Of a DNA stretch of 64,000 nucleotides, positions 1 to 64,000 are shown in pieces. Position 1 is the stretch's first letter. The number at the start of each line of letters is the position of its first letter. The stretch comes from Bacillota bacterium (lineage in GTDB: Bacteria > Bacillota > UBA994), in contig JAGXTJ010000008.1 in NCBI GenBank assembly GCA_018333655.1, positions 1 through 64,000 on the forward strand, in the 5' to 3' direction. A model generated the notes under the pieces. The model saw only the letters and a list, made by a program, of their open reading frames with translations, did not search any database and was not told the DNA's origin. The position numbers and the translations under genes were made by a program.

Positions 1-690
1 GATAGCAGTATCCCAGTTGTAGGCACTTGCGTAGCTCACGGCCTCTTTAAACGCTTCCCCAGCTTTCTCTGTGTCGCCCAGAGCAAATAGAATGCACCCC
101 GACAGGTATAGCGACAATTCACGCCCCGTCACGTGCGCTGGGTCTCTGAGACTAACCATGAGCGCCTTTTGTACAATCTCCAACGCATGGTGATATGAGC
201 CGCGGAGGTATAGGCAGTGAGCTGCGGAATGAAGAGTGTACCACTGGGATTGATAATCCGCCAGCTGTGCGTAGATTCCTGAAGCCTGAAAAGAGCGCGT
301 GATAGCCGCAAGTAGATCCCCAGCGTTATACTGCATCCAGGCTGTGATGCGGAGAAAATTTGCCTTGTTAGCAGAAGATAGGGAGTCCATGCATGGCTCA
401 AGAGACTGAGCTAGTCCCATCGCTTCACCACTTTGACCCGTCATGGCAAGACTTTGTATGCGGTCAATTACGGCCTTTTTACCTAAGTCGTCATCCTCTT
501 GCGCCGAAGGAAGGAAGTAGGATAGGGGCTTCCCCAAACGCTCTGCGAGGAACTGCAGATTTTCACTGGAAGGACTAATTCGTCCTCGCTCGATTTCGCT
601 AACATATGACCGCGAGAATCTGCCACCTGCCAAACTGGCCTGAGACACCCTAGCCTCAAGTCTAGCTTGGCGTAGTCGTTTTCCCAACAT
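1..690 (-). CDS. XRE-family regulator with TPR-like C-terminal region (3' end beyond window)
   Basis: Reading the minus strand from ATG at 690 gives 230 codons that stay open to base 1, so the C-terminus lies outside the window. Residues about 1-60 form a Cro/CI-type helix-turn-helix: MLGKRLRQARLEA, then SQASLAGGRFSRSYVSEIERGR and SPSSENLQFLAERLGKPLSYF. The rest is helical and TPR-like (AGEAMGLAQSL, AAHCLYLRGSYHHALEIVQKAL, ALGDTEKAGEAFKEAVSYA). This layout is shared with Rgg/PlcR/Rap-like sensors that bind peptides, although peptide binding here is inference. The gene is divergent from the maturase/precursor/exporter cassette, and the intervening DNA carries an inverted repeat (711-749), so it probably controls the cassette and itself. 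A fragment of its start codon region is duplicated at 4404-4433. Confidence is high for an HTH regulator and modest for the signal it senses. Confidence 0.85.
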   Translation of the reverse strand, partial: MLGKRLRQARLEARVSQASLAGGRFSRSYVSEIERGRISPSSENLQFLAERLGKPLSYFLPSAQEDDDLGKKAVIDRIQSLAMTGQSGEAMGLAQSLEPCMDSLSSANKANFLRITAWMQYNAGDLLAAITRSFQASGIYAQLADYQSQWYTLHSAAHCLYLRGSYHHALEIVQKALMVSLRDPAHVTGRELSLYLSGCILFALGDTEKAGEAFKEAVSYASAYNWDTAI

Positions 691-754
691 ATAGTACCCC
701 CTACCTGACTTAGTGTCGGGCGTCACTATCATGGACTTGTGACACTAGTACGCA
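653..754. repeat. Duplicated regulator-start/operator segment, copy 1
   Basis: Two blocks here recur downstream of the exporter. Bases 653-682 are identical to 4404-4433 (30 of 30) and encode the first residues of the XRE regulator. Bases 711-754 match 4461-4504 in 42 of 44 positions. The second block contains inverted arms TAGTGTC (711-717) and GACACTA (741-747) and is the likely regulator operator. The spacer between blocks is unrelated in the two copies (28 versus 27 bases). Confidence 0.85.
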
Positions 755-766
755 GTAATGTATTAT
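737..766 (+). promoter_or_regulatory. Candidate promoter of the RiPP cassette
   Basis: TTGTGA (737-742) and TATTAT (761-766) are separated by 18 bases and point toward the cassette. The -35 element overlaps the right arm of the inverted repeat 711-747, so a regulator bound there would sit on the promoter. The second copy of the repeat at 4461-4504 keeps the -35-like hexamer but has no -10 at the same distance. Assignment is by eye from sigma-70 consensus. Confidence 0.45.
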
Positions 767-852
767 GGTGGCAATAATAATTGCCGGCATTGCCCCCGCC
801 GAGTCGGCGATAACTCTCCGCCACCCTGTAAGTCTATTTCTTTGGAGGTGAG

Positions 853-1020
853 ATGATATCCTTCAAAAATGATGCCAGCCGTGAGACAGGGTTGAGGTTG
901 AGAACACCCGGTATTTATGAATACAAATTAAAACATGGAAGGTCGTGTTCCATTGAAAAATGTAAGGAGTCGGTATACCTTTCATACTACATTGCCCGAT
1001 GGCAGACTGGGACTTTATAA
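853..1020 (+). CDS. Small ORF with strong ribosome site at the head of the cassette
   Basis: ATG at 853 lies five bases after GGAGG (844-848) and opens 55 codons beginning MISFKNDASRETGLRLRTP. It overlaps the start of the maturase ORF (935) in a different frame. It resembles nothing I recognise. Three readings are possible: a leader peptide whose translation couples to the maturase, whose own ATG at 935 has no visible Shine-Dalgarno; a signalling or second precursor peptide (it has two Cys); or the original maturase N-terminus separated by a further frameshift. The good ribosome site is the only solid evidence that it is translated. Confidence 0.4.
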   Translation: MISFKNDASRETGLRLRTPGIYEYKLKHGRSCSIEKCKESVYLSYYIARWQTGTL

Positions 1021-2247
1021 TAGCAAGACCGGAGCTGTCGTATGCGCAGATGTTGAGGAGGCTGGCAAGCTGTTGTCTGTCCTCGAAGATCCCGTTGGGA
1101 ATTCTGAGAGCAGTTTTCTACCCGCCCTCGTTTCCCAAGGTTTTGTTGTTCAAAATGATTGCGATGAATTGTCTGATATCAGAAAGTGGAGCAATGCTTT
1201 CCTTAGCGATGAGCGCCTACTACATCTTACCATGCTACCCGCAGAAGCGTGTAACTTCACGTGCCTTATTGCTTCCAGTACAACAAGCGACACTTATTCA
1301 TGAAGCCGTGGGTTTACGATGCCGCTCTGCAATTGATCGAGCGTAGCGCGGTGAGAAACCAGAACCAAGGACAGCGAACCCACATAAAAATATCTTGGTT
1401 TGGCGGTGAACCAACACTAGCCGCACCAATGATCATGTCATTTCAGAACCGCCTCCTAGCACTTAGCGCAAAGTACGAATTAGACGTAAAGTGTACGATG
1501 GTAACAAATGGTTACTTGCTTACAAGTAATTTGTTCAATAGATTACTTGATGCGAGCATCCGCGAATTTCAAGTAACCCTTGACGGAGACAGTACAACTC
1601 ATGATCAGCTTCGTACACTTAAGAACGGAAAACCGACATTCAACACCATCTATGAAAATCTCAAGCTAATTACCCAGCTACCCAATGAAGTACAGTTCAA
1701 GATGACAATAAGGGTCAATTTTCTGCGTACTACAATTGACGCTGCTCGAAACATGACAGATATGTTTGTAGCGGACTTTGGCCACGATAGCAGATTTCAG
1801 ATTTACTGCCGTCCAGTCTACCACTTTGACACCGCGCGAGACGACATTCAAGCTATAACCTCTGACATATGTTCCATTGAAGAGGGAATTGGTTTGCAGC
1901 GTGCCTTAGCCAAGATGGTTATGGAGCAGCTTAAGGTGTCGACGCCGGGAGGATTGTTCGACCCTCTGCCAATGCCTACGCCTGCTTGGTGTCCTTGTGA
2001 GCGGAAATACAGTTATGTCATCGGAGCCGATGGCCTCTTATTCCCTTGCGACAATCTAGTGGGTGATGAGAATTACACGATCGGCCGCCTCTCCGAGGAT
2101 GGCACTCCGCTTTACAACTCCCGCGCTACTCTTTGGAAAGGAGACTGCTTATCCGATAACGAGTGCCTTACATGCAAGCTCCTTCCTGTTTGTATGGGAG
2201 GATGTCTACGAGCTAGAATCATTTCGAAACGACAACCATGCTTCTAG
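935..2247 (+). pseudogene. Radical SAM/SPASM peptide maturase, frameshifted inside the iron-sulfur motif
   Basis: Two overlapping ORFs make one protein of about 437 residues. The first (935-1303) gives the N-terminal peptide-recognition-like part (RSRYTFHTTLPDGRLGLYN) and ends its homology at EACNFTC. The second frame, entered near 1264, resumes at PYCFQYNKRH. Joining them restores CNFTCPYC, the CxxxCxxC cluster motif of radical SAM enzymes; one C is missing in TGCC at 1262-1265. Downstream are ISWFGGEPT, VTNGYLL and FQVTLDGD, then a SPASM-type Cys-rich end (WCPC, FPCDN, GDC, CLTCKLLPVCMGGC). The frame ends at TAG 2245-2247, yet a protein-like reading (ESELLRSLQEHIELS) continues to another TAG at 2317-2319, so the C-terminus may also be cut. 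The family installs thioether or other radical links on Cys-rich peptides. It may be decayed, or the indel may be an assembly error. Confidence 0.8.
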
Positions 2248-2369
2248 AGTGAATCTGAACTACTACGCTCCTTGCAGGAGCACATCGAACTAAGCACGCC
2301 CCGCTGCACCACAGGGTAGCGGTGAATTAACCTCGTGTGCTGAGACCTCAAAAAGGGAGGTGAGAACAT

Positions 2370-2489
2370 ATGAAAATCTTACGGGAAGCAGTGCGCATGG
2401 AACAAATCGAGCAGCCCTCTGAATGGGACTGTGCTTGGTTCGGGTTATGTTGCGCAGACGGCTTCTGCTGCAAAGGAATAACACCGTAA
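2370..2489 (+). CDS. Cys-rich RiPP precursor peptide (39 aa)
   Basis: ATG at 2370 follows GGGAGG (2355-2360) by nine bases and ends at TAA 2487-2489. The 39-residue product has a charged, Cys-free first half (MKILREAVRMEQIEQPSEWD) and a Cys-rich second half (CAWFGLCCADGFCCKGITP) with Cys at 21, 27, 28, 33 and 34. A leader/core split around residue 20 is inferred. It lies between a radical SAM/SPASM maturase and a peptide exporter, the classic position of a sactipeptide- or ranthipeptide-type substrate. The pattern C-x5-CC-x4-CC does not match SCIFF or subtilosin as I know them. No function beyond precursor is claimed. Confidence 0.75.
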   Translation: MKILREAVRMEQIEQPSEWDCAWFGLCCADGFCCKGITP

Positions 2490-2521
2490 GCCCTACCTCA
2501 TGTTGGCCTTTGTGAACTGAC

Positions 2522-2553
2522 GGATGGGCCTAGGCATAGCCCTAGGCCCATCC
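2522..2553 (+). terminator. Perfect 13-bp stem-loop between precursor and exporter
   Basis: GGATGGGCCTAGG (2522-2534) pairs exactly with CCTAGGCCCATCC (2541-2553) around a six-base loop. It is followed by ACATTGT, not a clean U-tract, so it may be a weak terminator, a processing site or an mRNA-stabilising hairpin. It would let the short precursor mRNA accumulate above the exporter message. Confidence 0.6.
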
Positions 2554-2611
2554 ACATTGTCGCATGGGGCAAGGTTGCAACATCTGTAGACTGGAGATGG
2601 GAGATGTGAGC

Positions 2612-4348
2612 ATGTTAAAGAACCTGCGCATCATATACACATTTTATTCATTGATTGGACTACCTCGGCTGCTGCCAATACTCATCGGAGGTTTGCTGGA
2701 AAATGTCCCAGCCATATTAGGAGTGGTGAGCCCGCTTTTGGTGCGCGAGATTATAGATGGCCTAGCTAAAGGCAGTATGGACTGGGGCACAGTCTACATC
2801 CTTTGTGCTGTGTATGCTACCTCGTTTATCTTGAGCTACGGCGGAGACCTGCTCTACGTGCAGAGCAAGTGGCGTGCCGTTATGGAGCTGCGCTCCCGGG
2901 TGTTCGCACAGTCGTTTTATCTTCCATGGCAGAAGCTGCGGCAGCAAGGGTCGTCTTACTTCGCAACCTTGATCAACAATCATTTGAACGACGCTTTTAT
3001 CGTGCTTGATTATGGATATATACGAGCACTAGTAGCACTTGCGCGCATGGTAGTGATACTTGGTATTGTCCTTGTCTGGGATCGCACGTTGTTTGCACTG
3101 TTTGTCTTTAATGTGGTGCTTCTTGCAGCGTATTCTGAAGTCATAAGCCGAGCAACCCGTCATCTTTATGTCCATGGCTTCGAGTTAATGCGACGGGCAA
3201 CCACGTACATTGTCGAGATTTTTGACAATTTCCACGAAGTGCTTGCAGGCGAAGGTCGGGAAAAGAGCAACCGTCGTTACATGGCTATGAGTAACGAGTT
3301 AGTAGGCGTAGCTTTGCAGGCAGAATCTAGACGGGTGCAACTCGACAAAGCAATGACTGATTTGCCCGATTACGTCACTCGCCTGTTGGTCCTTGTCTAC
3401 GGCGGTTATCTTGTAGTAAACGGTCGCATGACCATCGGCACTATCTGGGCACTCTGGGCGTACTTTGCCATGCTGACCGAGCCTCTCAACATGTTGCAGT
3501 CCCTGACGCCAATCTCCGTACGAGTCGTCGCGACGCTAGAGAGTATACTCACCTACTTTGCGGAAACCGAGCAAACAAAAAAAGCTTTTAGTGACAGAAG
3601 TATTACGCCAGACCCAAACGCTCCCGTATATAGCTTGCGTGATGTTGCCCTTTCCTATGGTGAGGATAACCCTGTTCTGAAAAATGTGAGTTTCGATGTG
3701 CCACGAGGTGAAATTGTGGCTGTAATAGGACTCTCTGGGGAGGGGAAGTCCACTCTCCTCAATGTACTGCTTGGACTTGAACAACAGTATGAGGGCCACG
3801 TGAAATTTTTTGGTACTGAAGTAAAGGGCCTATATCCCGGTCTTGTGTTTCAGCACCTTGGATACTGCGCACAGACCATTGGCATCTTTAATGACACCCT
3901 TGATAACAACATCACCTTAGGACGACCTGTCGATAATGGGCATTTGCAGGAAGTAATCGCAATGCTAGAGATTGAGCATCTGCGCGGCAGGCTACTAGGC
4001 GAGCACGGCGGGTTTCTATCTGGGGGGGAGAAACAGCGAGTGCAGATAGCACGACTACTCTACGCAAATAAAGACGTGGTTATACTTGATGAACCCCTCA
4101 CCAATCTTGACCTAGTAAACGAGCGTGCCCTGCTCGAGAAATTGGCAGGCCATATGGTGGACCGTTCCGGCATTATTATCTCACACCGGCCAAATATATT
4201 GCGCTTAGCCACGCGGGCAATTGTGCTAAGTGAGGGGCAAGTGATAGCCGAAGGCAAGTTGGCTGACCTTATGCACAGCAACCAAGTCTGCCGTGATATC
4301 ATTCGCACATATGTTGACAGTGCTATGGAATTCGGTCGGGAGCTCTAA
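2612..4348 (+). CDS. ABC transporter, fused membrane and ATPase domains (peptide exporter)
   Basis: This is a half-size exporter of 578 residues: an N-terminal membrane domain with hydrophobic helices, then an ATPase domain. Walker A GLSGEGKST is at about 373-381, the signature LSGGEKQ at about 469-475, Walker B VVILDE at about 489-494 followed by PLTNLD, and the switch His in IIISHRPN. There is no N-terminal C39 peptidase, so leader removal, if any, needs another enzyme. The ORF extends to ATG 2564, but the ATG at 2612 follows a purine-rich GGGAGATG ribosome site and starts MLKNLRIIYTF, so it is preferred. Position directly after the precursor suggests export of the modified peptide, or self-immunity. 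The gene is intact. Confidence 0.85.
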   Translation: MLKNLRIIYTFYSLIGLPRLLPILIGGLLENVPAILGVVSPLLVREIIDGLAKGSMDWGTVYILCAVYATSFILSYGGDLLYVQSKWRAVMELRSRVFAQSFYLPWQKLRQQGSSYFATLINNHLNDAFIVLDYGYIRALVALARMVVILGIVLVWDRTLFALFVFNVVLLAAYSEVISRATRHLYVHGFELMRRATTYIVEIFDNFHEVLAGEGREKSNRRYMAMSNELVGVALQAESRRVQLDKAMTDLPDYVTRLLVLVYGGYLVVNGRMTIGTIWALWAYFAMLTEPLNMLQSLTPISVRVVATLESILTYFAETEQTKKAFSDRSITPDPNAPVYSLRDVALSYGEDNPVLKNVSFDVPRGEIVAVIGLSGEGKSTLLNVLLGLEQQYEGHVKFFGTEVKGLYPGLVFQHLGYCAQTIGIFNDTLDNNITLGRPVDNGHLQEVIAMLEIEHLRGRLLGEHGGFLSGGEKQRVQIARLLYANKDVVILDEPLTNLDLVNERALLEKLAGHMVDRSGIIISHRPNILRLATRAIVLSEGQVIAEGKLADLMHSNQVCRDIIRTYVDSAMEFGREL

Positions 4349-4403
4349 AAACACGCTTTCGGATTGCTGTTACCATGAACCTGGTCGTTAGTGTTCCATT
4401 TAG

Positions 4404-4504
4404 GCCTCAAGTCTAGCTTGGCGTAGTCGTTTTACTAGCAAGAACGCCCCATAGGCGCACTAGTGTCGGGCGTCACTATAATGGACTTGTGACACTAGCA
4501 CGCA
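4404..4504. repeat. Duplicated regulator-start/operator segment, copy 2
   Basis: Bases 4404-4433 are identical to 653-682, the coding start of the XRE regulator without its ATG. Bases 4461-4504 match 711-754 with two mismatches, including both inverted arms. No regulator gene follows here, so this is a relic of a second regulator copy or the product of a recombination that bracketed the cassette. The rest of 4349-4680 holds no gene I can support. Confidence 0.85.
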
Positions 4505-4680
4505 ATTCGGTCAAGAGCGTGATAAGGGGCAGAGGAAAATACGGCCTATATTATGGCAGAACGGCAAGCGGTTTATGCAAAGGAAAGGCCTAGTCTGGCG
4601 ATATCAATTGCCAAGCAGCAAATGATGATTGAGACATTCACAAGCTGCTCGGCAACGATGGGGTCCACTTTGTCGAAGAA

Positions 4681-5354
4681 CTATGGTAAGACACCGAGCA
4701 GCAGCACGCTAAATATCAACACGTCTTGCAGGAAATGAATGATTATAGCCCATCCAATTCCTTTTGTATCAAAAATAGATCTGACAAGAAACCAGCCTAA
4801 GAACCCAGCCATAATACTCCCTGGTAACCCTCCCGGCACACCGAAATAGTGAGGTATCCCAAAGATAAGAGCTCCAATAATTGCTGCGACTTTAGGATTC
4901 TTTGAGAACCCTTCAACAATAGTCCATCTGGTGATTATTGTTTCATTGAAGGAATTAAATAAGGCTAGTGGCAAGGCGATAATCACAGCTAGGAAAATTG
5001 CCTCCGACGAGGCACTGGCAATAGCTTCTCTATTGCCTAAATACAAGTAAGTTCCAGTGACAAGAGAAATAATAATGGAAAAGTTATACCAATTTGCTTC
5101 CAACTGTCTTTACTGCCTATTCCTAATAATTTTATCGGCGTGGTTTGGGCAGACAAATTACCAACTTTAAAATACTCTGCCTTCGTAATTCTATGAACTG
5201 CAAGAACGATTAGCAATGTCACATTTAACATCACAAATTGGTACAGAAAGTTGTTACATACCGAGGTCCTTTGCTTAGTCACATTACCTACTACAAAAAA
5301 TGCTGCAACACCTAGCAGACTAAAAGCCAGACTGATCACTTGGGATCTTTTCAT
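4681..5354 (-). pseudogene. CPBP-family intramembrane protein, frameshifted
   Basis: Two overlapping minus-strand ORFs form one protein. The N-terminal part starts at ATG 5354 after AGGGAG (MKRSQVISLAFSLLG) and runs through two hydrophobic segments to KQIGITF. The second frame resumes as SIIISLVTGTYLYLGNREA. One base missing from the TTTT run near 5073-5078 explains the break. The C-terminal part has CPBP (Abi) features: an NETIITR segment where EExxxR is usual, FGIPH for FxxxH, and IIIHFLQD for the third motif. CPBP proteins include prenyl proteases and bacteriocin immunity or processing proteins. It lies beside the RiPP cassette but on the other strand. The first motif has lost its second Glu, which together with the frameshift argues that it is inactive. 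Confidence 0.7.
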
Positions 5355-5398
5355 GTTTGTCTCTCCCTCTCTCATAAAATGTATAGTCCCCTCTGTCC

Positions 5399-6760
5399 TC
5401 ACGCTGGGAAGGCAACGCGAAAAGCACTGCCGCGACCTACTTCGCTCTCTACCGTTATACGGCCCCCTAGCTCATGCACAGCCTCCTGCACAATTGCTAG
5501 GCCGATGCCCGAGCCACCTGTCTCCCTGGTGCGCGAAGAATCGACACGATAGAAGCGCTCAAAAATAAAGGGGAGATGCAGGCTAGCAATGCCTTCGCCG
5601 TTGTCGCGCACTACGAAGCCCGCTTCCCCTGCAGCACTAAATATGGAGATCTCAACTTTACCCCCCTCTGGGGTGTATTTGTGTGCGTTACTTAAGAGGT
5701 TTCGTACTATACGCGAGAGAAGTTCTTCGTCCGCAGTCACAACTACGGACGCTTTGGGTTCCTCACAGAGAAGTGTGAGGGCCTTTTGCGTAAACTGGGG
5801 GCGGGCTACTAGGGCCTCTCGCGCTAAGAATTCGCCAAGCTCTATCTGGCGAAGCGTCGTGCCCTTCTGACTGTACTCCCTGGCGCTCAGGTCCTGCAAA
5901 TCTTTCATTAATCGCGCTAGGCGATGCGATTCTTCGATGGCTGCCTCCAGATTGTATGTGTCTGGCTCCAGCACACCATCACGGAAACCCTCTAAGTAGC
6001 TTTGCATCGTGGCGAGAGGAGTCCTAAGCTCATGCGAAATGTCCCCCGTCAGTTTCTTGCGCAACGCCTGTTGCATAGCTAGACTATCGGCCAGCTTGTC
6101 GAGCGTCGCGCCAAGCATAGTCAACTCATCGTCTCCACCCAGGCTAGCGCGAGCCTCTAGGTCACCCGCACCCAGCCTTTCGGCAGCGAGAGTTAGCATG
6201 TCTAGGCGACCTGTTAGGCGCCGCGAGAAAGCGCGCCCGGCGTAAACGGCAACTACTGTGGCGACGATGCTCGTGAGAACTGTGGCAAAAAAAACAGCGC
6301 GGCGAAAATCTAGGGCCTCGTAGCTCCATATGCCGAGCTGCCCTAAAGAGGCGATTTCAACTTGGCCGACTTGTATCCCGGCGACTTGCAAGGGGTAGGA
6401 GTATGCTTCCCCAAGTAGTTCTTGCCCACCGCGCCAGCGCATTCCATGCCTACCCCGCATCATGTGCGGCAGGGCATCGACGATGATGGTGCCCGCGCTG
6501 TCTCGCACGCGGATATGCCGCCCTGCCGTCATCGCCATGTCCATAGCGGAACGTCGGATAGCCTGCCATGGTTCGCCCTGCTCATACAAGAGAGCTAGCG
6601 TCTCCACCAGACGCAGATTAGCGCCCTCTTGCTCGCTCCGCAGGTACTGGCGCAAATTCCACTCGAGGGTCAGGCTGGCTAGTAGCCCGGCCAGAACTAT
6701 ACCCCCGACCGAGAGGATGGCGATGGTCAGCATCAACTTGTGGCCGAAGCGATGGTTCAT
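5399..6760 (-). CDS. Sensor histidine kinase (HAMP, HisKA, HATPase)
   Basis: The 453-residue membrane kinase has TM1 at about 8-30, an extracellular sensor loop of about 120 residues rich in Met, Arg and Gly around 100-112, TM2 at about 155-175, and a HAMP linker (LTLAAERLGAGDLEAR). The phosphoacceptor is His243 in SHELRTPLATMQSYL. ATP-binding motifs are NAHKYTPEGG, DNGEGI and TGGSGIGLAI. Its ATG overlaps the response regulator stop by four bases (ATGA), so the two are translationally coupled. The signal is unknown. Confidence 0.92.
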   Translation of the reverse strand: MNHRFGHKLMLTIAILSVGGIVLAGLLASLTLEWNLRQYLRSEQEGANLRLVETLALLYEQGEPWQAIRRSAMDMAMTAGRHIRVRDSAGTIIVDALPHMMRGRHGMRWRGGQELLGEAYSYPLQVAGIQVGQVEIASLGQLGIWSYEALDFRRAVFFATVLTSIVATVVAVYAGRAFSRRLTGRLDMLTLAAERLGAGDLEARASLGGDDELTMLGATLDKLADSLAMQQALRKKLTGDISHELRTPLATMQSYLEGFRDGVLEPDTYNLEAAIEESHRLARLMKDLQDLSAREYSQKGTTLRQIELGEFLAREALVARPQFTQKALTLLCEEPKASVVVTADEELLSRIVRNLLSNAHKYTPEGGKVEISIFSAAGEAGFVVRDNGEGIASLHLPFIFERFYRVDSSRTRETGGSGIGLAIVQEAVHELGGRITVESEVGRGSAFRVAFPA

Positions 6761-7458
6761 TTTTTCTCATCCTCGAATTTGTAGCCTACGCCGTAGACGG
6801 TCTTAATGAATATGGGCTGGTCTGGCTGTGGTTCTACTTTGTGGCGCAGATTTTTGATGTGGCTATCGACTGCGCGGTCAAATCCGGTAGATAACTCCCC
6901 CGATATGGCCTCGAGCAATTCTCCGCGCGAAAATACACGCCCGGGATGGCGCGCAAGCGTTACAAGGAGTTTGTATTCAGTCGCGGTAAGGGCAATTGAT
7001 ACGTCTAGAACTGCTACATAGTGGCGCAAGGTGTCGATGGTGAGCCTGCCACTGCCAAATTCCCATACATCGGCGAGCAAACCACCCTTGCTGGGGCGAA
7101 GCCGCCTCAATATGGCGTGTACCCTAGCCACTAGTTCTCGCGGACTAAACGGCTTGACCATAAAGTCATCCGCGCCAATTCCTAGCCCGGCTATTTTGTC
7201 CTCTTCCCCATCTTTAGCTGTAAGCATGATGATGGGCAGAGTCTGCCCCGACATGCGGAGCCGTCTAGCTACCTCTTCGCCCGATAGGTGCGGCAGCATT
7301 AGGTCTAGCACCATGAGCGAAAACTCTCCGCTCGCCGCCAAATCTAGTGCATTTTGTCCATCATGGGCTTCGGTGACACTGAAACCCTCTTTTTCTAGAT
7401 AGGCGCGAATGACGCGGGTAATCTTCACTTCATCATCGACCACCAAAATTCTCTCCAC
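6757..7458 (-). CDS. OmpR-family response regulator
   Basis: The protein has 233 residues. The receiver domain (1-120) has the acidic pocket VVDDE and phosphoacceptor Asp52 in LMVLDLMLP, with Lys in VKPFSPREL. The winged-helix domain (about 130-230) has LTATEYKLLVTLARHPGRVFSR and VDSHIKNLRHKVE, ending YGVGYKFE. It is the partner of the kinase that follows in the same operon. The DUF2680 gene upstream lies on the same strand, behind a terminator. Confidence 0.93.
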   Translation of the reverse strand: MERILVVDDEVKITRVIRAYLEKEGFSVTEAHDGQNALDLAASGEFSLMVLDLMLPHLSGEEVARRLRMSGQTLPIIMLTAKDGEEDKIAGLGIGADDFMVKPFSPRELVARVHAILRRLRPSKGGLLADVWEFGSGRLTIDTLRHYVAVLDVSIALTATEYKLLVTLARHPGRVFSRGELLEAISGELSTGFDRAVDSHIKNLRHKVEPQPDQPIFIKTVYGVGYKFEDEKK

Positions 7459-7553
7459 CTAGACACCCCCGCGGCTTAATTGGCGGCAGTAAGCGCATTT
7501 AAGCTGCCGTTGGCACTGCCCTGTCCTGCAATCAATATACCAAATGCCTGCCG

Positions 7554-7581
7554 AAAAAGAAAACGGGGCTTAGCGCCCCGT
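7554..7581 (-). terminator. Intrinsic terminator overlapping the DUF2680 stop codon
   Basis: On the minus strand ACGGGGC and GCCCCGT form a seven-base stem with the stop TAA in the loop, followed by TTTTCTTTTT. It ends the DUF2680 transcript and separates it from the two-component operon. Confidence 0.8.
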
Positions 7582-7920
7582 ACTTCTTTGGCCATTGCCA
7601 CAACCGTTACCGCCGCCAGAAGCGCCGCGCATCATGAAGCCGCCACCTTGCCTTGGGCCGAAGGCGAAATCTCCCTGAGACATGCGCTCAAGCTTCGTCG
7701 CCCAAGTTTGCTCCATCCGCTCGCGGATCTCTGCCGCGTCTTCGGCCGTCACTAGGCCCGCCTCAACTTGCTTGTCTAAGATCTGCAGCCTGAGCTCGTG
7801 CATTTGCTCATGCAGGGCAGTGAGCTCTGCTTTCTCTGGGTCTGTCATGGCGAGGGCGGCGGGCACCGCAACAGCCATTATAACGACTAGCGCGGCAATG
7901 ATGATGATTGTTTTTTTCAT
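7570..7920 (-). CDS. DUF2680-like secreted protein
   Basis: This is a 116-residue protein with a signal peptide (MKKTIIIIAALVVIMAVAVPAALA). A helical middle follows (DPEKAELTALHEQMHELRLQ, then DKQVEAGLVTAEDAAEIRERM), typical of the DUF2680/YckD family. The tail is rich in Gly (GGGFMMRGASGGGNG) with one Cys. AAGGAGG precedes the ATG. The family has no firm function. The nearby kinase suggests an envelope-stress role, which is only inference. Confidence 0.75.
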   Translation of the reverse strand: MKKTIIIIAALVVIMAVAVPAALAMTDPEKAELTALHEQMHELRLQILDKQVEAGLVTAEDAAEIRERMEQTWATKLERMSQGDFAFGPRQGGGFMMRGASGGGNGCGNGQRSTGR

Positions 7921-8016
7921 TTTCTTTGACCTCCTTCATCTTCGTTCGACCTCAGTATATCTATTAACTATAGAGAACTGATGGAGACAAGATGGAGGAC
8001 TTGTGGAGATTGAGAC

Positions 8017-9174
8017 CTAGGCCTTGATGTAGCCTGCCTTGGCGAGTACTTCTTGCGCACGAGCGTAATCTTCGTCTGCAGTGAGGATTACGGGGCCGGT
8101 GCAGCCCATGCCGGTGGAGGCGAAGATGCCTGCTCGCCATACCTCGCGCACGGCAATTTCGAGGTCGAGTATGTCTATGCCGGCGATTTCTGAAGTGGCT
8201 ACCTTGGCGGGCGGTGCGGTTACTTCCGCCTCTTCGGTCTTGGCGGTAGCCTTAATTTCTTTCTTAAGCAGGTTTTCGAGCCCTGCCTTGCGTGCGGCAG
8301 CAAACTCCGCGGCCACTTTCTCGAGCAACTTGCCCTTGGCCACGTCGCCGGCATACTTGATGGCGCCGGCCACCACAGGGGCGCCTGAAGCGCGTGACAG
8401 AATAAGCACTATTCTGCCATAGCCTTCACCTACCCCGGGGCCATAACCAAAGCCGAGAGACTCGTAGTCGCCGCCCGTAGTATAGGCCGAGAACACTTTC
8501 ATCAGGACATTGCCCGTGAGCGTGTCAGTGACCATGATGTCGGGTGCCCCCACTAAGAGGTCGTTCCCCCGCATCACCGAACCACCGTCCTTGCGGATGG
8601 ACTCCGCGAAACTAACTGCATAGCCGTTATCTACCAGTTTTTGCAGCTGCCTTTCGACCGTGCGAGCGGAGTCGACATTGAGAATGCCCAGGGTGGGGTT
8701 TTCGATACCGGCAGCCTTCGCGGTGGCGATGCCGTAAATGGCGTTCTTGACCATGGCCTCTACTCTATCTGTGGCGGCGGTGCCGGTTGTGGTGGTAAGA
8801 AACATTTCTCGCCCGCGCCCGGGGGTAATAACGCGCCCCACGGTAGCTACGCCAATAGGGAAGTTGTAGTGCATGGTAACGACGGCAGCGAGCTCGCCGC
8901 TTGCGAGCATGCGCTCCATAACTTCATGCTGTGCGCTCTCGCAGTCAGCGTGAACTTGGCGCAGGTTCGATTCTACGCGCGGCCCAATTAAGACCACCGT
9001 AAGGTCAGGGTTAGCGCGTGCAGCTTGCTCTGCGCCCCGCACAATTTCGGCAACGCCGTGCTCACTGCCGAGGAGAGTGATGCCTATGCAGGTGGGGGCA
9101 CCGAAGACGCCTGTCTCTAGGGCGTCGGCAATCTCTGAAAACACTTTGGCGACGAGTGCTTTGGCCTCTATCAT
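8017..9174 (-). CDS. grdD: Glycine reductase component C, alpha subunit GrdD
   Basis: GrdD is a PlsX-like protein that, with GrdC, takes the carboxymethyl group from Sec of GrdA and yields acetyl phosphate. The 385-residue product matches the family along its length. Cys358 in TGMGCTGPVIL lies where the acetyl-thioester Cys of known GrdD is found. An Ala/Lys-rich linker (about 295-320, EIKATAKTEEAEVTAPP) separates the C-terminal segment from the core. Start ATG 9174 follows GAGGGTGAG. It is the last gene of the operon, 14 bases after grdC. Confidence 0.93.
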   Translation of the reverse strand: MIEAKALVAKVFSEIADALETGVFGAPTCIGITLLGSEHGVAEIVRGAEQAARANPDLTVVLIGPRVESNLRQVHADCESAQHEVMERMLASGELAAVVTMHYNFPIGVATVGRVITPGRGREMFLTTTTGTAATDRVEAMVKNAIYGIATAKAAGIENPTLGILNVDSARTVERQLQKLVDNGYAVSFAESIRKDGGSVMRGNDLLVGAPDIMVTDTLTGNVLMKVFSAYTTGGDYESLGFGYGPGVGEGYGRIVLILSRASGAPVVAGAIKYAGDVAKGKLLEKVAAEFAAARKAGLENLLKKEIKATAKTEEAEVTAPPAKVATSEIAGIDILDLEIAVREVWRAGIFASTGMGCTGPVILTADEDYARAQEVLAKAGYIKA

Positions 9175-9188
9175 CGTCTCACCCTCGC

Positions 9189-10730
9189 CTACTTGGTTGT
9201 GGTGAGAGACTCGACTACCGCACGCATGGCGGACGCAATGATGCCCCGCACTTCCTGCTCATCGATTCCACCTGTCGCCTTTTTCACTTGGCCCGGGTTC
9301 TTTTCGATAACAAAAGAAACGCCGTCAAAGAGATTGGTCATGCGGGCCAAGAAGAGACTGCCCTTGCCGATAACCATGGCGCGCGTAATTTGCTCATTAA
9401 GCATTTGTTCGCGCACATAGCCGATTACGGGCATACCCGACGGGATATGACCCTGGGTGGGGGCGAAGCCTGGCATGCCGTGCTTGTGCACAAACTGCGG
9501 AATGTCGGTGCGTTCGAGGTCGCCGCGTTTGACACCGAGAGCCGCAATCATCTTGTAATTGGCCTCAGGCACATTGCCAGCACCGGCGGGTACAGTTATC
9601 TCTGGGTTCTGCATTTCTACGCCGTATTGATCTACGTCGGTGATCTTCATGTTGACGCGGTCTAGCGGGTCTGTCACTAGAGCCTGAATGACGGCCTGGG
9701 GGCTAGAGCCTGAACCGATGGTGTGCCTGCCGATGGCGTCGGTGCGGATGATGGGGTTAACGCCATCGTTAGCGGCAACCCAAATGGCGAAACCGCCCAG
9801 CACGTCTTCCAAGATGGGCAGATTTTTGTTAAGGTGGTCTTTGCCATTCATGCCTAACTTGGCGGTAGCGCCGCCGGCGACGACGACAACATTCTTGTAG
9901 ATGCCGGCCTGCACTAAGGCGGCTGCGGTGATCATGGCATGGGCCGGAGCGGCACAGAAGCCACGCGTATCACTGCCGGTGGCGTTGACAAAGCCAACCA
10001 CTTCGCCGATGGCCTTGGCAAAATTGCCACCACCGCGCTGGTTCATGTCACCGCAGGCTTCTTCGGAGCACTCGATCACATAGTCGACCTCTTTGGGGTC
10101 AAGCCCTGTCTTGTGCAGCAAGTTGCGCACTGTCACTACGGCCGAGGCCATGGCGGTAAGGTTTTCGTAAATGATGTGAGCGGTAAGTGAATTGTCTGTG
10201 TCATGGGCTTGACGCACGCAACCAACTAACTCGTCACCAAGTTTAAGGGGCTCGGCGACATGTTCGTCGACTAGCTTTTGGATAGTAGTGAGGTCAGAGG
10301 TTTTCTGCAGCTTACTTAAATCCACACCCTGAAATACGGGGTGTGCTGCGAGCTTTGCTGAGACTAAAGCCGCAAAGCTGGGCTCGAGCAAGACTAAGTC
10401 GAACGAATCGACTAGCTTCATCACGCCATAGAGCTCGTCTTCGGGCATAATCTCGCCAAATTTGGCGAAGCGCGAAGCGCCCGTCATGTTGTTTTGGTAC
10501 CATGGCTTAGGCATGTTCTCGAGCTCGCGCGGGGTGATGCCGCCAATGTAGGCTTGGTTGGGAGGATAGATGACGCAGTCGTTGAAGCTACGGGTATGCG
10601 CATAGACCTTTTTGAGATACTCACTCTCGGGATTCTTTAAGCGCTCTTGAATTTGCGTGGTGCCGTGATCGACCAACATGTTGGGGGCATGGAAGAGGGC
10701 GTAGGCAGCCCCCTTGATTACTGGAAACAT
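9189..10730 (-). CDS. grdC: Glycine reductase component C, beta subunit GrdC
   Basis: The 513-residue GrdC is a FabH/thiolase-fold partner of GrdD in component C. Features include QRGGGNFAKAIGE and Cys259 in RGFCAAPAHAM, within a ketoacyl-synthase-like segment, and a conserved HTIGSGSSPQ stretch. Start ATG 10730 follows AGGAGG at the usual distance. The gene is separated from grdB by a strong stem-loop, so its level may differ from the B and A components. Confidence 0.93.
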   Translation of the reverse strand: MFPVIKGAAYALFHAPNMLVDHGTTQIQERLKNPESEYLKKVYAHTRSFNDCVIYPPNQAYIGGITPRELENMPKPWYQNNMTGASRFAKFGEIMPEDELYGVMKLVDSFDLVLLEPSFAALVSAKLAAHPVFQGVDLSKLQKTSDLTTIQKLVDEHVAEPLKLGDELVGCVRQAHDTDNSLTAHIIYENLTAMASAVVTVRNLLHKTGLDPKEVDYVIECSEEACGDMNQRGGGNFAKAIGEVVGFVNATGSDTRGFCAAPAHAMITAAALVQAGIYKNVVVVAGGATAKLGMNGKDHLNKNLPILEDVLGGFAIWVAANDGVNPIIRTDAIGRHTIGSGSSPQAVIQALVTDPLDRVNMKITDVDQYGVEMQNPEITVPAGAGNVPEANYKMIAALGVKRGDLERTDIPQFVHKHGMPGFAPTQGHIPSGMPVIGYVREQMLNEQITRAMVIGKGSLFLARMTNLFDGVSFVIEKNPGQVKKATGGIDEQEVRGIIASAMRAVVESLTTTK

Positions 10731-10767
10731 AAAGCACCTCCTAGGATTTGTGGTGGTAACCGCGATG

Positions 10768-10802
10768 AAAAAGAGCGGGCGGGAAGCCCGCCCGCTCTTT
10801 TT
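10768..10802 (-). terminator. 16-bp stem-loop with U-tract between grdB and grdC
   Basis: AAAAAGAGCGGGCGGG (10768-10783) pairs perfectly with 10787-10802 around a three-base loop, and the stem ends in a T-run on either strand. In the direction of the operon it sits 3 bases after the grdB stop. It can act as a partial terminator or a processing hairpin that sets component B/A above component C. Confidence 0.8.
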
Positions 10803-10804
10803 AC

Positions 10805-12118
10805 TTACTTATCAAATACTACTTGACCATGTACTTCTGTCTCTAAGGCCCGCAATGCTTTCCGCACTAGTGCGCGACGCAGTTCCTTCTCTTCGGCTGG
10901 GGTCTTCAGTGGGTTGCCGAGCGGATAAGGAATCGCGACCGTAGGCACAATGCGATTAGCGCCAACGGTGAGTGAAATAGGAACTACGGTACACATATGC
11001 ACCACAGGAATGCCGGCGCGTTCAATTTCTTTTACCATCGTTGCTCCGCAACGTGTGCAAGTTCCTCAGGTGCTAGTGAGAATGACCGCTTGCACGCCGT
11101 CGTTCAGTAGCTCCTGGGCAATCTTCTTGGCAAAAGTTATTGCATTGGCCACAGCCGTGCCATTACCTACGGTAGAGTAGAAGTAGCGGTGCAATGAACC
11201 AATTTCGCCGTTTTCGGCCATTTCTACCAAGACATCCACCGGCAGAACGCGGTCGGCATCTTGATTGGCATAGACAGGGTCGTAGCCGCCATGGGCGGTG
11301 CTAAAGCTTTCCACGGTGAGATCCTTCACGCCGGCGATGTCGTACTTGCCGTACTTGCTAGCACTAGAGGACTCAATGTGGTCGGGGTTGCCCTTGGGGA
11401 CAATGCCTCCGGAGGTAACAAGGGCAATTTTAGCTTTTGTGACATCAGCCACAGGCATGTTGGGGGCCACCCGATCGAAGTGTGGCATAGGATACTCGGT
11501 AGCAAAGGGTTGACCACTCATTTTGTTGATGAGCATATCTACTGCCCTTTTGGCGCCGCGCTCAGCATGGAAGTAGTTTTTGCGCAGTCCCTGCAACAAG
11601 TAGCCATGTGTTTCTGGGCTTACTTCTTCGCCCGCCGACAAGGCAATTACCAACTTCGCCATTTGGGGAATGGCCTTGCGCATATCGGCCGCGCTATTGG
11701 TGGTCTCGACGATGTAGGCATACTTGCGATACATCTCTACCCCTGGGTTCTCAAGATACATACCGCTCACCACAGGGATCTTGAGCTCATCTTTAACTGC
11801 TCTAGCTACCGCTCCACAAGCTACGCCGTAACGTCCGGCATTAAATGCGGGGCCGGTGACGACGATGGATGGCTCATGCTTCTTGATCATGGCCAGAATC
11901 ACAGCGAGTGCGGTATCGACATTCTCGTTGAAGTAGCTGTCACCACATATTACGGTGGCCACAATTTCGCCATGACTACCTATGGCTGCTTGGAGAGCTT
12001 GCCCTGGGCCAACTGCACCAGTGCGCTCTTCGGGCTTATGATCAGCCTTGTCCTCGCCGCCGATGCCGCCGTAAAACTGGTTCAAGTAATGTACTACTTT
12101 GAACTTATCGCTCTTCAT
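10805..12118 (-). CDS. grdB: Glycine reductase component B, selenoprotein subunit GrdB (Sec351)
   Basis: GrdB is the substrate-specific selenoprotein of glycine reductase component B. It acts with the pyruvoyl subunits from GrdE to pass a carboxymethyl group to GrdA. Reading through TGA 11066-11068 joins a 350-residue segment ending VILTST to one starting GTCTRCGATMVKEIE, giving 437 residues, the normal length. The site is U-x-x-C. A hairpin (CGTTGC, GGA, GCAACG) begins 12 bases after the UGA and is the likely SECIS. The N-terminus MKSDKFKVVHYLNQFYGGIG is typical. Gene finders that treat UGA as stop split it. Confidence 0.95.
11039..11068 (-). promoter_or_regulatory. Sec UGA codon and candidate SECIS of grdB
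   Basis: The UGA (11066-11068) is followed after 12 bases by a six-pair stem CGTTGC/GCAACG (11048-11053 with 11039-11044) and a GGA loop. Bacterial SelB binds a hairpin at about this distance inside the coding sequence. Confidence 0.65.
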
Positions 12119-12154
12119 ATTCTTCCCCCCTTCTCAGGACTCTGCGACTGGCCC

Positions 12155-12619
12155 CTACTGGCCATGCTTGCTATAGGATTTGCGCATACTGCCTACTTCT
12201 GCCAGAATAGCGTCAACATCGAGGACCATCTCCATCATGCTGATCTGATTCTCGTAGACGGTAGCGTCAACTTTGTCTTTCAGTTCGAAAATGTGGTATA
12301 CGGCTAGTCCCAACTGGACTCCTGCCAAGGCACCTGCGTAAGTCGGATCGCCTGCAGTAACGGTTTCGGCAGCGAGGCCTGAGGCCTCAGCTTCTGCGCC
12401 GCCAAGAACAACAATTATGTTCTCGGCACCATACTTTTCAGTCAATTCCTTAATCCGACGTTGATTCTCCAGGTCCATGGCACCCGCGGCTGTTCAGACA
12501 AAGCACTCGGTGACAGAAAACACGACTTCTCCGCCCGCGGACTTTACGCATTCTTCGATTGCGGGTCCTGGCACGCCGTCGCGATCACCGAGAATGACCA
12601 CTTTCTTACCTTGCAACAT
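12155..12619 (-). CDS. grdA: Glycine reductase protein A, selenoprotein GrdA (Sec42)
   Basis: GrdA is the small selenoprotein that carries the carboxymethyl-selenoether between components B and C and is reduced by thioredoxin. ATG at 12619 follows AGGAGG and gives [18 protein letters not shown]. In-frame TGA 12494-12496 encodes Sec42 in [16 protein letters not shown], a C-x-x-U redox motif exactly as in known GrdA. Total length is 154 residues. Only the part after the UGA appears as an ordinary ORF. It lies between grdE and grdB. Confidence 0.96.
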
Positions 12620-12675
12620 GGTTTACTACCTCCTTCGTAAAATTCTTCGTGAAATTATGAGCTTATTCAACCAAC

Positions 12676-13959
12676 TTAAATAACTTTGGCCGTTAGTTTG
12701 CTAAAGCCTAGTTCATTAGTCGCACCAGTAATGACTTGGATTTCCGCAACTATAGAGCCATCGGCGTTTAAGCTGCCGTTCCAGCCGCCAGCGATAACAT
12801 CTGCTACCTCGTGGTGGCCGATGACTTTCTGCATGGCAGGGAGAACGATGACTTCATTGGCATTACCAGCTGTGATTACAGCATCGGCCAGGGGGTCGGC
12901 ATCGGCGAGCGATTGCGAGGCACCGTCTTGCCCTGCATACTCATCGGTGACCAGTACGGTCTTAATGCCTTGCTTCTCTAGCTTCACACAGTTCATCATT
13001 AGGTCGGCGTCAGGGTTACCGAAACCTTCTTCCGAAATGATGGCGGCATCAACACCGAGCCAGCCGATCAACTTAGCGGTGAAATTAGATGAACGCTCTT
13101 TGTCCGCTAGGGTGACGTTCTCATTCGTGACCACAACGCCCAAGAAATTGTAGTCCTTGCCGTGGCGCGCCAGTAGCTCGTCAATGACAGGACTATTTTG
13201 GTGGTGGTAGGTGGTGTTCTTATCGCAAGCCGAGACGCAGTTACCAGAAACAATGGCCCCATCCATGACTTCGGTGGGATAGATGAAGGTCGGTAGAATG
13301 CGCTTGACGTCAATGCCGTAGAGGTAGGTGTCATGCAAAAGACCTTGACTCTGCAACATGTAGACATAGGCTACTTTGGGTAGCCCAGGGTACTCGGCCA
13401 TGGCGACCGGTAGCGGTGGGCAATTGTAGCTCGTGACTTGGTCTGGCTTGACGTGCCGTCCGGCTTCGCCCAAGTAAGTTGCAGCCTTAAAGCCCATAAT
13501 ACGTAGCGCGTGCTCGTGCTCATGTTGCAGCAAACCCTCTACAGGCGCGGCAATCACTACTACATTGTTGGTCTTCGAGAAGGGGGTGAACTCGGCACCG
13601 GGGCCAGACATGTCGATAATGCCCTCCTGGAAACCGACAATTTTGCCCGTCGTGACGACAGCCGCGCCTTTAAGCACATGGGTCACGCCGTCACCAACCA
13701 TGTCTACTTTACTCACAAAACCTGGGAAAACGCCGCCCTTACCCTCTACTTTTACGCGCGGCTCAATGACGTCCTTGACTGGGACAATGCGGGTCGAGTC
13801 ACCCGGCTTCGCCAAATCAATGTCAATCGAAGCGAGACGCTCATCCTGCAGATGATTTATCATCTCTTCCTTGTTGACGTAGAGCACCCCAGCTTTTACT
13901 TCAGTGCGAGGGCCGAACTTGACATCGGTAATGGTAATTACACCTAGATCTAAACGCAA
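12676..13959 (-). CDS. grdE: Glycine reductase component B, GrdE proprotein
   Basis: GrdE is cleaved into two subunits, with a pyruvoyl group formed from Cys at the new N-terminus. That group binds glycine as a Schiff base. The cleavage site is visible as Asn240-Cys241 in SGNCVSACDKN. I place the start at TTG 13959, eight bases after GGGAGG, which gives MRLDLGVITITDVKFG, the usual family N-terminus. GTG 13968 in the same frame overlaps the ribosome site. Length is 427 residues. It precedes grdA by 56 bases. Confidence 0.93.
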   Translation of the reverse strand: MRLDLGVITITDVKFGPRTEVKAGVLYVNKEEMINHLQDERLASIDIDLAKPGDSTRIVPVKDVIEPRVKVEGKGGVFPGFVSKVDMVGDGVTHVLKGAAVVTTGKIVGFQEGIIDMSGPGAEFTPFSKTNNVVVIAAPVEGLLQHEHEHALRIMGFKAATYLGEAGRHVKPDQVTSYNCPPLPVAMAEYPGLPKVAYVYMLQSQGLLHDTYLYGIDVKRILPTFIYPTEVMDGAIVSGNCVSACDKNTTYHHQNSPVIDELLARHGKDYNFLGVVVTNENVTLADKERSSNFTAKLIGWLGVDAAIISEEGFGNPDADLMMNCVKLEKQGIKTVLVTDEYAGQDGASQSLADADPLADAVITAGNANEVIVLPAMQKVIGHHEVADVIAGGWNGSLNADGSIVAEIQVITGATNELGFSKLTAKVI

Positions 13960-13977
13960 ATTTGTCACCTCCCTAGC

Positions 13978-14295
13978 CTAGATTAATTCTTGAATTTTAG
14001 CCTCGATAATCTGTGCAGTGCATTCCGCGGGGCCAAGTTCGGCGATCTTCTCGCCTCCTTTGTAGAAGGCAATCACCGGTAGACCCATGACCTTTTGCGC
14101 GATGGCGAGGCGCCGATTACCCGAGGTGTCTAACTTGCAGAATTTGGCCTTGCTGCCATACTGCTCCGCCAAGCGTTCGACGTCTGGCATGATAGCCAAG
14201 CACTTTTCACACTTGGGGCCCCAGAAATCTACGACAATCAAGCCCTCTGCCTGTAGCACCTCTTGGTCAAAGTTGTCTTTGTGGACTTCAATCAA
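13978..14295 (-). CDS. trxA: Thioredoxin of the glycine reductase system
   Basis: This is a 105-residue thioredoxin starting at TTG 14295 after GGAGGTGATTTAG. The active site is Cys29-Glu-Lys-Cys32 in DFWGPKCEKCLAIMP, so the usual WCGPC is replaced by CEKC. Thioredoxins in other glycine reductase operons also deviate from CGPC. It would reduce the selenenyl-sulfide of GrdA after each cycle, with electrons from the reductase encoded just upstream. Confidence 0.9.
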   Translation of the reverse strand: MIEVHKDNFDQEVLQAEGLIVVDFWGPKCEKCLAIMPDVERLAEQYGSKAKFCKLDTSGNRRLAIAQKVMGLPVIAFYKGGEKIAELGPAECTAQIIEAKIQELI

Positions 14296-14361
14296 CTAAA
14301 TCACCTCCTTTGTCAAGAAGCAAGATGCAAGAGATAGGAAGCAAGATTGGGAAGTTGGGAG

Positions 14362-15582
14362 TTAGAATAAGACTTGGAGTTTCTCGTTTAGTGAGGATGG
14401 GGTTATTTCATCTTCTACCAGACGGCTGACGATTTCGCCGTGGTGAAAGAAGAGGACTGTGGGTTGCTGGACAACGCCGTACCGCTTGGCAACGCGCTGA
14501 TTGCGGTAGGTGTCCATTTTCCATAATTTTACTTTGTCGCCGTAGCTCGCTATGGCAGTCTCGATGACGGGCATCATTTCGATGCACTTGCTCTCCATCG
14601 GAGTCCAGAAGGCAACAGCTACAGGTCGGCTTTCGTGCAAGACCGATTCGGCAAAACCTTCTTCTTCGATGATGTACTTTTCAGCAGCCACGGCCGCAAT
14701 AGCACCATCTGCCGCCGCGGTTACTACTTGGCGTAGGTAAGTCACCCTCGCGTCGCCGGCGGCAAAGACGCCGTCAACACTCGTCTCCATGCGCTCATCA
14801 GTTATAATGTAGCCCCGTGCGTCGAGGTTTACTTGCCCTTTAACAAAGTCGGTGAGGGGAATAGTGCCGATGTAGATAAAGACGCCATTCGTCTCGAGCT
14901 CGGTAAGCTCGTTATTTTTAACATTGCGAATGACCACGCCTTCGACAATGCCATCACCCTTGATCTCTTGGATAGTAGAGTTCCAGATAAAGTTGATTTT
15001 GGGGTTCTTAAAAGCGCGCTCTTGCAGCATAGGTGCGGCATCAAGTACACCTTCATCATGTATAACAACGATGGTGACAGAATTAGCGAATTTGGTTAGG
15101 TAGTGGCTCTCTTCGATGGCGGCGTCGCCATTGCCGAGCACCACGATGTCTAAGTCCGTAAAAAAGTCGGCGTCACAGGTAGCACAGTAGGAGACACCCT
15201 TGCCCCGCAGGGCCTGTTCCCCTTTTACCCCCAAGGTGCGGGGAACGGCGCCAGGGGCTAGTATCAAAGTGCGTCCCACATACTGTGTGCCGTCTTTGCA
15301 GTGGACTACCTTGGCTGCCGCGTCAATTGAGACAACTTCGTTCCTGATGATTTCGGCCCCGAAAGAGGTCGCGTGCTCCGCAAAGGCTTTCATAAGGCCT
15401 GGCCCGGTTGTTCCCCTGGCAAACCCAGGATAGTTCTCCATATCTTGCGTGCTACCAGCCTGACCGCCTGGCTTCGCTTTTTCGATGAGCAGGGTCTTCT
15501 GCTTGCTGCGGGCGCCATACATGGCCGCCGACAAGCCGCCAGGCCCACCGCCAATGATAATTAAATCCCATACGTCTGACAA
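14362..15582 (-). CDS. Thioredoxin reductase-like flavoprotein fused to a thioredoxin-like domain
   Basis: Residues 1-310 are a low-molecular-weight thioredoxin reductase: FAD motif GGGPGGLSAA, redox pair Cys133-Ala-Thr-Cys136, and FAAGDAR near 290. The NADPH motif reads VLGNGDAAIEES, where GGGDSA is usual, so cofactor preference may differ. Residues about 315-406 are a thioredoxin fold (PVAVAFWTPMESKCIEMMP, QPTVLFFHHGEIV) keeping only one Cys at the active site. It heads the redox part of the grd operon together with trxA. The attached domain may act as a docking or single-Cys relay module; that is inference. A second, unfused trxB is at 22539-23465. Confidence 0.88.
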   Translation of the reverse strand: MSDVWDLIIIGGGPGGLSAAMYGARSKQKTLLIEKAKPGGQAGSTQDMENYPGFARGTTGPGLMKAFAEHATSFGAEIIRNEVVSIDAAAKVVHCKDGTQYVGRTLILAPGAVPRTLGVKGEQALRGKGVSYCATCDADFFTDLDIVVLGNGDAAIEESHYLTKFANSVTIVVIHDEGVLDAAPMLQERAFKNPKINFIWNSTIQEIKGDGIVEGVVIRNVKNNELTELETNGVFIYIGTIPLTDFVKGQVNLDARGYIITDERMETSVDGVFAAGDARVTYLRQVVTAAADGAIAAVAAEKYIIEEEGFAESVLHESRPVAVAFWTPMESKCIEMMPVIETAIASYGDKVKLWKMDTYRNQRVAKRYGVVQQPTVLFFHHGEIVSRLVEDEITPSSLNEKLQVLF

Positions 15583-15611
15583 TTAATCCACTCTCCTTAA
15601 GTTGAATCGCG

Positions 15612-15998
15612 CTAGTAATGCCCTGCCAAGCGCAAGGACATAAGTCCTGCGTCACAGAGCGACTTATCGATGCTGGCAAGATCACACAGCACACTAGGGG
15701 AGTAATCCCGCAGGGGGCGCTCTGCTAACATGCGCCGTGCCACGCTAAGGCAACCCTCAACTAATTGTACTGATTGGTAGTCTACGCCAAAGGCTTGATA
15801 TGTAATCACTATGGAGCGAAAGGGGTTTTCATTTGGTTTCACGCTGCCGGCAAAGGGATGGGTGAGCAAGTGATGCCCAAGATGCACGTAGTCACGCACA
15901 GTTTCTAGCACGGCTAAGTTATCGGGGCTCTTAAGACAGATATCGGTGGCACGATACTCTAAGGTCGGGTTATTGCTCACTACTATGCTGTACGGCAT
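15612..15998 (-). CDS. grdX: GrdX protein of the glycine reductase operon
   Basis: GrdX is a small conserved protein of unknown function found at the head of glycine, sarcosine or betaine reductase operons. I use ATG 15998 (MPYSIVVSNNPTLEYR), giving 128 residues, because upstream sequence is unlike the family. Recognisable segments are LLTHPFAGSVKPNENPFRS and YQSVQLVEGCL. It overlaps the comFB-like gene by 29 bases, so the two are probably coupled. Confidence 0.85.
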   Translation of the reverse strand: MPYSIVVSNNPTLEYRATDICLKSPDNLAVLETVRDYVHLGHHLLTHPFAGSVKPNENPFRSIVITYQAFGVDYQSVQLVEGCLSVARRMLAERPLRDYSPSVLCDLASIDKSLCDAGLMSLRLAGHY

Positions 15999-16257
15999 GC
16001 CTTGGTCCCTTCCGCACAATTTCCACAGCGCGAGTGAGCTCTTGAACCGTATCAGCGACAATCTGCACGTCTAGGCTGCTTACCCGCGAGAATACGGCCC
16101 CCATTTCAGTCACGACATAGCGTGGTGGCAAATGATTGAGGGCGATGGCGGCGATATCGAGGCGGCAACGCGTGCAGGTACAAACATCAGGAAAAAGCAG
16201 CTTGATTTCCTCAAGTTTGTCGAAGACGATGTCTTGGGTGATATTCTTTAGTAACAA
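15970..16257 (-). CDS. ComFB-like protein under glycine riboswitch control
   Basis: The 95-residue product begins at TTG 16257 after AAAGGTGGA (MLLKNITQDIVFDKLEEIK). It matches the late-competence ComFB family: a small helical protein with a Cys set, here DVCTCTRCRLDIAAIALNHLPPRYV. Cyanobacterial and Bacillus members have been linked to competence or nucleotide signalling, but a role with glycine reductase is not known to me. It is the first gene after the riboswitch and overlaps grdX, so it is co-regulated with glycine breakdown. A longer ORF reading into the riboswitch is rejected. Confidence 0.75.
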   Translation of the reverse strand: MLLKNITQDIVFDKLEEIKLLFPDVCTCTRCRLDIAAIALNHLPPRYVVTEMGAVFSRVSSLDVQIVADTVQELTRAVEIVRKGPRHAVQHSSEQ

Positions 16258-16283
16258 GCAAATTCCACCTTTCATTTTTCGGA

Positions 16284-16311
16284 TGAAAAAAATGAACGGC
16301 AAAGCTTGCCG
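16284..16311 (-). terminator. Terminator of the glycine riboswitch expression platform
   Basis: CGGCAA (minus strand 16311-16306) pairs with TTGCCG (16302-16297) around a three-base loop and is followed by TTCATTTTTTTC. It lies between the second aptamer and the comFB ribosome site, so glycine binding probably decides read-through. The stem partly overlaps the end of aptamer 2. Confidence 0.7.
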
Positions 16312-16510
16312 CCCATGTCTCTGTCTCCGTAACCTGAGAGATTTCGCAGTAAGATTCCCCACTGCCTGCTCCTTCGGTGCCCAAAAAAGGCTTTCCAGAG
16401 TGCTGTCGACATAGCGGTCCTTTTGCCTGAAAGTTTAACTGCACCGTGGCTACTCAGTACAGTCTTGCTCCTTCGGCGCCCCGAAAGGTCTCTTCCGCTA
16501 GCTTCCCCCA
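16312..16510 (-). ncRNA. Tandem glycine riboswitch
   Basis: On the minus strand two aptamers follow each other. Aptamer 1 (about 16410-16505) has GGAAGAGACC, GGCGCCGAAGGAGCAA and CTTTCAGGCAAAAGGACCG. Aptamer 2 (about 16313-16405) has CTCTGGAAAG, GGCACCGAAGGAGCAGG and TCTCAGGTTACGGAGACAGAG. These are the conserved glycine-riboswitch cores. Tandem forms usually activate glycine catabolism; here the target is the grd operon, a textbook match of ligand and function. Confidence 0.95.
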
Positions 16511-16533
16511 GCAATTATTCTGCTCACAAGATA

Positions 16534-16562
16534 AGCATACCACTACCCTCGCTCGCCTGCAA
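16534..16562 (-). promoter_or_regulatory. Promoter of the glycine reductase operon
   Basis: On the minus strand TTGCAG (16562-16557) and TATGCT (16539-16534) are spaced by 17 bases. The riboswitch begins about 25 bases downstream. Read-through from selD, whose stop is at 16604, is also possible as no terminator is visible between them. Confidence 0.6.
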
Positions 16563-16603
16563 GGCATCCTGGCCTGACACTTTTACAATTCGCCGCCTAA
16601 AGC

Positions 16604-17629
16604 TTACCACACTACCACCAGTGGGGACAAACTAGAACGGGCTTCCCCAATTTCTCTCGCCGCGACTCCCCGCCGTAGCAGCATGGCTACCACTTCGTCA
16701 GCTTGTGCGGCACCCACGGCAAAGAGTAGCCCTCCACTAGTTTGGGGGTCAAAAAGCACGTCTCGCCAGATCTCATCTACGGCTACGTCAAAATCAATGA
16801 ACTTGCCGAAGTGAGCCGCATTACTATAGGCACCTGCCGGCACTAGGCCCATGGCGGCATAGTCGCGCACCCCGGGGAGTACAGGTATGGCGGCGGTGTA
16901 GAGGTGAATTTCCACATTGCTGCCTAGCGCTAATTCCACCGCATGCCCAAGCAAGCCAAAGCCCGTAACATCGGTGCCCCCATACACTTTGTAGGCACCA
17001 AACACTTCAGCTGCGTCTTTATTCAAGGTAGCCATCACTTGTAGCGCTGACCTACTGTGACTCTCGGCCGCAATTTCGGCCTTAGTAGCCGTAGCAATAA
17101 TCCCACTACCGAGAGGCTTGGTTAGAATGAACTTGTTGCCTGGCTCTACACCCCGATTAGTAATCATAGCCTCTGGGTTCACAATGCCTGTTACCGCCAT
17201 ACCGTACTTAATATCGTCATTCTCGACGGTGTGCCCGCCAAGTATCACGACCTTGGCCTCGAGCGCCTTCATAGCCCCACCGCGCAAGATTTCACCCATC
17301 ACTTCGGGAGGGATGCAAGCAGCGTAGCAGACGATGTTGAGCGCGGTCAGGGGAACACCCCCCATGGCGTAAACATCGCTAAGTGCGTTAGCGGCGGCGA
17401 TTTGCCCAAACAAGTAGGCGTCGTCGGTCATGGGGCTGAAAAAATCGACAGTCTGCACTAAAGCGGTACCGTCATTGAGCATGTACACCCCGGCATCATC
17501 GCTGGTTTCAATCCCTACCAAGACTCTAGGGTCGGTCACTCTGGGTAGGTGTTGTAGTATTTTTTCTAGGGCGCCCGGCCCGAGCTTACTGGCTCACCCG
17601 CCACCTTTAGAAAACGTCGTCAACTTCAT
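16604..17629 (-). CDS. selD: Selenide, water dikinase SelD, itself a selenoprotein (Sec12)
   Basis: SelD makes selenophosphate from selenide and ATP, the selenium donor for Sec-tRNA synthesis. ATG at 17629 gives MKLTTFSKGGG, then in-frame TGA 17594-17596, then ASKLGPGALEKILQ. The active-site motif is therefore U-x-x-K, with Sec where other SelD proteins have Cys. Total is 341 residues; GIETSDDAGVYML, VILGGHTVENDD and DPQTSGGLLFAV are family signatures. A short stem starts 12 bases after the UGA. The start overlaps the LysR stop (ATGA). Ordinary ORF calling drops the first 30 residues including the catalytic site. Confidence 0.95.
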
Positions 17630-18558
17630 TTCTCCCAAGTTCCTACCCTCCCTTCTATGGCTCTGCGTGCCTCGGGCGAGCGCAGAAAAGTCGCCATCTC
17701 GGCAATGGACCGACCGCCGTAACGGCGATGCAGTGTCAAGAGGTATAGCGAGCGGTTGAAACTTAGCCCCTGTACTCGCTTTTTAGCCACGACACCTAGA
17801 CGCACTGACTTTTCGGCCGCAAAGGCCGAGACTAAGGCTACTCCAATACCTGCTTCCACCGCATTTAGCGCCGCCAGGGAAGTACCAACCTCAAGCACCA
17901 CGCCGAGCCTGCCCATATTGATGCCGCGCTGCGCCAGCTCACGCTCTACAAATAGGCGACTGCCAGAGCCAGCAGAACGGGTTATCATGGGCTCCCGGCA
18001 GAACTCATCTAAAGGCACTTGTTCTAGAGACGCAAAACGGTGCTTAGGGGGGACCAATAGCACTATCTCATCCTGAAAGATTGGTTCGGCGCGAATTTCG
18101 GCCTCTTTGGGAGCAGCCCCCACTATGGCCAAGTCAATTTCATGGCGCTCTAGCTTGGCGACAATGACCGACGTGTTTTCAATAAGGAGACGTGGCTTGA
18201 CGCGGGGGTAGCGCTGGATAAACATCGCGAGGAGCGTCGGGCACAAATGCTCACCAGGAACAGTGCTCGCCCCGAGGAGCAGCGGTCCGGTAACTTCCGA
18301 GGTCATTTCATCGATCTCTTTGCGCGTGCTGTCGATTAATTCTAGCAGATGGCTAACATTTCTTAAGGCTAATTCTCCCGCACGCGTAAGCTCGAGCCCA
18401 CGCCCGCGCCTCTCGAGCAGCTTCGTACCGAAATAGTCTTCTAGGGCCTGAATCTGCATGCTCACTGCGGGCTGGGTAAGACTTAGCATTCTCGCAGCAG
18501 CCGAGAAGGAGCCTGTTTCCAGCACCGTGAGAAACGTTCGCAAGTAGTTTATATTCAC
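17626..18558 (-). CDS. LysR-family regulator coupled to selD
   Basis: The product has 310 residues. The N-terminal winged helix is standard (YLRTFLTVLETGSFSAAARM, LTQPAVSMQIQALEDYFG, LLERRGRGLELTRAG), followed by a periplasmic-binding-protein-like effector domain. The stop overlaps the selD start by four bases, so it is translated with selD. LysR regulators next to selD recur in selenium-using Clostridia and are named selenium-metabolism regulators. The effector is unknown. Confidence 0.88.
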   Translation of the reverse strand: MNINYLRTFLTVLETGSFSAAARMLSLTQPAVSMQIQALEDYFGTKLLERRGRGLELTRAGELALRNVSHLLELIDSTRKEIDEMTSEVTGPLLLGASTVPGEHLCPTLLAMFIQRYPRVKPRLLIENTSVIVAKLERHEIDLAIVGAAPKEAEIRAEPIFQDEIVLLVPPKHRFASLEQVPLDEFCREPMITRSAGSGSRLFVERELAQRGINMGRLGVVLEVGTSLAALNAVEAGIGVALVSAFAAEKSVRLGVVAKKRVQGLSFNRSLYLLTLHRRYGGRSIAEMATFLRSPEARRAIEGRVGTWEK

Positions 18559-18650
18559 AAACCCATCCCCCTTCTTCGGTAAGACTATTCTCTACTCGTG
18601 TGCTTACTCCTGCTAGCAAAGAATCTCAACTTTTGGCATCTACGCTAACC

Positions 18651-19055
18651 GGCAGTACCAAGTGTCAACCTGCATTCCCACCAACGCATAACGAGGTAGG
18701 CGGCTCTACACCGAGGGCAACACAGAGGTCTTTCTGCTTCTCAATAGGAGACGATTTCAACCACAGAGGTCACAGAGGCGTGGAAAAGAGAGGAAGATAG
18801 AACGAATTTAATTGCCTAATTTAACTCCTTCTTTCTCTGTGACCTCTGTGTACTCTGTGGTAAAAAACGTGCCCTCCCTCTCTAATTTCTAATTTCCAAT
18901 CTCTAACATCTAGTTATGTACTCTGTGGTTAGAAAAAGCTCCATCTCCGTAGTGAAGGGTAGGAGACGATAGAAGTCATCTGCCGCATGATTGCCACCAT
19001 GCCCTCACTTCCTCGTTAGGTGTCAACGAGAATGCAGGTGCCAAGTGCCAAGGCA
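18651..19055. repeat. Repeat-rich intergenic element
   Basis: No gene is supportable in 18559-19119. The ends carry imperfect inverted copies: CCTGCATTC and TAACGAGG near 18670-18695, and their complement CCTCGTTA and GAATGCAGG near 19012-19038. Inside are inverted and direct copies of a CCACAGAGGTCACAGAGG-type repeat (18760-18779 plus; 18834-18861 and 18917-18932 complement). It looks like a non-coding, MITE-like or intergenic repeat unit with no transposase. Confidence 0.6.
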
Positions 19056-19056
19056 G

Positions 19057-19087
19057 AAAAAAAGTCCCCAAGCATACACCTAGGGAC
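19057..19087 (-). terminator. Terminator after tRNA-Sec
   Basis: On the minus strand GTCCCTAGG and CTTGGGGAC form a nine-pair stem (with G-U pairs) around TGTATG, followed by TTTTTTT. It ends the trxB-selA-selB-selC transcript. Confidence 0.8.
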
Positions 19088-19119
19088 CAAAGGGGGGATG
19101 TGTAGCAAAAACTGAGGGG

Positions 19120-19216
19120 TGGCGGGAGTATGTGGGAATCGAACCCACCGCGGACTTGTCTAGAGCCCGCTGCCGGGTTTGAAGCCCGGAAGGCACACCA
19201 GAACCTATCTACTCCC
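19120..19216 (-). tRNA. selC: tRNA-Sec (anticodon UCA)
   Basis: The 97-base gene starts GGGAGTAGATAGG and ends TACTCCCGCCA, with the CCA encoded. The acceptor GGGAGTA pairs with TACTCCC. The anticodon loop CTTCAAA carries UCA, flanked by the CCGGG stem, and a long variable arm (GCGGGCTCTAGACAAGTCCGC) follows. The T-arm GGTTCGATTCC is standard. Length, anticodon and the long arm identify it as the selenocysteine tRNA. It lies 9 bases after selB. Confidence 0.96.
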
Positions 19217-19225
19217 ACTACAAGT

Positions 19226-21160
19226 TTAGCACGGGAGAAATACGCTGTCAAAGGAGGCTGCCAGCCGCCTATTTTCGCCAGAGCGGACTGTCAGTCGTTT
19301 TTGGTCGCAATACTCCAGTAGGGGTAGGGCATACTTGCGGCTTGAATCGATCATGGTACGAAAGGTAGCGAGTGTGAGTTCCTCTTCACTTTGAAAATGG
19401 GCCACGATAAGCTCTCGGGTACGTATCAGTGCCTGAGGGTGAAAGTACAGGCCTTCGGCCACTTTAACTACCTCCCCTCGCAAAGATAGTGCCTCCATAA
19501 TTTCTTTCTGCTCTTCTAAGGTCAGCGAGAGCTTTAGCGCTAGTTCATCTACCAGGGGAGGGCTAAAGAGCTCTGTGTGGAGTACGTCTAGGGTCTGTTC
19601 ACGTCCCCGCGCCCATTTACCGACAAACTCTACGGCAAAGTCGCGACTGGCGATGGTGCGCGACCCCAGAACATAGCCTGCCTCGTTCTGCAGAAACAAA
19701 AGGAGTGAAGCAAAGAGGCGGCTGTTAGCACTAGGCAGTACTTTGCTACGGAGTTCCTCGCGCGGCAGGCCACTGCGCAAAGGATACCGGCGATGGTACA
19801 GCACTAGCTCCGCGTCTATTTTTTTCTGCAGATGATCGGTGGCCAAGCTTGAGACGATAAATTCATGCTCGTCAGCCCGCAGGCTGTATACCGCCTCCTT
19901 GGCCAGAAGCTCTTCGAGCTCTTCCTCTTTGTCCTGGCGGTGCACAAGGCGCAGCAGTTCTTCGCGCGTCAAAATTTGTCCCTCCGCCTTCTGCAAAGTA
20001 TGCATGATGACCTCGCCCGTGCTTCCTCTTTCCAAGGTCTCTAATTCAGCAATGCTCTTTTCTCTAAAGCGTTTACGCTTTAGCGGCACAGGGTCGATGA
20101 CGCTACCCCCACCAATGGTCAGCATGGGTGAGTAGGAACGCAAAACAAAGCGGTCGCCTGCCCGCACCGCTAGGGGCTCCTCTAAACGCAGCTGAGCATA
20201 GGCGCTCTCCCCCGGCGCTAAGGCATCTTGTTCTAAGAGCACCACGCGACAAAGAACTTCTGCCGCACCGGTGTAGACGCGTAGCCGTTCACGATTAGTA
20301 AGGAGCTTCTCAGCCTCAGCTAAGAGTGATAGGCGCACGTCAAGCATCAGCGAGGGCAGCAGGCTGTGCGGGGCGGCTAGTACATCCCCACGCGAAAGCT
20401 CGGCAACTTGCACCCCCGCGAGATTTAGGGCGGTGCGCTGACCTGCTCCCGCCTGCGCCACTTTCTGTCCATGCACGCCAAGGCCGCGTACGCGCGCTGA
20501 GAGCCCTGCCGGAAGTATTTCTACCGTATCGCCTACCTTCACATCTCCGGCTAGCAAGGTGCCAGTCACCACAGTGCCAAAACCTTGCACCGTAAAGACA
20601 CGATCAATGGGCATGCGCATTGGTTCGGCTACATCCTTGGGGCGTGCTTGATCACCTAGAGCATCTATTTCTGCCACTAGCGCAGGCAAACCTAGCCCGG
20701 TAACGGCCGAAACGGGTACGAGGGGGGCATTAGCGAGAAAAGTCCCCTGTACTTTCTCGCGGATATCTAAAATTACTAGTTCAAGCCACTCGGAATCCAC
20801 TAAATCGGCCTTGGTCACGACGATAATACCGTGCTTGACCTGCAAGATAGACAAAATGGCCAGATGCTCGCTTGATTGCGGCATGACGCCTTCATCGGCA
20901 GCGACAATCCAGAGAACGATGTCAATGCCCCCGGCCCCGGCAAGCATGTTCTTGATAAAGCGTTCGTGTCCGGGCACATCCACAATGCCAGCCCGCCGAC
21001 CACTTGGCAAGTCAAAAAAAGCAAAGCCTAGATCAATGGTGATGCCGCGTTCCTTCTCTTCTTTCAGACGATCGCAATCGATGCCCGTCAACGCGCGCAC
21101 CAAGGTCGTCTTGCCGTGATCGATATGACCCGACGTACCAATGACAAAATGCCGCCTCAT
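19226..21160 (-). CDS. selB: Selenocysteine-specific elongation factor SelB
   Basis: SelB delivers Sec-tRNA to UGA codons that carry a SECIS hairpin. The 644-residue protein opens with an EF-Tu-like GTPase: [10 protein letters not shown] (G1), RGITIDLGF (G2), DVPGHERF (G3), TKADL (G4). EF-Tu domain 2/3-like barrels follow ([11 protein letters not shown]), and winged-helix repeats near 420-630 end in [17 protein letters not shown], the RNA-binding part. The start overlaps the selA stop (ATGA). Confidence 0.95.
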
Positions 21161-22542
21161 GCCGGCACCTCTGCGGCAAGGGAGGCGAGGGCCTCGACAA
21201 TCTCTTCTTTTTCACCAGGCAAGACACAGCGCAGGTCTAGGAGCACCCGACCCTTTTCCAGGCGCGCAATGATGGGCACCGCCCGCTGTCTCAGTTTGTG
21301 CAGCAGCTCCATGCACCCTAGGGGAGACAGAATAGCTACTGCCCACCCCAGTAGTTCCTGGCCAGGCAAGGAGCCCCCGCCCACCTGCCCAGAAGAGGCC
21401 ATCACTTGCACTTGCATACCTCTGAGGTTACCAATTTGGGCTGCTAAGGCTTCGGCTTTCTCTCTTAACTCATCTACAGGCATCCTGAGCATACTTAGGA
21501 GTGGTACTCTCTCTAGATAATCACCGTGGCGGTAGAGGCGCAGAGTCGCCTCGAGCGCAGCTAAAGTTAGTTTGTCAATGCGCAGGGCGCGTGCTAAGGG
21601 GTGGCGAGCAATAAGCTCTATTAAGTGCTTTTTGCCAACAATGATACCTGCCTGCGGCCCCCCCAGCAGTTTGTCCCCCGAGAAAGTTATCACATCTAGG
21701 CCAGAGGACACTGCCTCTTGCACTGTGGGCTCGCCCCAGAGGGGTAGCATTGTCCCACTGCCGAGGTCTTCAATGGCCAGGACATGGTGGGTTTTGGCCA
21801 GCGCGACCAGTTCCGCCCGTGAGGCGGTTGCCGTAAAACCCGTTACCAAGAAATTACTGGTGTGCACTTTGAGCAAGGCCGCTGTTTGCTCCGTGATGGC
21901 GCGTTCGTAATCTCGCGCATAGGTCTTGTTGGTTGTACCAACTTCTCTAAGCCTCGCGCCACCCTGCAGTATGACCTCGGGAATGCGAAAAGCCCCCCCG
22001 ATCTCAACTAACTCGCCCCGCGACACGACTACTTCCCGCTCCTTGGCCAGAGCACTAAGGACCAGTAGCACTGCACCCGCATTGTTGTTAACCACGAGAG
22101 CATCTTCCGCCCCGGTAAGTTCACAGAGGAGAGCCCGCACATGGCTTTGGCGGCTTCCCCGCTCACCTGTATCTAGCTCGTATTCTAAAGTCGAATACCC
22201 CTTCGCCGCCATAACCACCGCGGCGATGGCCTCCTCCGCTAAGGGCGCACGGCCTAAGTTGGTATGCAAAGGAAGCCCTGTGCAGTTGATGACCCGCCGC
22301 AGGCTCATCTGCCTCTTCTCCCCCAGTATGGTCTGCACGCGGGCGAGGAGCCCAGTATGAGGTTGAGGTGTAGCTAGGGCGGCAGCTTCCTCGGCCAAAA
22401 TAGCGCCCCTCATTTCCTCTAGCGCGTTCTGCACTGCTTCTCGCACCCCTACTCGCCCGTAAGTGGCTACTAGTTCAGCAAACTCGCCCCGCCGCAGAAC
22501 TTCATCGACTTGGGGAATTTCGCGCAAGCGTTGTGTGTTCAC
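21157..22542 (-). CDS. selA: L-seryl-tRNA(Sec) selenium transferase SelA
   Basis: SelA converts Ser-tRNA-Sec to Sec-tRNA-Sec with selenophosphate and PLP. The 461-residue protein has an N-terminal domain (MNTQRLREIPQVDEVLRRGE), INCTGLPLHTNLGRAPL, NNNAGAVLL and the PLP-Lys segment TFSGDKLLGGPQAGIIVG. It overlaps trxB upstream and selB downstream by four bases each, a tight operon. Confidence 0.95.
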   Translation of the reverse strand: MNTQRLREIPQVDEVLRRGEFAELVATYGRVGVREAVQNALEEMRGAILAEEAAALATPQPHTGLLARVQTILGEKRQMSLRRVINCTGLPLHTNLGRAPLAEEAIAAVVMAAKGYSTLEYELDTGERGSRQSHVRALLCELTGAEDALVVNNNAGAVLLVLSALAKEREVVVSRGELVEIGGAFRIPEVILQGGARLREVGTTNKTYARDYERAITEQTAALLKVHTSNFLVTGFTATASRAELVALAKTHHVLAIEDLGSGTMLPLWGEPTVQEAVSSGLDVITFSGDKLLGGPQAGIIVGKKHLIELIARHPLARALRIDKLTLAALEATLRLYRHGDYLERVPLLSMLRMPVDELREKAEALAAQIGNLRGMQVQVMASSGQVGGGSLPGQELLGWAVAILSPLGCMELLHKLRQRAVPIIARLEKGRVLLDLRCVLPGEKEEIVEALASLAAEVPA

Positions 22543-23465
22543 GAGCTTTTGCCCTCTAGGTACTTGTCCACCGAGTAAGCAGCTAAGGCTCCATCCCCAA
22601 CAGCGGTAGCAACTTGCCGCAAATGTTTCTGCCGCACGTCACCCGCCACAAAGACGCCGGGCAGGGAAGTAGTTAAGTCATCGCCCGCCAAGACATAGCC
22701 TGTGGCATCAAGTCGCAAGGCCCCTTGGAAAACGCTGGTGCTTGGCACCTGCCCAATGAGAACGAATACTCCATCGATGGGTAGCACGAAATCTTCGCCG
22801 GTCAAGACATTAGTCAGGATGACCCCGGCGACCTTCCCTTCCCCGAGGATGCTTTTCACTGTGGTGTTGTACATGATACGAATTTTAGGGTTGTCTTCCG
22901 CTCTCTTTACCAATACGCTTTGCGCCCTAAACTTCTCGCGCCGATGCACTAAAGTCACTGAGGCCGCAAAGCGAGTAAGAAAATGCGCTTCTTCTACAGC
23001 GGTATCGCCCCCACCGACAACCAAGACATGTTTGTGGGCATACAGTGGCCCGTCACAGGTGGCACAAAAAGACACCCCCTGGCCTGTAAATCTAGCTTCG
23101 CCTGGGATGTCTAGTCGGCGCGAAGATGCACCCGTAGCCACTATGACGGCTTTTCCATAGTATGTCCCCGACAAACCCACAACCTGTTTTACTTCACCGC
23201 TAAACTCAACACTTTGCACATCGTCATAAATGACTTCTACCCCAAAACCTTCTGCCTGCCGTAACATGGAGAGGGCTAGCTCAACACCGTCAATAGGCTC
23301 AGCGAAGCCCGGGTAGTTTTCGATGATGGCTGTGGTGGCCATCTGGCCGCCCGGGCCTAGCCGTTCCAGCAAAAGCGTCTTCAAGTTAGCTCGCGCCGCA
23401 TAGAGGGCCGCCGTAAGCCCCGCTGGGCCCGCACCCAAGACTAAGACATCGTAAATATCGTTCAC
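22539..23465 (-). CDS. trxB: Thioredoxin reductase
   Basis: The 308-residue FAD/NADPH enzyme has GAGPAGLTAALYAAR, the redox pair Cys134-Ala-Thr-Cys137, the NADPH motif VGGGDTAVEEA and FVAGDVRQKHLRQ. It is the stand-alone counterpart of the fused reductase in the grd operon. Being first in the selA-selB-selC operon, it may supply thiol reducing power for selenide handling, which is inference. Confidence 0.93.
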   Translation of the reverse strand: MNDIYDVLVLGAGPAGLTAALYAARANLKTLLLERLGPGGQMATTAIIENYPGFAEPIDGVELALSMLRQAEGFGVEVIYDDVQSVEFSGEVKQVVGLSGTYYGKAVIVATGASSRRLDIPGEARFTGQGVSFCATCDGPLYAHKHVLVVGGGDTAVEEAHFLTRFAASVTLVHRREKFRAQSVLVKRAEDNPKIRIMYNTTVKSILGEGKVAGVILTNVLTGEDFVLPIDGVFVLIGQVPSTSVFQGALRLDATGYVLAGDDLTTSLPGVFVAGDVRQKHLRQVATAVGDGALAAYSVDKYLEGKSS

Positions 23466-23479
23466 AACGAACCTCCTAT

Positions 23480-23517
23480 CTAAAATAAATAACGACCCAC
23501 GAGAGTTTCGTGGGTCG
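23480..23517 (-). terminator. Terminator of the fur-csoR-metallochaperone operon
   Basis: On the minus strand CGACCCACGA pairs perfectly with TCGTGGGTCG (ten pairs, five-base loop) and is followed by TTATTTATTTTAG. It separates this operon from trxB. Confidence 0.85.
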
Positions 23518-23524
23518 AGAATAT

Positions 23525-23734
23525 CTAGGCCTCTATGTCATATCCGGTATCAGCGATCGAACCTTTCAAGATGTCGAGCGACACCTTTTCGGGGTCGTAT
23601 GAAATGCTCACCTTGCGCTTCATAAGATCGACTGCCACCGCATGGACTCCAGGCACGCTTGATAAAGCTCGACTCACGGTCGCCTTACAATGGCCTCAAG
23701 TCATTCCTGCTACAATAAAAGCAACTTCTTTCAT
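23525..23734 (-). CDS. Heavy-metal-associated (CopZ-like) selenoprotein (Sec13)
   Basis: ATG at 23734 follows AGGAGGTATCGGC and reads MKEVAFIVAGMT, then TGA 23696-23698, then GHCKATVSRALSSVPGVHAV and on to a TAG at 23525. The 69-residue product is a complete ferredoxin-like HMA domain. The metal site GMTCxxC of this family reads GMT-U-GH-C, so the UGA lies exactly at the first metal-binding Cys. A short stem (CGAC/GTCG, five-base loop) begins 13 bases after the UGA, the same spacing as in grdB and selD here. The genome has the full Sec machinery. It is co-transcribed with csoR, so copper or a similar thiophilic metal is the likely ligand. Alternatives are a nonsense mutation or a premature stop, but reading frame and homology continue to a normal end. 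Confidence 0.85.
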
Positions 23735-23765
23735 GCCGATACCTCCTGTTTTCCATCATGGATAA

Positions 23766-24029
23766 TTACTTCATGTATCGCTCTAAAGCGGCGAGCAGCT
23801 CGTCAATGGACTCCTCTGCCTGCCCCGACCTAATGGCAGAGGCTAAGCACCCTCGCGCATGTCCATCTAAAACTTTAAGACCGACGCTGTCGAGTGCAGC
23901 CCGGGCGGCAGCAACCTGCGTGAGGATTTCTAGGCAGTAGCGATCTTCTTCGACCATGCGCTGTAGACCACGGACCTGCCCTTCAATTTTACGCAGACGC
24001 TGCAGTATATCTTCACGCGGGGCTTTCAT
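23766..24029 (-). CDS. csoR: CsoR-family copper-sensing repressor
   Basis: Starting at ATG 24029 (MKAPREDILQRLRKIEGQVRG) the product has 87 residues. The Cu(I) ligands of CsoR, Cys-His-Cys, are present in DRYCLEIL and DGHARGCLA. The all-helical family represses copper chaperone and exporter genes. It overlaps the end of fur by 17 bases and precedes the metallochaperone by 31. No copper ATPase is in the window. Confidence 0.88.
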   Translation of the reverse strand: MKAPREDILQRLRKIEGQVRGLQRMVEEDRYCLEILTQVAAARAALDSVGLKVLDGHARGCLASAIRSGQAEESIDELLAALERYMK

Positions 24030-24477
24030 TGTGGGGCTCCCGACAGCCTTGGCAGTAGCCAAAGAACCGCAAGCTATGGTCCGTAATCTTGAAATTACTT
24101 TGCTTAGCAATACGCGCCTCCAATTCATCGAGCAGATCTTCGTTGAACTCGATGATTTCGCCGCAGCTTAAGCACATGAGATGATGATGGTAATGCCTCT
24201 CTTTATCGCTTGCCAGCTCGTACTTGCGACCGCCTTCGCAAAAATCGAGACGCGAGACAATGCCAAGACTCTCAAAAAGGTCTAGAGTCCTGTAGACTGT
24301 CGCTAGGCCGATTTCGGGATTCTTCTCGCGCGTTACAGTGTAGATCTCTTCCGCTGTCATATGGTTGATCTCCGTTGCGAGAAGAATACGCAAAATAGCC
24401 TCGCGCTGTGGCGTAAGGCGAAAATCTTTCTCTTTAAGTACCCCGATAATTTGCGCTATGTTTTGCTCCACCGACAC
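24013..24477 (-). CDS. Fur-family metalloregulator
   Basis: The 154-residue product has the Fur winged helix (FRLTPQREAILRILL, TAEEIYTVTREKNPEIGLATVYRTLDLFESLGIV). The metal sites are HYHHHLMCLSCG and a second CQGC near the end, two CxxC pairs as in Zn-structural Fur and PerR proteins. Fur, PerR and Zur cannot be told apart with certainty here. It is the first gene of the operon with csoR and the Sec metallochaperone. Confidence 0.88.
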   Translation of the reverse strand: MSVEQNIAQIIGVLKEKDFRLTPQREAILRILLATEINHMTAEEIYTVTREKNPEIGLATVYRTLDLFESLGIVSRLDFCEGGRKYELASDKERHYHHHLMCLSCGEIIEFNEDLLDELEARIAKQSNFKITDHSLRFFGYCQGCREPHNESPA

Positions 24478-24554
24478 AATGCCACCCCTATTTATAGTTT
24501 ACGTTTAGCATGACACCCTCGAGCAGCTGTGTCAAGGGCACGCCGAGCATCGCC

Positions 24555-25865
24555 CTAGGCCCGGCAGCACTCCCGCTTGAAGAACTCAGCCCAGAGCGTT
24601 AAGTTGTATGGCTTAGGCTGGCAATCTAGGCCCTCCGTCCGCCAGAGTTCGGTCTCGCCCGCAGGGCAGTTGAGCAAGACTATTTTTAGCCCCTCGCGCG
24701 AAGCTTCTTTTAGGCGAGCTTTATCTTCATCACTAAGTATATCCCAATCGACCACGATACCACCACTCGTCTGTTCTAGTGCCTGAGCAATAGATTCGCA
24801 AAGTAGCACGTCGAGACAGGTGCGCTTAAGAATCGTGGGGGCCACTAAGCGCAAAGTCTTATCCTTAGTAATGAGTGCTACGCGCGGCCTAGAGCTAGTG
24901 GTGACTTGACGCTGCAACAGACCCTCCTCGGCGGTGGGACGCCCACTGCGCAAGTCTTTGATATAGATACTGTGATTCATCTGTTTGGCAACGCGCTTAA
25001 CTTCAGCTGCGAGCTCGGCAATCTGCCAGTGACTTTCGATCGGGCGATGTTCGTTAGTGACTACGGCCAACGAGACGGTGATGAGGGGTTGCTCTACTGG
25101 CTGACCCTCGCGAGAGTAGCCCAGGACATACCCTCTAGCGCGGTCGTCCGCATGATAGAGCTTGGGCATCTCGGCGTCGAAACAGGCAATGGCTTCTTGA
25201 CAAATGCCGTCTACTTTGTCCGGCGTGGTACACAGTATAAAGTCGTCGCCGCCGACATGGCCGACAAAGTCATGCTCATTACCCCATCTCCTGGTGGCGT
25301 GCACCAAGATCAAACCTAGGGCGCGCAGAACCACATCTCCCTGCAAAAAACCGTAGGCATCATTGTATGACTTAAAGTTATCAATATCGGTGTAAATCAC
25401 GGCAAAAGGTGCGGTGGACTCTGCTAGTTGCTGCAGCTTGTCCGTAATGGCGATATTGCCAGGCAAGTTGGTAATGGGGTTAAGTGAACGCTCGGTACGC
25501 GAACGGCGCAGGTGGGCCTTGACTCGCGCTAACACCTCCGAAATCTCAAAGGGTTTGGCCATGTAGTCGTCAGCGCCTGCATCTAGCCCAGCCACAATGC
25601 TGTCCGACGTCCCCCGGGCTGTTAACATAATAATAGGAACATGGGCGATAAGCGTATTGTTGCGCACCTGACGCGCCACTTCGAAACCATCCATCTCTGG
25701 CATCATCACGTCCAGGATGATCAGGTCCGGGCGCTCTGCCACCGCAGTGGCCAGCCCCTGGAATCCGTCGGTAGCGGTAAGCACTTCGTACCCCGCCGAC
25801 ATGAGATTAACTCTAAGTAAGTTCACGATAAGCCGATTGTCGTCCACCACTAATATACGCTTCAT
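24555..25865 (-). CDS. Receiver-GGDEF response regulator with extra C-terminal domain
   Basis: The 436-residue protein has a receiver domain (1-120, DLIILDVMMPEMDG, KPFEISEV), then a GGDEF-like domain (about 125-300) whose active motif reads HVGGDDFILC, i.e. GGDDF not GGDEF. A final receiver-like fold (about 320-436, RVALITKDKTLRLVAP, GGIVVDWDILSDED) lacks a clear phosphoacceptor. Diguanylate cyclase activity is uncertain given the changed motif. It overlaps the kinase gene by four bases, so they form one signalling pair. Confidence 0.82.
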   Translation of the reverse strand: MKRILVVDDNRLIVNLLRVNLMSAGYEVLTATDGFQGLATAVAERPDLIILDVMMPEMDGFEVARQVRNNTLIAHVPIIMLTARGTSDSIVAGLDAGADDYMAKPFEISEVLARVKAHLRRSRTERSLNPITNLPGNIAITDKLQQLAESTAPFAVIYTDIDNFKSYNDAYGFLQGDVVLRALGLILVHATRRWGNEHDFVGHVGGDDFILCTTPDKVDGICQEAIACFDAEMPKLYHADDRARGYVLGYSREGQPVEQPLITVSLAVVTNEHRPIESHWQIAELAAEVKRVAKQMNHSIYIKDLRSGRPTAEEGLLQRQVTTSSRPRVALITKDKTLRLVAPTILKRTCLDVLLCESIAQALEQTSGGIVVDWDILSDEDKARLKEASREGLKIVLLNCPAGETELWRTEGLDCQPKPYNLTLWAEFFKRECCRA

Positions 25866-27451
25866 CGCTGACTCCCCCCACTAGCTGGCAAAGTAAAGTA
25901 AAAAGTTGAACCAGAGCCAATAGCGCTCTCTACCCATACTCTACCACCATGCAGCAAGACTATGCTGCGCACAATGGCTAGGCCAAGCCCTAGGCCTTCG
26001 GTCTGGCGACCGACAGAGTTATCGACACGATAGAACTCTTCAAAAACAAACTCCTGTTGTTCGGCCGCAATGCCGATGCCGCAGTCTGTTACCGAAACTT
26101 CTACTTCCCCTAACATTCCGCGCACCCTGACCCATACTTCACCGCCTAGGGGCGAATACTTGATGGCATTACTGAGCAGATTGTCGAGCACCTGACTTAT
26201 CCGCACAAAGTCAGCCCTAATTACGGGCAGATTGTCGGGCACTGACCACATAATAGTGTGGCTGTGGGCAGAGTTTTGCGCGCGGCGACAGGCCTCGGCT
26301 ACTAGCTTGCCTAAAGAAAGCGGCTCCCGCACGACCACGATCTTGCCTAGAGAGGCCTGCTGCACCGACAGCAAGTCATCCACCACGCGCAGAGCTTGCT
26401 CGGAGCAGGTTTTGATAGATAGTAAAAACTCTCGCTCTTCCTCTTCGGGCCACTTGGTATCCGGCCGGAGCAAAGTATCGGTAAAACCCCTAATGCAGGT
26501 TAGTGGCGTACGCAGCTCATGCGAGACCATGGCCACAAAATCACCACGGAGTTTATCAATCTCCTTAAGACGGAGCACTGCCTGCTGCTCCTTATGTACC
26601 AGACTTGCCGTATGTATGACGGCGGCCAGCTGCTGCGCGGCAGTTTCTACTACTTTGACCCGGGTGCCTGAGGAGGCCGCCGAATCAAACCACAGCGCCA
26701 CCACGCCCACACCGCGATCTAGGGCACGGACGGGAGCGGCGACATATTCTTTCGCCTGCACTGTGCGCCGCGCTGCACGCGCTTCATCCATGGCCGCATG
26801 CAACAAGCGCAACTGCTCCTCGGACAAAGGAGACCCGACCGTAATCGTTTGAAAGGAGTCCTCGCGGTCCGCAAAAGTGCATTCTAGCTGACAAAATGAA
26901 GCTTGCACCGCCCTCATCAGACCTTGCACGGCAACTTCCACCGTTTTGCGCAAATTCTTAGAATCGGCAAAGAGCCGCGCTAGGACCGCCAATGAAGATA
27001 GCTGCTCGTTAACCTGCTCTAGTTCGCGCGATACCTGCTGCCCTCGCGATAACTCTCGCGCAATCATGAGCCAGCCCATAAGCGCTCCGTTTTCGCCGCG
27101 CAGGGCCTGCCAGGTGACCTTTACGGCAATTTCATCCCCGCCAGCCTGCACATGCATCTCTTCACCAACGGTGGGAGACTCACCCTGTTGCGCATTCCTA
27201 AACTTTTCTAACATAGCACTGCGTTCCGTGGGTCTGTAAATGGGCCAAACTTCTTGCTTTGCTTCGTGCTCCGTCATGCCGTAGACATTGCTTGCTCCTT
27301 CGTTCCATGCCGCAACACGCCCCGAGGCGTCAAAGAGAACTACGGCATCACTACAATGATGAGCAAGAAGTTCAATACTCTCTTTGGTTTTACTTAGCGT
27401 TGACTTACGCGCCTGCCACCACATCTCTGCCATCACCTGCACTGCAAACAT
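25862..27451 (-). CDS. PAS-GAF sensor histidine kinase
   Basis: The protein has 529 residues (or slightly fewer if it starts at MAEMWW). It has no clear membrane segments. A PAS domain is at about 25-140 (AVVLFDASGRVAAWNEGAS), a GAF-like region follows to about 285, then HisKA with SHELRTPLTCIRGF and HATPase with NAIKYSPLGG, DCGIGI and GLGLGLAIV. It is cytosolic and transcribed with the receiver-GGDEF gene. Confidence 0.88.
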   Translation of the reverse strand: MFAVQVMAEMWWQARKSTLSKTKESIELLAHHCSDAVVLFDASGRVAAWNEGASNVYGMTEHEAKQEVWPIYRPTERSAMLEKFRNAQQGESPTVGEEMHVQAGGDEIAVKVTWQALRGENGALMGWLMIARELSRGQQVSRELEQVNEQLSSLAVLARLFADSKNLRKTVEVAVQGLMRAVQASFCQLECTFADREDSFQTITVGSPLSEEQLRLLHAAMDEARAARRTVQAKEYVAAPVRALDRGVGVVALWFDSAASSGTRVKVVETAAQQLAAVIHTASLVHKEQQAVLRLKEIDKLRGDFVAMVSHELRTPLTCIRGFTDTLLRPDTKWPEEEEREFLLSIKTCSEQALRVVDDLLSVQQASLGKIVVVREPLSLGKLVAEACRRAQNSAHSHTIMWSVPDNLPVIRADFVRISQVLDNLLSNAIKYSPLGGEVWVRVRGMLGEVEVSVTDCGIGIAAEQQEFVFEEFYRVDNSVGRQTEGLGLGLAIVRSIVLLHGGRVWVESAIGSGSTFYFTLPASGGSQR

Positions 27452-27518
27452 TTTACTCCACCAGTTACTTAGCTATTAATTCGCTGGCAGAGGCGCACTC
27501 ACCTGCCTTGTTACATCC

Positions 27519-28523
27519 CTAGCCCAAAATACTATTGTAGACTGCCTTAGCCGTAACAATGTTACTTGTACCGTAGACGAGAGCTCGACCATCTGCGAAA
27601 ACAACCACTTCATACCCATCTTTAGCCACAATTCGTAAGCGAAACCGCGAGTTATCCACAGAAAAACCGCGCACCTTGAGCCGCTCCGCCAGCGCGAGTA
27701 ACGTACACTCACCCGCGGCACCAGGTAGCAAGACACTGTTTTGCCCACAGACAAGGGCGGCCAGGCTGTCGCGCTCTTGCCCTAAGAACTCAGTTCGCCT
27801 TAATTGGCAGGCTGGGCAAGCTGGGTCTTGCGGAATCGGCTGCGTAAGGAATTCTGTTCTCGTGAGCTCTAGCTGCAAGAGACCTGAGAGAGGCGCCTGG
27901 CCTGTTAAAAGCTTGAAAAGCTCTACTACCTGTAGCGCCGCCACCATGGTAGTGACCGAGGCAAGCACACCCGTAGTTCTGCAGCTCTCCCCCGCTCCGG
28001 CCACAGGCAACTCCGTAAAGAGGCACCTAAAACACGGGCCCTGCGGGGTAAAGACGGCCAGCGCGCCGCCAGTGCCTAAGGCCCCACCATAAACCCAGGG
28101 CAAGTTGAGGGCCAAACAGGCCTCGTTCAAGGTGAAACGCGCCAGGTAGTTGTCCGTGGCGTCAATGACCGCATCACTGCCCAGAAGTAGCTCTAAGGCA
28201 TTAAGACCAGTGAAATCGGCGACTAGGCCTTCCACCACAATGTCGCTGTTAATTTGCTGTAGCCGTAGAGTCGCCGCCTCTGCCTTGGGAATTCTCGACT
28301 CGGCATCACTTTCCACAAAAAGTGTTTGGCGCTGCAGATTGCCTAGCTCCACCACATCGCGATCAATAATCCGAATTCGGCCCACCCCAGCGCGCGCTAA
28401 AAGATCGGCGGCCACCGTACCTAAAGCTCCACAGCCTAGAATGGTAACTGTAGCTGCCGACAGTTTCTCCTGACCCAGAGGGCCTAGAAAAGCAATATTT
28501 GTCTGTGCGATGTACCTATTCAT
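27519..28523 (-). CDS. ThiF/MoeB-like E1 adenylyltransferase
   Basis: E1-like enzymes adenylate the C-terminus of a sulfur carrier protein for thiamine, molybdopterin or other sulfur transfer. Start ATG 28523 (MNRYIAQTNIAFLGPLG) is chosen because upstream residues are unlike the family; length is 334. Seen are GCGALGTVAADLLARAG, DRDVVELGNLQRQ, DATDNYLARF, the Zn pairs FRC and CPAC, and the catalytic Cys in GESCRTTGVL. The C-terminal 80 residues form the VFADGRALVYGTSN tail common in MoeB/ThiF proteins. No carrier protein gene is adjacent, so the pathway is open. Confidence 0.82.
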   Translation of the reverse strand: MNRYIAQTNIAFLGPLGQEKLSAATVTILGCGALGTVAADLLARAGVGRIRIIDRDVVELGNLQRQTLFVESDAESRIPKAEAATLRLQQINSDIVVEGLVADFTGLNALELLLGSDAVIDATDNYLARFTLNEACLALNLPWVYGGALGTGGALAVFTPQGPCFRCLFTELPVAGAGESCRTTGVLASVTTMVAALQVVELFKLLTGQAPLSGLLQLELTRTEFLTQPIPQDPACPACQLRRTEFLGQERDSLAALVCGQNSVLLPGAAGECTLLALAERLKVRGFSVDNSRFRLRIVAKDGYEVVVFADGRALVYGTSNIVTAKAVYNSILG

Positions 28524-28656
28524 GCTCCATGCCCCCTGCGCCAAATATTGAGAAAGACTTGAAAATACTTTATGATTACCATAGGGGAGCAATTTCTCAC
28601 CCTGCGCCCTACCGCCATAAAACTGTAATTCTGCTGAAGACCGAGGAGGATATGCT

Positions 28657-30000
28657 GTGCAAAAGTCTTTTACCTATACACTTGCGCCCCACACTTTCGA
28701 ACTCGATATAGAGCGCCTACGTAAAGGATACTACACCGATGCTTATTTTTCTAACACGGTGCGCCTCTTAGGGCATCTGGCCAGTGAAGGCTACACCTTC
28801 GCTGGCGAAACATCGCTCTTACCGGGAGACCTCTCGCTGGTGTTAACGGGCGACCTCGAAGTCGAGATGCAGTTTTTCCCGCGTCGCCAACCCTTTGCGG
28901 TAGTGGCAGGTGTGGAGGAGAGTCTGGCCATACTGCGGGAAGGCACTGGTTATTTTACGCCTAGTGGCGAATTTGTCAGTACCTACTGCCAGCTCGAGGT
29001 GGAGGCGGTGCCCGATGGCACCCTCACTCCCTACCATGGAGACTCGCTAGATGTTAGGCCGGTGCTTAAAGTGAGGGGCCGCTATCGCGACTTTGCCAAA
29101 CTCGAGACACCCATTCTTGGCGTTCTTACGGAAAGCTCGCGCGTGGCTACTAATGTCTACAATACTTTGGTCGCGGCCCGGGGCAAGGATATTTACTTCT
29201 TCCCGGCTCGCTTCGCCCACTACAGAGTGCAACCGCTACACGGCTATGCCTACAGCATAGCGGTAGCGGCCTACAACCAAAACTACGGCGCTAGTAGTCG
29301 TGTGTTTGTCTCAACCGATGCGCAAGGGGCCTTCTTGGGGGTTCAGGGGGGCGGCACCATTAGTCACGCCAGCATTGCTTGTTTTTTTGGTGATACACGT
29401 GAGGCCATGCTGCAGTTTTGCCGCACCATGCCCCCCGAAATACCTCGTATCGCCCTCATAGATTTTCATAATGACTGCGTGGCCGAGGCCAAGAAAGTAA
29501 TGCAGGCCATGTTCGCCAAGTACTTAGGGTACTTTACCGCCGGTGATATGGCGAACGCCAAACTCTATGTTTTATATGGCGTCCGTCCCGATACAGCCGG
29601 CAATATGCGCGATGTCTCTGTTCCGCCGCTAGGGGACAGAGAGCTAGACTGCGGTGTTAATCCGCGCCTCGTCCACAACATACGCAGGGGTATAGATACG
29701 GCCTACCTCGAGTGGGGGCTGCCGCTAGAAGCAGAAACCCTTGCCGCCAAGTGGTGTCAAGATGTAAAAATAGTCGTCACGGGCGGCTTTGATTTAGCGC
29801 GCATAACTGCCTTTGAGTCGCTCGGGGTGCCGGTAGACATTTATGGCGTAGGCTCTTCACTGCTTGAGAACACCAAGGGCAGTAGCACGGACTTTACGGG
29901 CGACATTGTACGCGTTAAGCTGGCGGATGATTGGGTGCCACTCGCAAAACTTGGCCGAGGGCCCTGCCACAATAGCGACCTTTGCCGTGTCCAAAGCTAG
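28657..30000 (+). CDS. Nicotinate phosphoribosyltransferase-like protein
   Basis: Start GTG 28657 follows GAGGAGGATATGCT. The 447-residue protein fits the NAPRT family: GYYTDAYFSNTV at the N-terminus, FFPARFAHYRVQPLHGYAYS, GGGTISHASIACF and GGFDLARITAFESLGVPVDIYGVGSSLL. It would make nicotinate mononucleotide in NAD salvage. An ATG at 28652 is out of frame. The stop shares CTAG with the convergent MFS gene. Confidence 0.85.
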   Translation: MQKSFTYTLAPHTFELDIERLRKGYYTDAYFSNTVRLLGHLASEGYTFAGETSLLPGDLSLVLTGDLEVEMQFFPRRQPFAVVAGVEESLAILREGTGYFTPSGEFVSTYCQLEVEAVPDGTLTPYHGDSLDVRPVLKVRGRYRDFAKLETPILGVLTESSRVATNVYNTLVAARGKDIYFFPARFAHYRVQPLHGYAYSIAVAAYNQNYGASSRVFVSTDAQGAFLGVQGGGTISHASIACFFGDTREAMLQFCRTMPPEIPRIALIDFHNDCVAEAKKVMQAMFAKYLGYFTAGDMANAKLYVLYGVRPDTAGNMRDVSVPPLGDRELDCGVNPRLVHNIRRGIDTAYLEWGLPLEAETLAAKWCQDVKIVVTGGFDLARITAFESLGVPVDIYGVGSSLLENTKGSSTDFTGDIVRVKLADDWVPLAKLGRGPCHNSDLCRVQS

Positions 30001-31259
30001 TCGTCTGAACTGACAGGCACCTCGAGTAGAGTTGACGCCTGCTCTTTAGGGTAGGTGTGGACTGCAGGAACAAAAAAGCCTAGTAAACCGCCCACCATGC
30101 AGAGCACCCCGGCGCTGGCGATCATGAACACAGGTCCTACCACAGCCACGGCAGGGCCTGCTAGTGCTTGCCCAAGTGGCCTCAGCCCACTAGAAATAGT
30201 TTCGCGAGCGGTAAAGGCGCGACCTCGCAGTTCAGCGGGAACTTCACGCTGCCAGATATTGCGCGAAGCCATATTAGCAGTGACAAGCACAAAACCAACC
30301 AAGGCGCCCCCGATAAGTAGCCACCCCTGATGCGGCGCGAAAGCCACCACCAAGGTAACTGCTCCTAGAGCTACTGCCGAATTTATGAGCACCAGACCAC
30401 TTTTCTTAATTAGATAGGGGGCGCTAGTCAAGATCAAGGAGGCAGCGAGAACGCCGGCCGACTGAAAGCTGCCGAAGAGACCCATAAGAGCTGGTCCACC
30501 TTCTAAAACTTTCATGATAAGCAGGGGGATGGAAACGCTAATAGGCGCTAGTACCAAGTTTATCATGGCGCCGTAGATCAACATGGGCATCAGCACCGGG
30601 TGGCGGAAAATGAACTGCAGCCCGCTCTTAAAATCATTTTTAAAACTCTGGGCCCCACTTTCAATCTTAGGCGAGGCGAACCTGATGATGCAGAGAGAGA
30701 GCGCGGCCACAAAGTAGGATATCGAGTTGGCCAAAATGGCCGCCCCCACCCCAGCGGCAGCGATGAGCACTCCGCTTAAAGCGGGCGCGAGTAGCCTGAT
30801 GATGCTCCCAGCAGTCTCCATGAGCGAGTTAGCGCGCACTAGTTCATCCTTATCGACAACGACCGGAATTGAGGCCTCGTAAGCCGGGCCATCTAGGTTA
30901 GACACAATGCCCATCAGGACGGCAGCCACAAGAATAATTGGCAAGGAGAAGATACCTCGCCAGTAGAGCAGGGCCATCACAGCTGTAATCAGCCCGTTCA
31001 GAGTATGCGCGGCGAGCATCATGAGGCGTTTGTCGCTACGATCTATGTAGACGCCAACGAAAGGCCCGAGGATTAACATCGGCAGCGAGGTTGCTAGCGC
31101 CACAAAAGAAACCGCGACGGCACTCTCCGTCACACTAACGACCCACCACATCAGAGCTAGGTTAAAGAGTGTATCGCCGAGAAGGGAGACGACTTGACCA
31201 CCCCAGAGAATGAGAAAAGTCTTGTTGCGCAGCACAGGCACGGCAGGTTGTTCATTCAT
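29997..31259 (-). CDS. MFS transporter, DHA3-type exporter
   Basis: From ATG 31259 (MNEQPAVPVLRNKTFLILWGG) it is a 420-residue protein with about 12 membrane segments. Typical MFS stretches are SLLGDTLFNLALMWW, GPFVGVYIDRSDKRLMML (loop 2-3 motif) and SNLDGPAYEASIPVV, close to the EntS/macrolide-efflux branch. The GGAGG is 13 bases upstream, somewhat long. Substrate is unknown. Confidence 0.85.
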   Translation of the reverse strand: MNEQPAVPVLRNKTFLILWGGQVVSLLGDTLFNLALMWWVVSVTESAVAVSFVALATSLPMLILGPFVGVYIDRSDKRLMMLAAHTLNGLITAVMALLYWRGIFSLPIILVAAVLMGIVSNLDGPAYEASIPVVVDKDELVRANSLMETAGSIIRLLAPALSGVLIAAAGVGAAILANSISYFVAALSLCIIRFASPKIESGAQSFKNDFKSGLQFIFRHPVLMPMLIYGAMINLVLAPISVSIPLLIMKVLEGGPALMGLFGSFQSAGVLAASLILTSAPYLIKKSGLVLINSAVALGAVTLVVAFAPHQGWLLIGGALVGFVLVTANMASRNIWQREVPAELRGRAFTARETISSGLRPLGQALAGPAVAVVGPVFMIASAGVLCMVGGLLGFFVPAVHTYPKEQASTLLEVPVSSDD

Positions 31260-31380
31260 GAGCGAAAAAAACCTCCTTTTTATGCGACAGGGCATCAAGA
31301 GATGCCTACTAGGTAATTTCGCCCTGTGCCTGGCGTATACCTGCTAGGCTACGAAGAATTGGTCAAATAATGCAGAAATT

Positions 31381-31863
31381 TCACAGTGTACTGCGCTTTT
31401 GCCCTTCTTGGAAGCGTTCCAGGATGTCCGGGTTGGCCTCAAGGAATTTGAGCCATGCTTTCATGGCTTGCAGGGTCTCGTCACTAATACAATGCTCCAT
31501 TAGTTCCGCATCCACAAATTTTCTGTTCAGAACGCCGAGGGCGGAAAGGTAGGCTTGCACCGTGTTGTGCCTATCTAGCAAGAAAGCGCCGGCCGCTTGC
31601 CCCGCTTCAGTGAGGGTCACATAACCATAGCGCCTATGCTTGAGAAAACCTAGCTCGCGCAGTTTCTTGGTAATGCGGGTTACTGAGGGGGCAGCGACGT
31701 GGAGCTGCTCGGCCAAGGTGTTGATACGAATGTAGTCATGCTGCACACAGTGTCTGTAAATCATTTCTAAGTAATCTTCTTGGCTAGGGCTAAGCAAGGC
31801 CCTATCTTCTTGACGCAGTAGCTCGTAGCCACGAAAAGTATGAAATTCATTTTCGTCTCCCAC
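31381..31863 (-). CDS. DtxR/MntR-family metalloregulator
   Basis: I place the start at GTG 31863 (MGDENEFHTFRGYELLR) after GGAGGAGG; a further upstream ATG lies inside the palindrome. The 160-residue product has the DtxR winged helix (SPSQEDYLEMIYRHCV, RINTLAEQLHVAAPSVTRITKKLRELGFL) and dimerisation helices with HNTVQAYLSALGV and DAELMEHCIS. It is divergent from feoAB, so it likely represses iron uptake with Fe(II) or Mn(II). Confidence 0.85.
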   Translation of the reverse strand: MGDENEFHTFRGYELLRQEDRALLSPSQEDYLEMIYRHCVQHDYIRINTLAEQLHVAAPSVTRITKKLRELGFLKHRRYGYVTLTEAGQAAGAFLLDRHNTVQAYLSALGVLNRKFVDAELMEHCISDETLQAMKAWLKFLEANPDILERFQEGQKRSTL

Positions 31864-31898
31864 CTTAACCTCCTCCTGTAACCGTCTTGGCACGCCAC

Positions 31899-31945
31899 AC
31901 ATATGTTAGCAGCAGGCAACTTTTTTGCCTGCTGCTAACATATGT
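31899..31945. promoter_or_regulatory. Perfect 21-bp palindrome between dtxR-like gene and feoA
   Basis: Bases 31899-31919 are the exact reverse complement of 31925-31945 with a five-base centre (CTTTT). It lies 36 bases upstream of the regulator start and 43 upstream of feoA. It may be a double operator for the adjacent regulator or a transcribed hairpin. Confidence 0.75.
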
Positions 31946-31987
31946 ACGACATCACCGAGCCATGACAAAAAAGTGGGAGGTCAGTTT

Positions 31988-32230
31988 ATGGAGAGAGAAG
32001 TCATTCCCTTGGCGCATCTACCTCTAGGCTGTCGCGGAAACATTGTTTCACTTCAGGCGACAAGCAAGACCCGCAGACGACTACAGGATTTAGGTTTTAT
32101 CCCCGACACCGCGGTCGAAGTGCTCCATAAGAGCCCAGCAGGAGACCCTATCGCCTATGGTCTACGTGGTAGCGTCATTGCTTTGCGTGCTGACCTAGCC
32201 TGCCAAATCCTGATACAACACACCGAGTGA
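31988..32230 (+). CDS. feoA: Ferrous iron transport protein FeoA
   Basis: Start ATG 31988 follows GTGGGAGGTCAGTTT. The 80-residue SH3-like protein (MEREVIPLAHLPLGCRGNIV, RRRLQDLGFIPDTAVEVL, GSVIALRADLACQILI) is the small regulatory partner of FeoB. It sits 12 bases before feoB. Confidence 0.9.
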   Translation: MEREVIPLAHLPLGCRGNIVSLQATSKTRRRLQDLGFIPDTAVEVLHKSPAGDPIAYGLRGSVIALRADLACQILIQHTE

Positions 32231-32242
32231 GGGGGGAACGGC

Positions 32243-34201
32243 ATGAGTTACGCTGCACAGTTCACCGTTGCCCTAGCCGGCAATCCTAACACCGGCAAGA
32301 GCACCGTCTTTAACAGCCTAACCGGGCTGAGACAGCACACCGGCAATTGGCCTGGTAAGACGGTCACCTTTGCCGAGGGTACCTATACTTGGCGAGGTGC
32401 CACCTACCGCCTGGTGGACCTACCGGGCACGTATTCGCTCCACACGACTTCCCTTGACGAAGGCATTGCCCGGGCTTTCATCAGCAGTGCAGAGCCGCAG
32501 GTTACGGTGATTGTAACTGATGCGACCTGCCTGGAGCGCAATCTCATCCTAGTTTTACAAGTGCTCGAGTTAACAGACAAGGTAGTGGTCTGTGTTAACC
32601 TGGTGGATGAAGCGCGGCGCAAGGGAATTACAGTAGATATAGAAAACCTCGCCGCTCTGCTCGGCGTGCCTGTGGTAGCAACGAACGCCCGGGACGGCGA
32701 CGGAGTACCTTCCTTGCAAGAAGCAATCCGGCAAGTGGCCACTCAAGAGCTAGCCACCCGGCCGCTACGGCTCGCGCACAGGCCCCCTAGGGAGGAGCTA
32801 GGTACGGTCGACAACCCCCCTAGGGGAGAAGCCTCGAGCAAGAGCCGCGAAGCCTTGCTGCCGCAAGACGAAAGTGATCTGGTCGCAGAACGCCTCGTCA
32901 CCACAGCACAAGACATTGCCAGCCGGGTAGTCACCCTGCCCTCGGTGCGGCACGACCGTCTCGACCGCAAAATAGATAAGATCTTGCTCAGCCGTCATTT
33001 TGGCCTGCCGATTATGCTCCTCTTGCTCGGCGGAATTTTCTGGCTAACCATTGTGGGCGCAAACTACCCAGGAGAACTACTGGCGCATTTTTTTGCGGCA
33101 CTAGAAGTAGAGATAACCGCCTTAGCGATGGCCGTTGGCCTGCCCTTGTGGCTACAGGATCTGCTTATTACGGGGGTTTATCGCACGATGACGACGGTGG
33201 TGGCAGTGATGCTCCCCCCTATGGCCATCTTCTTCCCCCTCTTCACCCTGTTAGAAGACCTCGGCTATCTTACCCGTGTGGCCTTTAACCTCGACAACTT
33301 CTTCAAGCGTTGTGGTGCGCATGGCAAGCAGGCGCTCTCTATGTGCATGGGTTTTGGCTGCAATGCCGCGGGCGTTATTGCCTGCCGCATCATCGACTCC
33401 CCACGGGAGAAACTCATCGCCATTCTGACTAACAATTTCGTGCCCTGCAATGGCCGTTTCCCCATCCTTATTGTCGTGGCGACTATTTTCTTGGCTGGCC
33501 TAGGAGGAACATTTGGCTCCCTGCTCGCCACTCTCGCCGTTCTTATGACTGTAGTACTCGGCGTTCTACTGACCATGCTCATCGCTAAACTGCTCTCCCT
33601 AACTGTACTCAAGGGTCTCCCCTCCTCCTTTACCCTGGAGCTACCACCTTATCGCCGCCCCCAACTAGGCCGGGTTCTCGTTCGCTCCTTCATCGATCGC
33701 ACCCTCTTTGTTCTTTCGCGGGCGGTGATAGTGGCCGCCCCGGCAGGGATAGTTCTCTGGATGATGGGTAATTTTACAGTCGGGGGCAGCAGTCTCTTAA
33801 GCATTTCAGCCGGTTTTCTCGACCCCTTAGGGCGCATGATGGGTCTCGATGGGTTTATCTTGCTGGCCTTTATACTGGGGTTGCCGGCCAATGAGATTGT
33901 TATTCCTATACTCATTATGGGCTACATGCGTACCACGTCCATGCTTGAGCTAGACAGTCTCGAGGCCCTACGCCAACTCTTCCTGATAAATGGTTGGACC
34001 ACCCTAACGGCCGTCTGCACCATGCTTTTCGCTCTTTGCCACTGGCCCTGCGGCACCACTTTGCTCACCGCCAAAAAAGAAACTCAGAGCCTAAAGTGGA
34101 CGGCACTGACCTTTATCATCCCCACTGTAACCGGCATCGTTGTGTGCACGGCAGTAGCACAAGGGGCACGGCTCTTAGGACCGCTACTAGGCTGGCATTG
34201 A
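32243..34201 (+). CDS. feoB: Ferrous iron transporter FeoB
   Basis: The 652-residue protein carries an N-terminal G domain: GNPNTGKSTVFN (G1), DLPGTYSLH (G3), NLVDEA (G4). A variable linker of about 50 residues (170-230) follows, then about ten membrane helices with GFGCNAAGVIACRIIDSPREK and FVPCNGRFPIL, the conserved Cys-containing Gate segments. It imports Fe(II). It is transcribed with feoA and divergent from the DtxR-like regulator. Confidence 0.95.
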   Translation: MSYAAQFTVALAGNPNTGKSTVFNSLTGLRQHTGNWPGKTVTFAEGTYTWRGATYRLVDLPGTYSLHTTSLDEGIARAFISSAEPQVTVIVTDATCLERNLILVLQVLELTDKVVVCVNLVDEARRKGITVDIENLAALLGVPVVATNARDGDGVPSLQEAIRQVATQELATRPLRLAHRPPREELGTVDNPPRGEASSKSREALLPQDESDLVAERLVTTAQDIASRVVTLPSVRHDRLDRKIDKILLSRHFGLPIMLLLLGGIFWLTIVGANYPGELLAHFFAALEVEITALAMAVGLPLWLQDLLITGVYRTMTTVVAVMLPPMAIFFPLFTLLEDLGYLTRVAFNLDNFFKRCGAHGKQALSMCMGFGCNAAGVIACRIIDSPREKLIAILTNNFVPCNGRFPILIVVATIFLAGLGGTFGSLLATLAVLMTVVLGVLLTMLIAKLLSLTVLKGLPSSFTLELPPYRRPQLGRVLVRSFIDRTLFVLSRAVIVAAPAGIVLWMMGNFTVGGSSLLSISAGFLDPLGRMMGLDGFILLAFILGLPANEIVIPILIMGYMRTTSMLELDSLEALRQLFLINGWTTLTAVCTMLFALCHWPCGTTLLTAKKETQSLKWTALTFIIPTVTGIVVCTAVAQGARLLGPLLGWH

Positions 34202-34274
34202 CTCCCTGACCTTCATTCGATACGATACTTACTAGAATTATGCTACTAGCTAGTGGAGCATGGAGGCGAGAGTT

Positions 34275-35039
34275 GTGCTATTTGCCATCGATGTAGGAAA
34301 CACCAACATGGTGCTAGGTCTGTACAAAGAAGGTCTTTGGTCGAAAACTTGGCGTATTTCCACCGACCAGAAGCGCACCATCGACGAGTATTATGCCCTT
34401 ATCTCCTCCCTAGTGAGGGACGCCCATTTCAGGCCACAAGATGTGGCAGGCGTGGTGCTTACTAATGTCGTGCCTCCTCTGCAAGGGACGATCGAGGCGG
34501 TAGCCGAGAGGCTGTTTGGCCGCGAGCCCTTAGTTGTCGGGGCAGGGGTGCGTACGGGTATGAAAATTAGAACCGACAACCCTCGCGAAGTGGGTTCTGA
34601 TCGTATCGTCAACGCCGTGGCCGCCTTGCATCTCTACGGCGCACCCGCCATTATCGTAGATTTTGGCACGGCCACCACCTTTGACGTACTATCTCCCCAG
34701 GGCGATTACCTCGGGGGTGCCATAGCCCCCGGCATCGGCATCTCCGCCGAGGCGCTGTTCTTGCGGGCCTCGAAGCTTAGCCGAGTGGAACTTGAGCGGC
34801 CGAAACATGCCATCGGCAAGAACACCGTCGACAGCATGCAGTCGGGGCTGATCTTCGGCTATGCTGGGTTAGTCGAAGGCATGGTAGCAAGACTAAAGAG
34901 TGAGCTAGGCTGCCCTTGCAAGGTCATCGCCACTGGCGGGCTAGCCAGAGTGATCGCCGAGGAGACCACTGTGTTTGACGCCATCAACGACAATCTCACG
35001 CTCGAAGGCTTGCGCCTTATTTACGAGCTGAACAAGTAG
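34275..35039 (+). CDS. coaX: Type III pantothenate kinase
   Basis: CoaX phosphorylates pantothenate, the first step of CoA synthesis. I choose GTG 34275 (MLFAIDVGNTNMVLGLY) because GGAGG (34262-34266) is 8 bases upstream and the family starts this way. The product has 254 residues, with ASKHA-fold motifs DVGNTN, GSDRIVNAVAAL, DFGTATTFDVL and GGAIAPGIG. It opens the pantothenate/CoA cluster. Confidence 0.93.
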   Translation: MLFAIDVGNTNMVLGLYKEGLWSKTWRISTDQKRTIDEYYALISSLVRDAHFRPQDVAGVVLTNVVPPLQGTIEAVAERLFGREPLVVGAGVRTGMKIRTDNPREVGSDRIVNAVAALHLYGAPAIIVDFGTATTFDVLSPQGDYLGGAIAPGIGISAEALFLRASKLSRVELERPKHAIGKNTVDSMQSGLIFGYAGLVEGMVARLKSELGCPCKVIATGGLARVIAEETTVFDAINDNLTLEGLRLIYELNK

Positions 35040-35049
35040 AGGCGAGATT

Positions 35050-36273
35050 ATGGAGAAAAAGATAGTAGTTCTCGGCATTACCGGCAGTATCGCCGCCTAC
35101 AAAGCGGCCGACTTAGCCAGCAGACTAGTGAAAGCAGGTTACGAGGTAGATGTGGTGATGACCAGGGCCGCGCAGGAATTTATCAACCCCCTCACCCTAC
35201 AGGCCATCACGCATCGCCCCGTAGTAACGGAAATGTTTACTCTGCACAGCGAAATGGCCGTCGAACACATTGCCTTGGCAGACCGCGCCGCAGTCCTCCT
35301 TATTGCCCCAGCCACGGCCAACATTATTGCCAAACTCGCCCATGGTTTCGCGGACGACATGCTTTCTTGCACTGCTCTCGCGACACGGGCCCCGGTAGTG
35401 ATTGCCCCCGCTATGAATAACTTTATGTACGAAAACCCAGTAACCAAGGAAAACATCGCTGATCTCTCTGCGCGGGGCATGGTTTTTGTTGGCCCGGGGG
35501 AGGGACGCCTGGCCTGTGGCACGACTGGCCCCGGGCGGCTGACAGAACTGCACGAGATTATGGAGGCCGTAGAGAAAGTGCTTTGCCCGCGACAAGACCT
35601 CGTGGGGCAGAGGATAGTCGTCACGGCCGGTGGAACCGAGGAGCCCATCGACCCAGTACGCTTTATTACCAACCGTTCTTCAGGCAAGATGGGCTATGCC
35701 TTGGCTAGTGCCGCGGCGGCGAGAGGGGCAGAGGTAGACCTCATCTCCGCGCCGACCTCTTTGACTCCGCCACGCGGGGTTAACTTGGTGAAGGTACGCA
35801 CGGCAGAGGAGATGTCTGCCGCGGTCAGGGAGCACACCTCGCACTGTGACGCCCTTATCATGGCGGCAGCCGTGGCCGACTACACCGTTAAGGAACCCGA
35901 CCAACATAAGATCAAGAAGACCGCAGGGAAACTCGTGCTCGAGTTAGAACGCACCAGAGACATCTTGGCTTCACTTACCGGCTCGTTCTTAAAGATTGGT
36001 TTTGCGGCCGAGAGCCGCGACCTACTTGAGAATGCACGACAAAAGCTTTACAGCAAGCAATTAGACTTAATTGTGGCCAATGACATTACCTCTCCCCACA
36101 GCGGCTTTGATGTGGACACCAATGAAGTCACCTTGCTCTATCCGAACAAGGAGAATGAACCCTTGCCCCTGATGACAAAAGAGAAATTAGCGCATATAAT
36201 ACTCGATAGAATCATTCTCTTGCATAGGGTAGTGCCAGCGCTTGGATCCTTGGTGACCGAGACGCAAAGGTAG
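35050..36273 (+). CDS. coaBC: Bifunctional phosphopantothenoylcysteine decarboxylase/synthase
   Basis: Residues 1-180 are the FMN decarboxylase CoaC: GSIAAYKAADLASRL, MNNFMYENP, and CGTTGPGRL with the catalytic Cys. Residues 190-400 are the CTP-dependent ligase CoaB: VTAGGTEEPIDPVRFITNRSSGKMG and AAAVADYTVKE. Total is 407 residues. It lies 10 bases after coaX. Confidence 0.94.
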   Translation: MEKKIVVLGITGSIAAYKAADLASRLVKAGYEVDVVMTRAAQEFINPLTLQAITHRPVVTEMFTLHSEMAVEHIALADRAAVLLIAPATANIIAKLAHGFADDMLSCTALATRAPVVIAPAMNNFMYENPVTKENIADLSARGMVFVGPGEGRLACGTTGPGRLTELHEIMEAVEKVLCPRQDLVGQRIVVTAGGTEEPIDPVRFITNRSSGKMGYALASAAAARGAEVDLISAPTSLTPPRGVNLVKVRTAEEMSAAVREHTSHCDALIMAAAVADYTVKEPDQHKIKKTAGKLVLELERTRDILASLTGSFLKIGFAAESRDLLENARQKLYSKQLDLIVANDITSPHSGFDVDTNEVTLLYPNKENEPLPLMTKEKLAHIILDRIILLHRVVPALGSLVTETQR

Positions 36274-36282
36274 GGCTCATAC

Positions 36283-36325
36283 AAAACAGCCTAGGCCATT
36301 GCGTTATGGACTAGGCTGTTTTCTT
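36283..36325 (+). terminator. Terminator after coaBC
   Basis: AAAACAGCCTAG (36283-36294) pairs with CTAGGCTGTTTT (36311-36322), and an inner CCAT/ATGG extends the stem. The T-run follows. It separates coaX-coaBC from the pan genes. Confidence 0.75.
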
Positions 36326-36347
36326 GCAGTAATAAGGAGTGAGGACC

Positions 36348-37271
36348 GTGAAATCTATAGGCATAATAGGCTTAGGTAGAATGGGGGCCGCCTTGGCTTA
36401 CGCGCTGGCCTTAAAGGGGCTACCTCTTACGGCGCTGGCCAGTCGAGACAGGCAGAAAGCCGAAAAGTTAGCTAAGACCATTGGCCAGTCCACAGATACT
36501 CACCCGCAAGTTGTAGCTATAGAGGACATGGCGAAGCAGGCAGAAATCATCTTTATTGCTACCCCCGATGACGCTATCGCCGCAAATTGCGCCCGAGTCA
36601 CCTGGGACGCCAGCAAAACCGCCGTACACCTGAGCGGGGCGCAAACACTGTCCGTGCTTGAGGCGGCCAGCCAAGAAGGCGCGCATGTTGGTTCTTTTCA
36701 CCCGCTTAATTCATTCGCCCCTAGTGACTGTGCCAGAGCGCGCGAACTCTACGACAAGGCACTCGTGCTAAAGGTCTCTTACATTGGTCTGGCCGGCTCT
36801 GATGCGGAATGCTTGAGCCTCTTAGAGAGTTTGGCACACACCGTGGGTGCTGGACACTTTCTCATCGCTGAGGAGCACAGGGCCTTGTATCACTTGACGG
36901 CTGTTATGGCCTCGAATTTTCTTACCACCCTGGTAGCGACGTCAGTGCAGCTTTGGCAGCAGATGGGCTACGATGCGCAGGCTGCGCTCGAGTATATGGC
37001 TCCCCTCGTGCGTTCTGCCAGCCACAACACCCTCGAGTTAGGCCCTGTAGCTGCCTTAACTGGCCCCATCGCGCGGGGAGACAGCGGCACGGTGCACAAG
37101 CATTTAAGAGCCCTTGCCGAGCTCCCTGACACAGGCCAGACCGCCCGTCTCTACCACGCCCTAGCCATGGCCACGCTGCCGCTGGCCGTTAGTAAGGGCA
37201 GCCTTGATGAGGCTCGTTACCGCCAAATCTTAAATCTACTGCAAATGGAGGAACAACGATGCGTGAAATGA
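36348..37271 (+). CDS. Rossmann-fold DUF2520 dehydrogenase, candidate ketopantoate reductase
   Basis: Start GTG 36348 after AAGGAG gives 307 residues. The N-terminal Rossmann fold has [19 protein letters not shown] and [13 protein letters not shown]2520-type C-terminal helical domain has [35 protein letters not shown] and [13 protein letters not shown]. It is first in a row with panD, panB and panC. No classical panE is present, so this is the likely NADPH-dependent ketopantoate reductase, resembling the PanG class I recall from other Firmicutes. Assignment rests on gene order plus fold. Confidence 0.75.
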
Positions 37272-37624
37272 TGAAGTCTAAAATCCACCGCGCCACCGTC
37301 ACCGATGCTAACCTTAACTATGAGGGCAGCATCACAGTTGACAGCAATTTACTTGATCTCGCCGATATTCTGCCCTACGAGAAAGTACAGGTGGTCAATG
37401 TCAACTCCGGTGCGCGCTTTGAAACTTACGCCATTGTCGGCGAGCGCGGCTCTGGCACCATCTGCTTGAACGGGGCAGCGGCCCGCTTGGTACAACCAGG
37501 CGACCTAGTCATCATCATTACCTATAGCACGGTGGACAACGTCTCAGCCCGCTCTCTCGTGCCTAAAGTCGTTCATGTCGATGCCAAGAACCAACCCCTA
37601 AAGGGCAGTCCCGAAAAACAATAG
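37259..37624 (+). CDS. panD: Aspartate 1-decarboxylase
   Basis: PanD makes beta-alanine from aspartate. The 121-residue proenzyme has the self-cleavage pair Gly-Ser in NYEGSITVD, which forms the pyruvoyl group. ATG 37259 follows GGAGGAACAACG and overlaps the DUF2520 gene end by 13 bases. Confidence 0.95.
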
Positions 37625-37636
37625 GAGGTGCCTCTA

Positions 37637-38419
37637 GTGCGAGTTTCGATTCACGCTTTGCGCAAGATGAAGTCAGCGGGGGAAAAGATACTGGCCCTGA
37701 CCGCTTACGACTACCCCACTGCCAAGATCGTCGACGCTCTAGACATCCCTGTCTTACTGGTCGGAGACAGCTTAGGCATGGTGGCACTCGGACACCCCAC
37801 CACCCTGCCCGTTACCCTCGAGGTAATGGTGCACCACTGCCAGGCGGTCGCGCGTGGGGCGACCAAAGCAATTATTGTGGGCGACATGCCTTTTGGAACA
37901 TACCATACCACGCCAGAAGACGCCTTGCGGAACGCCATCCGCCTCGTGCAGGACGGCGGCGTAACTGCCGTTAAGCTCGAGGGCGGCAAGGTCGTTAGCG
38001 ATACGGTGGCACGCATTGTCTCCTCTGGCATTCCTGTTATGGGGCACATCGGACTTACGCCGCAATATGTGCACCAACTGGGCGGTTACAAAGTACAGGG
38101 CAAAACACGTGATGCCGCAGAACGTTTGTTGCAGGATGCCTTAGCCCTCGAGGAGGCCGGCGCTTTTGCCGTGGTCCTAGAATGTATACCCTCGGCACTG
38201 GCTAAAGAGGTAACAGAGGCTCTGTCCATCCCCACCATTGGCATCGGGGCCGGGCCATACTGTGATGGCCAAATTCAGGTGCTCGGCGACATACTTGGCC
38301 TAAGCGATTATGTGCCCAAGCACGCGAAGCAGTATACTAACCTGCCTGACCTCATGAAGCAAGCGGTCAAGATGTACCTGCAAGAAGTCAAGCAAGGCAC
38401 CTTTCCGCCACTCACTTAA
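37637..38419 (+). CDS. panB: 3-methyl-2-oxobutanoate hydroxymethyltransferase
   Basis: PanB makes ketopantoate from ketoisovalerate and methylene-THF. Start GTG 37637 (MRVSIHALRKMKSAGEKI) is eight bases after AGGAGG; an in-frame GTG at 37628 overlaps that site. The 260-residue TIM barrel shows LTAYDYPTAKIVD, LLVGDSLGMVALG, GDMPFGTYH, VKLEGG and IGIGAGPYCDGQIQVLGD. Confidence 0.94.
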   Translation: MRVSIHALRKMKSAGEKILALTAYDYPTAKIVDALDIPVLLVGDSLGMVALGHPTTLPVTLEVMVHHCQAVARGATKAIIVGDMPFGTYHTTPEDALRNAIRLVQDGGVTAVKLEGGKVVSDTVARIVSSGIPVMGHIGLTPQYVHQLGGYKVQGKTRDAAERLLQDALALEEAGAFAVVLECIPSALAKEVTEALSIPTIGIGAGPYCDGQIQVLGDILGLSDYVPKHAKQYTNLPDLMKQAVKMYLQEVKQGTFPPLT

Positions 38420-38434
38420 TGACAGGAGGACCAT

Positions 38435-39274
38435 ATGCAAGTAGTCACCACGATTGCTGAAATGCTTGCCCTTCGCCACTCTCTCCTAGGCCAGACCATT
38501 GGTTTTGTACCGACCATGGGCTACCTCCACGAAGGACACTTAAGTTTGGTGGATAGGGCCAAGGCTCTGAATGACTGCACCGTCGTCAGTATCTTTGTCA
38601 ACCCCACGCAATTTGGGCCCCACGAAGATTTGGCCAAGTACCCGCGTGATCTTAGCCGCGATCTACTGCTTCTTGCCGCGCGGGGGGTGGACTATGTCTT
38701 TATCCCCGAGGTGCGCGATATGTATCCGGGGGGCACCATGGACACCACCGTGCAGGTGTGCGGGGTCACCGAAATGCTTGAAGGCGCGCTACGGCCGGGG
38801 CATTTTGCCGGTGTGGCCACGATTGTGGCCAAGCTCTTTAATATAGTTAGGCCAACACAGGCCTACTTTGGTCGCAAAGATGCGCAGCAGTTAGCAGTTA
38901 TTGTAAAGATGGTGCAGGACTTAAATTTTGCTACGACAGTCGTGCCCTGCCCGACACTACGCGAGCCCGACGGGCTAGCGATGAGCAGTCGCAATGTCTA
39001 CCTTAGTGCCGCCGACAGGCAGACCGCCCTCTATATTTCGCGCGGACTACGCGCGGCGCACGCCGCGTGGCAGGAAGGCCTGCGAGACAGAGACAACTTG
39101 CTTAAAATTGTGCGTGAAGAGATGGCCCAAGGCGACTTTGCCGCCATCGACTACGTAGAGCTGGTCGATGGCGAGAGCTTCGCTACCGAGAGACAAGCTC
39201 GCTTAGGCTCTCTAATTGTCGTCGCGGCTAAAGTTGGGCCGACCCGCCTCATAGACAATATCCTGCTAGATTAG
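38435..39274 (+). CDS. panC: Pantothenate synthetase
   Basis: PanC joins pantoate and beta-alanine with ATP. The 279-residue protein has the nucleotidyltransferase motifs FVPTMGYLHEGHLSLV, VSIFVNPTQFGPHEDL and KDAQQLAVI, and MSSRNVYL (KMSKS-like). ATG 38435 follows AGGAGGACCAT. It ends the pan operon and overlaps the convergent YbjQ-like gene by nine bases. Confidence 0.95.
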   Translation: MQVVTTIAEMLALRHSLLGQTIGFVPTMGYLHEGHLSLVDRAKALNDCTVVSIFVNPTQFGPHEDLAKYPRDLSRDLLLLAARGVDYVFIPEVRDMYPGGTMDTTVQVCGVTEMLEGALRPGHFAGVATIVAKLFNIVRPTQAYFGRKDAQQLAVIVKMVQDLNFATTVVPCPTLREPDGLAMSSRNVYLSAADRQTALYISRGLRAAHAAWQEGLRDRDNLLKIVREEMAQGDFAAIDYVELVDGESFATERQARLGSLIVVAAKVGPTRLIDNILLD

Positions 39275-39520
39275 CACTACGGCCGTACCATAGGCCAGAA
39301 CCTCAAAGGCCATGTCTCGCCCTACCGCAGAAAACCTGACCCCTACCACAGCATTAGCGCCCTGCGCCAATGCTGTGGTTTTTAGGCTAACTAGTGCCGC
39401 GGTGCAGGCATCCGCCAAAGCAAGACCGCTGGCGTTGCCTTGTACTAGCCCTAGCACTTCGACTATCTCTTTATCCGCCACGGTGTTGGTCGTGACCAGG
39501 AGTGCTTCTCTAGTTTTCAA
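39266..39520 (-). CDS. YbjQ/UPF0145-like small protein
   Basis: Start TTG 39520 follows GGGGAGG; the product has 84 residues (MKTREALLVTTNTVADKEIV, then DACTAALVSLKTTALAQGANAVVGVRF). This matches the YbjQ fold family, a pentameric protein of unknown role. It starts four bases after the HD-GYP gene stop and is probably co-transcribed with it. Confidence 0.75.
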   Translation of the reverse strand: MKTREALLVTTNTVADKEIVEVLGLVQGNASGLALADACTAALVSLKTTALAQGANAVVGVRFSAVGRDMAFEVLAYGTAVVLI

Positions 39521-39524
39521 GGCA

Positions 39525-42086
39525 TCAATCCTCCCCCTGCCCAGTGGGTTCATATTCTGCGGAGCTATGCATCAGGGCCAGAAAAGCGTCCGCAACGCGG
39601 GGGTCAAACTGTCTACCGCGCCCCTTCTCTATCTCTGCTAGGGCTAGTTCTCGCCCTAGAGCGCGGCGATAGGGCCTGTCGCTGGTCATGGCGTCATAGG
39701 CGTCAACTACCGCCACGACCCTCGACCGCAAGCAGATGGCTTCTCCCCTAAGTCCTTGCGGGTAGCCTGTGCCATCCCACCTTTCATGGTGGTGCAAGAT
39801 GCATTCGGCAATATGGGATAACTCGGGTGAGGTACTGGCGATACGAAAGCCTATTTCGCTATGCTTCTGCATAATGCTCCATTCTTCGGCTGTCAGTGGG
39901 CCACATTTCTCGAGGATCTGTTCGGGAATGGCAATTTTGCCAAGATCGTGAATGGAGGCGAAAACCTCGATATCATCACGCATAGAGGGAGAGAGTTCAA
40001 GTTTAGCTGCTAAACGCAACGAGAGATCAGTCATGCGCATACTGTGTTCCGTGGTCTCATGCGTTTTTTCTTGCAGTGCTTGACGCAAAGAAGCAATAAG
40101 CGAATTACGGATGCTCTTTCCTTCTAGTAGCTTTTGATGATACATGCGTTCCTCTGCCGCGGTAAAGAGCACTTCCTTGCGTTGTCTGTCGTGAGCGGTA
40201 CTCGCGCCTAGCGCCAGGCTCAAATGAATAGTGGTGTCACTACCAGCCTGGCAGCGCTCTCGTATACGAGCACATATGGCCATTGCTTCGTTTTCATCCA
40301 CACCTGGCAATAACATGGCGAACTCATCACCACCTAGTCTCGCCACAGTGTCTTGCGGTCTGGCCTCTAGGGCCAAGACGCGGGCCGTGCGCTTTAAAAT
40401 CTCGTCGCCCATGCCGTGCCCAAAGGCGTCGTTGACAACTTTTAACCCGTTGGTATCCCCCATGATCAGACTTACTGGCCATGGTCCATGGGCCGTGAGC
40501 TCGGCAAAGACATGGTCAAAATAGGCGCGATTATAGACATTTGTCAATTGATCGTAGTGGCTCATGCGGATGATTTTACGCTCGTTCTCCTTGCGCATAC
40601 TAATATCGGAGTAGATGCCATAGCCCCCGACATAATGTTCCCCTATGTGCACCGGCACGCCTTTAATCTCGACTTCAATTTGGCGACCGTCCTTATGCAG
40701 ACGCGTGGACTCCAACCCGCAGGTTAGGCCCTGCATCATACTTAAAGTGAGGGCGTTGGCCTCCTCAAGTTTGTGCGTAGCCAGCAGGCCCTCGAGGTGG
40801 CTACCCCGTGCCTCATCGGGCGAGTAGCCAAATAGCAGGCTAAAGGCTTCGTTGGTTTCTAGTATACAGTTGTGCCCGTCGAGCAAGACAATGGCGTCCT
40901 GCGAATTGGCAAATAGCGCTTTCCAGTACTCGTGTTGACGCGAAATTTCGTGGTGGTGCTCCGTCGCGTGCTGCATAGCCGTCTCGAGCGAGGCATTTAG
41001 TTCCCTTTGTGCCAGTTCACTCTCGCGCACATGATGGAGATACGATTCAAGACGCGCCAACAGACCGTTGAGAATGCCTACAACTCGGGCGGTCTCATAC
41101 ATATTGGTGGTGGGCAAACGATAGGATGGGGTTCTTTCCACATCGATACGACCGATGCCCTCCGCCAAGCGCATCAAGGGGCGCACGACATATCGCTGCT
41201 GAATAAACACGAACAGGGCCGCCATGGCAGCCAGACTAGCGAGTAAGCCCGCAATAACCGCCCGGAGCATGGCCGTGTCTGTTGCTAGGTCGGCCGCTGG
41301 GACAAAAGCTGATAGCACCCAATTTGTTCCAGAAACTTGCCACCGCGCAAAGTATCCGCCATGGTCCCCGACATGCGTGAGAGTTATGCCGCGGCTAGTG
41401 TTGGGAAAAGCGTTCACGAGCCACTGGTAAGTGGTCTGCGCTTGCTCGAGGGAAAAGCCATGGCTAAGTCGCGAAAAAGCCATTAACTGGGCACCATCAG
41501 CCAGGAACACATGACTGCGCGAGGTGATATAGGTATTCTCTGTAAGGGCCACAATGGTGGAGAGCGATATATCGCCGCCAACCACGCCCAGGAGCTCGGC
41601 ACTTGCGCCGTAGACTGGCATGGCCACAGTGACAATGTAGTCATCGCGCGAAGCATTCAGGAAAACGTCAGTAAGCACCAGCCCGCCTTTTTCTGCCGCC
41701 TTGACATACCATGGTCGCAGCCGAAAGTCGAGCGTAGGCGGGGGCACAAAGTCGGTGGCGTTCACCATCTTGTTTTCCCGCGTGACATAGTAGAGAGAGC
41801 GAAAGTAAGGGTCCGACTGGAGTATGGTCTGCAAACCCGCGCGCAGTGCCAGAGCATCGTTGGGATACTTTGACGCTGTCAAGCTCGCTAGGCGAATATT
41901 TTGCCTGCGTGCATCTAGCCAGGCAGCTAGCTTTTGTTCCGCCCCGAGCATTCTCTCCACAGCTAGGTTGCGGGACTTTTGCTCTAGTATAGAATGATAA
42001 AAGCCGTACTGCACCAATACCGCCACGATGGGGACAACAAGGAGCAAGACCAACAACGCGTAATATTTCTTTAGTAGTCCCTCCAT
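39525..42086 (-). CDS. dCache-HAMP-PAS-GGDEF-HD-GYP signalling protein
   Basis: The 853-residue membrane protein makes and/or breaks cyclic di-GMP. Order: TM1 (8-28), extracellular dCache sensor (about 35-285), TM2 (about 290-312), HAMP, a PAS domain (about 395-510), GGDEF with intact ARLGGDEFAMLLPG (about 600), and HD-GYP with IHDLGKIAIPEQIL and HHHERWDGTGYPQGL (about 735-790). Both catalytic motifs are intact, so it may be bifunctional. The extracellular domain points to a small-molecule or amino acid signal. Confidence 0.9.
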   Translation of the reverse strand: MEGLLKKYYALLVLLLVVPIVAVLVQYGFYHSILEQKSRNLAVERMLGAEQKLAAWLDARRQNIRLASLTASKYPNDALALRAGLQTILQSDPYFRSLYYVTRENKMVNATDFVPPPTLDFRLRPWYVKAAEKGGLVLTDVFLNASRDDYIVTVAMPVYGASAELLGVVGGDISLSTIVALTENTYITSRSHVFLADGAQLMAFSRLSHGFSLEQAQTTYQWLVNAFPNTSRGITLTHVGDHGGYFARWQVSGTNWVLSAFVPAADLATDTAMLRAVIAGLLASLAAMAALFVFIQQRYVVRPLMRLAEGIGRIDVERTPSYRLPTTNMYETARVVGILNGLLARLESYLHHVRESELAQRELNASLETAMQHATEHHHEISRQHEYWKALFANSQDAIVLLDGHNCILETNEAFSLLFGYSPDEARGSHLEGLLATHKLEEANALTLSMMQGLTCGLESTRLHKDGRQIEVEIKGVPVHIGEHYVGGYGIYSDISMRKENERKIIRMSHYDQLTNVYNRAYFDHVFAELTAHGPWPVSLIMGDTNGLKVVNDAFGHGMGDEILKRTARVLALEARPQDTVARLGGDEFAMLLPGVDENEAMAICARIRERCQAGSDTTIHLSLALGASTAHDRQRKEVLFTAAEERMYHQKLLEGKSIRNSLIASLRQALQEKTHETTEHSMRMTDLSLRLAAKLELSPSMRDDIEVFASIHDLGKIAIPEQILEKCGPLTAEEWSIMQKHSEIGFRIASTSPELSHIAECILHHHERWDGTGYPQGLRGEAICLRSRVVAVVDAYDAMTSDRPYRRALGRELALAEIEKGRGRQFDPRVADAFLALMHSSAEYEPTGQGED

Positions 42087-42262
42087 AGTCGATGCCCCCC
42101 CTGCCGTTATGCCTTATCTCAGTATTTCTTTACTAGTTCTCTGCTGGCAAGTAAATCTCCTGCCAGAAATACAGCCCGCGGGGCAAGGGTGCAGGAAAGA
42201 GCCCACACACCGCGAAATATTTACGCAGCGACAGAATTTTACGCCGAGGGAGTTGATGCTAG

Positions 42263-42794
42263 GTGATTGCTAAGGAGTTAATTTTTCGCGAGCCCCTCTG
42301 TCTTGGCGAACACAAGACGCTGCTCGATGCCAAAATGGCTTTTGAGCTGCATGATGCAGACGTACTGGCAGTGCTGCGGCCTGACGGAACCCCGCATGGT
42401 GGTGCGCGCCGTACCCGCTTTCAAGCAACTGACCGACTTTGTTATGGGCATCGAAGGTAACCCCCTCGTTTCACCTGCCATCGCTGTTAACATTCTCGCC
42501 GGCGCAACCGGTTCGGCCTCAGGTGGCCTCGGCATTGCCCTTACTGCGCTCGGTAAAGAATACCTTGCTATTGCTCAAGCAGCAGGCATTAACCCCGAGG
42601 TTTTCCACCGCATCGCCTCTCTCTCATCCGGCGGTCTCGATACCTTGCCGCATAATGGCGCAGTCTTGACACTGCTTGCCGTCACTGGCCTCACCCACAA
42701 AGACTCCTACATCGATATTTTTGTCGTCTCGCTGGCACTGCCTATTGTCTCAGTTATCGTCGCCATCATTCTCGCCAGTTTCGGTATAGTTTAG
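42263..42794 (+). pseudogene. Remnant: CBS-like fragment joined to 3' end of a GntP permease
   Basis: From GTG 42263 about 40 codons (MIAKELIFREPLCLGEHKTL, then AFELHDADVLAVLRPDG) look like half of a CBS domain. A different frame then carries the last 130 residues of a GntP/gluconate-type permease (VPAFKQLTDFVMGIEGNPLV, SASGGLGIALTALG, SSGGLDTLPHNGAVLTLLAVTG, three membrane segments). A full GntP has about 440 residues, so the first two thirds are missing. It is a deletion junction of two unrelated genes. The 176 bases before it show no other gene. Confidence 0.75.
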
Positions 42795-42825
42795 TAGAAT
42801 AAGCGCAGAGTTGCTTTGACTGAGA

Positions 42826-42859
42826 ACACTAGCAGGGAGCTTGCTTACCCTGCTAGTGT
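42826..42859 (+). terminator. 12-bp stem-loop upstream of fabG
   Basis: ACACTAGCAGGG (42826-42837) pairs perfectly with CCCTGCTAGTGT (42848-42859). No U-tract follows on the plus strand, so termination is uncertain; it may be a leader hairpin of the fabG/thiolase message. Confidence 0.5.
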
Positions 42860-42895
42860 CCCGTGTCAGTGCTAAGTAGAAAAGGAGGAAAACAG

Positions 42896-43639
42896 ATGCG
42901 TCTCAAAGACAAGGTAGCCGTAATCACTGGCGGCGGTCGTGGCATCGGTGAGTTTACCGCCAAGCGTTTCAGCCAAGAGGGAGCGAAAGTTGTTGTCGTC
43001 GATCTTAATGAAGCTGATGTGAATAGAGTCGTTGCTGAGATCACCACTGCCGGTGGGCAGGCCATCGGTGTAGGGGTCGATGTCACCAACAGGGCCATGG
43101 TAGATGACATGGTCGCCAAAACTGTGGCCACCTATGGCAAGATCGACATTCTGGTCAACAACGCCGGCATTACTGCCGACAACACCCTACTCAAAATGAC
43201 CGAAGCCGAGTGGGATCGCGTATTGAACGTCAACCTCAAGGGCGTCTTCCACTGTGGCCAGGCTGTAGCCGCCGTGATGGTCGAAAAAGGTCAAGGCGGA
43301 GTTATCCTCAACGCCTCCTCTGTTGTGGGCATCTATGGTAATTTTGGGCAAACAAACTACGCTGCCACCAAGTGGGGCGTCATCGGCATGACTAAGTCTT
43401 GGGCCAAGGAGCTAGGCAGAAAAGGCATCCGCTGTAACGCCGTCGCCCCCGGCTTTATCATCACCCCCATGACGGAAAAGATGCCCGAGAAGGTGCTCGA
43501 GATGATGAAGGACAAATCGCCTCTTAAGTCCCTCGGCTACGCTGATGACATTGCTAATGCCTACCTGTACCTCGCATCCGACGAAGCTCGCTTTGTCACG
43601 GGAACGGTGCTCAGCGTTGACGGAGGCCTTGTTCTCTAG
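42896..43639 (+). CDS. fabG: SDR 3-oxoacyl-ACP/acetoacetyl-CoA reductase
   Basis: ATG 42896 follows AAAGGAGG. The 247-residue short-chain dehydrogenase has TGGGRGIGEF (NADP loop), NNAGITADN, the catalytic Ser of NASSVVGIYG, YAATKWG and the C-terminal VTGTVLSVDGG. Next to a thiolase, it probably reduces acetoacetyl-CoA to 3-hydroxybutyryl-CoA (PhaB-like) more than fatty-acid intermediates; that is inferred from context. Confidence 0.87.
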   Translation: MRLKDKVAVITGGGRGIGEFTAKRFSQEGAKVVVVDLNEADVNRVVAEITTAGGQAIGVGVDVTNRAMVDDMVAKTVATYGKIDILVNNAGITADNTLLKMTEAEWDRVLNVNLKGVFHCGQAVAAVMVEKGQGGVILNASSVVGIYGNFGQTNYAATKWGVIGMTKSWAKELGRKGIRCNAVAPGFIITPMTEKMPEKVLEMMKDKSPLKSLGYADDIANAYLYLASDEARFVTGTVLSVDGGLVL

Positions 43640-43678
43640 TCTTCACTACCCTAAACTTAAGATTTGGAGGGATAGTCT

Positions 43679-44881
43679 ATGTCAAAAGTGTACCTAGTTG
43701 CCGCCAAGCGCACTGCCATTGGCTCTTTTGCCGGCGCGTTGTCCACCGTTCATCCTGCGGATCTAGGCGCGGGCGTTATTAAATGCCTGCTAGAGACTAC
43801 CGGCCTACCACCTGATGCCGTTGATGAAGTGATTGTAGGCAACATGCTGCCGGCTGGTCAAGGACAGGGCCTAGGCCGTCAAGTCTCCATTAAGGCTGGA
43901 GTACCCATCACTACCCCTGCTTACTCCTTGAACATGGCCTGCGGCTCGGGCATGAAGGCGATGCTCAATGCTTATGCCAATATTTCCCTAGGACTTCACC
44001 AGGTCGTCATTGGCGGTGGCGTAGAGAGCATGTCTCTGTCGCCCTACTTACTGCCTAACGCTCGTTCTGGCTACCGCATGGGCCATGTTCAGGCCGTCGA
44101 CCACATGATCCATGACTCCCTTACCGACGCTTTCCACAATGTCCATATGGGAATTACTGCCGAAAACATCGCGGAGAAGTACGGCATCACCAGGCAGGAG
44201 CAAGATGCTTTCGCCGTGGCCTCGCAGAAAAAGGCTATCGCCGCCATCGATGCCGGTCGCTTTAAAGATGAAATATGCCCCGTAGAAGTAAAGACTCGCA
44301 AAGAGACCGTAGTCGTGGCCGCAGACGAGTACCCTAATCGCGGTGCGTCGCTCGAAAAGATGGCCACCCTCAAGCCTGCCTTTAAGAAAGATGGTACTAT
44401 TACCGCCGCTAACGCCTCGGGCATTAACGATGGTGCCTCCTTCTATGTACTGGCTTCAGAACAGGCGCTCAAGACCTACAACCTCACCCCTCTCGCTGAA
44501 GTGGTAGGTATTGGTCAGGGTGGTGTAGATCCTCTCGTTATGGGCCTAGGCCCCATTCCGGCTGTTGCTGCCGCGCTGAAATTTGCCGGGCTAAAGCTCT
44601 CCGAGATCGATCTGCTCGAGCTCAATGAAGCTTTCGCCGCGCAATCTCTCGGTGTAGTTAAGGGCTTAGCGGAAGAGCATGGCGTCAGTGAGGACTGGAT
44701 TTTGGAGCGCTGCAATGTCAATGGCGGCGCCATAGCACTCGGCCACCCCGTGGGCGGCTCGGGCGCGCGCATTATCACCACTCTTATTTACGAAATGAAG
44801 AAACGGAATGTCGAGTACGGCCTGGCCTCCCTCTGCATAGGCGGCGGCATGGGTACGGCGGTAATCCTAAAGTCAGTCTAG
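43679..44881 (+). CDS. Acetyl-CoA C-acetyltransferase (thiolase)
   Basis: The 400-residue protein condenses two acetyl-CoA. The nucleophile Cys is in [33 protein letters not shown] and the second Cys of SLCIGGGMG complete the site. GGAGGGATAGTCT precedes ATG 43679. It forms a two-gene operon with the reductase, ending at the terminator just after it. Confidence 0.92.
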
Positions 44882-44897
44882 GAACTCCCGCAAAGCC

Positions 44898-44938
44898 AAG
44901 AGACCTTGAGCCGCCAAAGGCGTTCAAGGTCTCTTTTC
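44898..44938 (+). terminator. Terminator after thiolase
   Basis: AAGAGACCTTGA (44898-44909) pairs with TCAAGGTCTCTT (44924-44935), with an inner CGCC/GGCG, followed by TTCC. It also serves the convergent symporter gene weakly. Confidence 0.8.
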
Positions 44939-44958
44939 CTCTGGTGAAACAAGCGCTA

Positions 44959-46113
44959 CTATTTTTTCTTTCTGTCTTCTCCAGCTAACTTGTCTGCCAA
45001 TATGGCAAGGGCTCCATCGCCGGCCACATTCGTAGCGGTACCAAAGCTGTCTTGCGCCATGTAAAGAGCGACCATTAGTCCGAGAGCAGCTTCTTTGAAC
45101 CCTAGCATGGTACCGAGCAGTCCATAGGCTGCCATAATCGCGCCACCAGGCACCCCGGGGGCCGCGACCATAATAATACCAAGCATGAAGTTAAACGGCA
45201 TGACTCCGGCCAAAGTAGGCACTGTATATCCCGGCATAATAATCATTACCGCCATTGCGCACATCATAATGGCGATGGTGCTACCAGATAGGTGGATAGT
45301 GGCACACAGCGGAACAACGAAGTTAACTATCTCCTTGCGTATAGGTAGCTGGCGAGCCTGCACCAGCGTCACTGGCATGGTGGCAGCGCTAGACATAGTA
45401 CCCACAGCAGTAAGGTAGGCTGGCAACATGGTCTTGATTGAGCTCAAAACCGGCTTCTTGGCTACGGCACCGGCTAAGACGTATAGAACAAAAATCCACA
45501 ACCATTGCACGGCCACCGCCATAATCAAGACCAGACCGAAAGCGCGCAGGGTGTTGAAAACCGTACCTTCTGCGGCCATACCGGCGAAAATACCACCAAT
45601 AAATAGCGGTATCACTGGGATAATTACGTTAGCGATCAATTTTTCAATGATGTTTTTGCCCTCAGTGAGCACTTTTTTCATGGTATCACTGCCCGTGGTC
45701 ACGACCCCAAGGCCAAGGACAAAGGACAAGGCCAGGGCCGACATAACGGGAAAGACAGGCGCAATGGCGAGGGTAAAGTAAGGGGTCAGCTTTTGTCCGG
45801 CGGTCAGTTCACCGGCCACATTAGCTATCACCGGTGAGAGAGCGATGGTCACGACATAGGCTAACAGCCCGGAAAGAATAGTTGAAGTATAAGCCAAGGC
45901 TACAGTCATGGGAGCTAACTTGGTGGCCCGGCTACCTAGATTAATGATGCCATCGGCAATGAAGAAGACGATAATGAGCGGAATACTAAAGAAAATTAGC
46001 TGCCCAACAAGGCCCTGTACCGTAATGAGGATGCGCGTGAGAAAGGCTGGTGCATAAAGACCGAGCAGTATACCCCCCACGATAGCCGCGACCAAACGTC
46101 CGATTAATTTCAT
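44959..46113 (-). CDS. Dicarboxylate/amino acid:cation symporter (DAACS)
   Basis: Start ATG 46113 (MKLIGRLVAAIVGGILLGLY) follows GGGGAG; length is 384 residues. It has the GltP/DctA topology of about eight helices and two hairpins, with GVVTTGSDTMKKVL, MSSAATMPVTLVQAR and GTATNVAGDGALAIL. The Ser-rich tip differs from the usual SSSS. Substrate is likely a dicarboxylate or acidic amino acid. Confidence 0.85.
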   Translation of the reverse strand: MKLIGRLVAAIVGGILLGLYAPAFLTRILITVQGLVGQLIFFSIPLIIVFFIADGIINLGSRATKLAPMTVALAYTSTILSGLLAYVVTIALSPVIANVAGELTAGQKLTPYFTLAIAPVFPVMSALALSFVLGLGVVTTGSDTMKKVLTEGKNIIEKLIANVIIPVIPLFIGGIFAGMAAEGTVFNTLRAFGLVLIMAVAVQWLWIFVLYVLAGAVAKKPVLSSIKTMLPAYLTAVGTMSSAATMPVTLVQARQLPIRKEIVNFVVPLCATIHLSGSTIAIMMCAMAVMIIMPGYTVPTLAGVMPFNFMLGIIMVAAPGVPGGAIMAAYGLLGTMLGFKEAALGLMVALYMAQDSFGTATNVAGDGALAILADKLAGEDRKKK

Positions 46114-46363
46114 GCTACTTCTCCCCTTCCACTTTTGTCGACCAGTATCTGACTGCAGAATGAAGGCAACGCCTTTTGCACTCCCCTCGCTGCTGTAGAC
46201 AAAAATCACCTATCACCATACATGCAGTCCCACCAACAAGCTATCATATAACTATCTTTTTGCCAAGACCCCACACCAGCCAAGTTTGTCTTTTACCAGC
46301 TTTGTGTTAAAGTTATGGTGTAGCTATCGTTCACTACATACTTTTCGAAAGAGGTGTTCCCAT

Positions 46364-47332
46364 ATGTCGATTGCGGATTTTATCAATCACCATTTTCGCC
46401 ACTTTAACGCCGCCGCCCTTAAGGACGCGGCCGTCGGGTACAAAGAGCATCTAAGTCAAGGTGGAAAGATGCTCGTCACCTTGGCTGGGGCCATGAGTAC
46501 GGCCGAGATCGGGCTCTCGTTGGCCGAGATGATTCGCCAAGGCAAGGTACATGCTATAAGCTGCACGGGCGCTAATTTGGAAGAAGATGTCTTCAACCTA
46601 GTGGCCCACGACCATTATGTGCGTATCCCTAACTACCGCGACCTCACCCCGCAAGACGAAGTCGCCCTGCTCGACAGACATTTAAACCGCGTGACCGATA
46701 CCTGCATTCCTGAAGAGGAAGCTATAAGGCGTATTGAGAAAGTTATTCTTACCGAATGGCAAGATGCCGACCGCGCGGGCAAGGCCTACTTTCCCCATGA
46801 GTTTTTGTACCGCATTTTGCTCGCGGGCAAACTCGCGCCTTACTACCAAATCAACATCAAGGACTCCTGGTTGATGGCCGCCGCAGAAAAGAATTTGCCC
46901 ATGATTGTGCCTGGCTGGGAGGACTCTACCCTCGGCAATATCTACGCCGCACATGTCATTAAAGGCGATGTAGGCAATGTGCACACCGTTAAATCTGGTA
47001 TTCAGTACATGCAGTATTTTGCGGACTGGTATGTAGCGCAGTCAAAAGATAGGCCGCTTGGGTTTTTCCAGATTGGCGGCGGCATTGCCGGCGACTTCCC
47101 CATTTGCGTGGTGCCCATGCTAGCGCAAGACTTAGCTTACGAAGACGTGCCCCTCTGGGAGTACTTCTGCCAGATTAGTGATTCGACCACGTCTTATGGC
47201 TCATACTCCGGTGCGGTGCCCAACGAGAAAATTACTTGGGGCAAATTAGGCCTTAGTACCCCTAAATTTATGATCGAATCCGACGCCTCTATCGTCGCTC
47301 CCCTTATCTTTGGCTATGTCTTAGGTTGGTAG
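46364..47332 (+). CDS. Deoxyhypusine synthase-family protein
   Basis: Start ATG 46364 follows AAAGAGGTG; length is 322 residues. Typical are AGAMSTAEIGLSLAEMI, CTGANLEEDVFN, PIFGY-type end (APLIFGYVLGW) and the catalytic Lys294 in EKITWGKLGL. NAD-binding GGG is in QIGGGIAGDFPIC. Bacteria lack the usual eIF5A substrate; some homologues make homospermidine from putrescine and spermidine. The true substrate here is unknown. Confidence 0.85.
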   Translation: MSIADFINHHFRHFNAAALKDAAVGYKEHLSQGGKMLVTLAGAMSTAEIGLSLAEMIRQGKVHAISCTGANLEEDVFNLVAHDHYVRIPNYRDLTPQDEVALLDRHLNRVTDTCIPEEEAIRRIEKVILTEWQDADRAGKAYFPHEFLYRILLAGKLAPYYQINIKDSWLMAAAEKNLPMIVPGWEDSTLGNIYAAHVIKGDVGNVHTVKSGIQYMQYFADWYVAQSKDRPLGFFQIGGGIAGDFPICVVPMLAQDLAYEDVPLWEYFCQISDSTTSYGSYSGAVPNEKITWGKLGLSTPKFMIESDASIVAPLIFGYVLGW

Positions 47333-47353
47333 GGGCACAATGTCACACCTAAG

Positions 47354-47386
47354 AGTAAGACCGGGGCTTCTGCCCCGGTCTTACTT
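47354..47386. terminator. Bidirectional terminator between DHS-like gene and cstA
   Basis: GTAAGACCGGGGC (47355-47367) pairs with GCCCCGGTCTTAC (47372-47384) with a four-base loop TTCT. It lies between two convergent genes and can serve both. Confidence 0.8.
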
Positions 47387-47394
47387 AATCGCAG

Positions 47395-48828
47395 CTACTG
47401 GGCAGCCTTCTTACTCGTCGGCGGCATGATGGGAACATGCTTGTAAAACAGAAACACTCCTAGACAAAGGGCGGCTCCTGCCAGACCGACGGGGTACGAT
47501 ATGGAGGTGGCTAGACGCAGACCCTCGGGAGCCTGCAAGATATAGGTGAAGGTTACTGCCGCCATAAAAGTTGCCGGCACGGTAGCGACCCAGTGCAGCT
47601 TACCATTAACCTTGAGGTAGACCGCGGCTGCCCAGAGCATGATCATGGCCAAGGTCTGGTTAGACCAAGCAAAGTAGCGCCAGATAATGGCAAAGTCGAT
47701 TTGCGAAAGATAAATACCAATCGCAAAGAGCGGAATAGCCACGATAAGGCGATTCTTGATGTCGAGCTGCTTAAAGCCCAGAGCGTCGGCAATGGTCAGG
47801 CGCGCACTGCGGAAGGCGGTATCACCCGAAGTAATGGGGCAGACGATGACGCCAAGCACGGCTAACACGCCACCGATGGCACCAAGCCAGGTCATAGAGA
47901 TTTCATGCACCACCCTGCCAGCGGCACCCTGCGCTAAGGCGGCGTCCAGTCCGGTAGAGCCACCGTAGAAGGTCATAGCGGCAGTCGCCCAAATGAGGGC
48001 TACAGCGCCTTCGGCAATCATGGAGCCATAGAACACACGGCGCCCGTGCTTCTCATTAGTAAGACAACGTGCCATCATCGGCGATTGCGTAGCATGGAAA
48101 CCCGAAATTGCGCCGCAGGCGATAGTGATAAACACTAACGGCCAGATGGGCAAGTTGCGTGGGTGTAGGTTAGCCAGAGTCAGTTCCGGCACGGGCAGGC
48201 CCGAGAAGAGGATGCCACCCCCAATGCCGATAGCCATGATTAAGAGTACGGCACCGAAGAGGGGATAGATCTTGGCAATAAGTTGATCAATGGGGAGAAT
48301 AGTTGCGAGGAAGTAGTATAGCACAATAGCGATAAGCCAGGTGTTAAGGGGAACCGCGCCATCCGTAAGGGTAACGAGGAGGCGCGCCGGGCCGGTCATG
48401 AAGACGGTCCCTACCAGCACCAACAAAATCACCGAGAACACGCGCATCAGTTGCTTGGCATTATTGCCCAAGTAGATGCCCACTATTTCCGACACGGAGG
48501 ACCCGTTGTGGCGGAGAGAAATCATGCCCGAGAAAAAGTCATGCACGGCACCGGCAAAAATGCTGCCGAAAACAATCCACAGCAGGGCGACCGGCCCCCA
48601 CAAGGCCCCCGCAATGGCGCCAAAAATAGGGCCAAGGCCAGCGATGTTAAGAAACTGAATGAGAAACACTCGCCACCAACTGAGGGGAACGTAGTCAACG
48701 CCATCTGGATTAGCGCAGGCAGGTGTCGCGCGCTTCTCGTCAATGCCGAAGACCTTTTCGACGAAAGTACCATAGATGAAGTAACCGCCGACTAGTAGTG
48801 CCAACGCAGCTAGAAAAGTAAACAGCAT
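47395..48828 (-). CDS. cstA: CstA-family carbon starvation transporter
   Basis: The 477-residue protein has about 13 membrane segments and the CstA signature: FLIQFLNIAGLGPIFGAIAGA near the N-terminus, AGAVHDFFSGMISLRHNGSS and SGFHATQSPMMARC. CstA/BtsT proteins import peptides or pyruvate. A LytS/LytTR sensor pair is encoded directly upstream on the same strand, as in BtsSR-BtsT and YpdAB, so pyruvate regulation is a fair inference. Confidence 0.9.
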   Translation of the reverse strand: MLFTFLAALALLVGGYFIYGTFVEKVFGIDEKRATPACANPDGVDYVPLSWWRVFLIQFLNIAGLGPIFGAIAGALWGPVALLWIVFGSIFAGAVHDFFSGMISLRHNGSSVSEIVGIYLGNNAKQLMRVFSVILLVLVGTVFMTGPARLLVTLTDGAVPLNTWLIAIVLYYFLATILPIDQLIAKIYPLFGAVLLIMAIGIGGGILFSGLPVPELTLANLHPRNLPIWPLVFITIACGAISGFHATQSPMMARCLTNEKHGRRVFYGSMIAEGAVALIWATAAMTFYGGSTGLDAALAQGAAGRVVHEISMTWLGAIGGVLAVLGVIVCPITSGDTAFRSARLTIADALGFKQLDIKNRLIVAIPLFAIGIYLSQIDFAIIWRYFAWSNQTLAMIMLWAAAVYLKVNGKLHWVATVPATFMAAVTFTYILQAPEGLRLATSISYPVGLAGAALCLGVFLFYKHVPIMPPTSKKAAQ

Positions 48829-48944
48829 AATCCCTCCATTCCCGCATACTATTTTGATTGTACTAGGGAGGGAGTGAAATGTGCCACTTATTGCGCAAAT
48901 GGCTTAAATGTCGCGCTGAATGGTCACCATTCCTGTTTGAGTGG

Positions 48945-49670
48945 CTAGAGACCAACTCGCAGGCGAAAGTCCTTGGCCTGCTTGCGACTAACTGGCACCT
49001 CGGAGACAAAATCTTCGACTTTAAGCATGTAGCTGCCGCTAAACCAAGGTGAAATCTCACGTATCTTGCCTAGGTTTACGAGGTAACCGCGGTGGACGCG
49101 AAAAAAGTTGTGGCCGGCGAGACGTTCCTCGAGCTCCTGTAGTGATAGATCGGAGCGGTGAACTGCCCCTTTACTGGCCACCAGCACGTCACGACCGTCG
49201 GTATAGGCTACCGCGATATCCACATAGGGGACTAAAAGCACCCTATCGTCCACCCGTAGCGGCAGACGCTCTAAGACGGCAGGGGTGCTCCCCCCACGCT
49301 TTTTAAGAATGGCGGCACGTGCCTTATGGGTAGCCTTGAGAACGCGCGGCGGATGGTAGGGCTTTAAGATATAGTCTAGCGCACTGAGTTCAAAGGCTTC
49401 TATCGCATAATGATGGTAGGCCGTGGCGAAAATTACCTCGGGAGGATTTGGTAACTGAGCAATCTCTGTGCAGAGATCTACGCCGCTTTGCTGCGGCATC
49501 TGAATATCTAAAAATACTAAGTCCGGATGCAGAGCAATTATGCCTGCGAGCCCAAGGGCGGCATTTTCTGCCTCGCCAACCACGGTCAACCACGGTAGGG
49601 CACTGAGCAAGAAGCGTAGTTCTTGGCGCGCTGGTTCTTCGTCGTCAATGATGAGTACGCTGATACTCAC
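48945..49670 (-). CDS. LytTR-family response regulator
   Basis: The 241-residue protein has a receiver with Asp55 (LVFLDIQMP) and LKPYHPPRV, then a LytTR DNA-binding domain (about 135-240, VDDRVLLVPYVDIAVAYTDG, FFRVHRGYLVNLGKI). It overlaps the LytS-like gene by one base and probably drives cstA. Confidence 0.9.
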   Translation of the reverse strand: MSISVLIIDDEEPARQELRFLLSALPWLTVVGEAENAALGLAGIIALHPDLVFLDIQMPQQSGVDLCTEIAQLPNPPEVIFATAYHHYAIEAFELSALDYILKPYHPPRVLKATHKARAAILKKRGGSTPAVLERLPLRVDDRVLLVPYVDIAVAYTDGRDVLVASKGAVHRSDLSLQELEERLAGHNFFRVHRGYLVNLGKIREISPWFSGSYMLKVEDFVSEVPVSRKQAKDFRLRVGL

Positions 49671-51346
49671 TACGCCACCCCCCGTGGGATGCGCACGGTA
49701 CAGACGGTGCCCGCCCCCACTTGCGAAATTACCGACAAGCCAAATTCAGCGCCATAGAGACTGCGCAATCGTTCTTCGACATTTTTAAGACCGATACCAT
49801 TGCCGCTAGCAGCGACATTGTTGACGGCAAAGCCAACACCCGAGTCGCTGATGATAACGGTATGCGCAGTTGCATCGCTCCTGGCTACAATGCGCAGCAG
49901 GCCCCCTGCGGTGTGGGGCTGAATGCCATGCCGCACGGCATTTTCAACTAAGGGTTGTAGAATTAGGGGAGGCAGGGTAAATTCCTCCGCGCGTAGATCA
50001 TACTGGACTTCTAACTTTTGGCCAAAACGCGCTTTCTCTATCTCTAGGTAGGCTTCGACATGGTGCAGTTCTTTACTGAGCGGCACCATGTCGGGATTAT
50101 GAACAAAGCCAATGCGCATAAAATCGGCTAGGTGCAGTAAAAGACGGCGCGCCGTCTCGGGCTGGGTGCGGCAAAATGAGACAACCGTGTTGAGGGCGTT
50201 AAAGAGAAAGTGGGGGTTGATTTGCGCCTGCAGCGCGCGCAGCTCAGCCTTGGCTAGGAGTTTTTCTTGTAAGTCTTTTTCTGCTAATTCGAGCTGCGCG
50301 GAAAACAAGCTCGCTAAGCCTTCAGCTAGCCGCCTTTCTACCGCCGTGATCGAATGGCTCTTCACTCGGTACAGCTTTAGTGCCCCCATGACTTCTGCCC
50401 CGGCATAGAGGGGAACGATAATGGCCGACTGGAGCGCACAACGTTCATGGCTACAACCAATCTCCTGTGCGGACTGCGCTTCACGGGGGCCACCTGTTGA
50501 GAGGACCGACATCGTCAAGCGGGTCTGAATGTCAGCCCCCGCCAAGTGATGGTCGGCTCCCTTGCCTACGTGAGCCAGTATGCGATCTCCAAGCGTCATC
50601 GCCACCGCATCAACTTGTGCTTCGGCATAGATAATGGCACAGGCCTGCTGCGCGGTATCTTCATTGTAACCCTGTCTTAAGATGGGCAAGGTTCTCTGCG
50701 CTATTTTTAAAGCCAGCTCTGATTGATACGCTGCCTCTTGCTCACGACTCTTGTAAATGGTGTTATGAATTAACACAAAAATGGCGACGCCACAGGCATT
50801 GATGAGGATCATAGGGAGCCCTATCTTCTCAACTAGGGAGACTGCCGCCACAAAGGGACGCGCTAGCAGTAAAATAATCGACATTTGCAGAACCTCGGCC
50901 AGAGCGGTAGCCCAAAAGCCCACCACCCAGCGCTGACGCGAGCGCAAGAAGATGGGACGCAGCAGTGCGCCCACCACGCCACCTAGCGCGGTTGATAGGC
51001 CACAGGCTACGGCGACAAAGCCCCCAATATCTATGAGGTAGCGATGCCCTCCGGCAATGAGGCCCGCCCCAATGCCTACTGCTGGCCCCCCGAGGAGCCC
51101 CGCCGCGACAACGGCCACCGCGCGTGAATTGGCGATGGCCCCCTCCACCGGGAAGCCGTGATAAGTGCCGAGTATGCCAAAGAGACCAAAGACGAGGGCT
51201 AGGAACGCCTTGCCCCACCTATTTTGGGAGTCCCCATACATCGTTTTCTGAAACGGCGCAGTGCTTGACAAGAGAAAGGCAATAACACACATCAAAGAAA
51301 GACTATTAATAAGCCCTAAAATCACCCGCGCATGAACACCAGTCAT
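49670..51346 (-). CDS. LytS-family sensor histidine kinase
   Basis: The 558-residue protein has an N-terminal 5TMR-LYT membrane sensor (about 1-195, with GLLGGPAVGIGAGLIAGGHRY), a GAF-like region (about 215-345), and a His-kinase core with LRALQAQINPHFLFNALNTV, NAVRHGIQPH, DSGVGF and GIGLKNVEERL. Its gene precedes the LytTR regulator, and the pair lies next to cstA. Confidence 0.9.
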   Translation of the reverse strand: MTGVHARVILGLINSLSLMCVIAFLLSSTAPFQKTMYGDSQNRWGKAFLALVFGLFGILGTYHGFPVEGAIANSRAVAVVAAGLLGGPAVGIGAGLIAGGHRYLIDIGGFVAVACGLSTALGGVVGALLRPIFLRSRQRWVVGFWATALAEVLQMSIILLLARPFVAAVSLVEKIGLPMILINACGVAIFVLIHNTIYKSREQEAAYQSELALKIAQRTLPILRQGYNEDTAQQACAIIYAEAQVDAVAMTLGDRILAHVGKGADHHLAGADIQTRLTMSVLSTGGPREAQSAQEIGCSHERCALQSAIIVPLYAGAEVMGALKLYRVKSHSITAVERRLAEGLASLFSAQLELAEKDLQEKLLAKAELRALQAQINPHFLFNALNTVVSFCRTQPETARRLLLHLADFMRIGFVHNPDMVPLSKELHHVEAYLEIEKARFGQKLEVQYDLRAEEFTLPPLILQPLVENAVRHGIQPHTAGGLLRIVARSDATAHTVIISDSGVGFAVNNVAASGNGIGLKNVEERLRSLYGAEFGLSVISQVGAGTVCTVRIPRGVA

Positions 51347-51370
51347 GACAACACCCCCTGCAACCTAAGT

Positions 51371-51426
51371 ATACAGCAGGAAGCAAGAAGCAAAAAGTAA
51401 GAAGTAAGAGGCAGGAAACAAGAAGG
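51371..51426. repeat. Low-complexity AGGAAGCAAGAAG-type repeat
   Basis: A purine-rich stretch of GAAGCAAGAAGCAAAAAGTAA units, similar to 14316-14365. A partial ACACAGAG-type motif follows at about 51449. The rest of 51347-51559 shows no gene. Confidence 0.5.
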
Positions 51427-51559
51427 AACGTTTATTAACCATAGGGTACACAGAGTGCGAGCGAATCGACTGCTGTGGGTTACTGCCAATAAAAATTACT
51501 GCTGCTCTATTGAATATTTCTGCCGAGAGTTGTACCATTAGGGTAGGAGGTGGAGCAAT

Positions 51560-51865
51560 ATGACAAACACCAAGTGTGCAATCGTTAAGTGTGTGGGCTG
51601 TGGGACCGTAAAAGAGATGGACGCAGGTTTTGCTTCCAGCGTAGCGCCCTCGCCCGAGATAAGTACAGAGTTCTTCGCCCTCGATCAGGCTCGGTCCATG
51701 GCACTAGCAATAGATTCACCTGAGGGGTGCGAGCCCGCAGTAGAAAAGACTACCCCTACAGAACATGTGCATACCCTGAGGGCGGATGAATGCCCAGAGT
51801 GCCACGGCACGCAGTGGTATCGTATCGGTGAAGATACAAATATTTTTGAGCGTCCTCGCAATTAG
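51560..51865 (+). CDS. Small protein with two CxxC pairs (zinc-ribbon-like), function unknown
   Basis: ATG 51560 follows GGAGGTGGAGCAAT. The 101-residue product has KCVGCGTVKEMD at 10-21, a low-complexity middle, and DECPECHGTQWYRIGED near 75-92. Two CxxC pairs could bind one zinc as a split ribbon. It is followed by its own terminator, so it is a single-gene unit. I recognise no family. Confidence 0.7.
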   Translation: MTNTKCAIVKCVGCGTVKEMDAGFASSVAPSPEISTEFFALDQARSMALAIDSPEGCEPAVEKTTPTEHVHTLRADECPECHGTQWYRIGEDTNIFERPRN

Positions 51866-51883
51866 TAGTGTAATTCTGCCTAG

Positions 51884-51936
51884 ACACCCCGAGGTAGCGA
51901 CGCCTAGTGCGCGCACAACCTCGGGGTGTTTTTCTT
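51884..51936 (+). terminator. Terminator after the CxxC protein
   Basis: ACACCCCGAGGT (51884-51895) pairs with ACCTCGGGGTGT (51918-51929) over a 22-base loop and is followed by TTTTTCTTATTT. Confidence 0.85.
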
Positions 51937-52003
51937 ATTTGTAGCAGCCCGCTACCCATGCTGCCTAGACTGACTGCAGCATTTACGGGCACTCGCGAGG
52001 CGA

Positions 52004-53050
52004 TTAGCTTGGCAGGCGCACTGTTACTGTGGTGCCTTGACCAACAACGCAGGACAAGAGTACCGCGCCGCCATGCATGGCGACGATGCGTTTAACAATG
52101 GAAAGCCCTAAGCCGTTGCCTTTGCCTGTGCGAGACTTATCTGCCTTGTAGAATTTCTCGAACACTTTTCCATGGAGCTCCGGCGGTATGCCCTCGCCCG
52201 CATCGCTAATTTCGCATTCCACGCTGCCAGCCCTCTCGTGCAAAGTTATGGTCAGCGGACTGCCGGCTGGTGAAAACTTGATGGCATTATCAAGGAGGTT
52301 AATCCAAACTTGATAGAGGAGCTGCTCGTTCCCTAAGTAAAAGACCTCCGGCATCTCTATCTGTAGTTTGAGGCCCTTTTCTTGCCAAGCGCTCTCGAGA
52401 AGCAGCACTACCTTGCGCAGTTGCTCGTCTAAGCGAAAGCTCTCTCTAACTAGGGTTGCGCCGTCCTGCTCGAGCTGAGTCAGGAGCAAAATATTGCTCG
52501 CTAAATGAGAAAGACGCTCAGTTTCTTCCATGATGATTGCCGCGTACTCTTTCTTTGTTTCGTCTGTTTCTGACTCACCCAGGAGCTTAGCGTAGCCTCG
52601 GATAGACGTCAGCGGCGTTTTAAACTCATGCGAAATCGCCGAGACGAAATCACTGCGCAACATCTCGATACTTTGCAGTTCCTTAGCCATGGCATTGAAG
52701 CTTACGATGAGCTGACCGATTTCGTCCTGTCTCTTCTCTGGTAGGCGCACCGAAAAATTACCTTGCGCAATGCGCTTCGTAGCCTCGCTGAGCGACCTTA
52801 TGGGCTTCACAATGTAGGCCGCAGCAAATAGAAACAAGACCGAGCCTACCACAAGAGAGGTAACGCTAAAACGCCCCATGACGTGGCGAAAGTTAATAAT
52901 ATGCTGCTTAACATCCGGGTAGATCGGGTAGTAGTCTGTGAGGAGCTGTCGCTCAATGCTCATGATATAACCCACTGAGACCAGCAAATTGCCGATAAAG
53001 ACAACCCCCACAAACACCAGCACCAACTCGGCATAGATGGATCTCCTCAT
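52004..53050 (-). CDS. Sensor histidine kinase of the efflux operon
   Basis: The 348-residue kinase has TM1 (9-30), a short extracellular loop, TM2 (62-80), HAMP (about 82-132) and HisKA with His141 in AISHEFKTPLTSIRGYAKL. ATP motifs are NAIKFSPAG, DAGEGIPP and GKGNGLGLSIV. It overlaps the response regulator by four bases. Confidence 0.92.
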   Translation of the reverse strand: MRRSIYAELVLVFVGVVFIGNLLVSVGYIMSIERQLLTDYYPIYPDVKQHIINFRHVMGRFSVTSLVVGSVLFLFAAAYIVKPIRSLSEATKRIAQGNFSVRLPEKRQDEIGQLIVSFNAMAKELQSIEMLRSDFVSAISHEFKTPLTSIRGYAKLLGESETDETKKEYAAIIMEETERLSHLASNILLLTQLEQDGATLVRESFRLDEQLRKVVLLLESAWQEKGLKLQIEMPEVFYLGNEQLLYQVWINLLDNAIKFSPAGSPLTITLHERAGSVECEISDAGEGIPPELHGKVFEKFYKADKSRTGKGNGLGLSIVKRIVAMHGGAVLLSCVVGQGTTVTVRLPS

Positions 53051-53721
53051 GGGCGTCGCTCTGCCTTGTAGCCTAGTCCGCGGACAGTTACAATCTCAAA
53101 TTCGCTACAGTCAGCGAACTTATCCCGCAGGCGCTTAATATGAACATCTACGGTCCGCTCATCAACCTCACTGTCGTAGCCCCAGATATCATCCAACAAC
53201 TCTTGTCGCGTAAAAATCCGCTTCGGATAGGCGAGCAGCTTAAATAGTAGCTGAAATTCTTTCTTAGGTAGGGCGATGTCACGGTCTGGCGCCTGGACTG
53301 ACAGAGTGTCAGAATCTAGGACGAGCTCCTCCATGACGATCCTGCGCTCACTGTTTATCTTGGCGCGACGCAGCAGCGCTTTGACGCGGAGCACGAGCTC
53401 ATCCATATCCACAGGCTTGGTTAGGTAGTCGTCAACACCCGCCTCAAACCCCCTTTTCTTGTCACTAAAAGTATCCTTGGCGGTGACCATAAGGACCGGC
53501 AAAGAGAAGGACGCTCTCCGCAACTGCTCTACTAGTTCGTAGCCATCTACTTTGGGCATCATCACATCGACTACGGCAAGATCGACTGCCTGCTTTTCTA
53601 ACAATAGAAGGGCCTCCCTGCCATGCTCGGCCTGGCAGACGTCAAAGCCTTCTCGCTCAAGATAAATGGCCATGAGCCTACGGATTTGGGCATGATCATC
53701 GACTACGAGGACACGTACCAC
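53047..53721 (-). CDS. OmpR-family response regulator of the efflux operon
   Basis: The 224-residue protein has Asp52 (LAVVDVMMPKVDG) and KPVDMDEL in the receiver, and a winged helix with LPKKEFQLLFKLLAYPKRIF and VDVHIKRLRDKF ending VRGLGYKAE. It follows the ABC permease on the same strand and forms a pair with the kinase after it. BceRS-like control of the pump is likely. Confidence 0.93.
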   Translation of the reverse strand: MVRVLVVDDHAQIRRLMAIYLEREGFDVCQAEHGREALLLLEKQAVDLAVVDVMMPKVDGYELVEQLRRASFSLPVLMVTAKDTFSDKKRGFEAGVDDYLTKPVDMDELVLRVKALLRRAKINSERRIVMEELVLDSDTLSVQAPDRDIALPKKEFQLLFKLLAYPKRIFTRQELLDDIWGYDSEVDERTVDVHIKRLRDKFADCSEFEIVTVRGLGYKAERRP

Positions 53722-53771
53722 CTGCCGTCCCTCCCTCGAAAAGTATAGCCATAAAATAAGACGTACCTACC

Positions 53772-54944
53772 TCATACATAGCGCAGGGCATCGATAGGGT
53801 TAAGACGGCTAGCCTTTCTCGCGGGGACAAGTCCAAAGATTAACCCTACCGCCACTGAGAACCCTACCGCTAAGAGAATGGGCGACATGGTAACAGCAAA
53901 ATCAAAGCCAATGAAAAGACTTCCCAAGTAGGCCAAAGCCATACCGACCACTATGCCTAGCGCGCCGCCGAGGACACATAGTACCACAGCCTCTATCAGG
54001 AACTGTACCATAATGAGCCCTGGCTCTGCCCCGAGGGCTTTGCGCAGACCGATTTCATTGGTGCGCTCGGTCACCGAAACGAGCATCATGTTCATAATGC
54101 CAATTCCGCCCACGAGAAGTGATATCGCAGCGATGCCTGCTAGGAGCAGGGTCAGGGTATTCGTAATCGAAGCCATCATATCGAGGATCTCCTGCTGGTT
54201 GGCGATGCTAAAAACATCGCTCCGTCCGTCAAAAATGCCCGTAAGTGCCGCCGCAATTGTATCCCGCACCGCTTCCACATCGCTGCCCTCGGCAAAGTAG
54301 ACCTCCACAGAGTTTACGCGCGACCCACCTAGGGCGCGTTCCGCCACATTGTAGGGAACAATTATCGCCTCATTGACATTACTCTGCGTGAACCCACTGC
54401 TTGCTGCCATCACTCCCACGACCACAAATTCGCGTCCGCGGATGATAATTTTTTCGCCTAAGGGAGAGCGATTGGCATATAGCTCGGAGGCCAAGGTAGC
54501 ACCTAGTATCGCGACATGTTGGCGATTGACAATATCGAGGGGGTGTAGTGCCCGTCCGAAGGCTACCTCATTGGCGTCGTTTGCAAAAAATTGGCTGCTG
54601 CGGCCAAAAATTCGCACATTCTCTTTCTTGGTTTCGTTGGCGAAGAGGTAGCCTCGTGCGCTAGTCAAAGGGGACACCGCAGTGACTAAGGGCGTGTTCG
54701 CCAGTTGACGCAGGTTCTCATCGGTGAGCCCTGCCTTCTGGGGAGTACCGGTTATAGTAATGCTGAGCCTATTACCCCCTAACCCGGCCAACTCTCCTTG
54801 AATGGAGGCTGTCGCACCACTGCCTATGAGCATTAAGGCGATGATGCTGGCGACCCCGATAACAATCCCGAGCACAGTCAAGCCTGAACGCACCCTGTTG
54901 CTGAAAATGCTATCGAGAGACATCGCGAGAACTTCCCTGAGCAT
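53772..54944 (-). CDS. MacB-like ABC permease (FtsX family)
   Basis: From ATG 54944 (MLREVLAMSLDSIFSNRVRS) it has 390 residues: TM1 near 22-45 (LTVLGIVIGVASIIALMLIG), a large extracytoplasmic MacB-PCD domain, then three C-terminal helices with GGIGIMNMMLVSVTERTNEIGLRKALGA. It has no ATPase of its own; that is encoded just upstream. The family exports peptides, antibiotics or lipids. Confidence 0.88.
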   Translation of the reverse strand: MLREVLAMSLDSIFSNRVRSGLTVLGIVIGVASIIALMLIGSGATASIQGELAGLGGNRLSITITGTPQKAGLTDENLRQLANTPLVTAVSPLTSARGYLFANETKKENVRIFGRSSQFFANDANEVAFGRALHPLDIVNRQHVAILGATLASELYANRSPLGEKIIIRGREFVVVGVMAASSGFTQSNVNEAIIVPYNVAERALGGSRVNSVEVYFAEGSDVEAVRDTIAAALTGIFDGRSDVFSIANQQEILDMMASITNTLTLLLAGIAAISLLVGGIGIMNMMLVSVTERTNEIGLRKALGAEPGLIMVQFLIEAVVLCVLGGALGIVVGMALAYLGSLFIGFDFAVTMSPILLAVGFSVAVGLIFGLVPARKASRLNPIDALRYV

Positions 54945-55629
54945 AGCGATCATCTCCTTCCTCAAAAATTTGCCCATCGAGAATGCGCACCACGCGCCGG
55001 GCATGCTGCGCGACACTGGGGTCATGGGTGATCATGATGATGGTGCGACCTAGCGCATTAAACTGCTTAAACAGCTCCATTACTTGCTGGCCCGTCTTTT
55101 GGTCGAGAGCACCTGTTGGTTCGTCGGCCAGAATAACGGCCGGCTCCGTGACCATGGCCCTGGCAATGGCTACACGCTGCTGCTGCCCGCCTGAAAGCTG
55201 ATTGGGCCGACTCAGGGCTTTATGTGGGATACCGACTGCTTCTAGGGCGTTCATCACTCTGTCTCGCCGTTCAGCCAGCCCAAAATGGCTATAAATCAAA
55301 GGCAACTCAATATTAGAGAACGCTGTTAAACGAGGCAACAGCTGAAAGTTCTGAAATACGAAGCCTACTTTCTTGTTGCGAATACGAGCTAGCTGCGGTT
55401 CTGTCAAGTTAGCCACTAACACTCCGTCTAGATGGTACTCTCCACGCGTCGGCACATCGAGACAACCTAGAATATTCATGAGCGTGGTCTTGCCAGAGCC
55501 CGAGGGACCAAGTATAGCGAGCATTTCGCCCTGTCGCACCTGCAAGTTAACTTGGCGCAGGACGCCTTGCTCTTCATCACCCACAAAGTAGCTTTTGTCC
55601 ACGTCTACGAGTGAAATTAACTGTGTCAT
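54910..55629 (-). CDS. MacB/LolD-like ABC transporter ATPase
   Basis: Start ATG 55629 (MTQLISLVDVDKSYFVGDEE) follows AGGGAG; the longer ORF upstream overlaps the adaptor gene. The 239-residue ATPase shows GPSGSGKTTLMN, LSGGQQQRVAIARA, ILADEPTGALD and ITHDPSVA. It overlaps the permease start by 35 bases. Confidence 0.92.
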   Translation of the reverse strand: MTQLISLVDVDKSYFVGDEEQGVLRQVNLQVRQGEMLAILGPSGSGKTTLMNILGCLDVPTRGEYHLDGVLVANLTEPQLARIRNKKVGFVFQNFQLLPRLTAFSNIELPLIYSHFGLAERRDRVMNALEAVGIPHKALSRPNQLSGGQQQRVAIARAMVTEPAVILADEPTGALDQKTGQQVMELFKQFNALGRTIIMITHDPSVAQHARRVVRILDGQIFEEGDDRYAQGSSRDVSR

Positions 55630-55639
55630 AGTCATCTCC

Positions 55640-56533
55640 CTAGCGCTGTCCACGCATGGGCCCCGGCATCCCCGGTGTTTCCGGTGGCTCAGGCTTAGCA
55701 AAGCCCACCACTTCACCTTCGTTAAGGCCACTGGTAACTTCCACTTGCCTGCCGTCACTCAGTCCTATCACCACTGACCGCCGCTCTAAGCGACCCTCTG
55801 CGTTCTGCACAAACACGAGGGGTTTCTCTTCCTCATAGAACACCGCGACTATGGGTACAACCAAGACGTCACTAGCGCGTGCCGTCTCAACTCTAATTTC
55901 AGCCGACATACCCACCAAGAGCCCCTCCGGGTTCGGCAGGGATACTTTCACGGCAAAGGTGGTAATACCGCCAGATAGCACGCCCTCCCGCGCGATACTG
56001 GTGATGCCCCCCGTAATTTCTTCATCTCGCAGGGCGATAATATCAACGGTGGCACTTTGTCCGTGCTGCAACTTAGCGATGTCTAGCTCATCGACCTGCG
56101 CCGTGATTTCGAGTTTGGCAAAGTCAGTTATCTCCACAAGTCTAGCGCCAGGGTTTACCCACTCGTTACGCCGCACCAAGAGCAAGGTTACTTCTCCGTG
56201 GCGCGGGGCGGTAATCGACTTGCCATCACCCATGCGCAACAGAACTTGGCCCTTAGTCACTGTGTCGCCTAGAGCTACAGCAAGCTCTACAACTTGCCCG
56301 CCGCTAGGGGCAAAGACAACTTCTTCATCTACCGGTGCGACGCGCCCTGTGCCGGTAACCGTCCGGGCTATGACACCTCTGCCTACGGTGTGAAACTCAT
56401 ACGCGGCGTCCTCACTCTGGCCTGCATTGCGAAACACAACGAAGGCGCCGACGGCTAGTAGCACCCCAAGCGCTACTCCTAAGTACGTATACTTGCTCTT
56501 CTTTTTGGCTGGTCTACCATTGTTCATTTTCAT
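55640..56533 (-). CDS. Periplasmic adaptor-type (MacA/HlyD) subunit of the efflux pump
   Basis: The 297-residue protein (or 295 from ATG 56527) has a membrane anchor (about 15-35), a lipoyl-like hairpin part with VAPVDEEVVFAPSGGQVVEL and GDTVTKGQVLL, and a beta-barrel (TFAVKVSLPNPEGLLVGMSAEI). It bridges the ABC permease to the outside of the Gram-positive envelope. It is first in the adaptor-ATPase-permease-RR-HK operon. Confidence 0.88.
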   Translation of the reverse strand: MKMNNGRPAKKKSKYTYLGVALGVLLAVGAFVVFRNAGQSEDAAYEFHTVGRGVIARTVTGTGRVAPVDEEVVFAPSGGQVVELAVALGDTVTKGQVLLRMGDGKSITAPRHGEVTLLLVRRNEWVNPGARLVEITDFAKLEITAQVDELDIAKLQHGQSATVDIIALRDEEITGGITSIAREGVLSGGITTFAVKVSLPNPEGLLVGMSAEIRVETARASDVLVVPIVAVFYEEEKPLVFVQNAEGRLERRSVVIGLSDGRQVEVTSGLNEGEVVGFAKPEPPETPGMPGPMRGQR

Positions 56534-56580
56534 CTCGCCTTTCCATAGGGGATAACAATAGTTTAGACCTACCAGATGAA

Positions 56581-59229
56581 CTAAATGTGAACATATTTGC
56601 TCGTAGTAAAAGTGGTCGGAAAGGAAACGTTAAAGCGCGTGGTGCCGTCACTGCTGGCAAAATCAATCGTGGCGTGGTGAGTTCTGGCGATGGCATAACA
56701 GACTGCTAAGCCCATACCGGTGCCATGTTTCTTAGTTGTGAAGAAGGGTGTGCCTATCTGCGCCACATCTTCGGCACTAATGCCCCCGCCATGGTCGGTA
56801 ATGGCCAAAGTAACCGTATCCCCGATGTGCGCCGTACTGATAGTCACGGTTCCTCCTTGTGGCGAAGCCTCCAGAGCATTGCGCACTAGGTTTACCACCA
56901 GAGCCCTTATTTCGACTTCGTTCAGCACGAGTTCAGGCACTTCGCCTAGTTCGAGCCACACCTCTTTGTCTTCTAGTTCGGCGTCTGCCTGCAGAGCAGG
57001 CCACAGCGCCACGAGGATATCATTAAGCTGGAGCGTTACCAAGTCTATGTGGCGCCCGCCAGACAGCGTCATGAACTCTGTAAGTAAAGCATTGATGCGG
57101 TCCATCTCAGAAATAAGCAGCTTGAAGTGCGAGGTATACCCGGCTAACTCGGGACGTCTAGCAAAGAGTTGCAAGAAACCTCGCACCGTAGTCAGAGGGT
57201 TGCGTAGCTCATGCCCTATTCCTTTGGCGATTTGACCCACATAATTTAGGCGATCGAGCCGAAACAGCTCATAAGCGTGGCGAGTCTCCTTGGTTAGGTC
57301 GCGCACAACCAAGACTACCCCGTAGAGGACATGTGAGTAGTGCCGCAAGGGAGACAGCGTCACCATGGCCTTGATGGATGCGCCATTCTGATGTCTGAGC
57401 TCCGTCGTCATAACGCTAGGCGATTGGCCGTCATGAACAGCAGCAAAGATTTCGTCCCATTGCTGGTGACCACCACCGAGTACGCGGGCAAAATTATCTC
57501 CCTGCACCTTGTCCTGGTCATACCCTAGCATGGCAGTGGCTGCGCTGTTCCAAGTCAAAATGCTGCCATCCCGCTTAGTTGAGATAATGGCATTACTCGA
57601 CTGCGTGACGAGCAAGGCCAGCCTCTCTTCGGCTGTGCGTGACTCGGCTCTCTGCGTGATGTCACGGCTAACTTCCAAGTAGACGTCTACGAGCCCATCT
57701 TCATGCCGATGAACTGATATATCACACTCCACGATGATGCTTACACCATCTCGCCGTAGGCGAGCTTGCTCTCCCCTCCACTGCCCCGCAGCACGCAGGG
57801 CGGTATGCACTTCTTCGCGCACCCTTTCACCTTGTGGAAATATTTCATGGTGATGTTTCCCCATGGCTTCACTCCTGCTCCAGCCATAGGTGCTCTCCGC
57901 TGCCATATTCCAGTATTCCACTTCACCTTGGGCATTGTAGACGATGATGGAATCATAGACGGCATCAAGCAGCTCAGCTTGCTCGCGTAGCAACTCTTGT
58001 TGCGCTAAAAGTTGAAGTTCTGCGTTCTTGTCAGGGGTGATATCGCGCAGGGTGGCATAAATTGCCTGCTCCTCGACCATGGCGACGAAATTAACCGCCA
58101 CCCAGCGCAGAGCACGGCCCTCTCCGCTCACAGACACCACGCTAGCCCTGCGGCCACCGCACCTACTAAGTTCAAGCAGTGCCTCTTGGCCCACGCAATG
58201 GTCGAAGGGGTCTAGTAGATCCCATAGTGATGTGCCCTCTCGTCCTTCCTTGGCCTCTGCGCAGAGAAGTTTCCACGCCGCATTACAGTGCCGAATTGCT
58301 CCACTAGGAGCCATCACTAGCATGGCATCTGGTGATAAATCAAAGAACAGGTCTAGCTGGCGCGTGGCCTGCTTAATGGCCGTAATGTCGTCTAGCACAG
58401 CCAGCTTGCCCGCGCGCCCCTGCGGAGACAAGAAATCCAAGACGCGCCAATGATAGTAGTAATCACCCTGTGGGGTAGTAATACGACCCTCCCTCTCTGC
58501 CATCAACCCCCATGGGGGTGCCTCTAGCTCTAGGGCAACAGTTTGCTCCCTCTCCTCAGATGAGCGGGATGGGTTAAGGCTCCACCACTCCCCAGGGCGC
58601 TCGCGCAGCAGCAGCCTTAGTGGCATAGAAGCTAAGGCCGCCTCAAACATGGCCACGGCCGCCAGGCGTTGCCTAAGCGAGTAGAAAATCTTGAAAACCG
58701 CCACCGTACCTAGCGGTGTCAGGATGAGATTTGGCAACAGGGTGGCACGCAAAACAGAGATGCCCATCGGCAGTACGGCCGAGGATGCGAGAACGACCGC
58801 GGCCTTGGCTAAGCCCAAGTAGAGGCCGAAGAAGAACAAGGTACGGCTAGTGGGTGTTTGCCCCCTAGCGACCTGCCGACGTAGGGCCAGACCACTTAGC
58901 GTATAGATTAAGATGCTGGCCACGCCGACCCACATCGCTTCCCCCCCGCGCAGGAGGCGGTAGGCGCTACTTATGAGCACGGCGAGCGAGGCAGTAAGCG
59001 TGCCCCCCGTAAAACCAGCCAGAGCTAGAACAACATTGCGGTAGTCAAGAAACCATCCACTCATGCCCTCCATCGCGGTGGCCATGCTCAGCACTGTGGC
59101 CACACCAAAAACAACACCCCAGACCCAGTCAGATGCCTTGCGATGCGATGCCAACGCTAGAGCAACACCAATCAGGCAAACACCGACTACGATGAGCAAA
59201 TTTATGGCCAGAGGGAGTATCAGCTGCAT
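56581..59229 (-). CDS. 5TM-PAS sensor histidine kinase, copy 1
   Basis: The 882-residue protein has a 5TMR-LYT-like N-terminal membrane domain (about 1-185), several PAS domains (about 225-630, e.g. DAMLVMAPSGAIRHCNAAW, DSIIVYNAQGEVEYWN, NAIISTKRDGSILTWN), then HisKA with GIGHELRNPLTTVRGFLQLF and HATPase with NALEASPQGG, DHGGGIS and GTGMGLAVC. No response regulator is adjacent, so it is an orphan. PAS-rich orphan kinases of this style feed sporulation phosphorelays in relatives; that is inference. Confidence 0.87.
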   Translation of the reverse strand: MQLILPLAINLLIVVGVCLIGVALALASHRKASDWVWGVVFGVATVLSMATAMEGMSGWFLDYRNVVLALAGFTGGTLTASLAVLISSAYRLLRGGEAMWVGVASILIYTLSGLALRRQVARGQTPTSRTLFFFGLYLGLAKAAVVLASSAVLPMGISVLRATLLPNLILTPLGTVAVFKIFYSLRQRLAAVAMFEAALASMPLRLLLRERPGEWWSLNPSRSSEEREQTVALELEAPPWGLMAEREGRITTPQGDYYYHWRVLDFLSPQGRAGKLAVLDDITAIKQATRQLDLFFDLSPDAMLVMAPSGAIRHCNAAWKLLCAEAKEGREGTSLWDLLDPFDHCVGQEALLELSRCGGRRASVVSVSGEGRALRWVAVNFVAMVEEQAIYATLRDITPDKNAELQLLAQQELLREQAELLDAVYDSIIVYNAQGEVEYWNMAAESTYGWSRSEAMGKHHHEIFPQGERVREEVHTALRAAGQWRGEQARLRRDGVSIIVECDISVHRHEDGLVDVYLEVSRDITQRAESRTAEERLALLVTQSSNAIISTKRDGSILTWNSAATAMLGYDQDKVQGDNFARVLGGGHQQWDEIFAAVHDGQSPSVMTTELRHQNGASIKAMVTLSPLRHYSHVLYGVVLVVRDLTKETRHAYELFRLDRLNYVGQIAKGIGHELRNPLTTVRGFLQLFARRPELAGYTSHFKLLISEMDRINALLTEFMTLSGGRHIDLVTLQLNDILVALWPALQADAELEDKEVWLELGEVPELVLNEVEIRALVVNLVRNALEASPQGGTVTISTAHIGDTVTLAITDHGGGISAEDVAQIGTPFFTTKKHGTGMGLAVCYAIARTHHATIDFASSDGTTRFNVSFPTTFTTSKYVHI

Positions 59230-61829
59230 GGCGCGCTCCCCTCCTCTTTAAGCTCACGTGGGAAGGCAACCGTAAAAACCGTGCCCAGAGGGGTGGACAG
59301 GAAACTGATCGTGGCATTGTGCAAGACAGCGATACTTTCGCACACGGTCAGGCCCAGCCCTGAATGACCAGGGCGGGTGGTAAAAAAGGGCGTCCAGACT
59401 TTGTCGTGGATGTTCTGGTCAATGCCCGTACCCTCGTCTTTTATCAAGAGCAAGATGGAGGACTCGGTCTGCTCTGTCGCTATGGTCAGAGTACCGCCCT
59501 CTGGCATGGCCTGCAAGCCATTGCGGGCGAGGTTCGTTACGAGTTGCCGAATACAACTTGTACATAGCAAGAGTTGCTCTGTCGCGCTCTGCGCTAGCTT
59601 AATATGGTGTGTATTCTTGAGGCCCTCCGCTACCAGAAGAGGCACTGCCTCTGCCACGATGTTATTTAACTGCGCAGGCTCTCTTGCCATATCGCTAAAC
59701 CCTGCCAAGGCCAAGAAGCTGGTGACAACCTTCTGGGCAGATAGTAAGTCATCCTGCACGATATCTAGTTGTGACTTAACTACCTCAAAAGCCGGATAGG
59801 TACGAAAGAGCTGCAAAAATCCTCGCACAGTGGTGAGCGAGTTACGCAACTCGTGGCCAAGGCCCGCGGCGATTTGGCCACTGACATTGACCCGATCAAC
59901 GCGTAACTTCTCTCGCTCCATGAGCCGCTGGGCGGTCACGTCATTCACCAGCATGGATATAGTTCGCAGAGCGGGCTCTGCCCCTCCTAGCGGTGAGAAG
60001 ACGGCCGAAGTATAGACGGCCGTGCCGGCCTTGTGAGGCAGAACGTCACGGCAACCCTCTGTAGTATGGCCGCTCCTTGCGGCCGCGAGGGCGGCGTCGA
60101 CTGCAGGCCAGGCCTCTGGCAGGCAGAGCTCCTGCAACCTTCGCCCTACAATTTCACTCGCAGTATAACCAAGAATCTGCTCGGCACCCTTGTTCCAGGT
60201 GAGCACGGTACTGTCTTCCGCCAAGCTCACTACGCCGTCATCCGTACTTTCCACGACTGCCGCCAAGAGCCTTCGTCTCTGGGCATCTTGCAGGGCGGTC
60301 GTATAATCGCTACAAATTTCGATTATCTTAACCGCTTCGCCTGTGGCGCTACGACTTAGTGTCCAGCGCGCCAGAATTATAAGCGGCCTGCCTTCTTGTG
60401 TGGTGCGACAAATGACCCCTTGCCAATGCCCTGCCGTCAACAGCTGCTCTTTGATCTCGCCAAGAGGCTGTGGGTACCTCGTAGCCAAAAGATCATCGAC
60501 CTGAACATGGCGCCAATTGTTAAAATCAGTGGCATAAAGGGTGCCAGCGGCTTCGTTGGCCGAGAGTAATCTTAGAGAAAGATCGTAAACCAGTATGGCC
60601 TCTTGCACTAAGTTGAGCAACCGCGCTTGATTGCTGTGCTGTCTAATTTGCTGCACCAAGCGCTCTTGGCGCTCTGTATATTGGTGAATATTGTGCACCA
60701 CCACATGTACGGCATTTTCTGTGGGGGAGTACACTCCTGACCAGGAAAGCCATAACTCTCGCCCTTTGGCAGTGATGACGCGTACTTTTCCGTAGCGCGG
60801 AGCCATATTTCCAGAGGCCAGCGCCTGCCAAATGTCGGCTAGCTCGCTTATATCTCGGGGAGAAATAAAGTCTAAGAAATTCTTCCCCACTAGGTCGCTT
60901 TCGCTGCGTTCCAGCATTTGCGCCACAGCCTGATTGACCCACAGTACCTCGCCTGAAACATGTAGTACTGCGAAACCGTGTAGGGATAAGTCGAAAAACT
61001 GCTGGAGTTGACTTTGCGCGGACTTAATAGCGGTTACATCGCGAAATAAGGCCATCCACCCGCTATCAGCCATGGGCAGAGTTAGTCGCGACACCCTGAG
61101 CAAAAACACCTTTCGCTCGCCGGCCACTTCACAGGCGATTTCTGCCTCTCCCACCTCTGCCTGCCCTAAGCCGCGTCTTCTCGCCGCCATCAACTCCTGC
61201 CCAAGGCTTGCCGAGAGCGCTTCCTTTTGTGCTAGGACAGGGCTGGTGTAGCTAATGACGCCACTACCGTCAATAAACATGACATAGCCTGAAGTGCGTA
61301 AAAAAGCAGTTATCACCGAGTAGCTGTAACCACGCAGAGCCAAGTACCAACAAAGTAGCGCACTGAGCACCATGCCGCCCGCGGATAGCAGGGCCTCGCC
61401 AGGCAGACTTCCTGGCACCGTCAAGAAGAGGGCCGCAGGCCACAGGCCGACTATGGCCTCCTGCCAGCGCGGCGTCACTACTCCTTTACTTGCCACAAGC
61501 CCCCATATCGCAGCTATGAGAACAGAGCGCGGCATGCCGACCACTACATTGCCTAGTAAGGCTGCCACCGTTTGCCCGCTCACGATGGATAGTAAGAGAG
61601 CAGGTAAACCCCCGAAGTAGGCCGCGCCAAAGTATACAAAGTGGGGGAACACTAAGTAACCATCTACGTAGGGCATGCCCATAGCGACAAAGGCCGCGAC
61701 TAACGCAAACAACATGGCCTTTACCAAGCGCGTTTGTTTGTAGAAGACAAACACGGTGATTAAACTTACTAAGCCGACACTAATACTGGCTGTCACAGCG
61801 TTTACGTATAGCTCTTTAACAATGATCAC
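59220..61829 (-). CDS. 5TM-PAS sensor histidine kinase, copy 2
   Basis: The 869-residue paralogue has the same order: 5TM sensor (about 1-190), PAS repeats (about 195-620), HisKA with GLGHELRNSLTTVRGFLQLF, and HATPase with NGLQAMPEGGTL, DEGTGIDQ and HSGLGLTVCESIA. It overlaps copy 1 by 10 bases, so they are co-transcribed and probably arose by tandem duplication. The Pro after HELRN is Ser here. Confidence 0.87.
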   Translation of the reverse strand: MIIVKELYVNAVTASISVGLVSLITVFVFYKQTRLVKAMLFALVAAFVAMGMPYVDGYLVFPHFVYFGAAYFGGLPALLLSIVSGQTVAALLGNVVVGMPRSVLIAAIWGLVASKGVVTPRWQEAIVGLWPAALFLTVPGSLPGEALLSAGGMVLSALLCWYLALRGYSYSVITAFLRTSGYVMFIDGSGVISYTSPVLAQKEALSASLGQELMAARRRGLGQAEVGEAEIACEVAGERKVFLLRVSRLTLPMADSGWMALFRDVTAIKSAQSQLQQFFDLSLHGFAVLHVSGEVLWVNQAVAQMLERSESDLVGKNFLDFISPRDISELADIWQALASGNMAPRYGKVRVITAKGRELWLSWSGVYSPTENAVHVVVHNIHQYTERQERLVQQIRQHSNQARLLNLVQEAILVYDLSLRLLSANEAAGTLYATDFNNWRHVQVDDLLATRYPQPLGEIKEQLLTAGHWQGVICRTTQEGRPLIILARWTLSRSATGEAVKIIEICSDYTTALQDAQRRRLLAAVVESTDDGVVSLAEDSTVLTWNKGAEQILGYTASEIVGRRLQELCLPEAWPAVDAALAAARSGHTTEGCRDVLPHKAGTAVYTSAVFSPLGGAEPALRTISMLVNDVTAQRLMEREKLRVDRVNVSGQIAAGLGHELRNSLTTVRGFLQLFRTYPAFEVVKSQLDIVQDDLLSAQKVVTSFLALAGFSDMAREPAQLNNIVAEAVPLLVAEGLKNTHHIKLAQSATEQLLLCTSCIRQLVTNLARNGLQAMPEGGTLTIATEQTESSILLLIKDEGTGIDQNIHDKVWTPFFTTRPGHSGLGLTVCESIAVLHNATISFLSTPLGTVFTVAFPRELKEEGSAPCS

Positions 61830-61916
61830 CTCTTGATTGTGCCAAGTTTACACCGGAGAGCGCCTCAAGTACAATAACAGTGTAGCTAGTCAAGAAAATA
61901 ACGGAGGGGGAAAACC

Positions 61917-63692
61917 ATGACTGCGCGTCAAAATTGGGACCTAGATTCCATCTTCTCAGGCGGTAGCAACTCGGCACAGTATGCAACATATCTTGAAAGC
62001 CTACAGAGTGACATACGTGATTTTCTAGCCGCAGTTTCTACGGAAAAGTTAGGAGCCACAGACTGCGCTGCGGCTCTCAAGAAGGTGCAGCTACTAACAA
62101 ACCGCATGCGCCACGCGGGGGCTTTTGTGGGTTGCCTAGCAGCCCAGAATGTCAAGGACGACAAAGCCAAACTTCTCGGGGCGAAGGTGCGAGCCATCGG
62201 TGCCGGCTTGGCCTCGGTCCTAACTAACCTCGACAAACACCTGCTGCTACTAGACGAGACCGATTGGCAACAACTTTTGGCTGACCCCGAACTTACGCCT
62301 CTAAAATTCAACCTAGACGAGCGCCGTCGCCGCGCCAAGGCGAAAATGCCGGCGGCACAGGAGACCCTGGTTAATGACCTTTCTGTCGACGGCTATCATG
62401 GATGGTCCAGCCTCTACGACACGGTTGTAGGGCGCATGACCATACCCATCGAGCAAGGCGACAAAACTGTGCACGTTTCCCCTGGCCAAGCTGCCAACAT
62501 GATGGTCAGCCCAGACCGCGCCTTTCGCAGCCATGTCTTTAGGCGATGGGAAGAAGCCTGGGCCAAAGAGGCAGATTTCTCTGCCTTGGCCCTAAACAAC
62601 TTGGCCGGCTTCAGGTTAAACTTGTACCGCCATCGAGGGTGGGAAGATGTCCTCGCGGAACCGCTCGACTACAACCGCATGGAGCCCGAGACTCTCGCGG
62701 CCATGTGGACAACCATTAACAATAACAAGTCCAGATTAATCACCTATCTCGAGCGCAAGAAAAAACTCCTGGGGACGGGCGTACTAAGCTGGCATGATGT
62801 AGCCGCACCGAGCACGACAACTGGTGGCAAGATGCCCTTTGATCAGGCTGCCGATTTTATTGTGAAACAGTTCCGTAAAGTTGACCCTTACATGGCCGAT
62901 TTCACCGCCGCTTGTTTCACCAAAGGATGGGTTGAAGCCGAGGATCGCCCCGGCAAGCGACCAGGTGCGTTCTGCACTACCTTCCCCGAAAAACAAGAGT
63001 CGCGCGTATTCATGACCTATTCTGGAACTATGAACAATGTCGCCACCCTGGCCCATGAGCTAGGCCATGCCTTTCATCAGGCGGTAATGAACGACCTGCC
63101 CCCCATGGCGCAGCAGTATGCCATGAACGTCGCCGAAACTGCCTCTACTTTTGCCGAGGTCATAGTGGCTGACGCCGCGGTCGCACAAGCCCACGATAAA
63201 GTAGAAAAATTAGCCCTCATTGAAGACAAACTCGAACGCGCCGTCACCCTCTTGATGAATATCCAATGCCGTTTCCTGTTCGAGACCCGCTTTTATGCCG
63301 AACGCCAGGCGGGCCCAGTGAGCAAGGAACGCCTCTGTGAACTTATGGTGGAGGCGCAGAAAGAGGCCTTTGCCAACAGCCTCGACGAATATCACCCGCA
63401 TTTCTGGGCGGCCAAACTTCACTTCTTTAATACCGGAGTCCCCTTCTACAACTTCCCCTACACTTTCGGCTACCTCTTTGCCACCGGGGTATACTCTCAG
63501 GCTGCTAAAGAAGGTCCCTCCTTCGCCGCGAAGTATGTGGCCTTGCTGCGCGATACCGGCAGCATGAAGGTAGAAGACCTAGCCAAACGTCACCTCAATG
63601 TCGACTTATCGCAGACCGAGTTCTGGCAAGCGGCTATCGACTCCGCCTTGTCGGAGCTAGATGAGTACCTACTCCTTACAGCGACCGATTAA
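61917..63692 (+). CDS. pepF: Oligoendopeptidase F (M3 family)
   Basis: The 591-residue cytosolic zinc peptidase has the HExxH motif as HELGH at residues 380-384, with downstream Glu in NVAETASTFAEV. The N-terminal helical domain and the C-terminal catalytic fold are full length. It follows a GGAGGGGG ribosome site. It degrades short peptides and fits the amino-acid-fermenting lifestyle. Confidence 0.92.
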   Translation: MTARQNWDLDSIFSGGSNSAQYATYLESLQSDIRDFLAAVSTEKLGATDCAAALKKVQLLTNRMRHAGAFVGCLAAQNVKDDKAKLLGAKVRAIGAGLASVLTNLDKHLLLLDETDWQQLLADPELTPLKFNLDERRRRAKAKMPAAQETLVNDLSVDGYHGWSSLYDTVVGRMTIPIEQGDKTVHVSPGQAANMMVSPDRAFRSHVFRRWEEAWAKEADFSALALNNLAGFRLNLYRHRGWEDVLAEPLDYNRMEPETLAAMWTTINNNKSRLITYLERKKKLLGTGVLSWHDVAAPSTTTGGKMPFDQAADFIVKQFRKVDPYMADFTAACFTKGWVEAEDRPGKRPGAFCTTFPEKQESRVFMTYSGTMNNVATLAHELGHAFHQAVMNDLPPMAQQYAMNVAETASTFAEVIVADAAVAQAHDKVEKLALIEDKLERAVTLLMNIQCRFLFETRFYAERQAGPVSKERLCELMVEAQKEAFANSLDEYHPHFWAAKLHFFNTGVPFYNFPYTFGYLFATGVYSQAAKEGPSFAAKYVALLRDTGSMKVEDLAKRHLNVDLSQTEFWQAAIDSALSELDEYLLLTATD

Positions 63693-63700
63693 GCTAGCGA

Positions 63701-63738
63701 AGCCCCCACTAGATTAAGAAGTGGGGGCTCTTTCTTTA
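63701..63738 (+). terminator. Terminator after pepF
   Basis: AGCCCCCAC (63701-63709) pairs with GTGGGGGCT (63721-63729), followed by CTTTCTTTA. It lies between pepF and the convergent binding-protein gene. Confidence 0.85.
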
Positions 63739-64000
63739 CTCCTCGCCGCCCCGGTAGGCGCCGCGCAAGAGCAGCACCCCCTGCGTCGAGCTCTGTATTC
63801 CACGGATACTAGTGTGTACGGCTGCCAAGCGCGTCGGGTAGAAGAGAAAGATGCGGTTAGCTTCTTGGTACAGCGTTTCCTGTATCTCTTCATACTCCGC
63901 TAATGCTGCGCTAAGATCGAACAATTGCTCTGCGTACAGGAGCCTGGCCTCTAGTGAGGGACTGAGTGCTAATTCCGGGTCACCCCGCAAGGCCTCACCC
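63736..64000 (-). CDS. Family 5 peptide-binding lipoprotein, C-terminal end (5' end beyond window)
   Basis: The minus strand stays open to the right edge, giving the last 88 residues (RLLYAEQLFDLSAALAEYEE, then YQEANRIFLFYPTRLAAVHT). This matches the C-terminal helix and strand of extracellular solute-binding proteins of the DppA/OppA type. The short ORF starting at 63990 is only part of the gene. Uptake of peptides suits the neighbouring pepF. Confidence 0.7.
   Translation of the reverse strand, partial: GEALRGDPELALSPSLEARLLYAEQLFDLSAALAEYEEIQETLYQEANRIFLFYPTRLAAVHTSIRGIQSSTQGVLLLRGAYRGGEE

Follow-up and report, generated by a model that had tools for sequence, protein, structure and literature searches.

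Our main finding is that a stretch of 64,000 nucleotides of a Bacillota genome (the window, by which we mean this stretch at its full length) carries a gene, here called hmaU, whose product is best read from its sequence as a genuine selenocysteine (Sec)-containing CopZ. The gene lies at 23525..23734 on the minus strand, which was missing from the initial annotation of this DNA, with an ATG at 23734 and a stop at 23525-23527, and encodes a CopZ-like HMA protein of 69 amino acids. Its translation contains a single in-frame UGA, at codon 13 (23696..23698, minus strand), and reads from 23734 to 23525 as MKEVAFIVAGMT-U-GHCKATVSRAL...GYDIEA. According to the initial annotation, this UGA takes the very place of the first Cys in the HMA metal motif, and the frame runs on to a normal domain end. 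Both observations hold: codon 13 (23698-23696) is the first Cys of GMTCxxC, hence the first ligand of an MxUxxC metal site, and, with C written for U, the 69 residues form a clear HMA domain that scores 70.2 bits against Pfam HMA (cut-off 24.8). TGA is also used as an ordinary stop within the window.

The genome has the Sec machinery, that is, selA, selB, selD and a tRNA-Sec and, as had been noted earlier, all four genes are found within about 7 kb, on the minus strand like hmaU: selA at 21157..22542 (TIGR00474, 572 bits), selB at 19226..21160 (TIGR00475, 375 bits), the tRNA-Sec, with a UCA anticodon, at 19120..19216, and selD at 16604..17629. SelD is itself a selenoprotein, with its own in-frame UGA at 17596-17594 (GGG-U-ASK); the ORF caller places the selD start late, at 17539. 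In-frame UGA codons are also present in grdA (CFV-U) and grdB (U-GTC), at 12478-11066 on the minus strand; an Rfam SECIS_4 element lies by these genes (11065-11028, minus strand), and a glycine riboswitch (16507-16405, minus strand) precedes the genes for thioredoxin and glycine reductase.

Conservation of the UGA was examined in the class to which the window belongs, represented by 15 genomes, all of which encode SelB. An hmaU orthologue with UGA at the same codon is present in the three genomes of the genus and in five others of the family (f1), hence in 8/8, and in two genomes of a second family of the class (G009 and G011). Since it is kept in ten species, the UGA is beyond what chance would leave. 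Proteins encoded by the UGA-bearing orthologues are 41-72% identical to HmaU of the window, and the codons 3' of the UGA show a pN much lower than pS; pairs with enough divergence but no saturation give a dN/dS of about 0.15-0.3. In the test that the initial annotation had proposed, tblastn with U or C at this position returned UGA in Sec-using relatives (the eight members of the family and the two of the second) and Cys in other homologues, including, in a third family of the class, copies that adjoin selA. The in-frame UGA is thus conserved and aligned to a Cys of homologues, as expected for a selenoprotein. Across the phylum, a protein search at E<=1e-12 in 399 genomes detected the UGA in these ten only, and a motif search of the same 399 genomes gave two further stand-alone Sec-HMA genes; four other pattern matches (L176, L177, L178 and L181) were devoid of HMA homology and were set aside. 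A scan of named genomes returned mostly distant homologues, two of which (L046 and L047) were inspected more closely. One could propose that the UGA of hmaU is an ordinary stop, leaving a pseudogene or a short peptide, as its read-through is a prediction and a decaying copy exists in G008, a genome of the third family. We consider this extremely improbable: in ten species, all Sec-decoding, the UGA is retained and the frame beyond it is intact and evolves under purifying selection, and the residues on either side of the UGA belong to one conserved domain.

Downstream of the UGA, a SECIS-like apical hairpin, CGAC-CGUGA-GUCG (23670..23682, minus strand), occupies positions +14 to +26. It starts 13 nt after the UGA and is probably the hairpin that the initial annotation described as 13 bases on, a description that it fits; the intrinsic terminator found 3' of the gene is a separate element. 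Within the family, synonymous sites hardly vary in the codons that form the hairpin (GCG-RCC-GTG-AGT-CGA), and codon identity differs inside and outside the hairpin (rank test, p ~0.03). In G009 and G011, different sequences form a stem in roughly this position (CGCA-GUUA-UGCG and GCGAGC-AGUU-GCUCGC, respectively). Overall, a stem of at least 4 pairs is found at the SECIS position in 10/10 Sec genes, which belong to three lineages and are therefore not independent, versus 0/26 Cys homologues. The apical GU of the Sec genes of the class falls in a conserved Val codon and therefore does not count as independent evidence. As for folding energy, the native hairpins were not more stable than synonymous shuffles and folding 141 nt that include the UGA gave no advantage over shuffles; energy was not significant and was consequently left out of the evidence. 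Because of this, and because an Rfam scan of hmaU gave no match to a SECIS model, we regard the hairpin as a likely rather than a proven SECIS element.

The product resembles CopZ in sequence and in predicted structure. The best NCBIfam model is the CopZ of Bacillus subtilis (CopZ_Bs), at 76.4 bits, below its cut-off of 91. The AlphaFold model has a mean pLDDT of 90.7, and its top Foldseek matches are the CopZ metallochaperones 6ff2 and 2qif, with TM scores of 0.95-0.97; Pfam, AlphaFold and Foldseek thus agree on the HMA ferredoxin-like fold of a CopZ. Bacterial CopZ proteins have a His-Cys pair in the metal loop and a Tyr at position 65. In the orthologues Tyr65 is nearly invariant and His15, the His of this pair, is kept in most, Ser replacing it in G001 and G002. 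The two-thiol MxCxxC site of CopZ is absent, the motif being strictly MxUxxC, and the position of the UGA at the first metal ligand makes HmaU a Sec variant and not a standard CopZ. The genome has two other HMA domains, both with Cys sites and both in one CopA-like ATPase, the gene of which lies on another contig, outside the hmaU operon; hmaU therefore encodes the only stand-alone HMA protein of this genome.

The placement of hmaU after fur and csoR, already recognized in the initial annotation, was confirmed. The unit starts with a fur-family regulator (24013..24477, minus strand), which is overlapped by csoR (23766..24029, minus strand), a copper-type metal-sensing repressor with C-H-C ligands; hmaU follows csoR after 31 nt. 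An intrinsic terminator with a 10-bp stem and a T-rich tail (23493..23517, minus strand) separates hmaU from trxB, which encodes a thioredoxin reductase (22539..23465, minus strand; TIGR01292, 379 bits). This suggests that fur-csoR-hmaU is one transcription unit, and that trxB-selA-selB is the next. The order fur-csoR-hmaU-trxB-selA-selB-tRNA-Sec-lysR-selD is kept across the family, as far as contigs allow, and fur-csoR-hmaU-trxB-selA-selB is kept in G009, while the G011 copy is located elsewhere in its genome. The Cu(I) ligands C-H-C of CsoR (YC..., H-x3-C) are found in 9/9 loci.

Taken together, the CopZ-like sequence and fold, the C-H-C CsoR and the distant Sec-CopZ genes beside copper ATPases described below narrow the likely metal to Cu(I). 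We judge it probable that HmaU is a CopZ-type metallochaperone for Cu(I), located in the cytosol, with Sec as the first of the two metal-binding residues of an MxCxxC site. The UGA would be read as Sec by SelB and tRNA-Sec through the hairpin just downstream. Since CsoR has C-H-C ligands and its gene appears to share a transcription unit with hmaU, the two proteins would be made together, and rising Cu(I) would cause CsoR to derepress hmaU. With a selenolate and a thiolate as its two ligands, the protein would then hold Cu(I) and hand it over to the CopA-type Cu(I)-ATPase encoded elsewhere in the genome.

The neighborhood of trxB raises the alternative that HmaU is a thiol/selenol oxidoreductase and not mainly a copper carrier, a UxxC motif on an HMA scaffold being reduced by the adjoining TrxB. 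In its favor, trxB adjoins hmaU in the family and in G009, as it does the Cys homologues of family f16 (L015, L029, L030 and L045), and the UxxC motif of hmaU is of a type usually considered redox-active in selenoproteins (review PMC13188914). The terminator nevertheless stands between these two genes in the window, as do similar hairpins in G001, G002 and G004; the CopZ features (the HC of the loop in most orthologues, and Tyr65) are kept, CsoR is of the copper type, and the copies of family f73 adjoin a copper ATPase and not trxB. On balance we find an oxidoreductase unlikely, and retain the Cu(I) chaperone as the preferred reading. The pairing in f16, where a Cys CopZ-like gene adjoins trxB in four loci, is a recurring CopZ-TrxB association in its own right.

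The proximity of hmaU to selA could alternatively mean that HmaU serves selenium supply, or keeps copper or selenide from harming the Sec machinery, and belongs with selA and selB rather than with copper export. An HMA gene indeed immediately precedes trxB-selA in f1 and in G009, and a Cys HMA gene directly precedes selA itself in two genomes of the third family, G010 and G012. A third genome of that family, G008, has upstream of selA a decaying HMA relic (L109) with UGA at the same codon, the intact Cys version being that of its genus-mate G010. Outside the class, 60 selA loci of the same phylum had no HMA, csoR, fur or trxB homologue nearby (0/60), on which ground a general association of HMA genes with selA was rejected; the link between hmaU and selA is therefore a property of this class. 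Moreover, three genomes of family f3 keep fur-csoR-trxB-selA-selB without an HMA gene, and the G011 copy lies away from this locus. A role in selenium supply or in shielding thus appears very unlikely compared to one in copper handling.

A second lineage bears on both the residue and the metal. The two further genes from the motif search are stand-alone Sec-CopZ genes of the distant family f73, with the motifs GMTUNHC (G121, L180) and GMTUMHC (G156, L179), and the two proteins are 47% identical to each other. Each gene is directly downstream of a P-type ATPase gene whose product scores above the NCBIfam copper-ATPase cut-off, and the predicted hairpins have a common stem, in which a C-G pair of one is a U-A pair in the other. 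These hairpins and the adjacent copper ATPases support both Sec and a role in copper handling. One reservation is that a search for selA in G121, a genome that is 81% complete, gave no match. Another soft metal, for example Hg(II), Cd(II) or Ag(I), might instead be the cargo of HmaU: the MerP and MerTP models give it 47-48 bits, and selenolates bind Hg(II) strongly. The CopZ models outscore the others, however, CsoR is copper-type, no mer gene is present beside hmaU, and the partner in f73 is a copper ATPase, so that we give such a cargo a distinctly low probability and keep Cu(I) as the metal.

A broader scenario is that this lineage ties copper handling to the Sec machinery: a Sec-CopZ would depend on Sec insertion and at the same time protect it, copper and selenium status would be read jointly, and stand-alone CopZ would have acquired Sec on at least two occasions, in this class and in f73. 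The HMA tree was too poorly resolved to count Sec gains, and we put this scenario forward tentatively, as doubtful in its entirety. Should HmaU be what we propose, a soluble Cu(I) chaperone with selenolate as a ligand would exist in nature, allowing a direct test of selenium as a metal ligand and not as a redox center. Related genomes encode this small protein in a Sec and in a Cys form, which could be compared for affinity, transfer rate and resistance to oxidation.

Sec in HMA metal domains is known already. HMA-type selenoproteins, including UxxC cation ATPases, have been catalogued (PMC13188914), and NCBIfam lists a UxxU protein (NF041115) and a MerT/CopZ fusion (NF045683). The stand-alone UxxC CopZ is not included in the family table of 119 selenoprotein families of that 2026 review, and it appears from our search, which did not extend to supplements and NCBI protein records, that no description of it has been published. 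The closest known systems are the CopZ/Atx1 chaperones (NF033795, PDB 2qif and 6ff2), to which HmaU is similar in size, in its ferredoxin-like fold, in Tyr65, in its csoR neighbor and in a loop of the MxCxxC type, usually with H before the second Cys; it differs in that the first metal-site Cys is Sec, the score is below the NCBIfam cut-off and copA is outside the operon. The UxxU metal-binding (seleno)protein NF041115 is likewise small and HMA-type with Sec in the metal motif, but it has two Sec residues (UxxU) where HmaU has one (UxxC), and HmaU falls outside this family by motif as well as by score (53 bits, cut-off 95). The UxxC cation-transporting E1-E2 ATPases (TIGR01525; PMC13188914, Table 1) have UxxC in a heavy-metal ATPase and are membrane pumps, whereas HmaU would be a soluble chaperone. 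In P-type ATPases of G010 (L104, GMTUAAC), G012 (L110, GMTUASC) and G008 (L111, GVDUPEC), UGA replaces the first Cys of an HMA site; these are genomes of the very family that has Cys in the selA-adjacent HMA protein. The MerT/CopZ fusion-like heavy-metal transport selenoprotein NF045683 also has a CopZ-like domain, but fused to MerT, and HmaU reaches 32 bits for a cut-off of 375. Finally, the (2Fe-2S)-binding 'CopZ family' selenoproteins (cd10141) share the CopZ name with HmaU, their Sec residing, according to the domain assignment of the review, in the Fe-S domain and not in an HMA domain.
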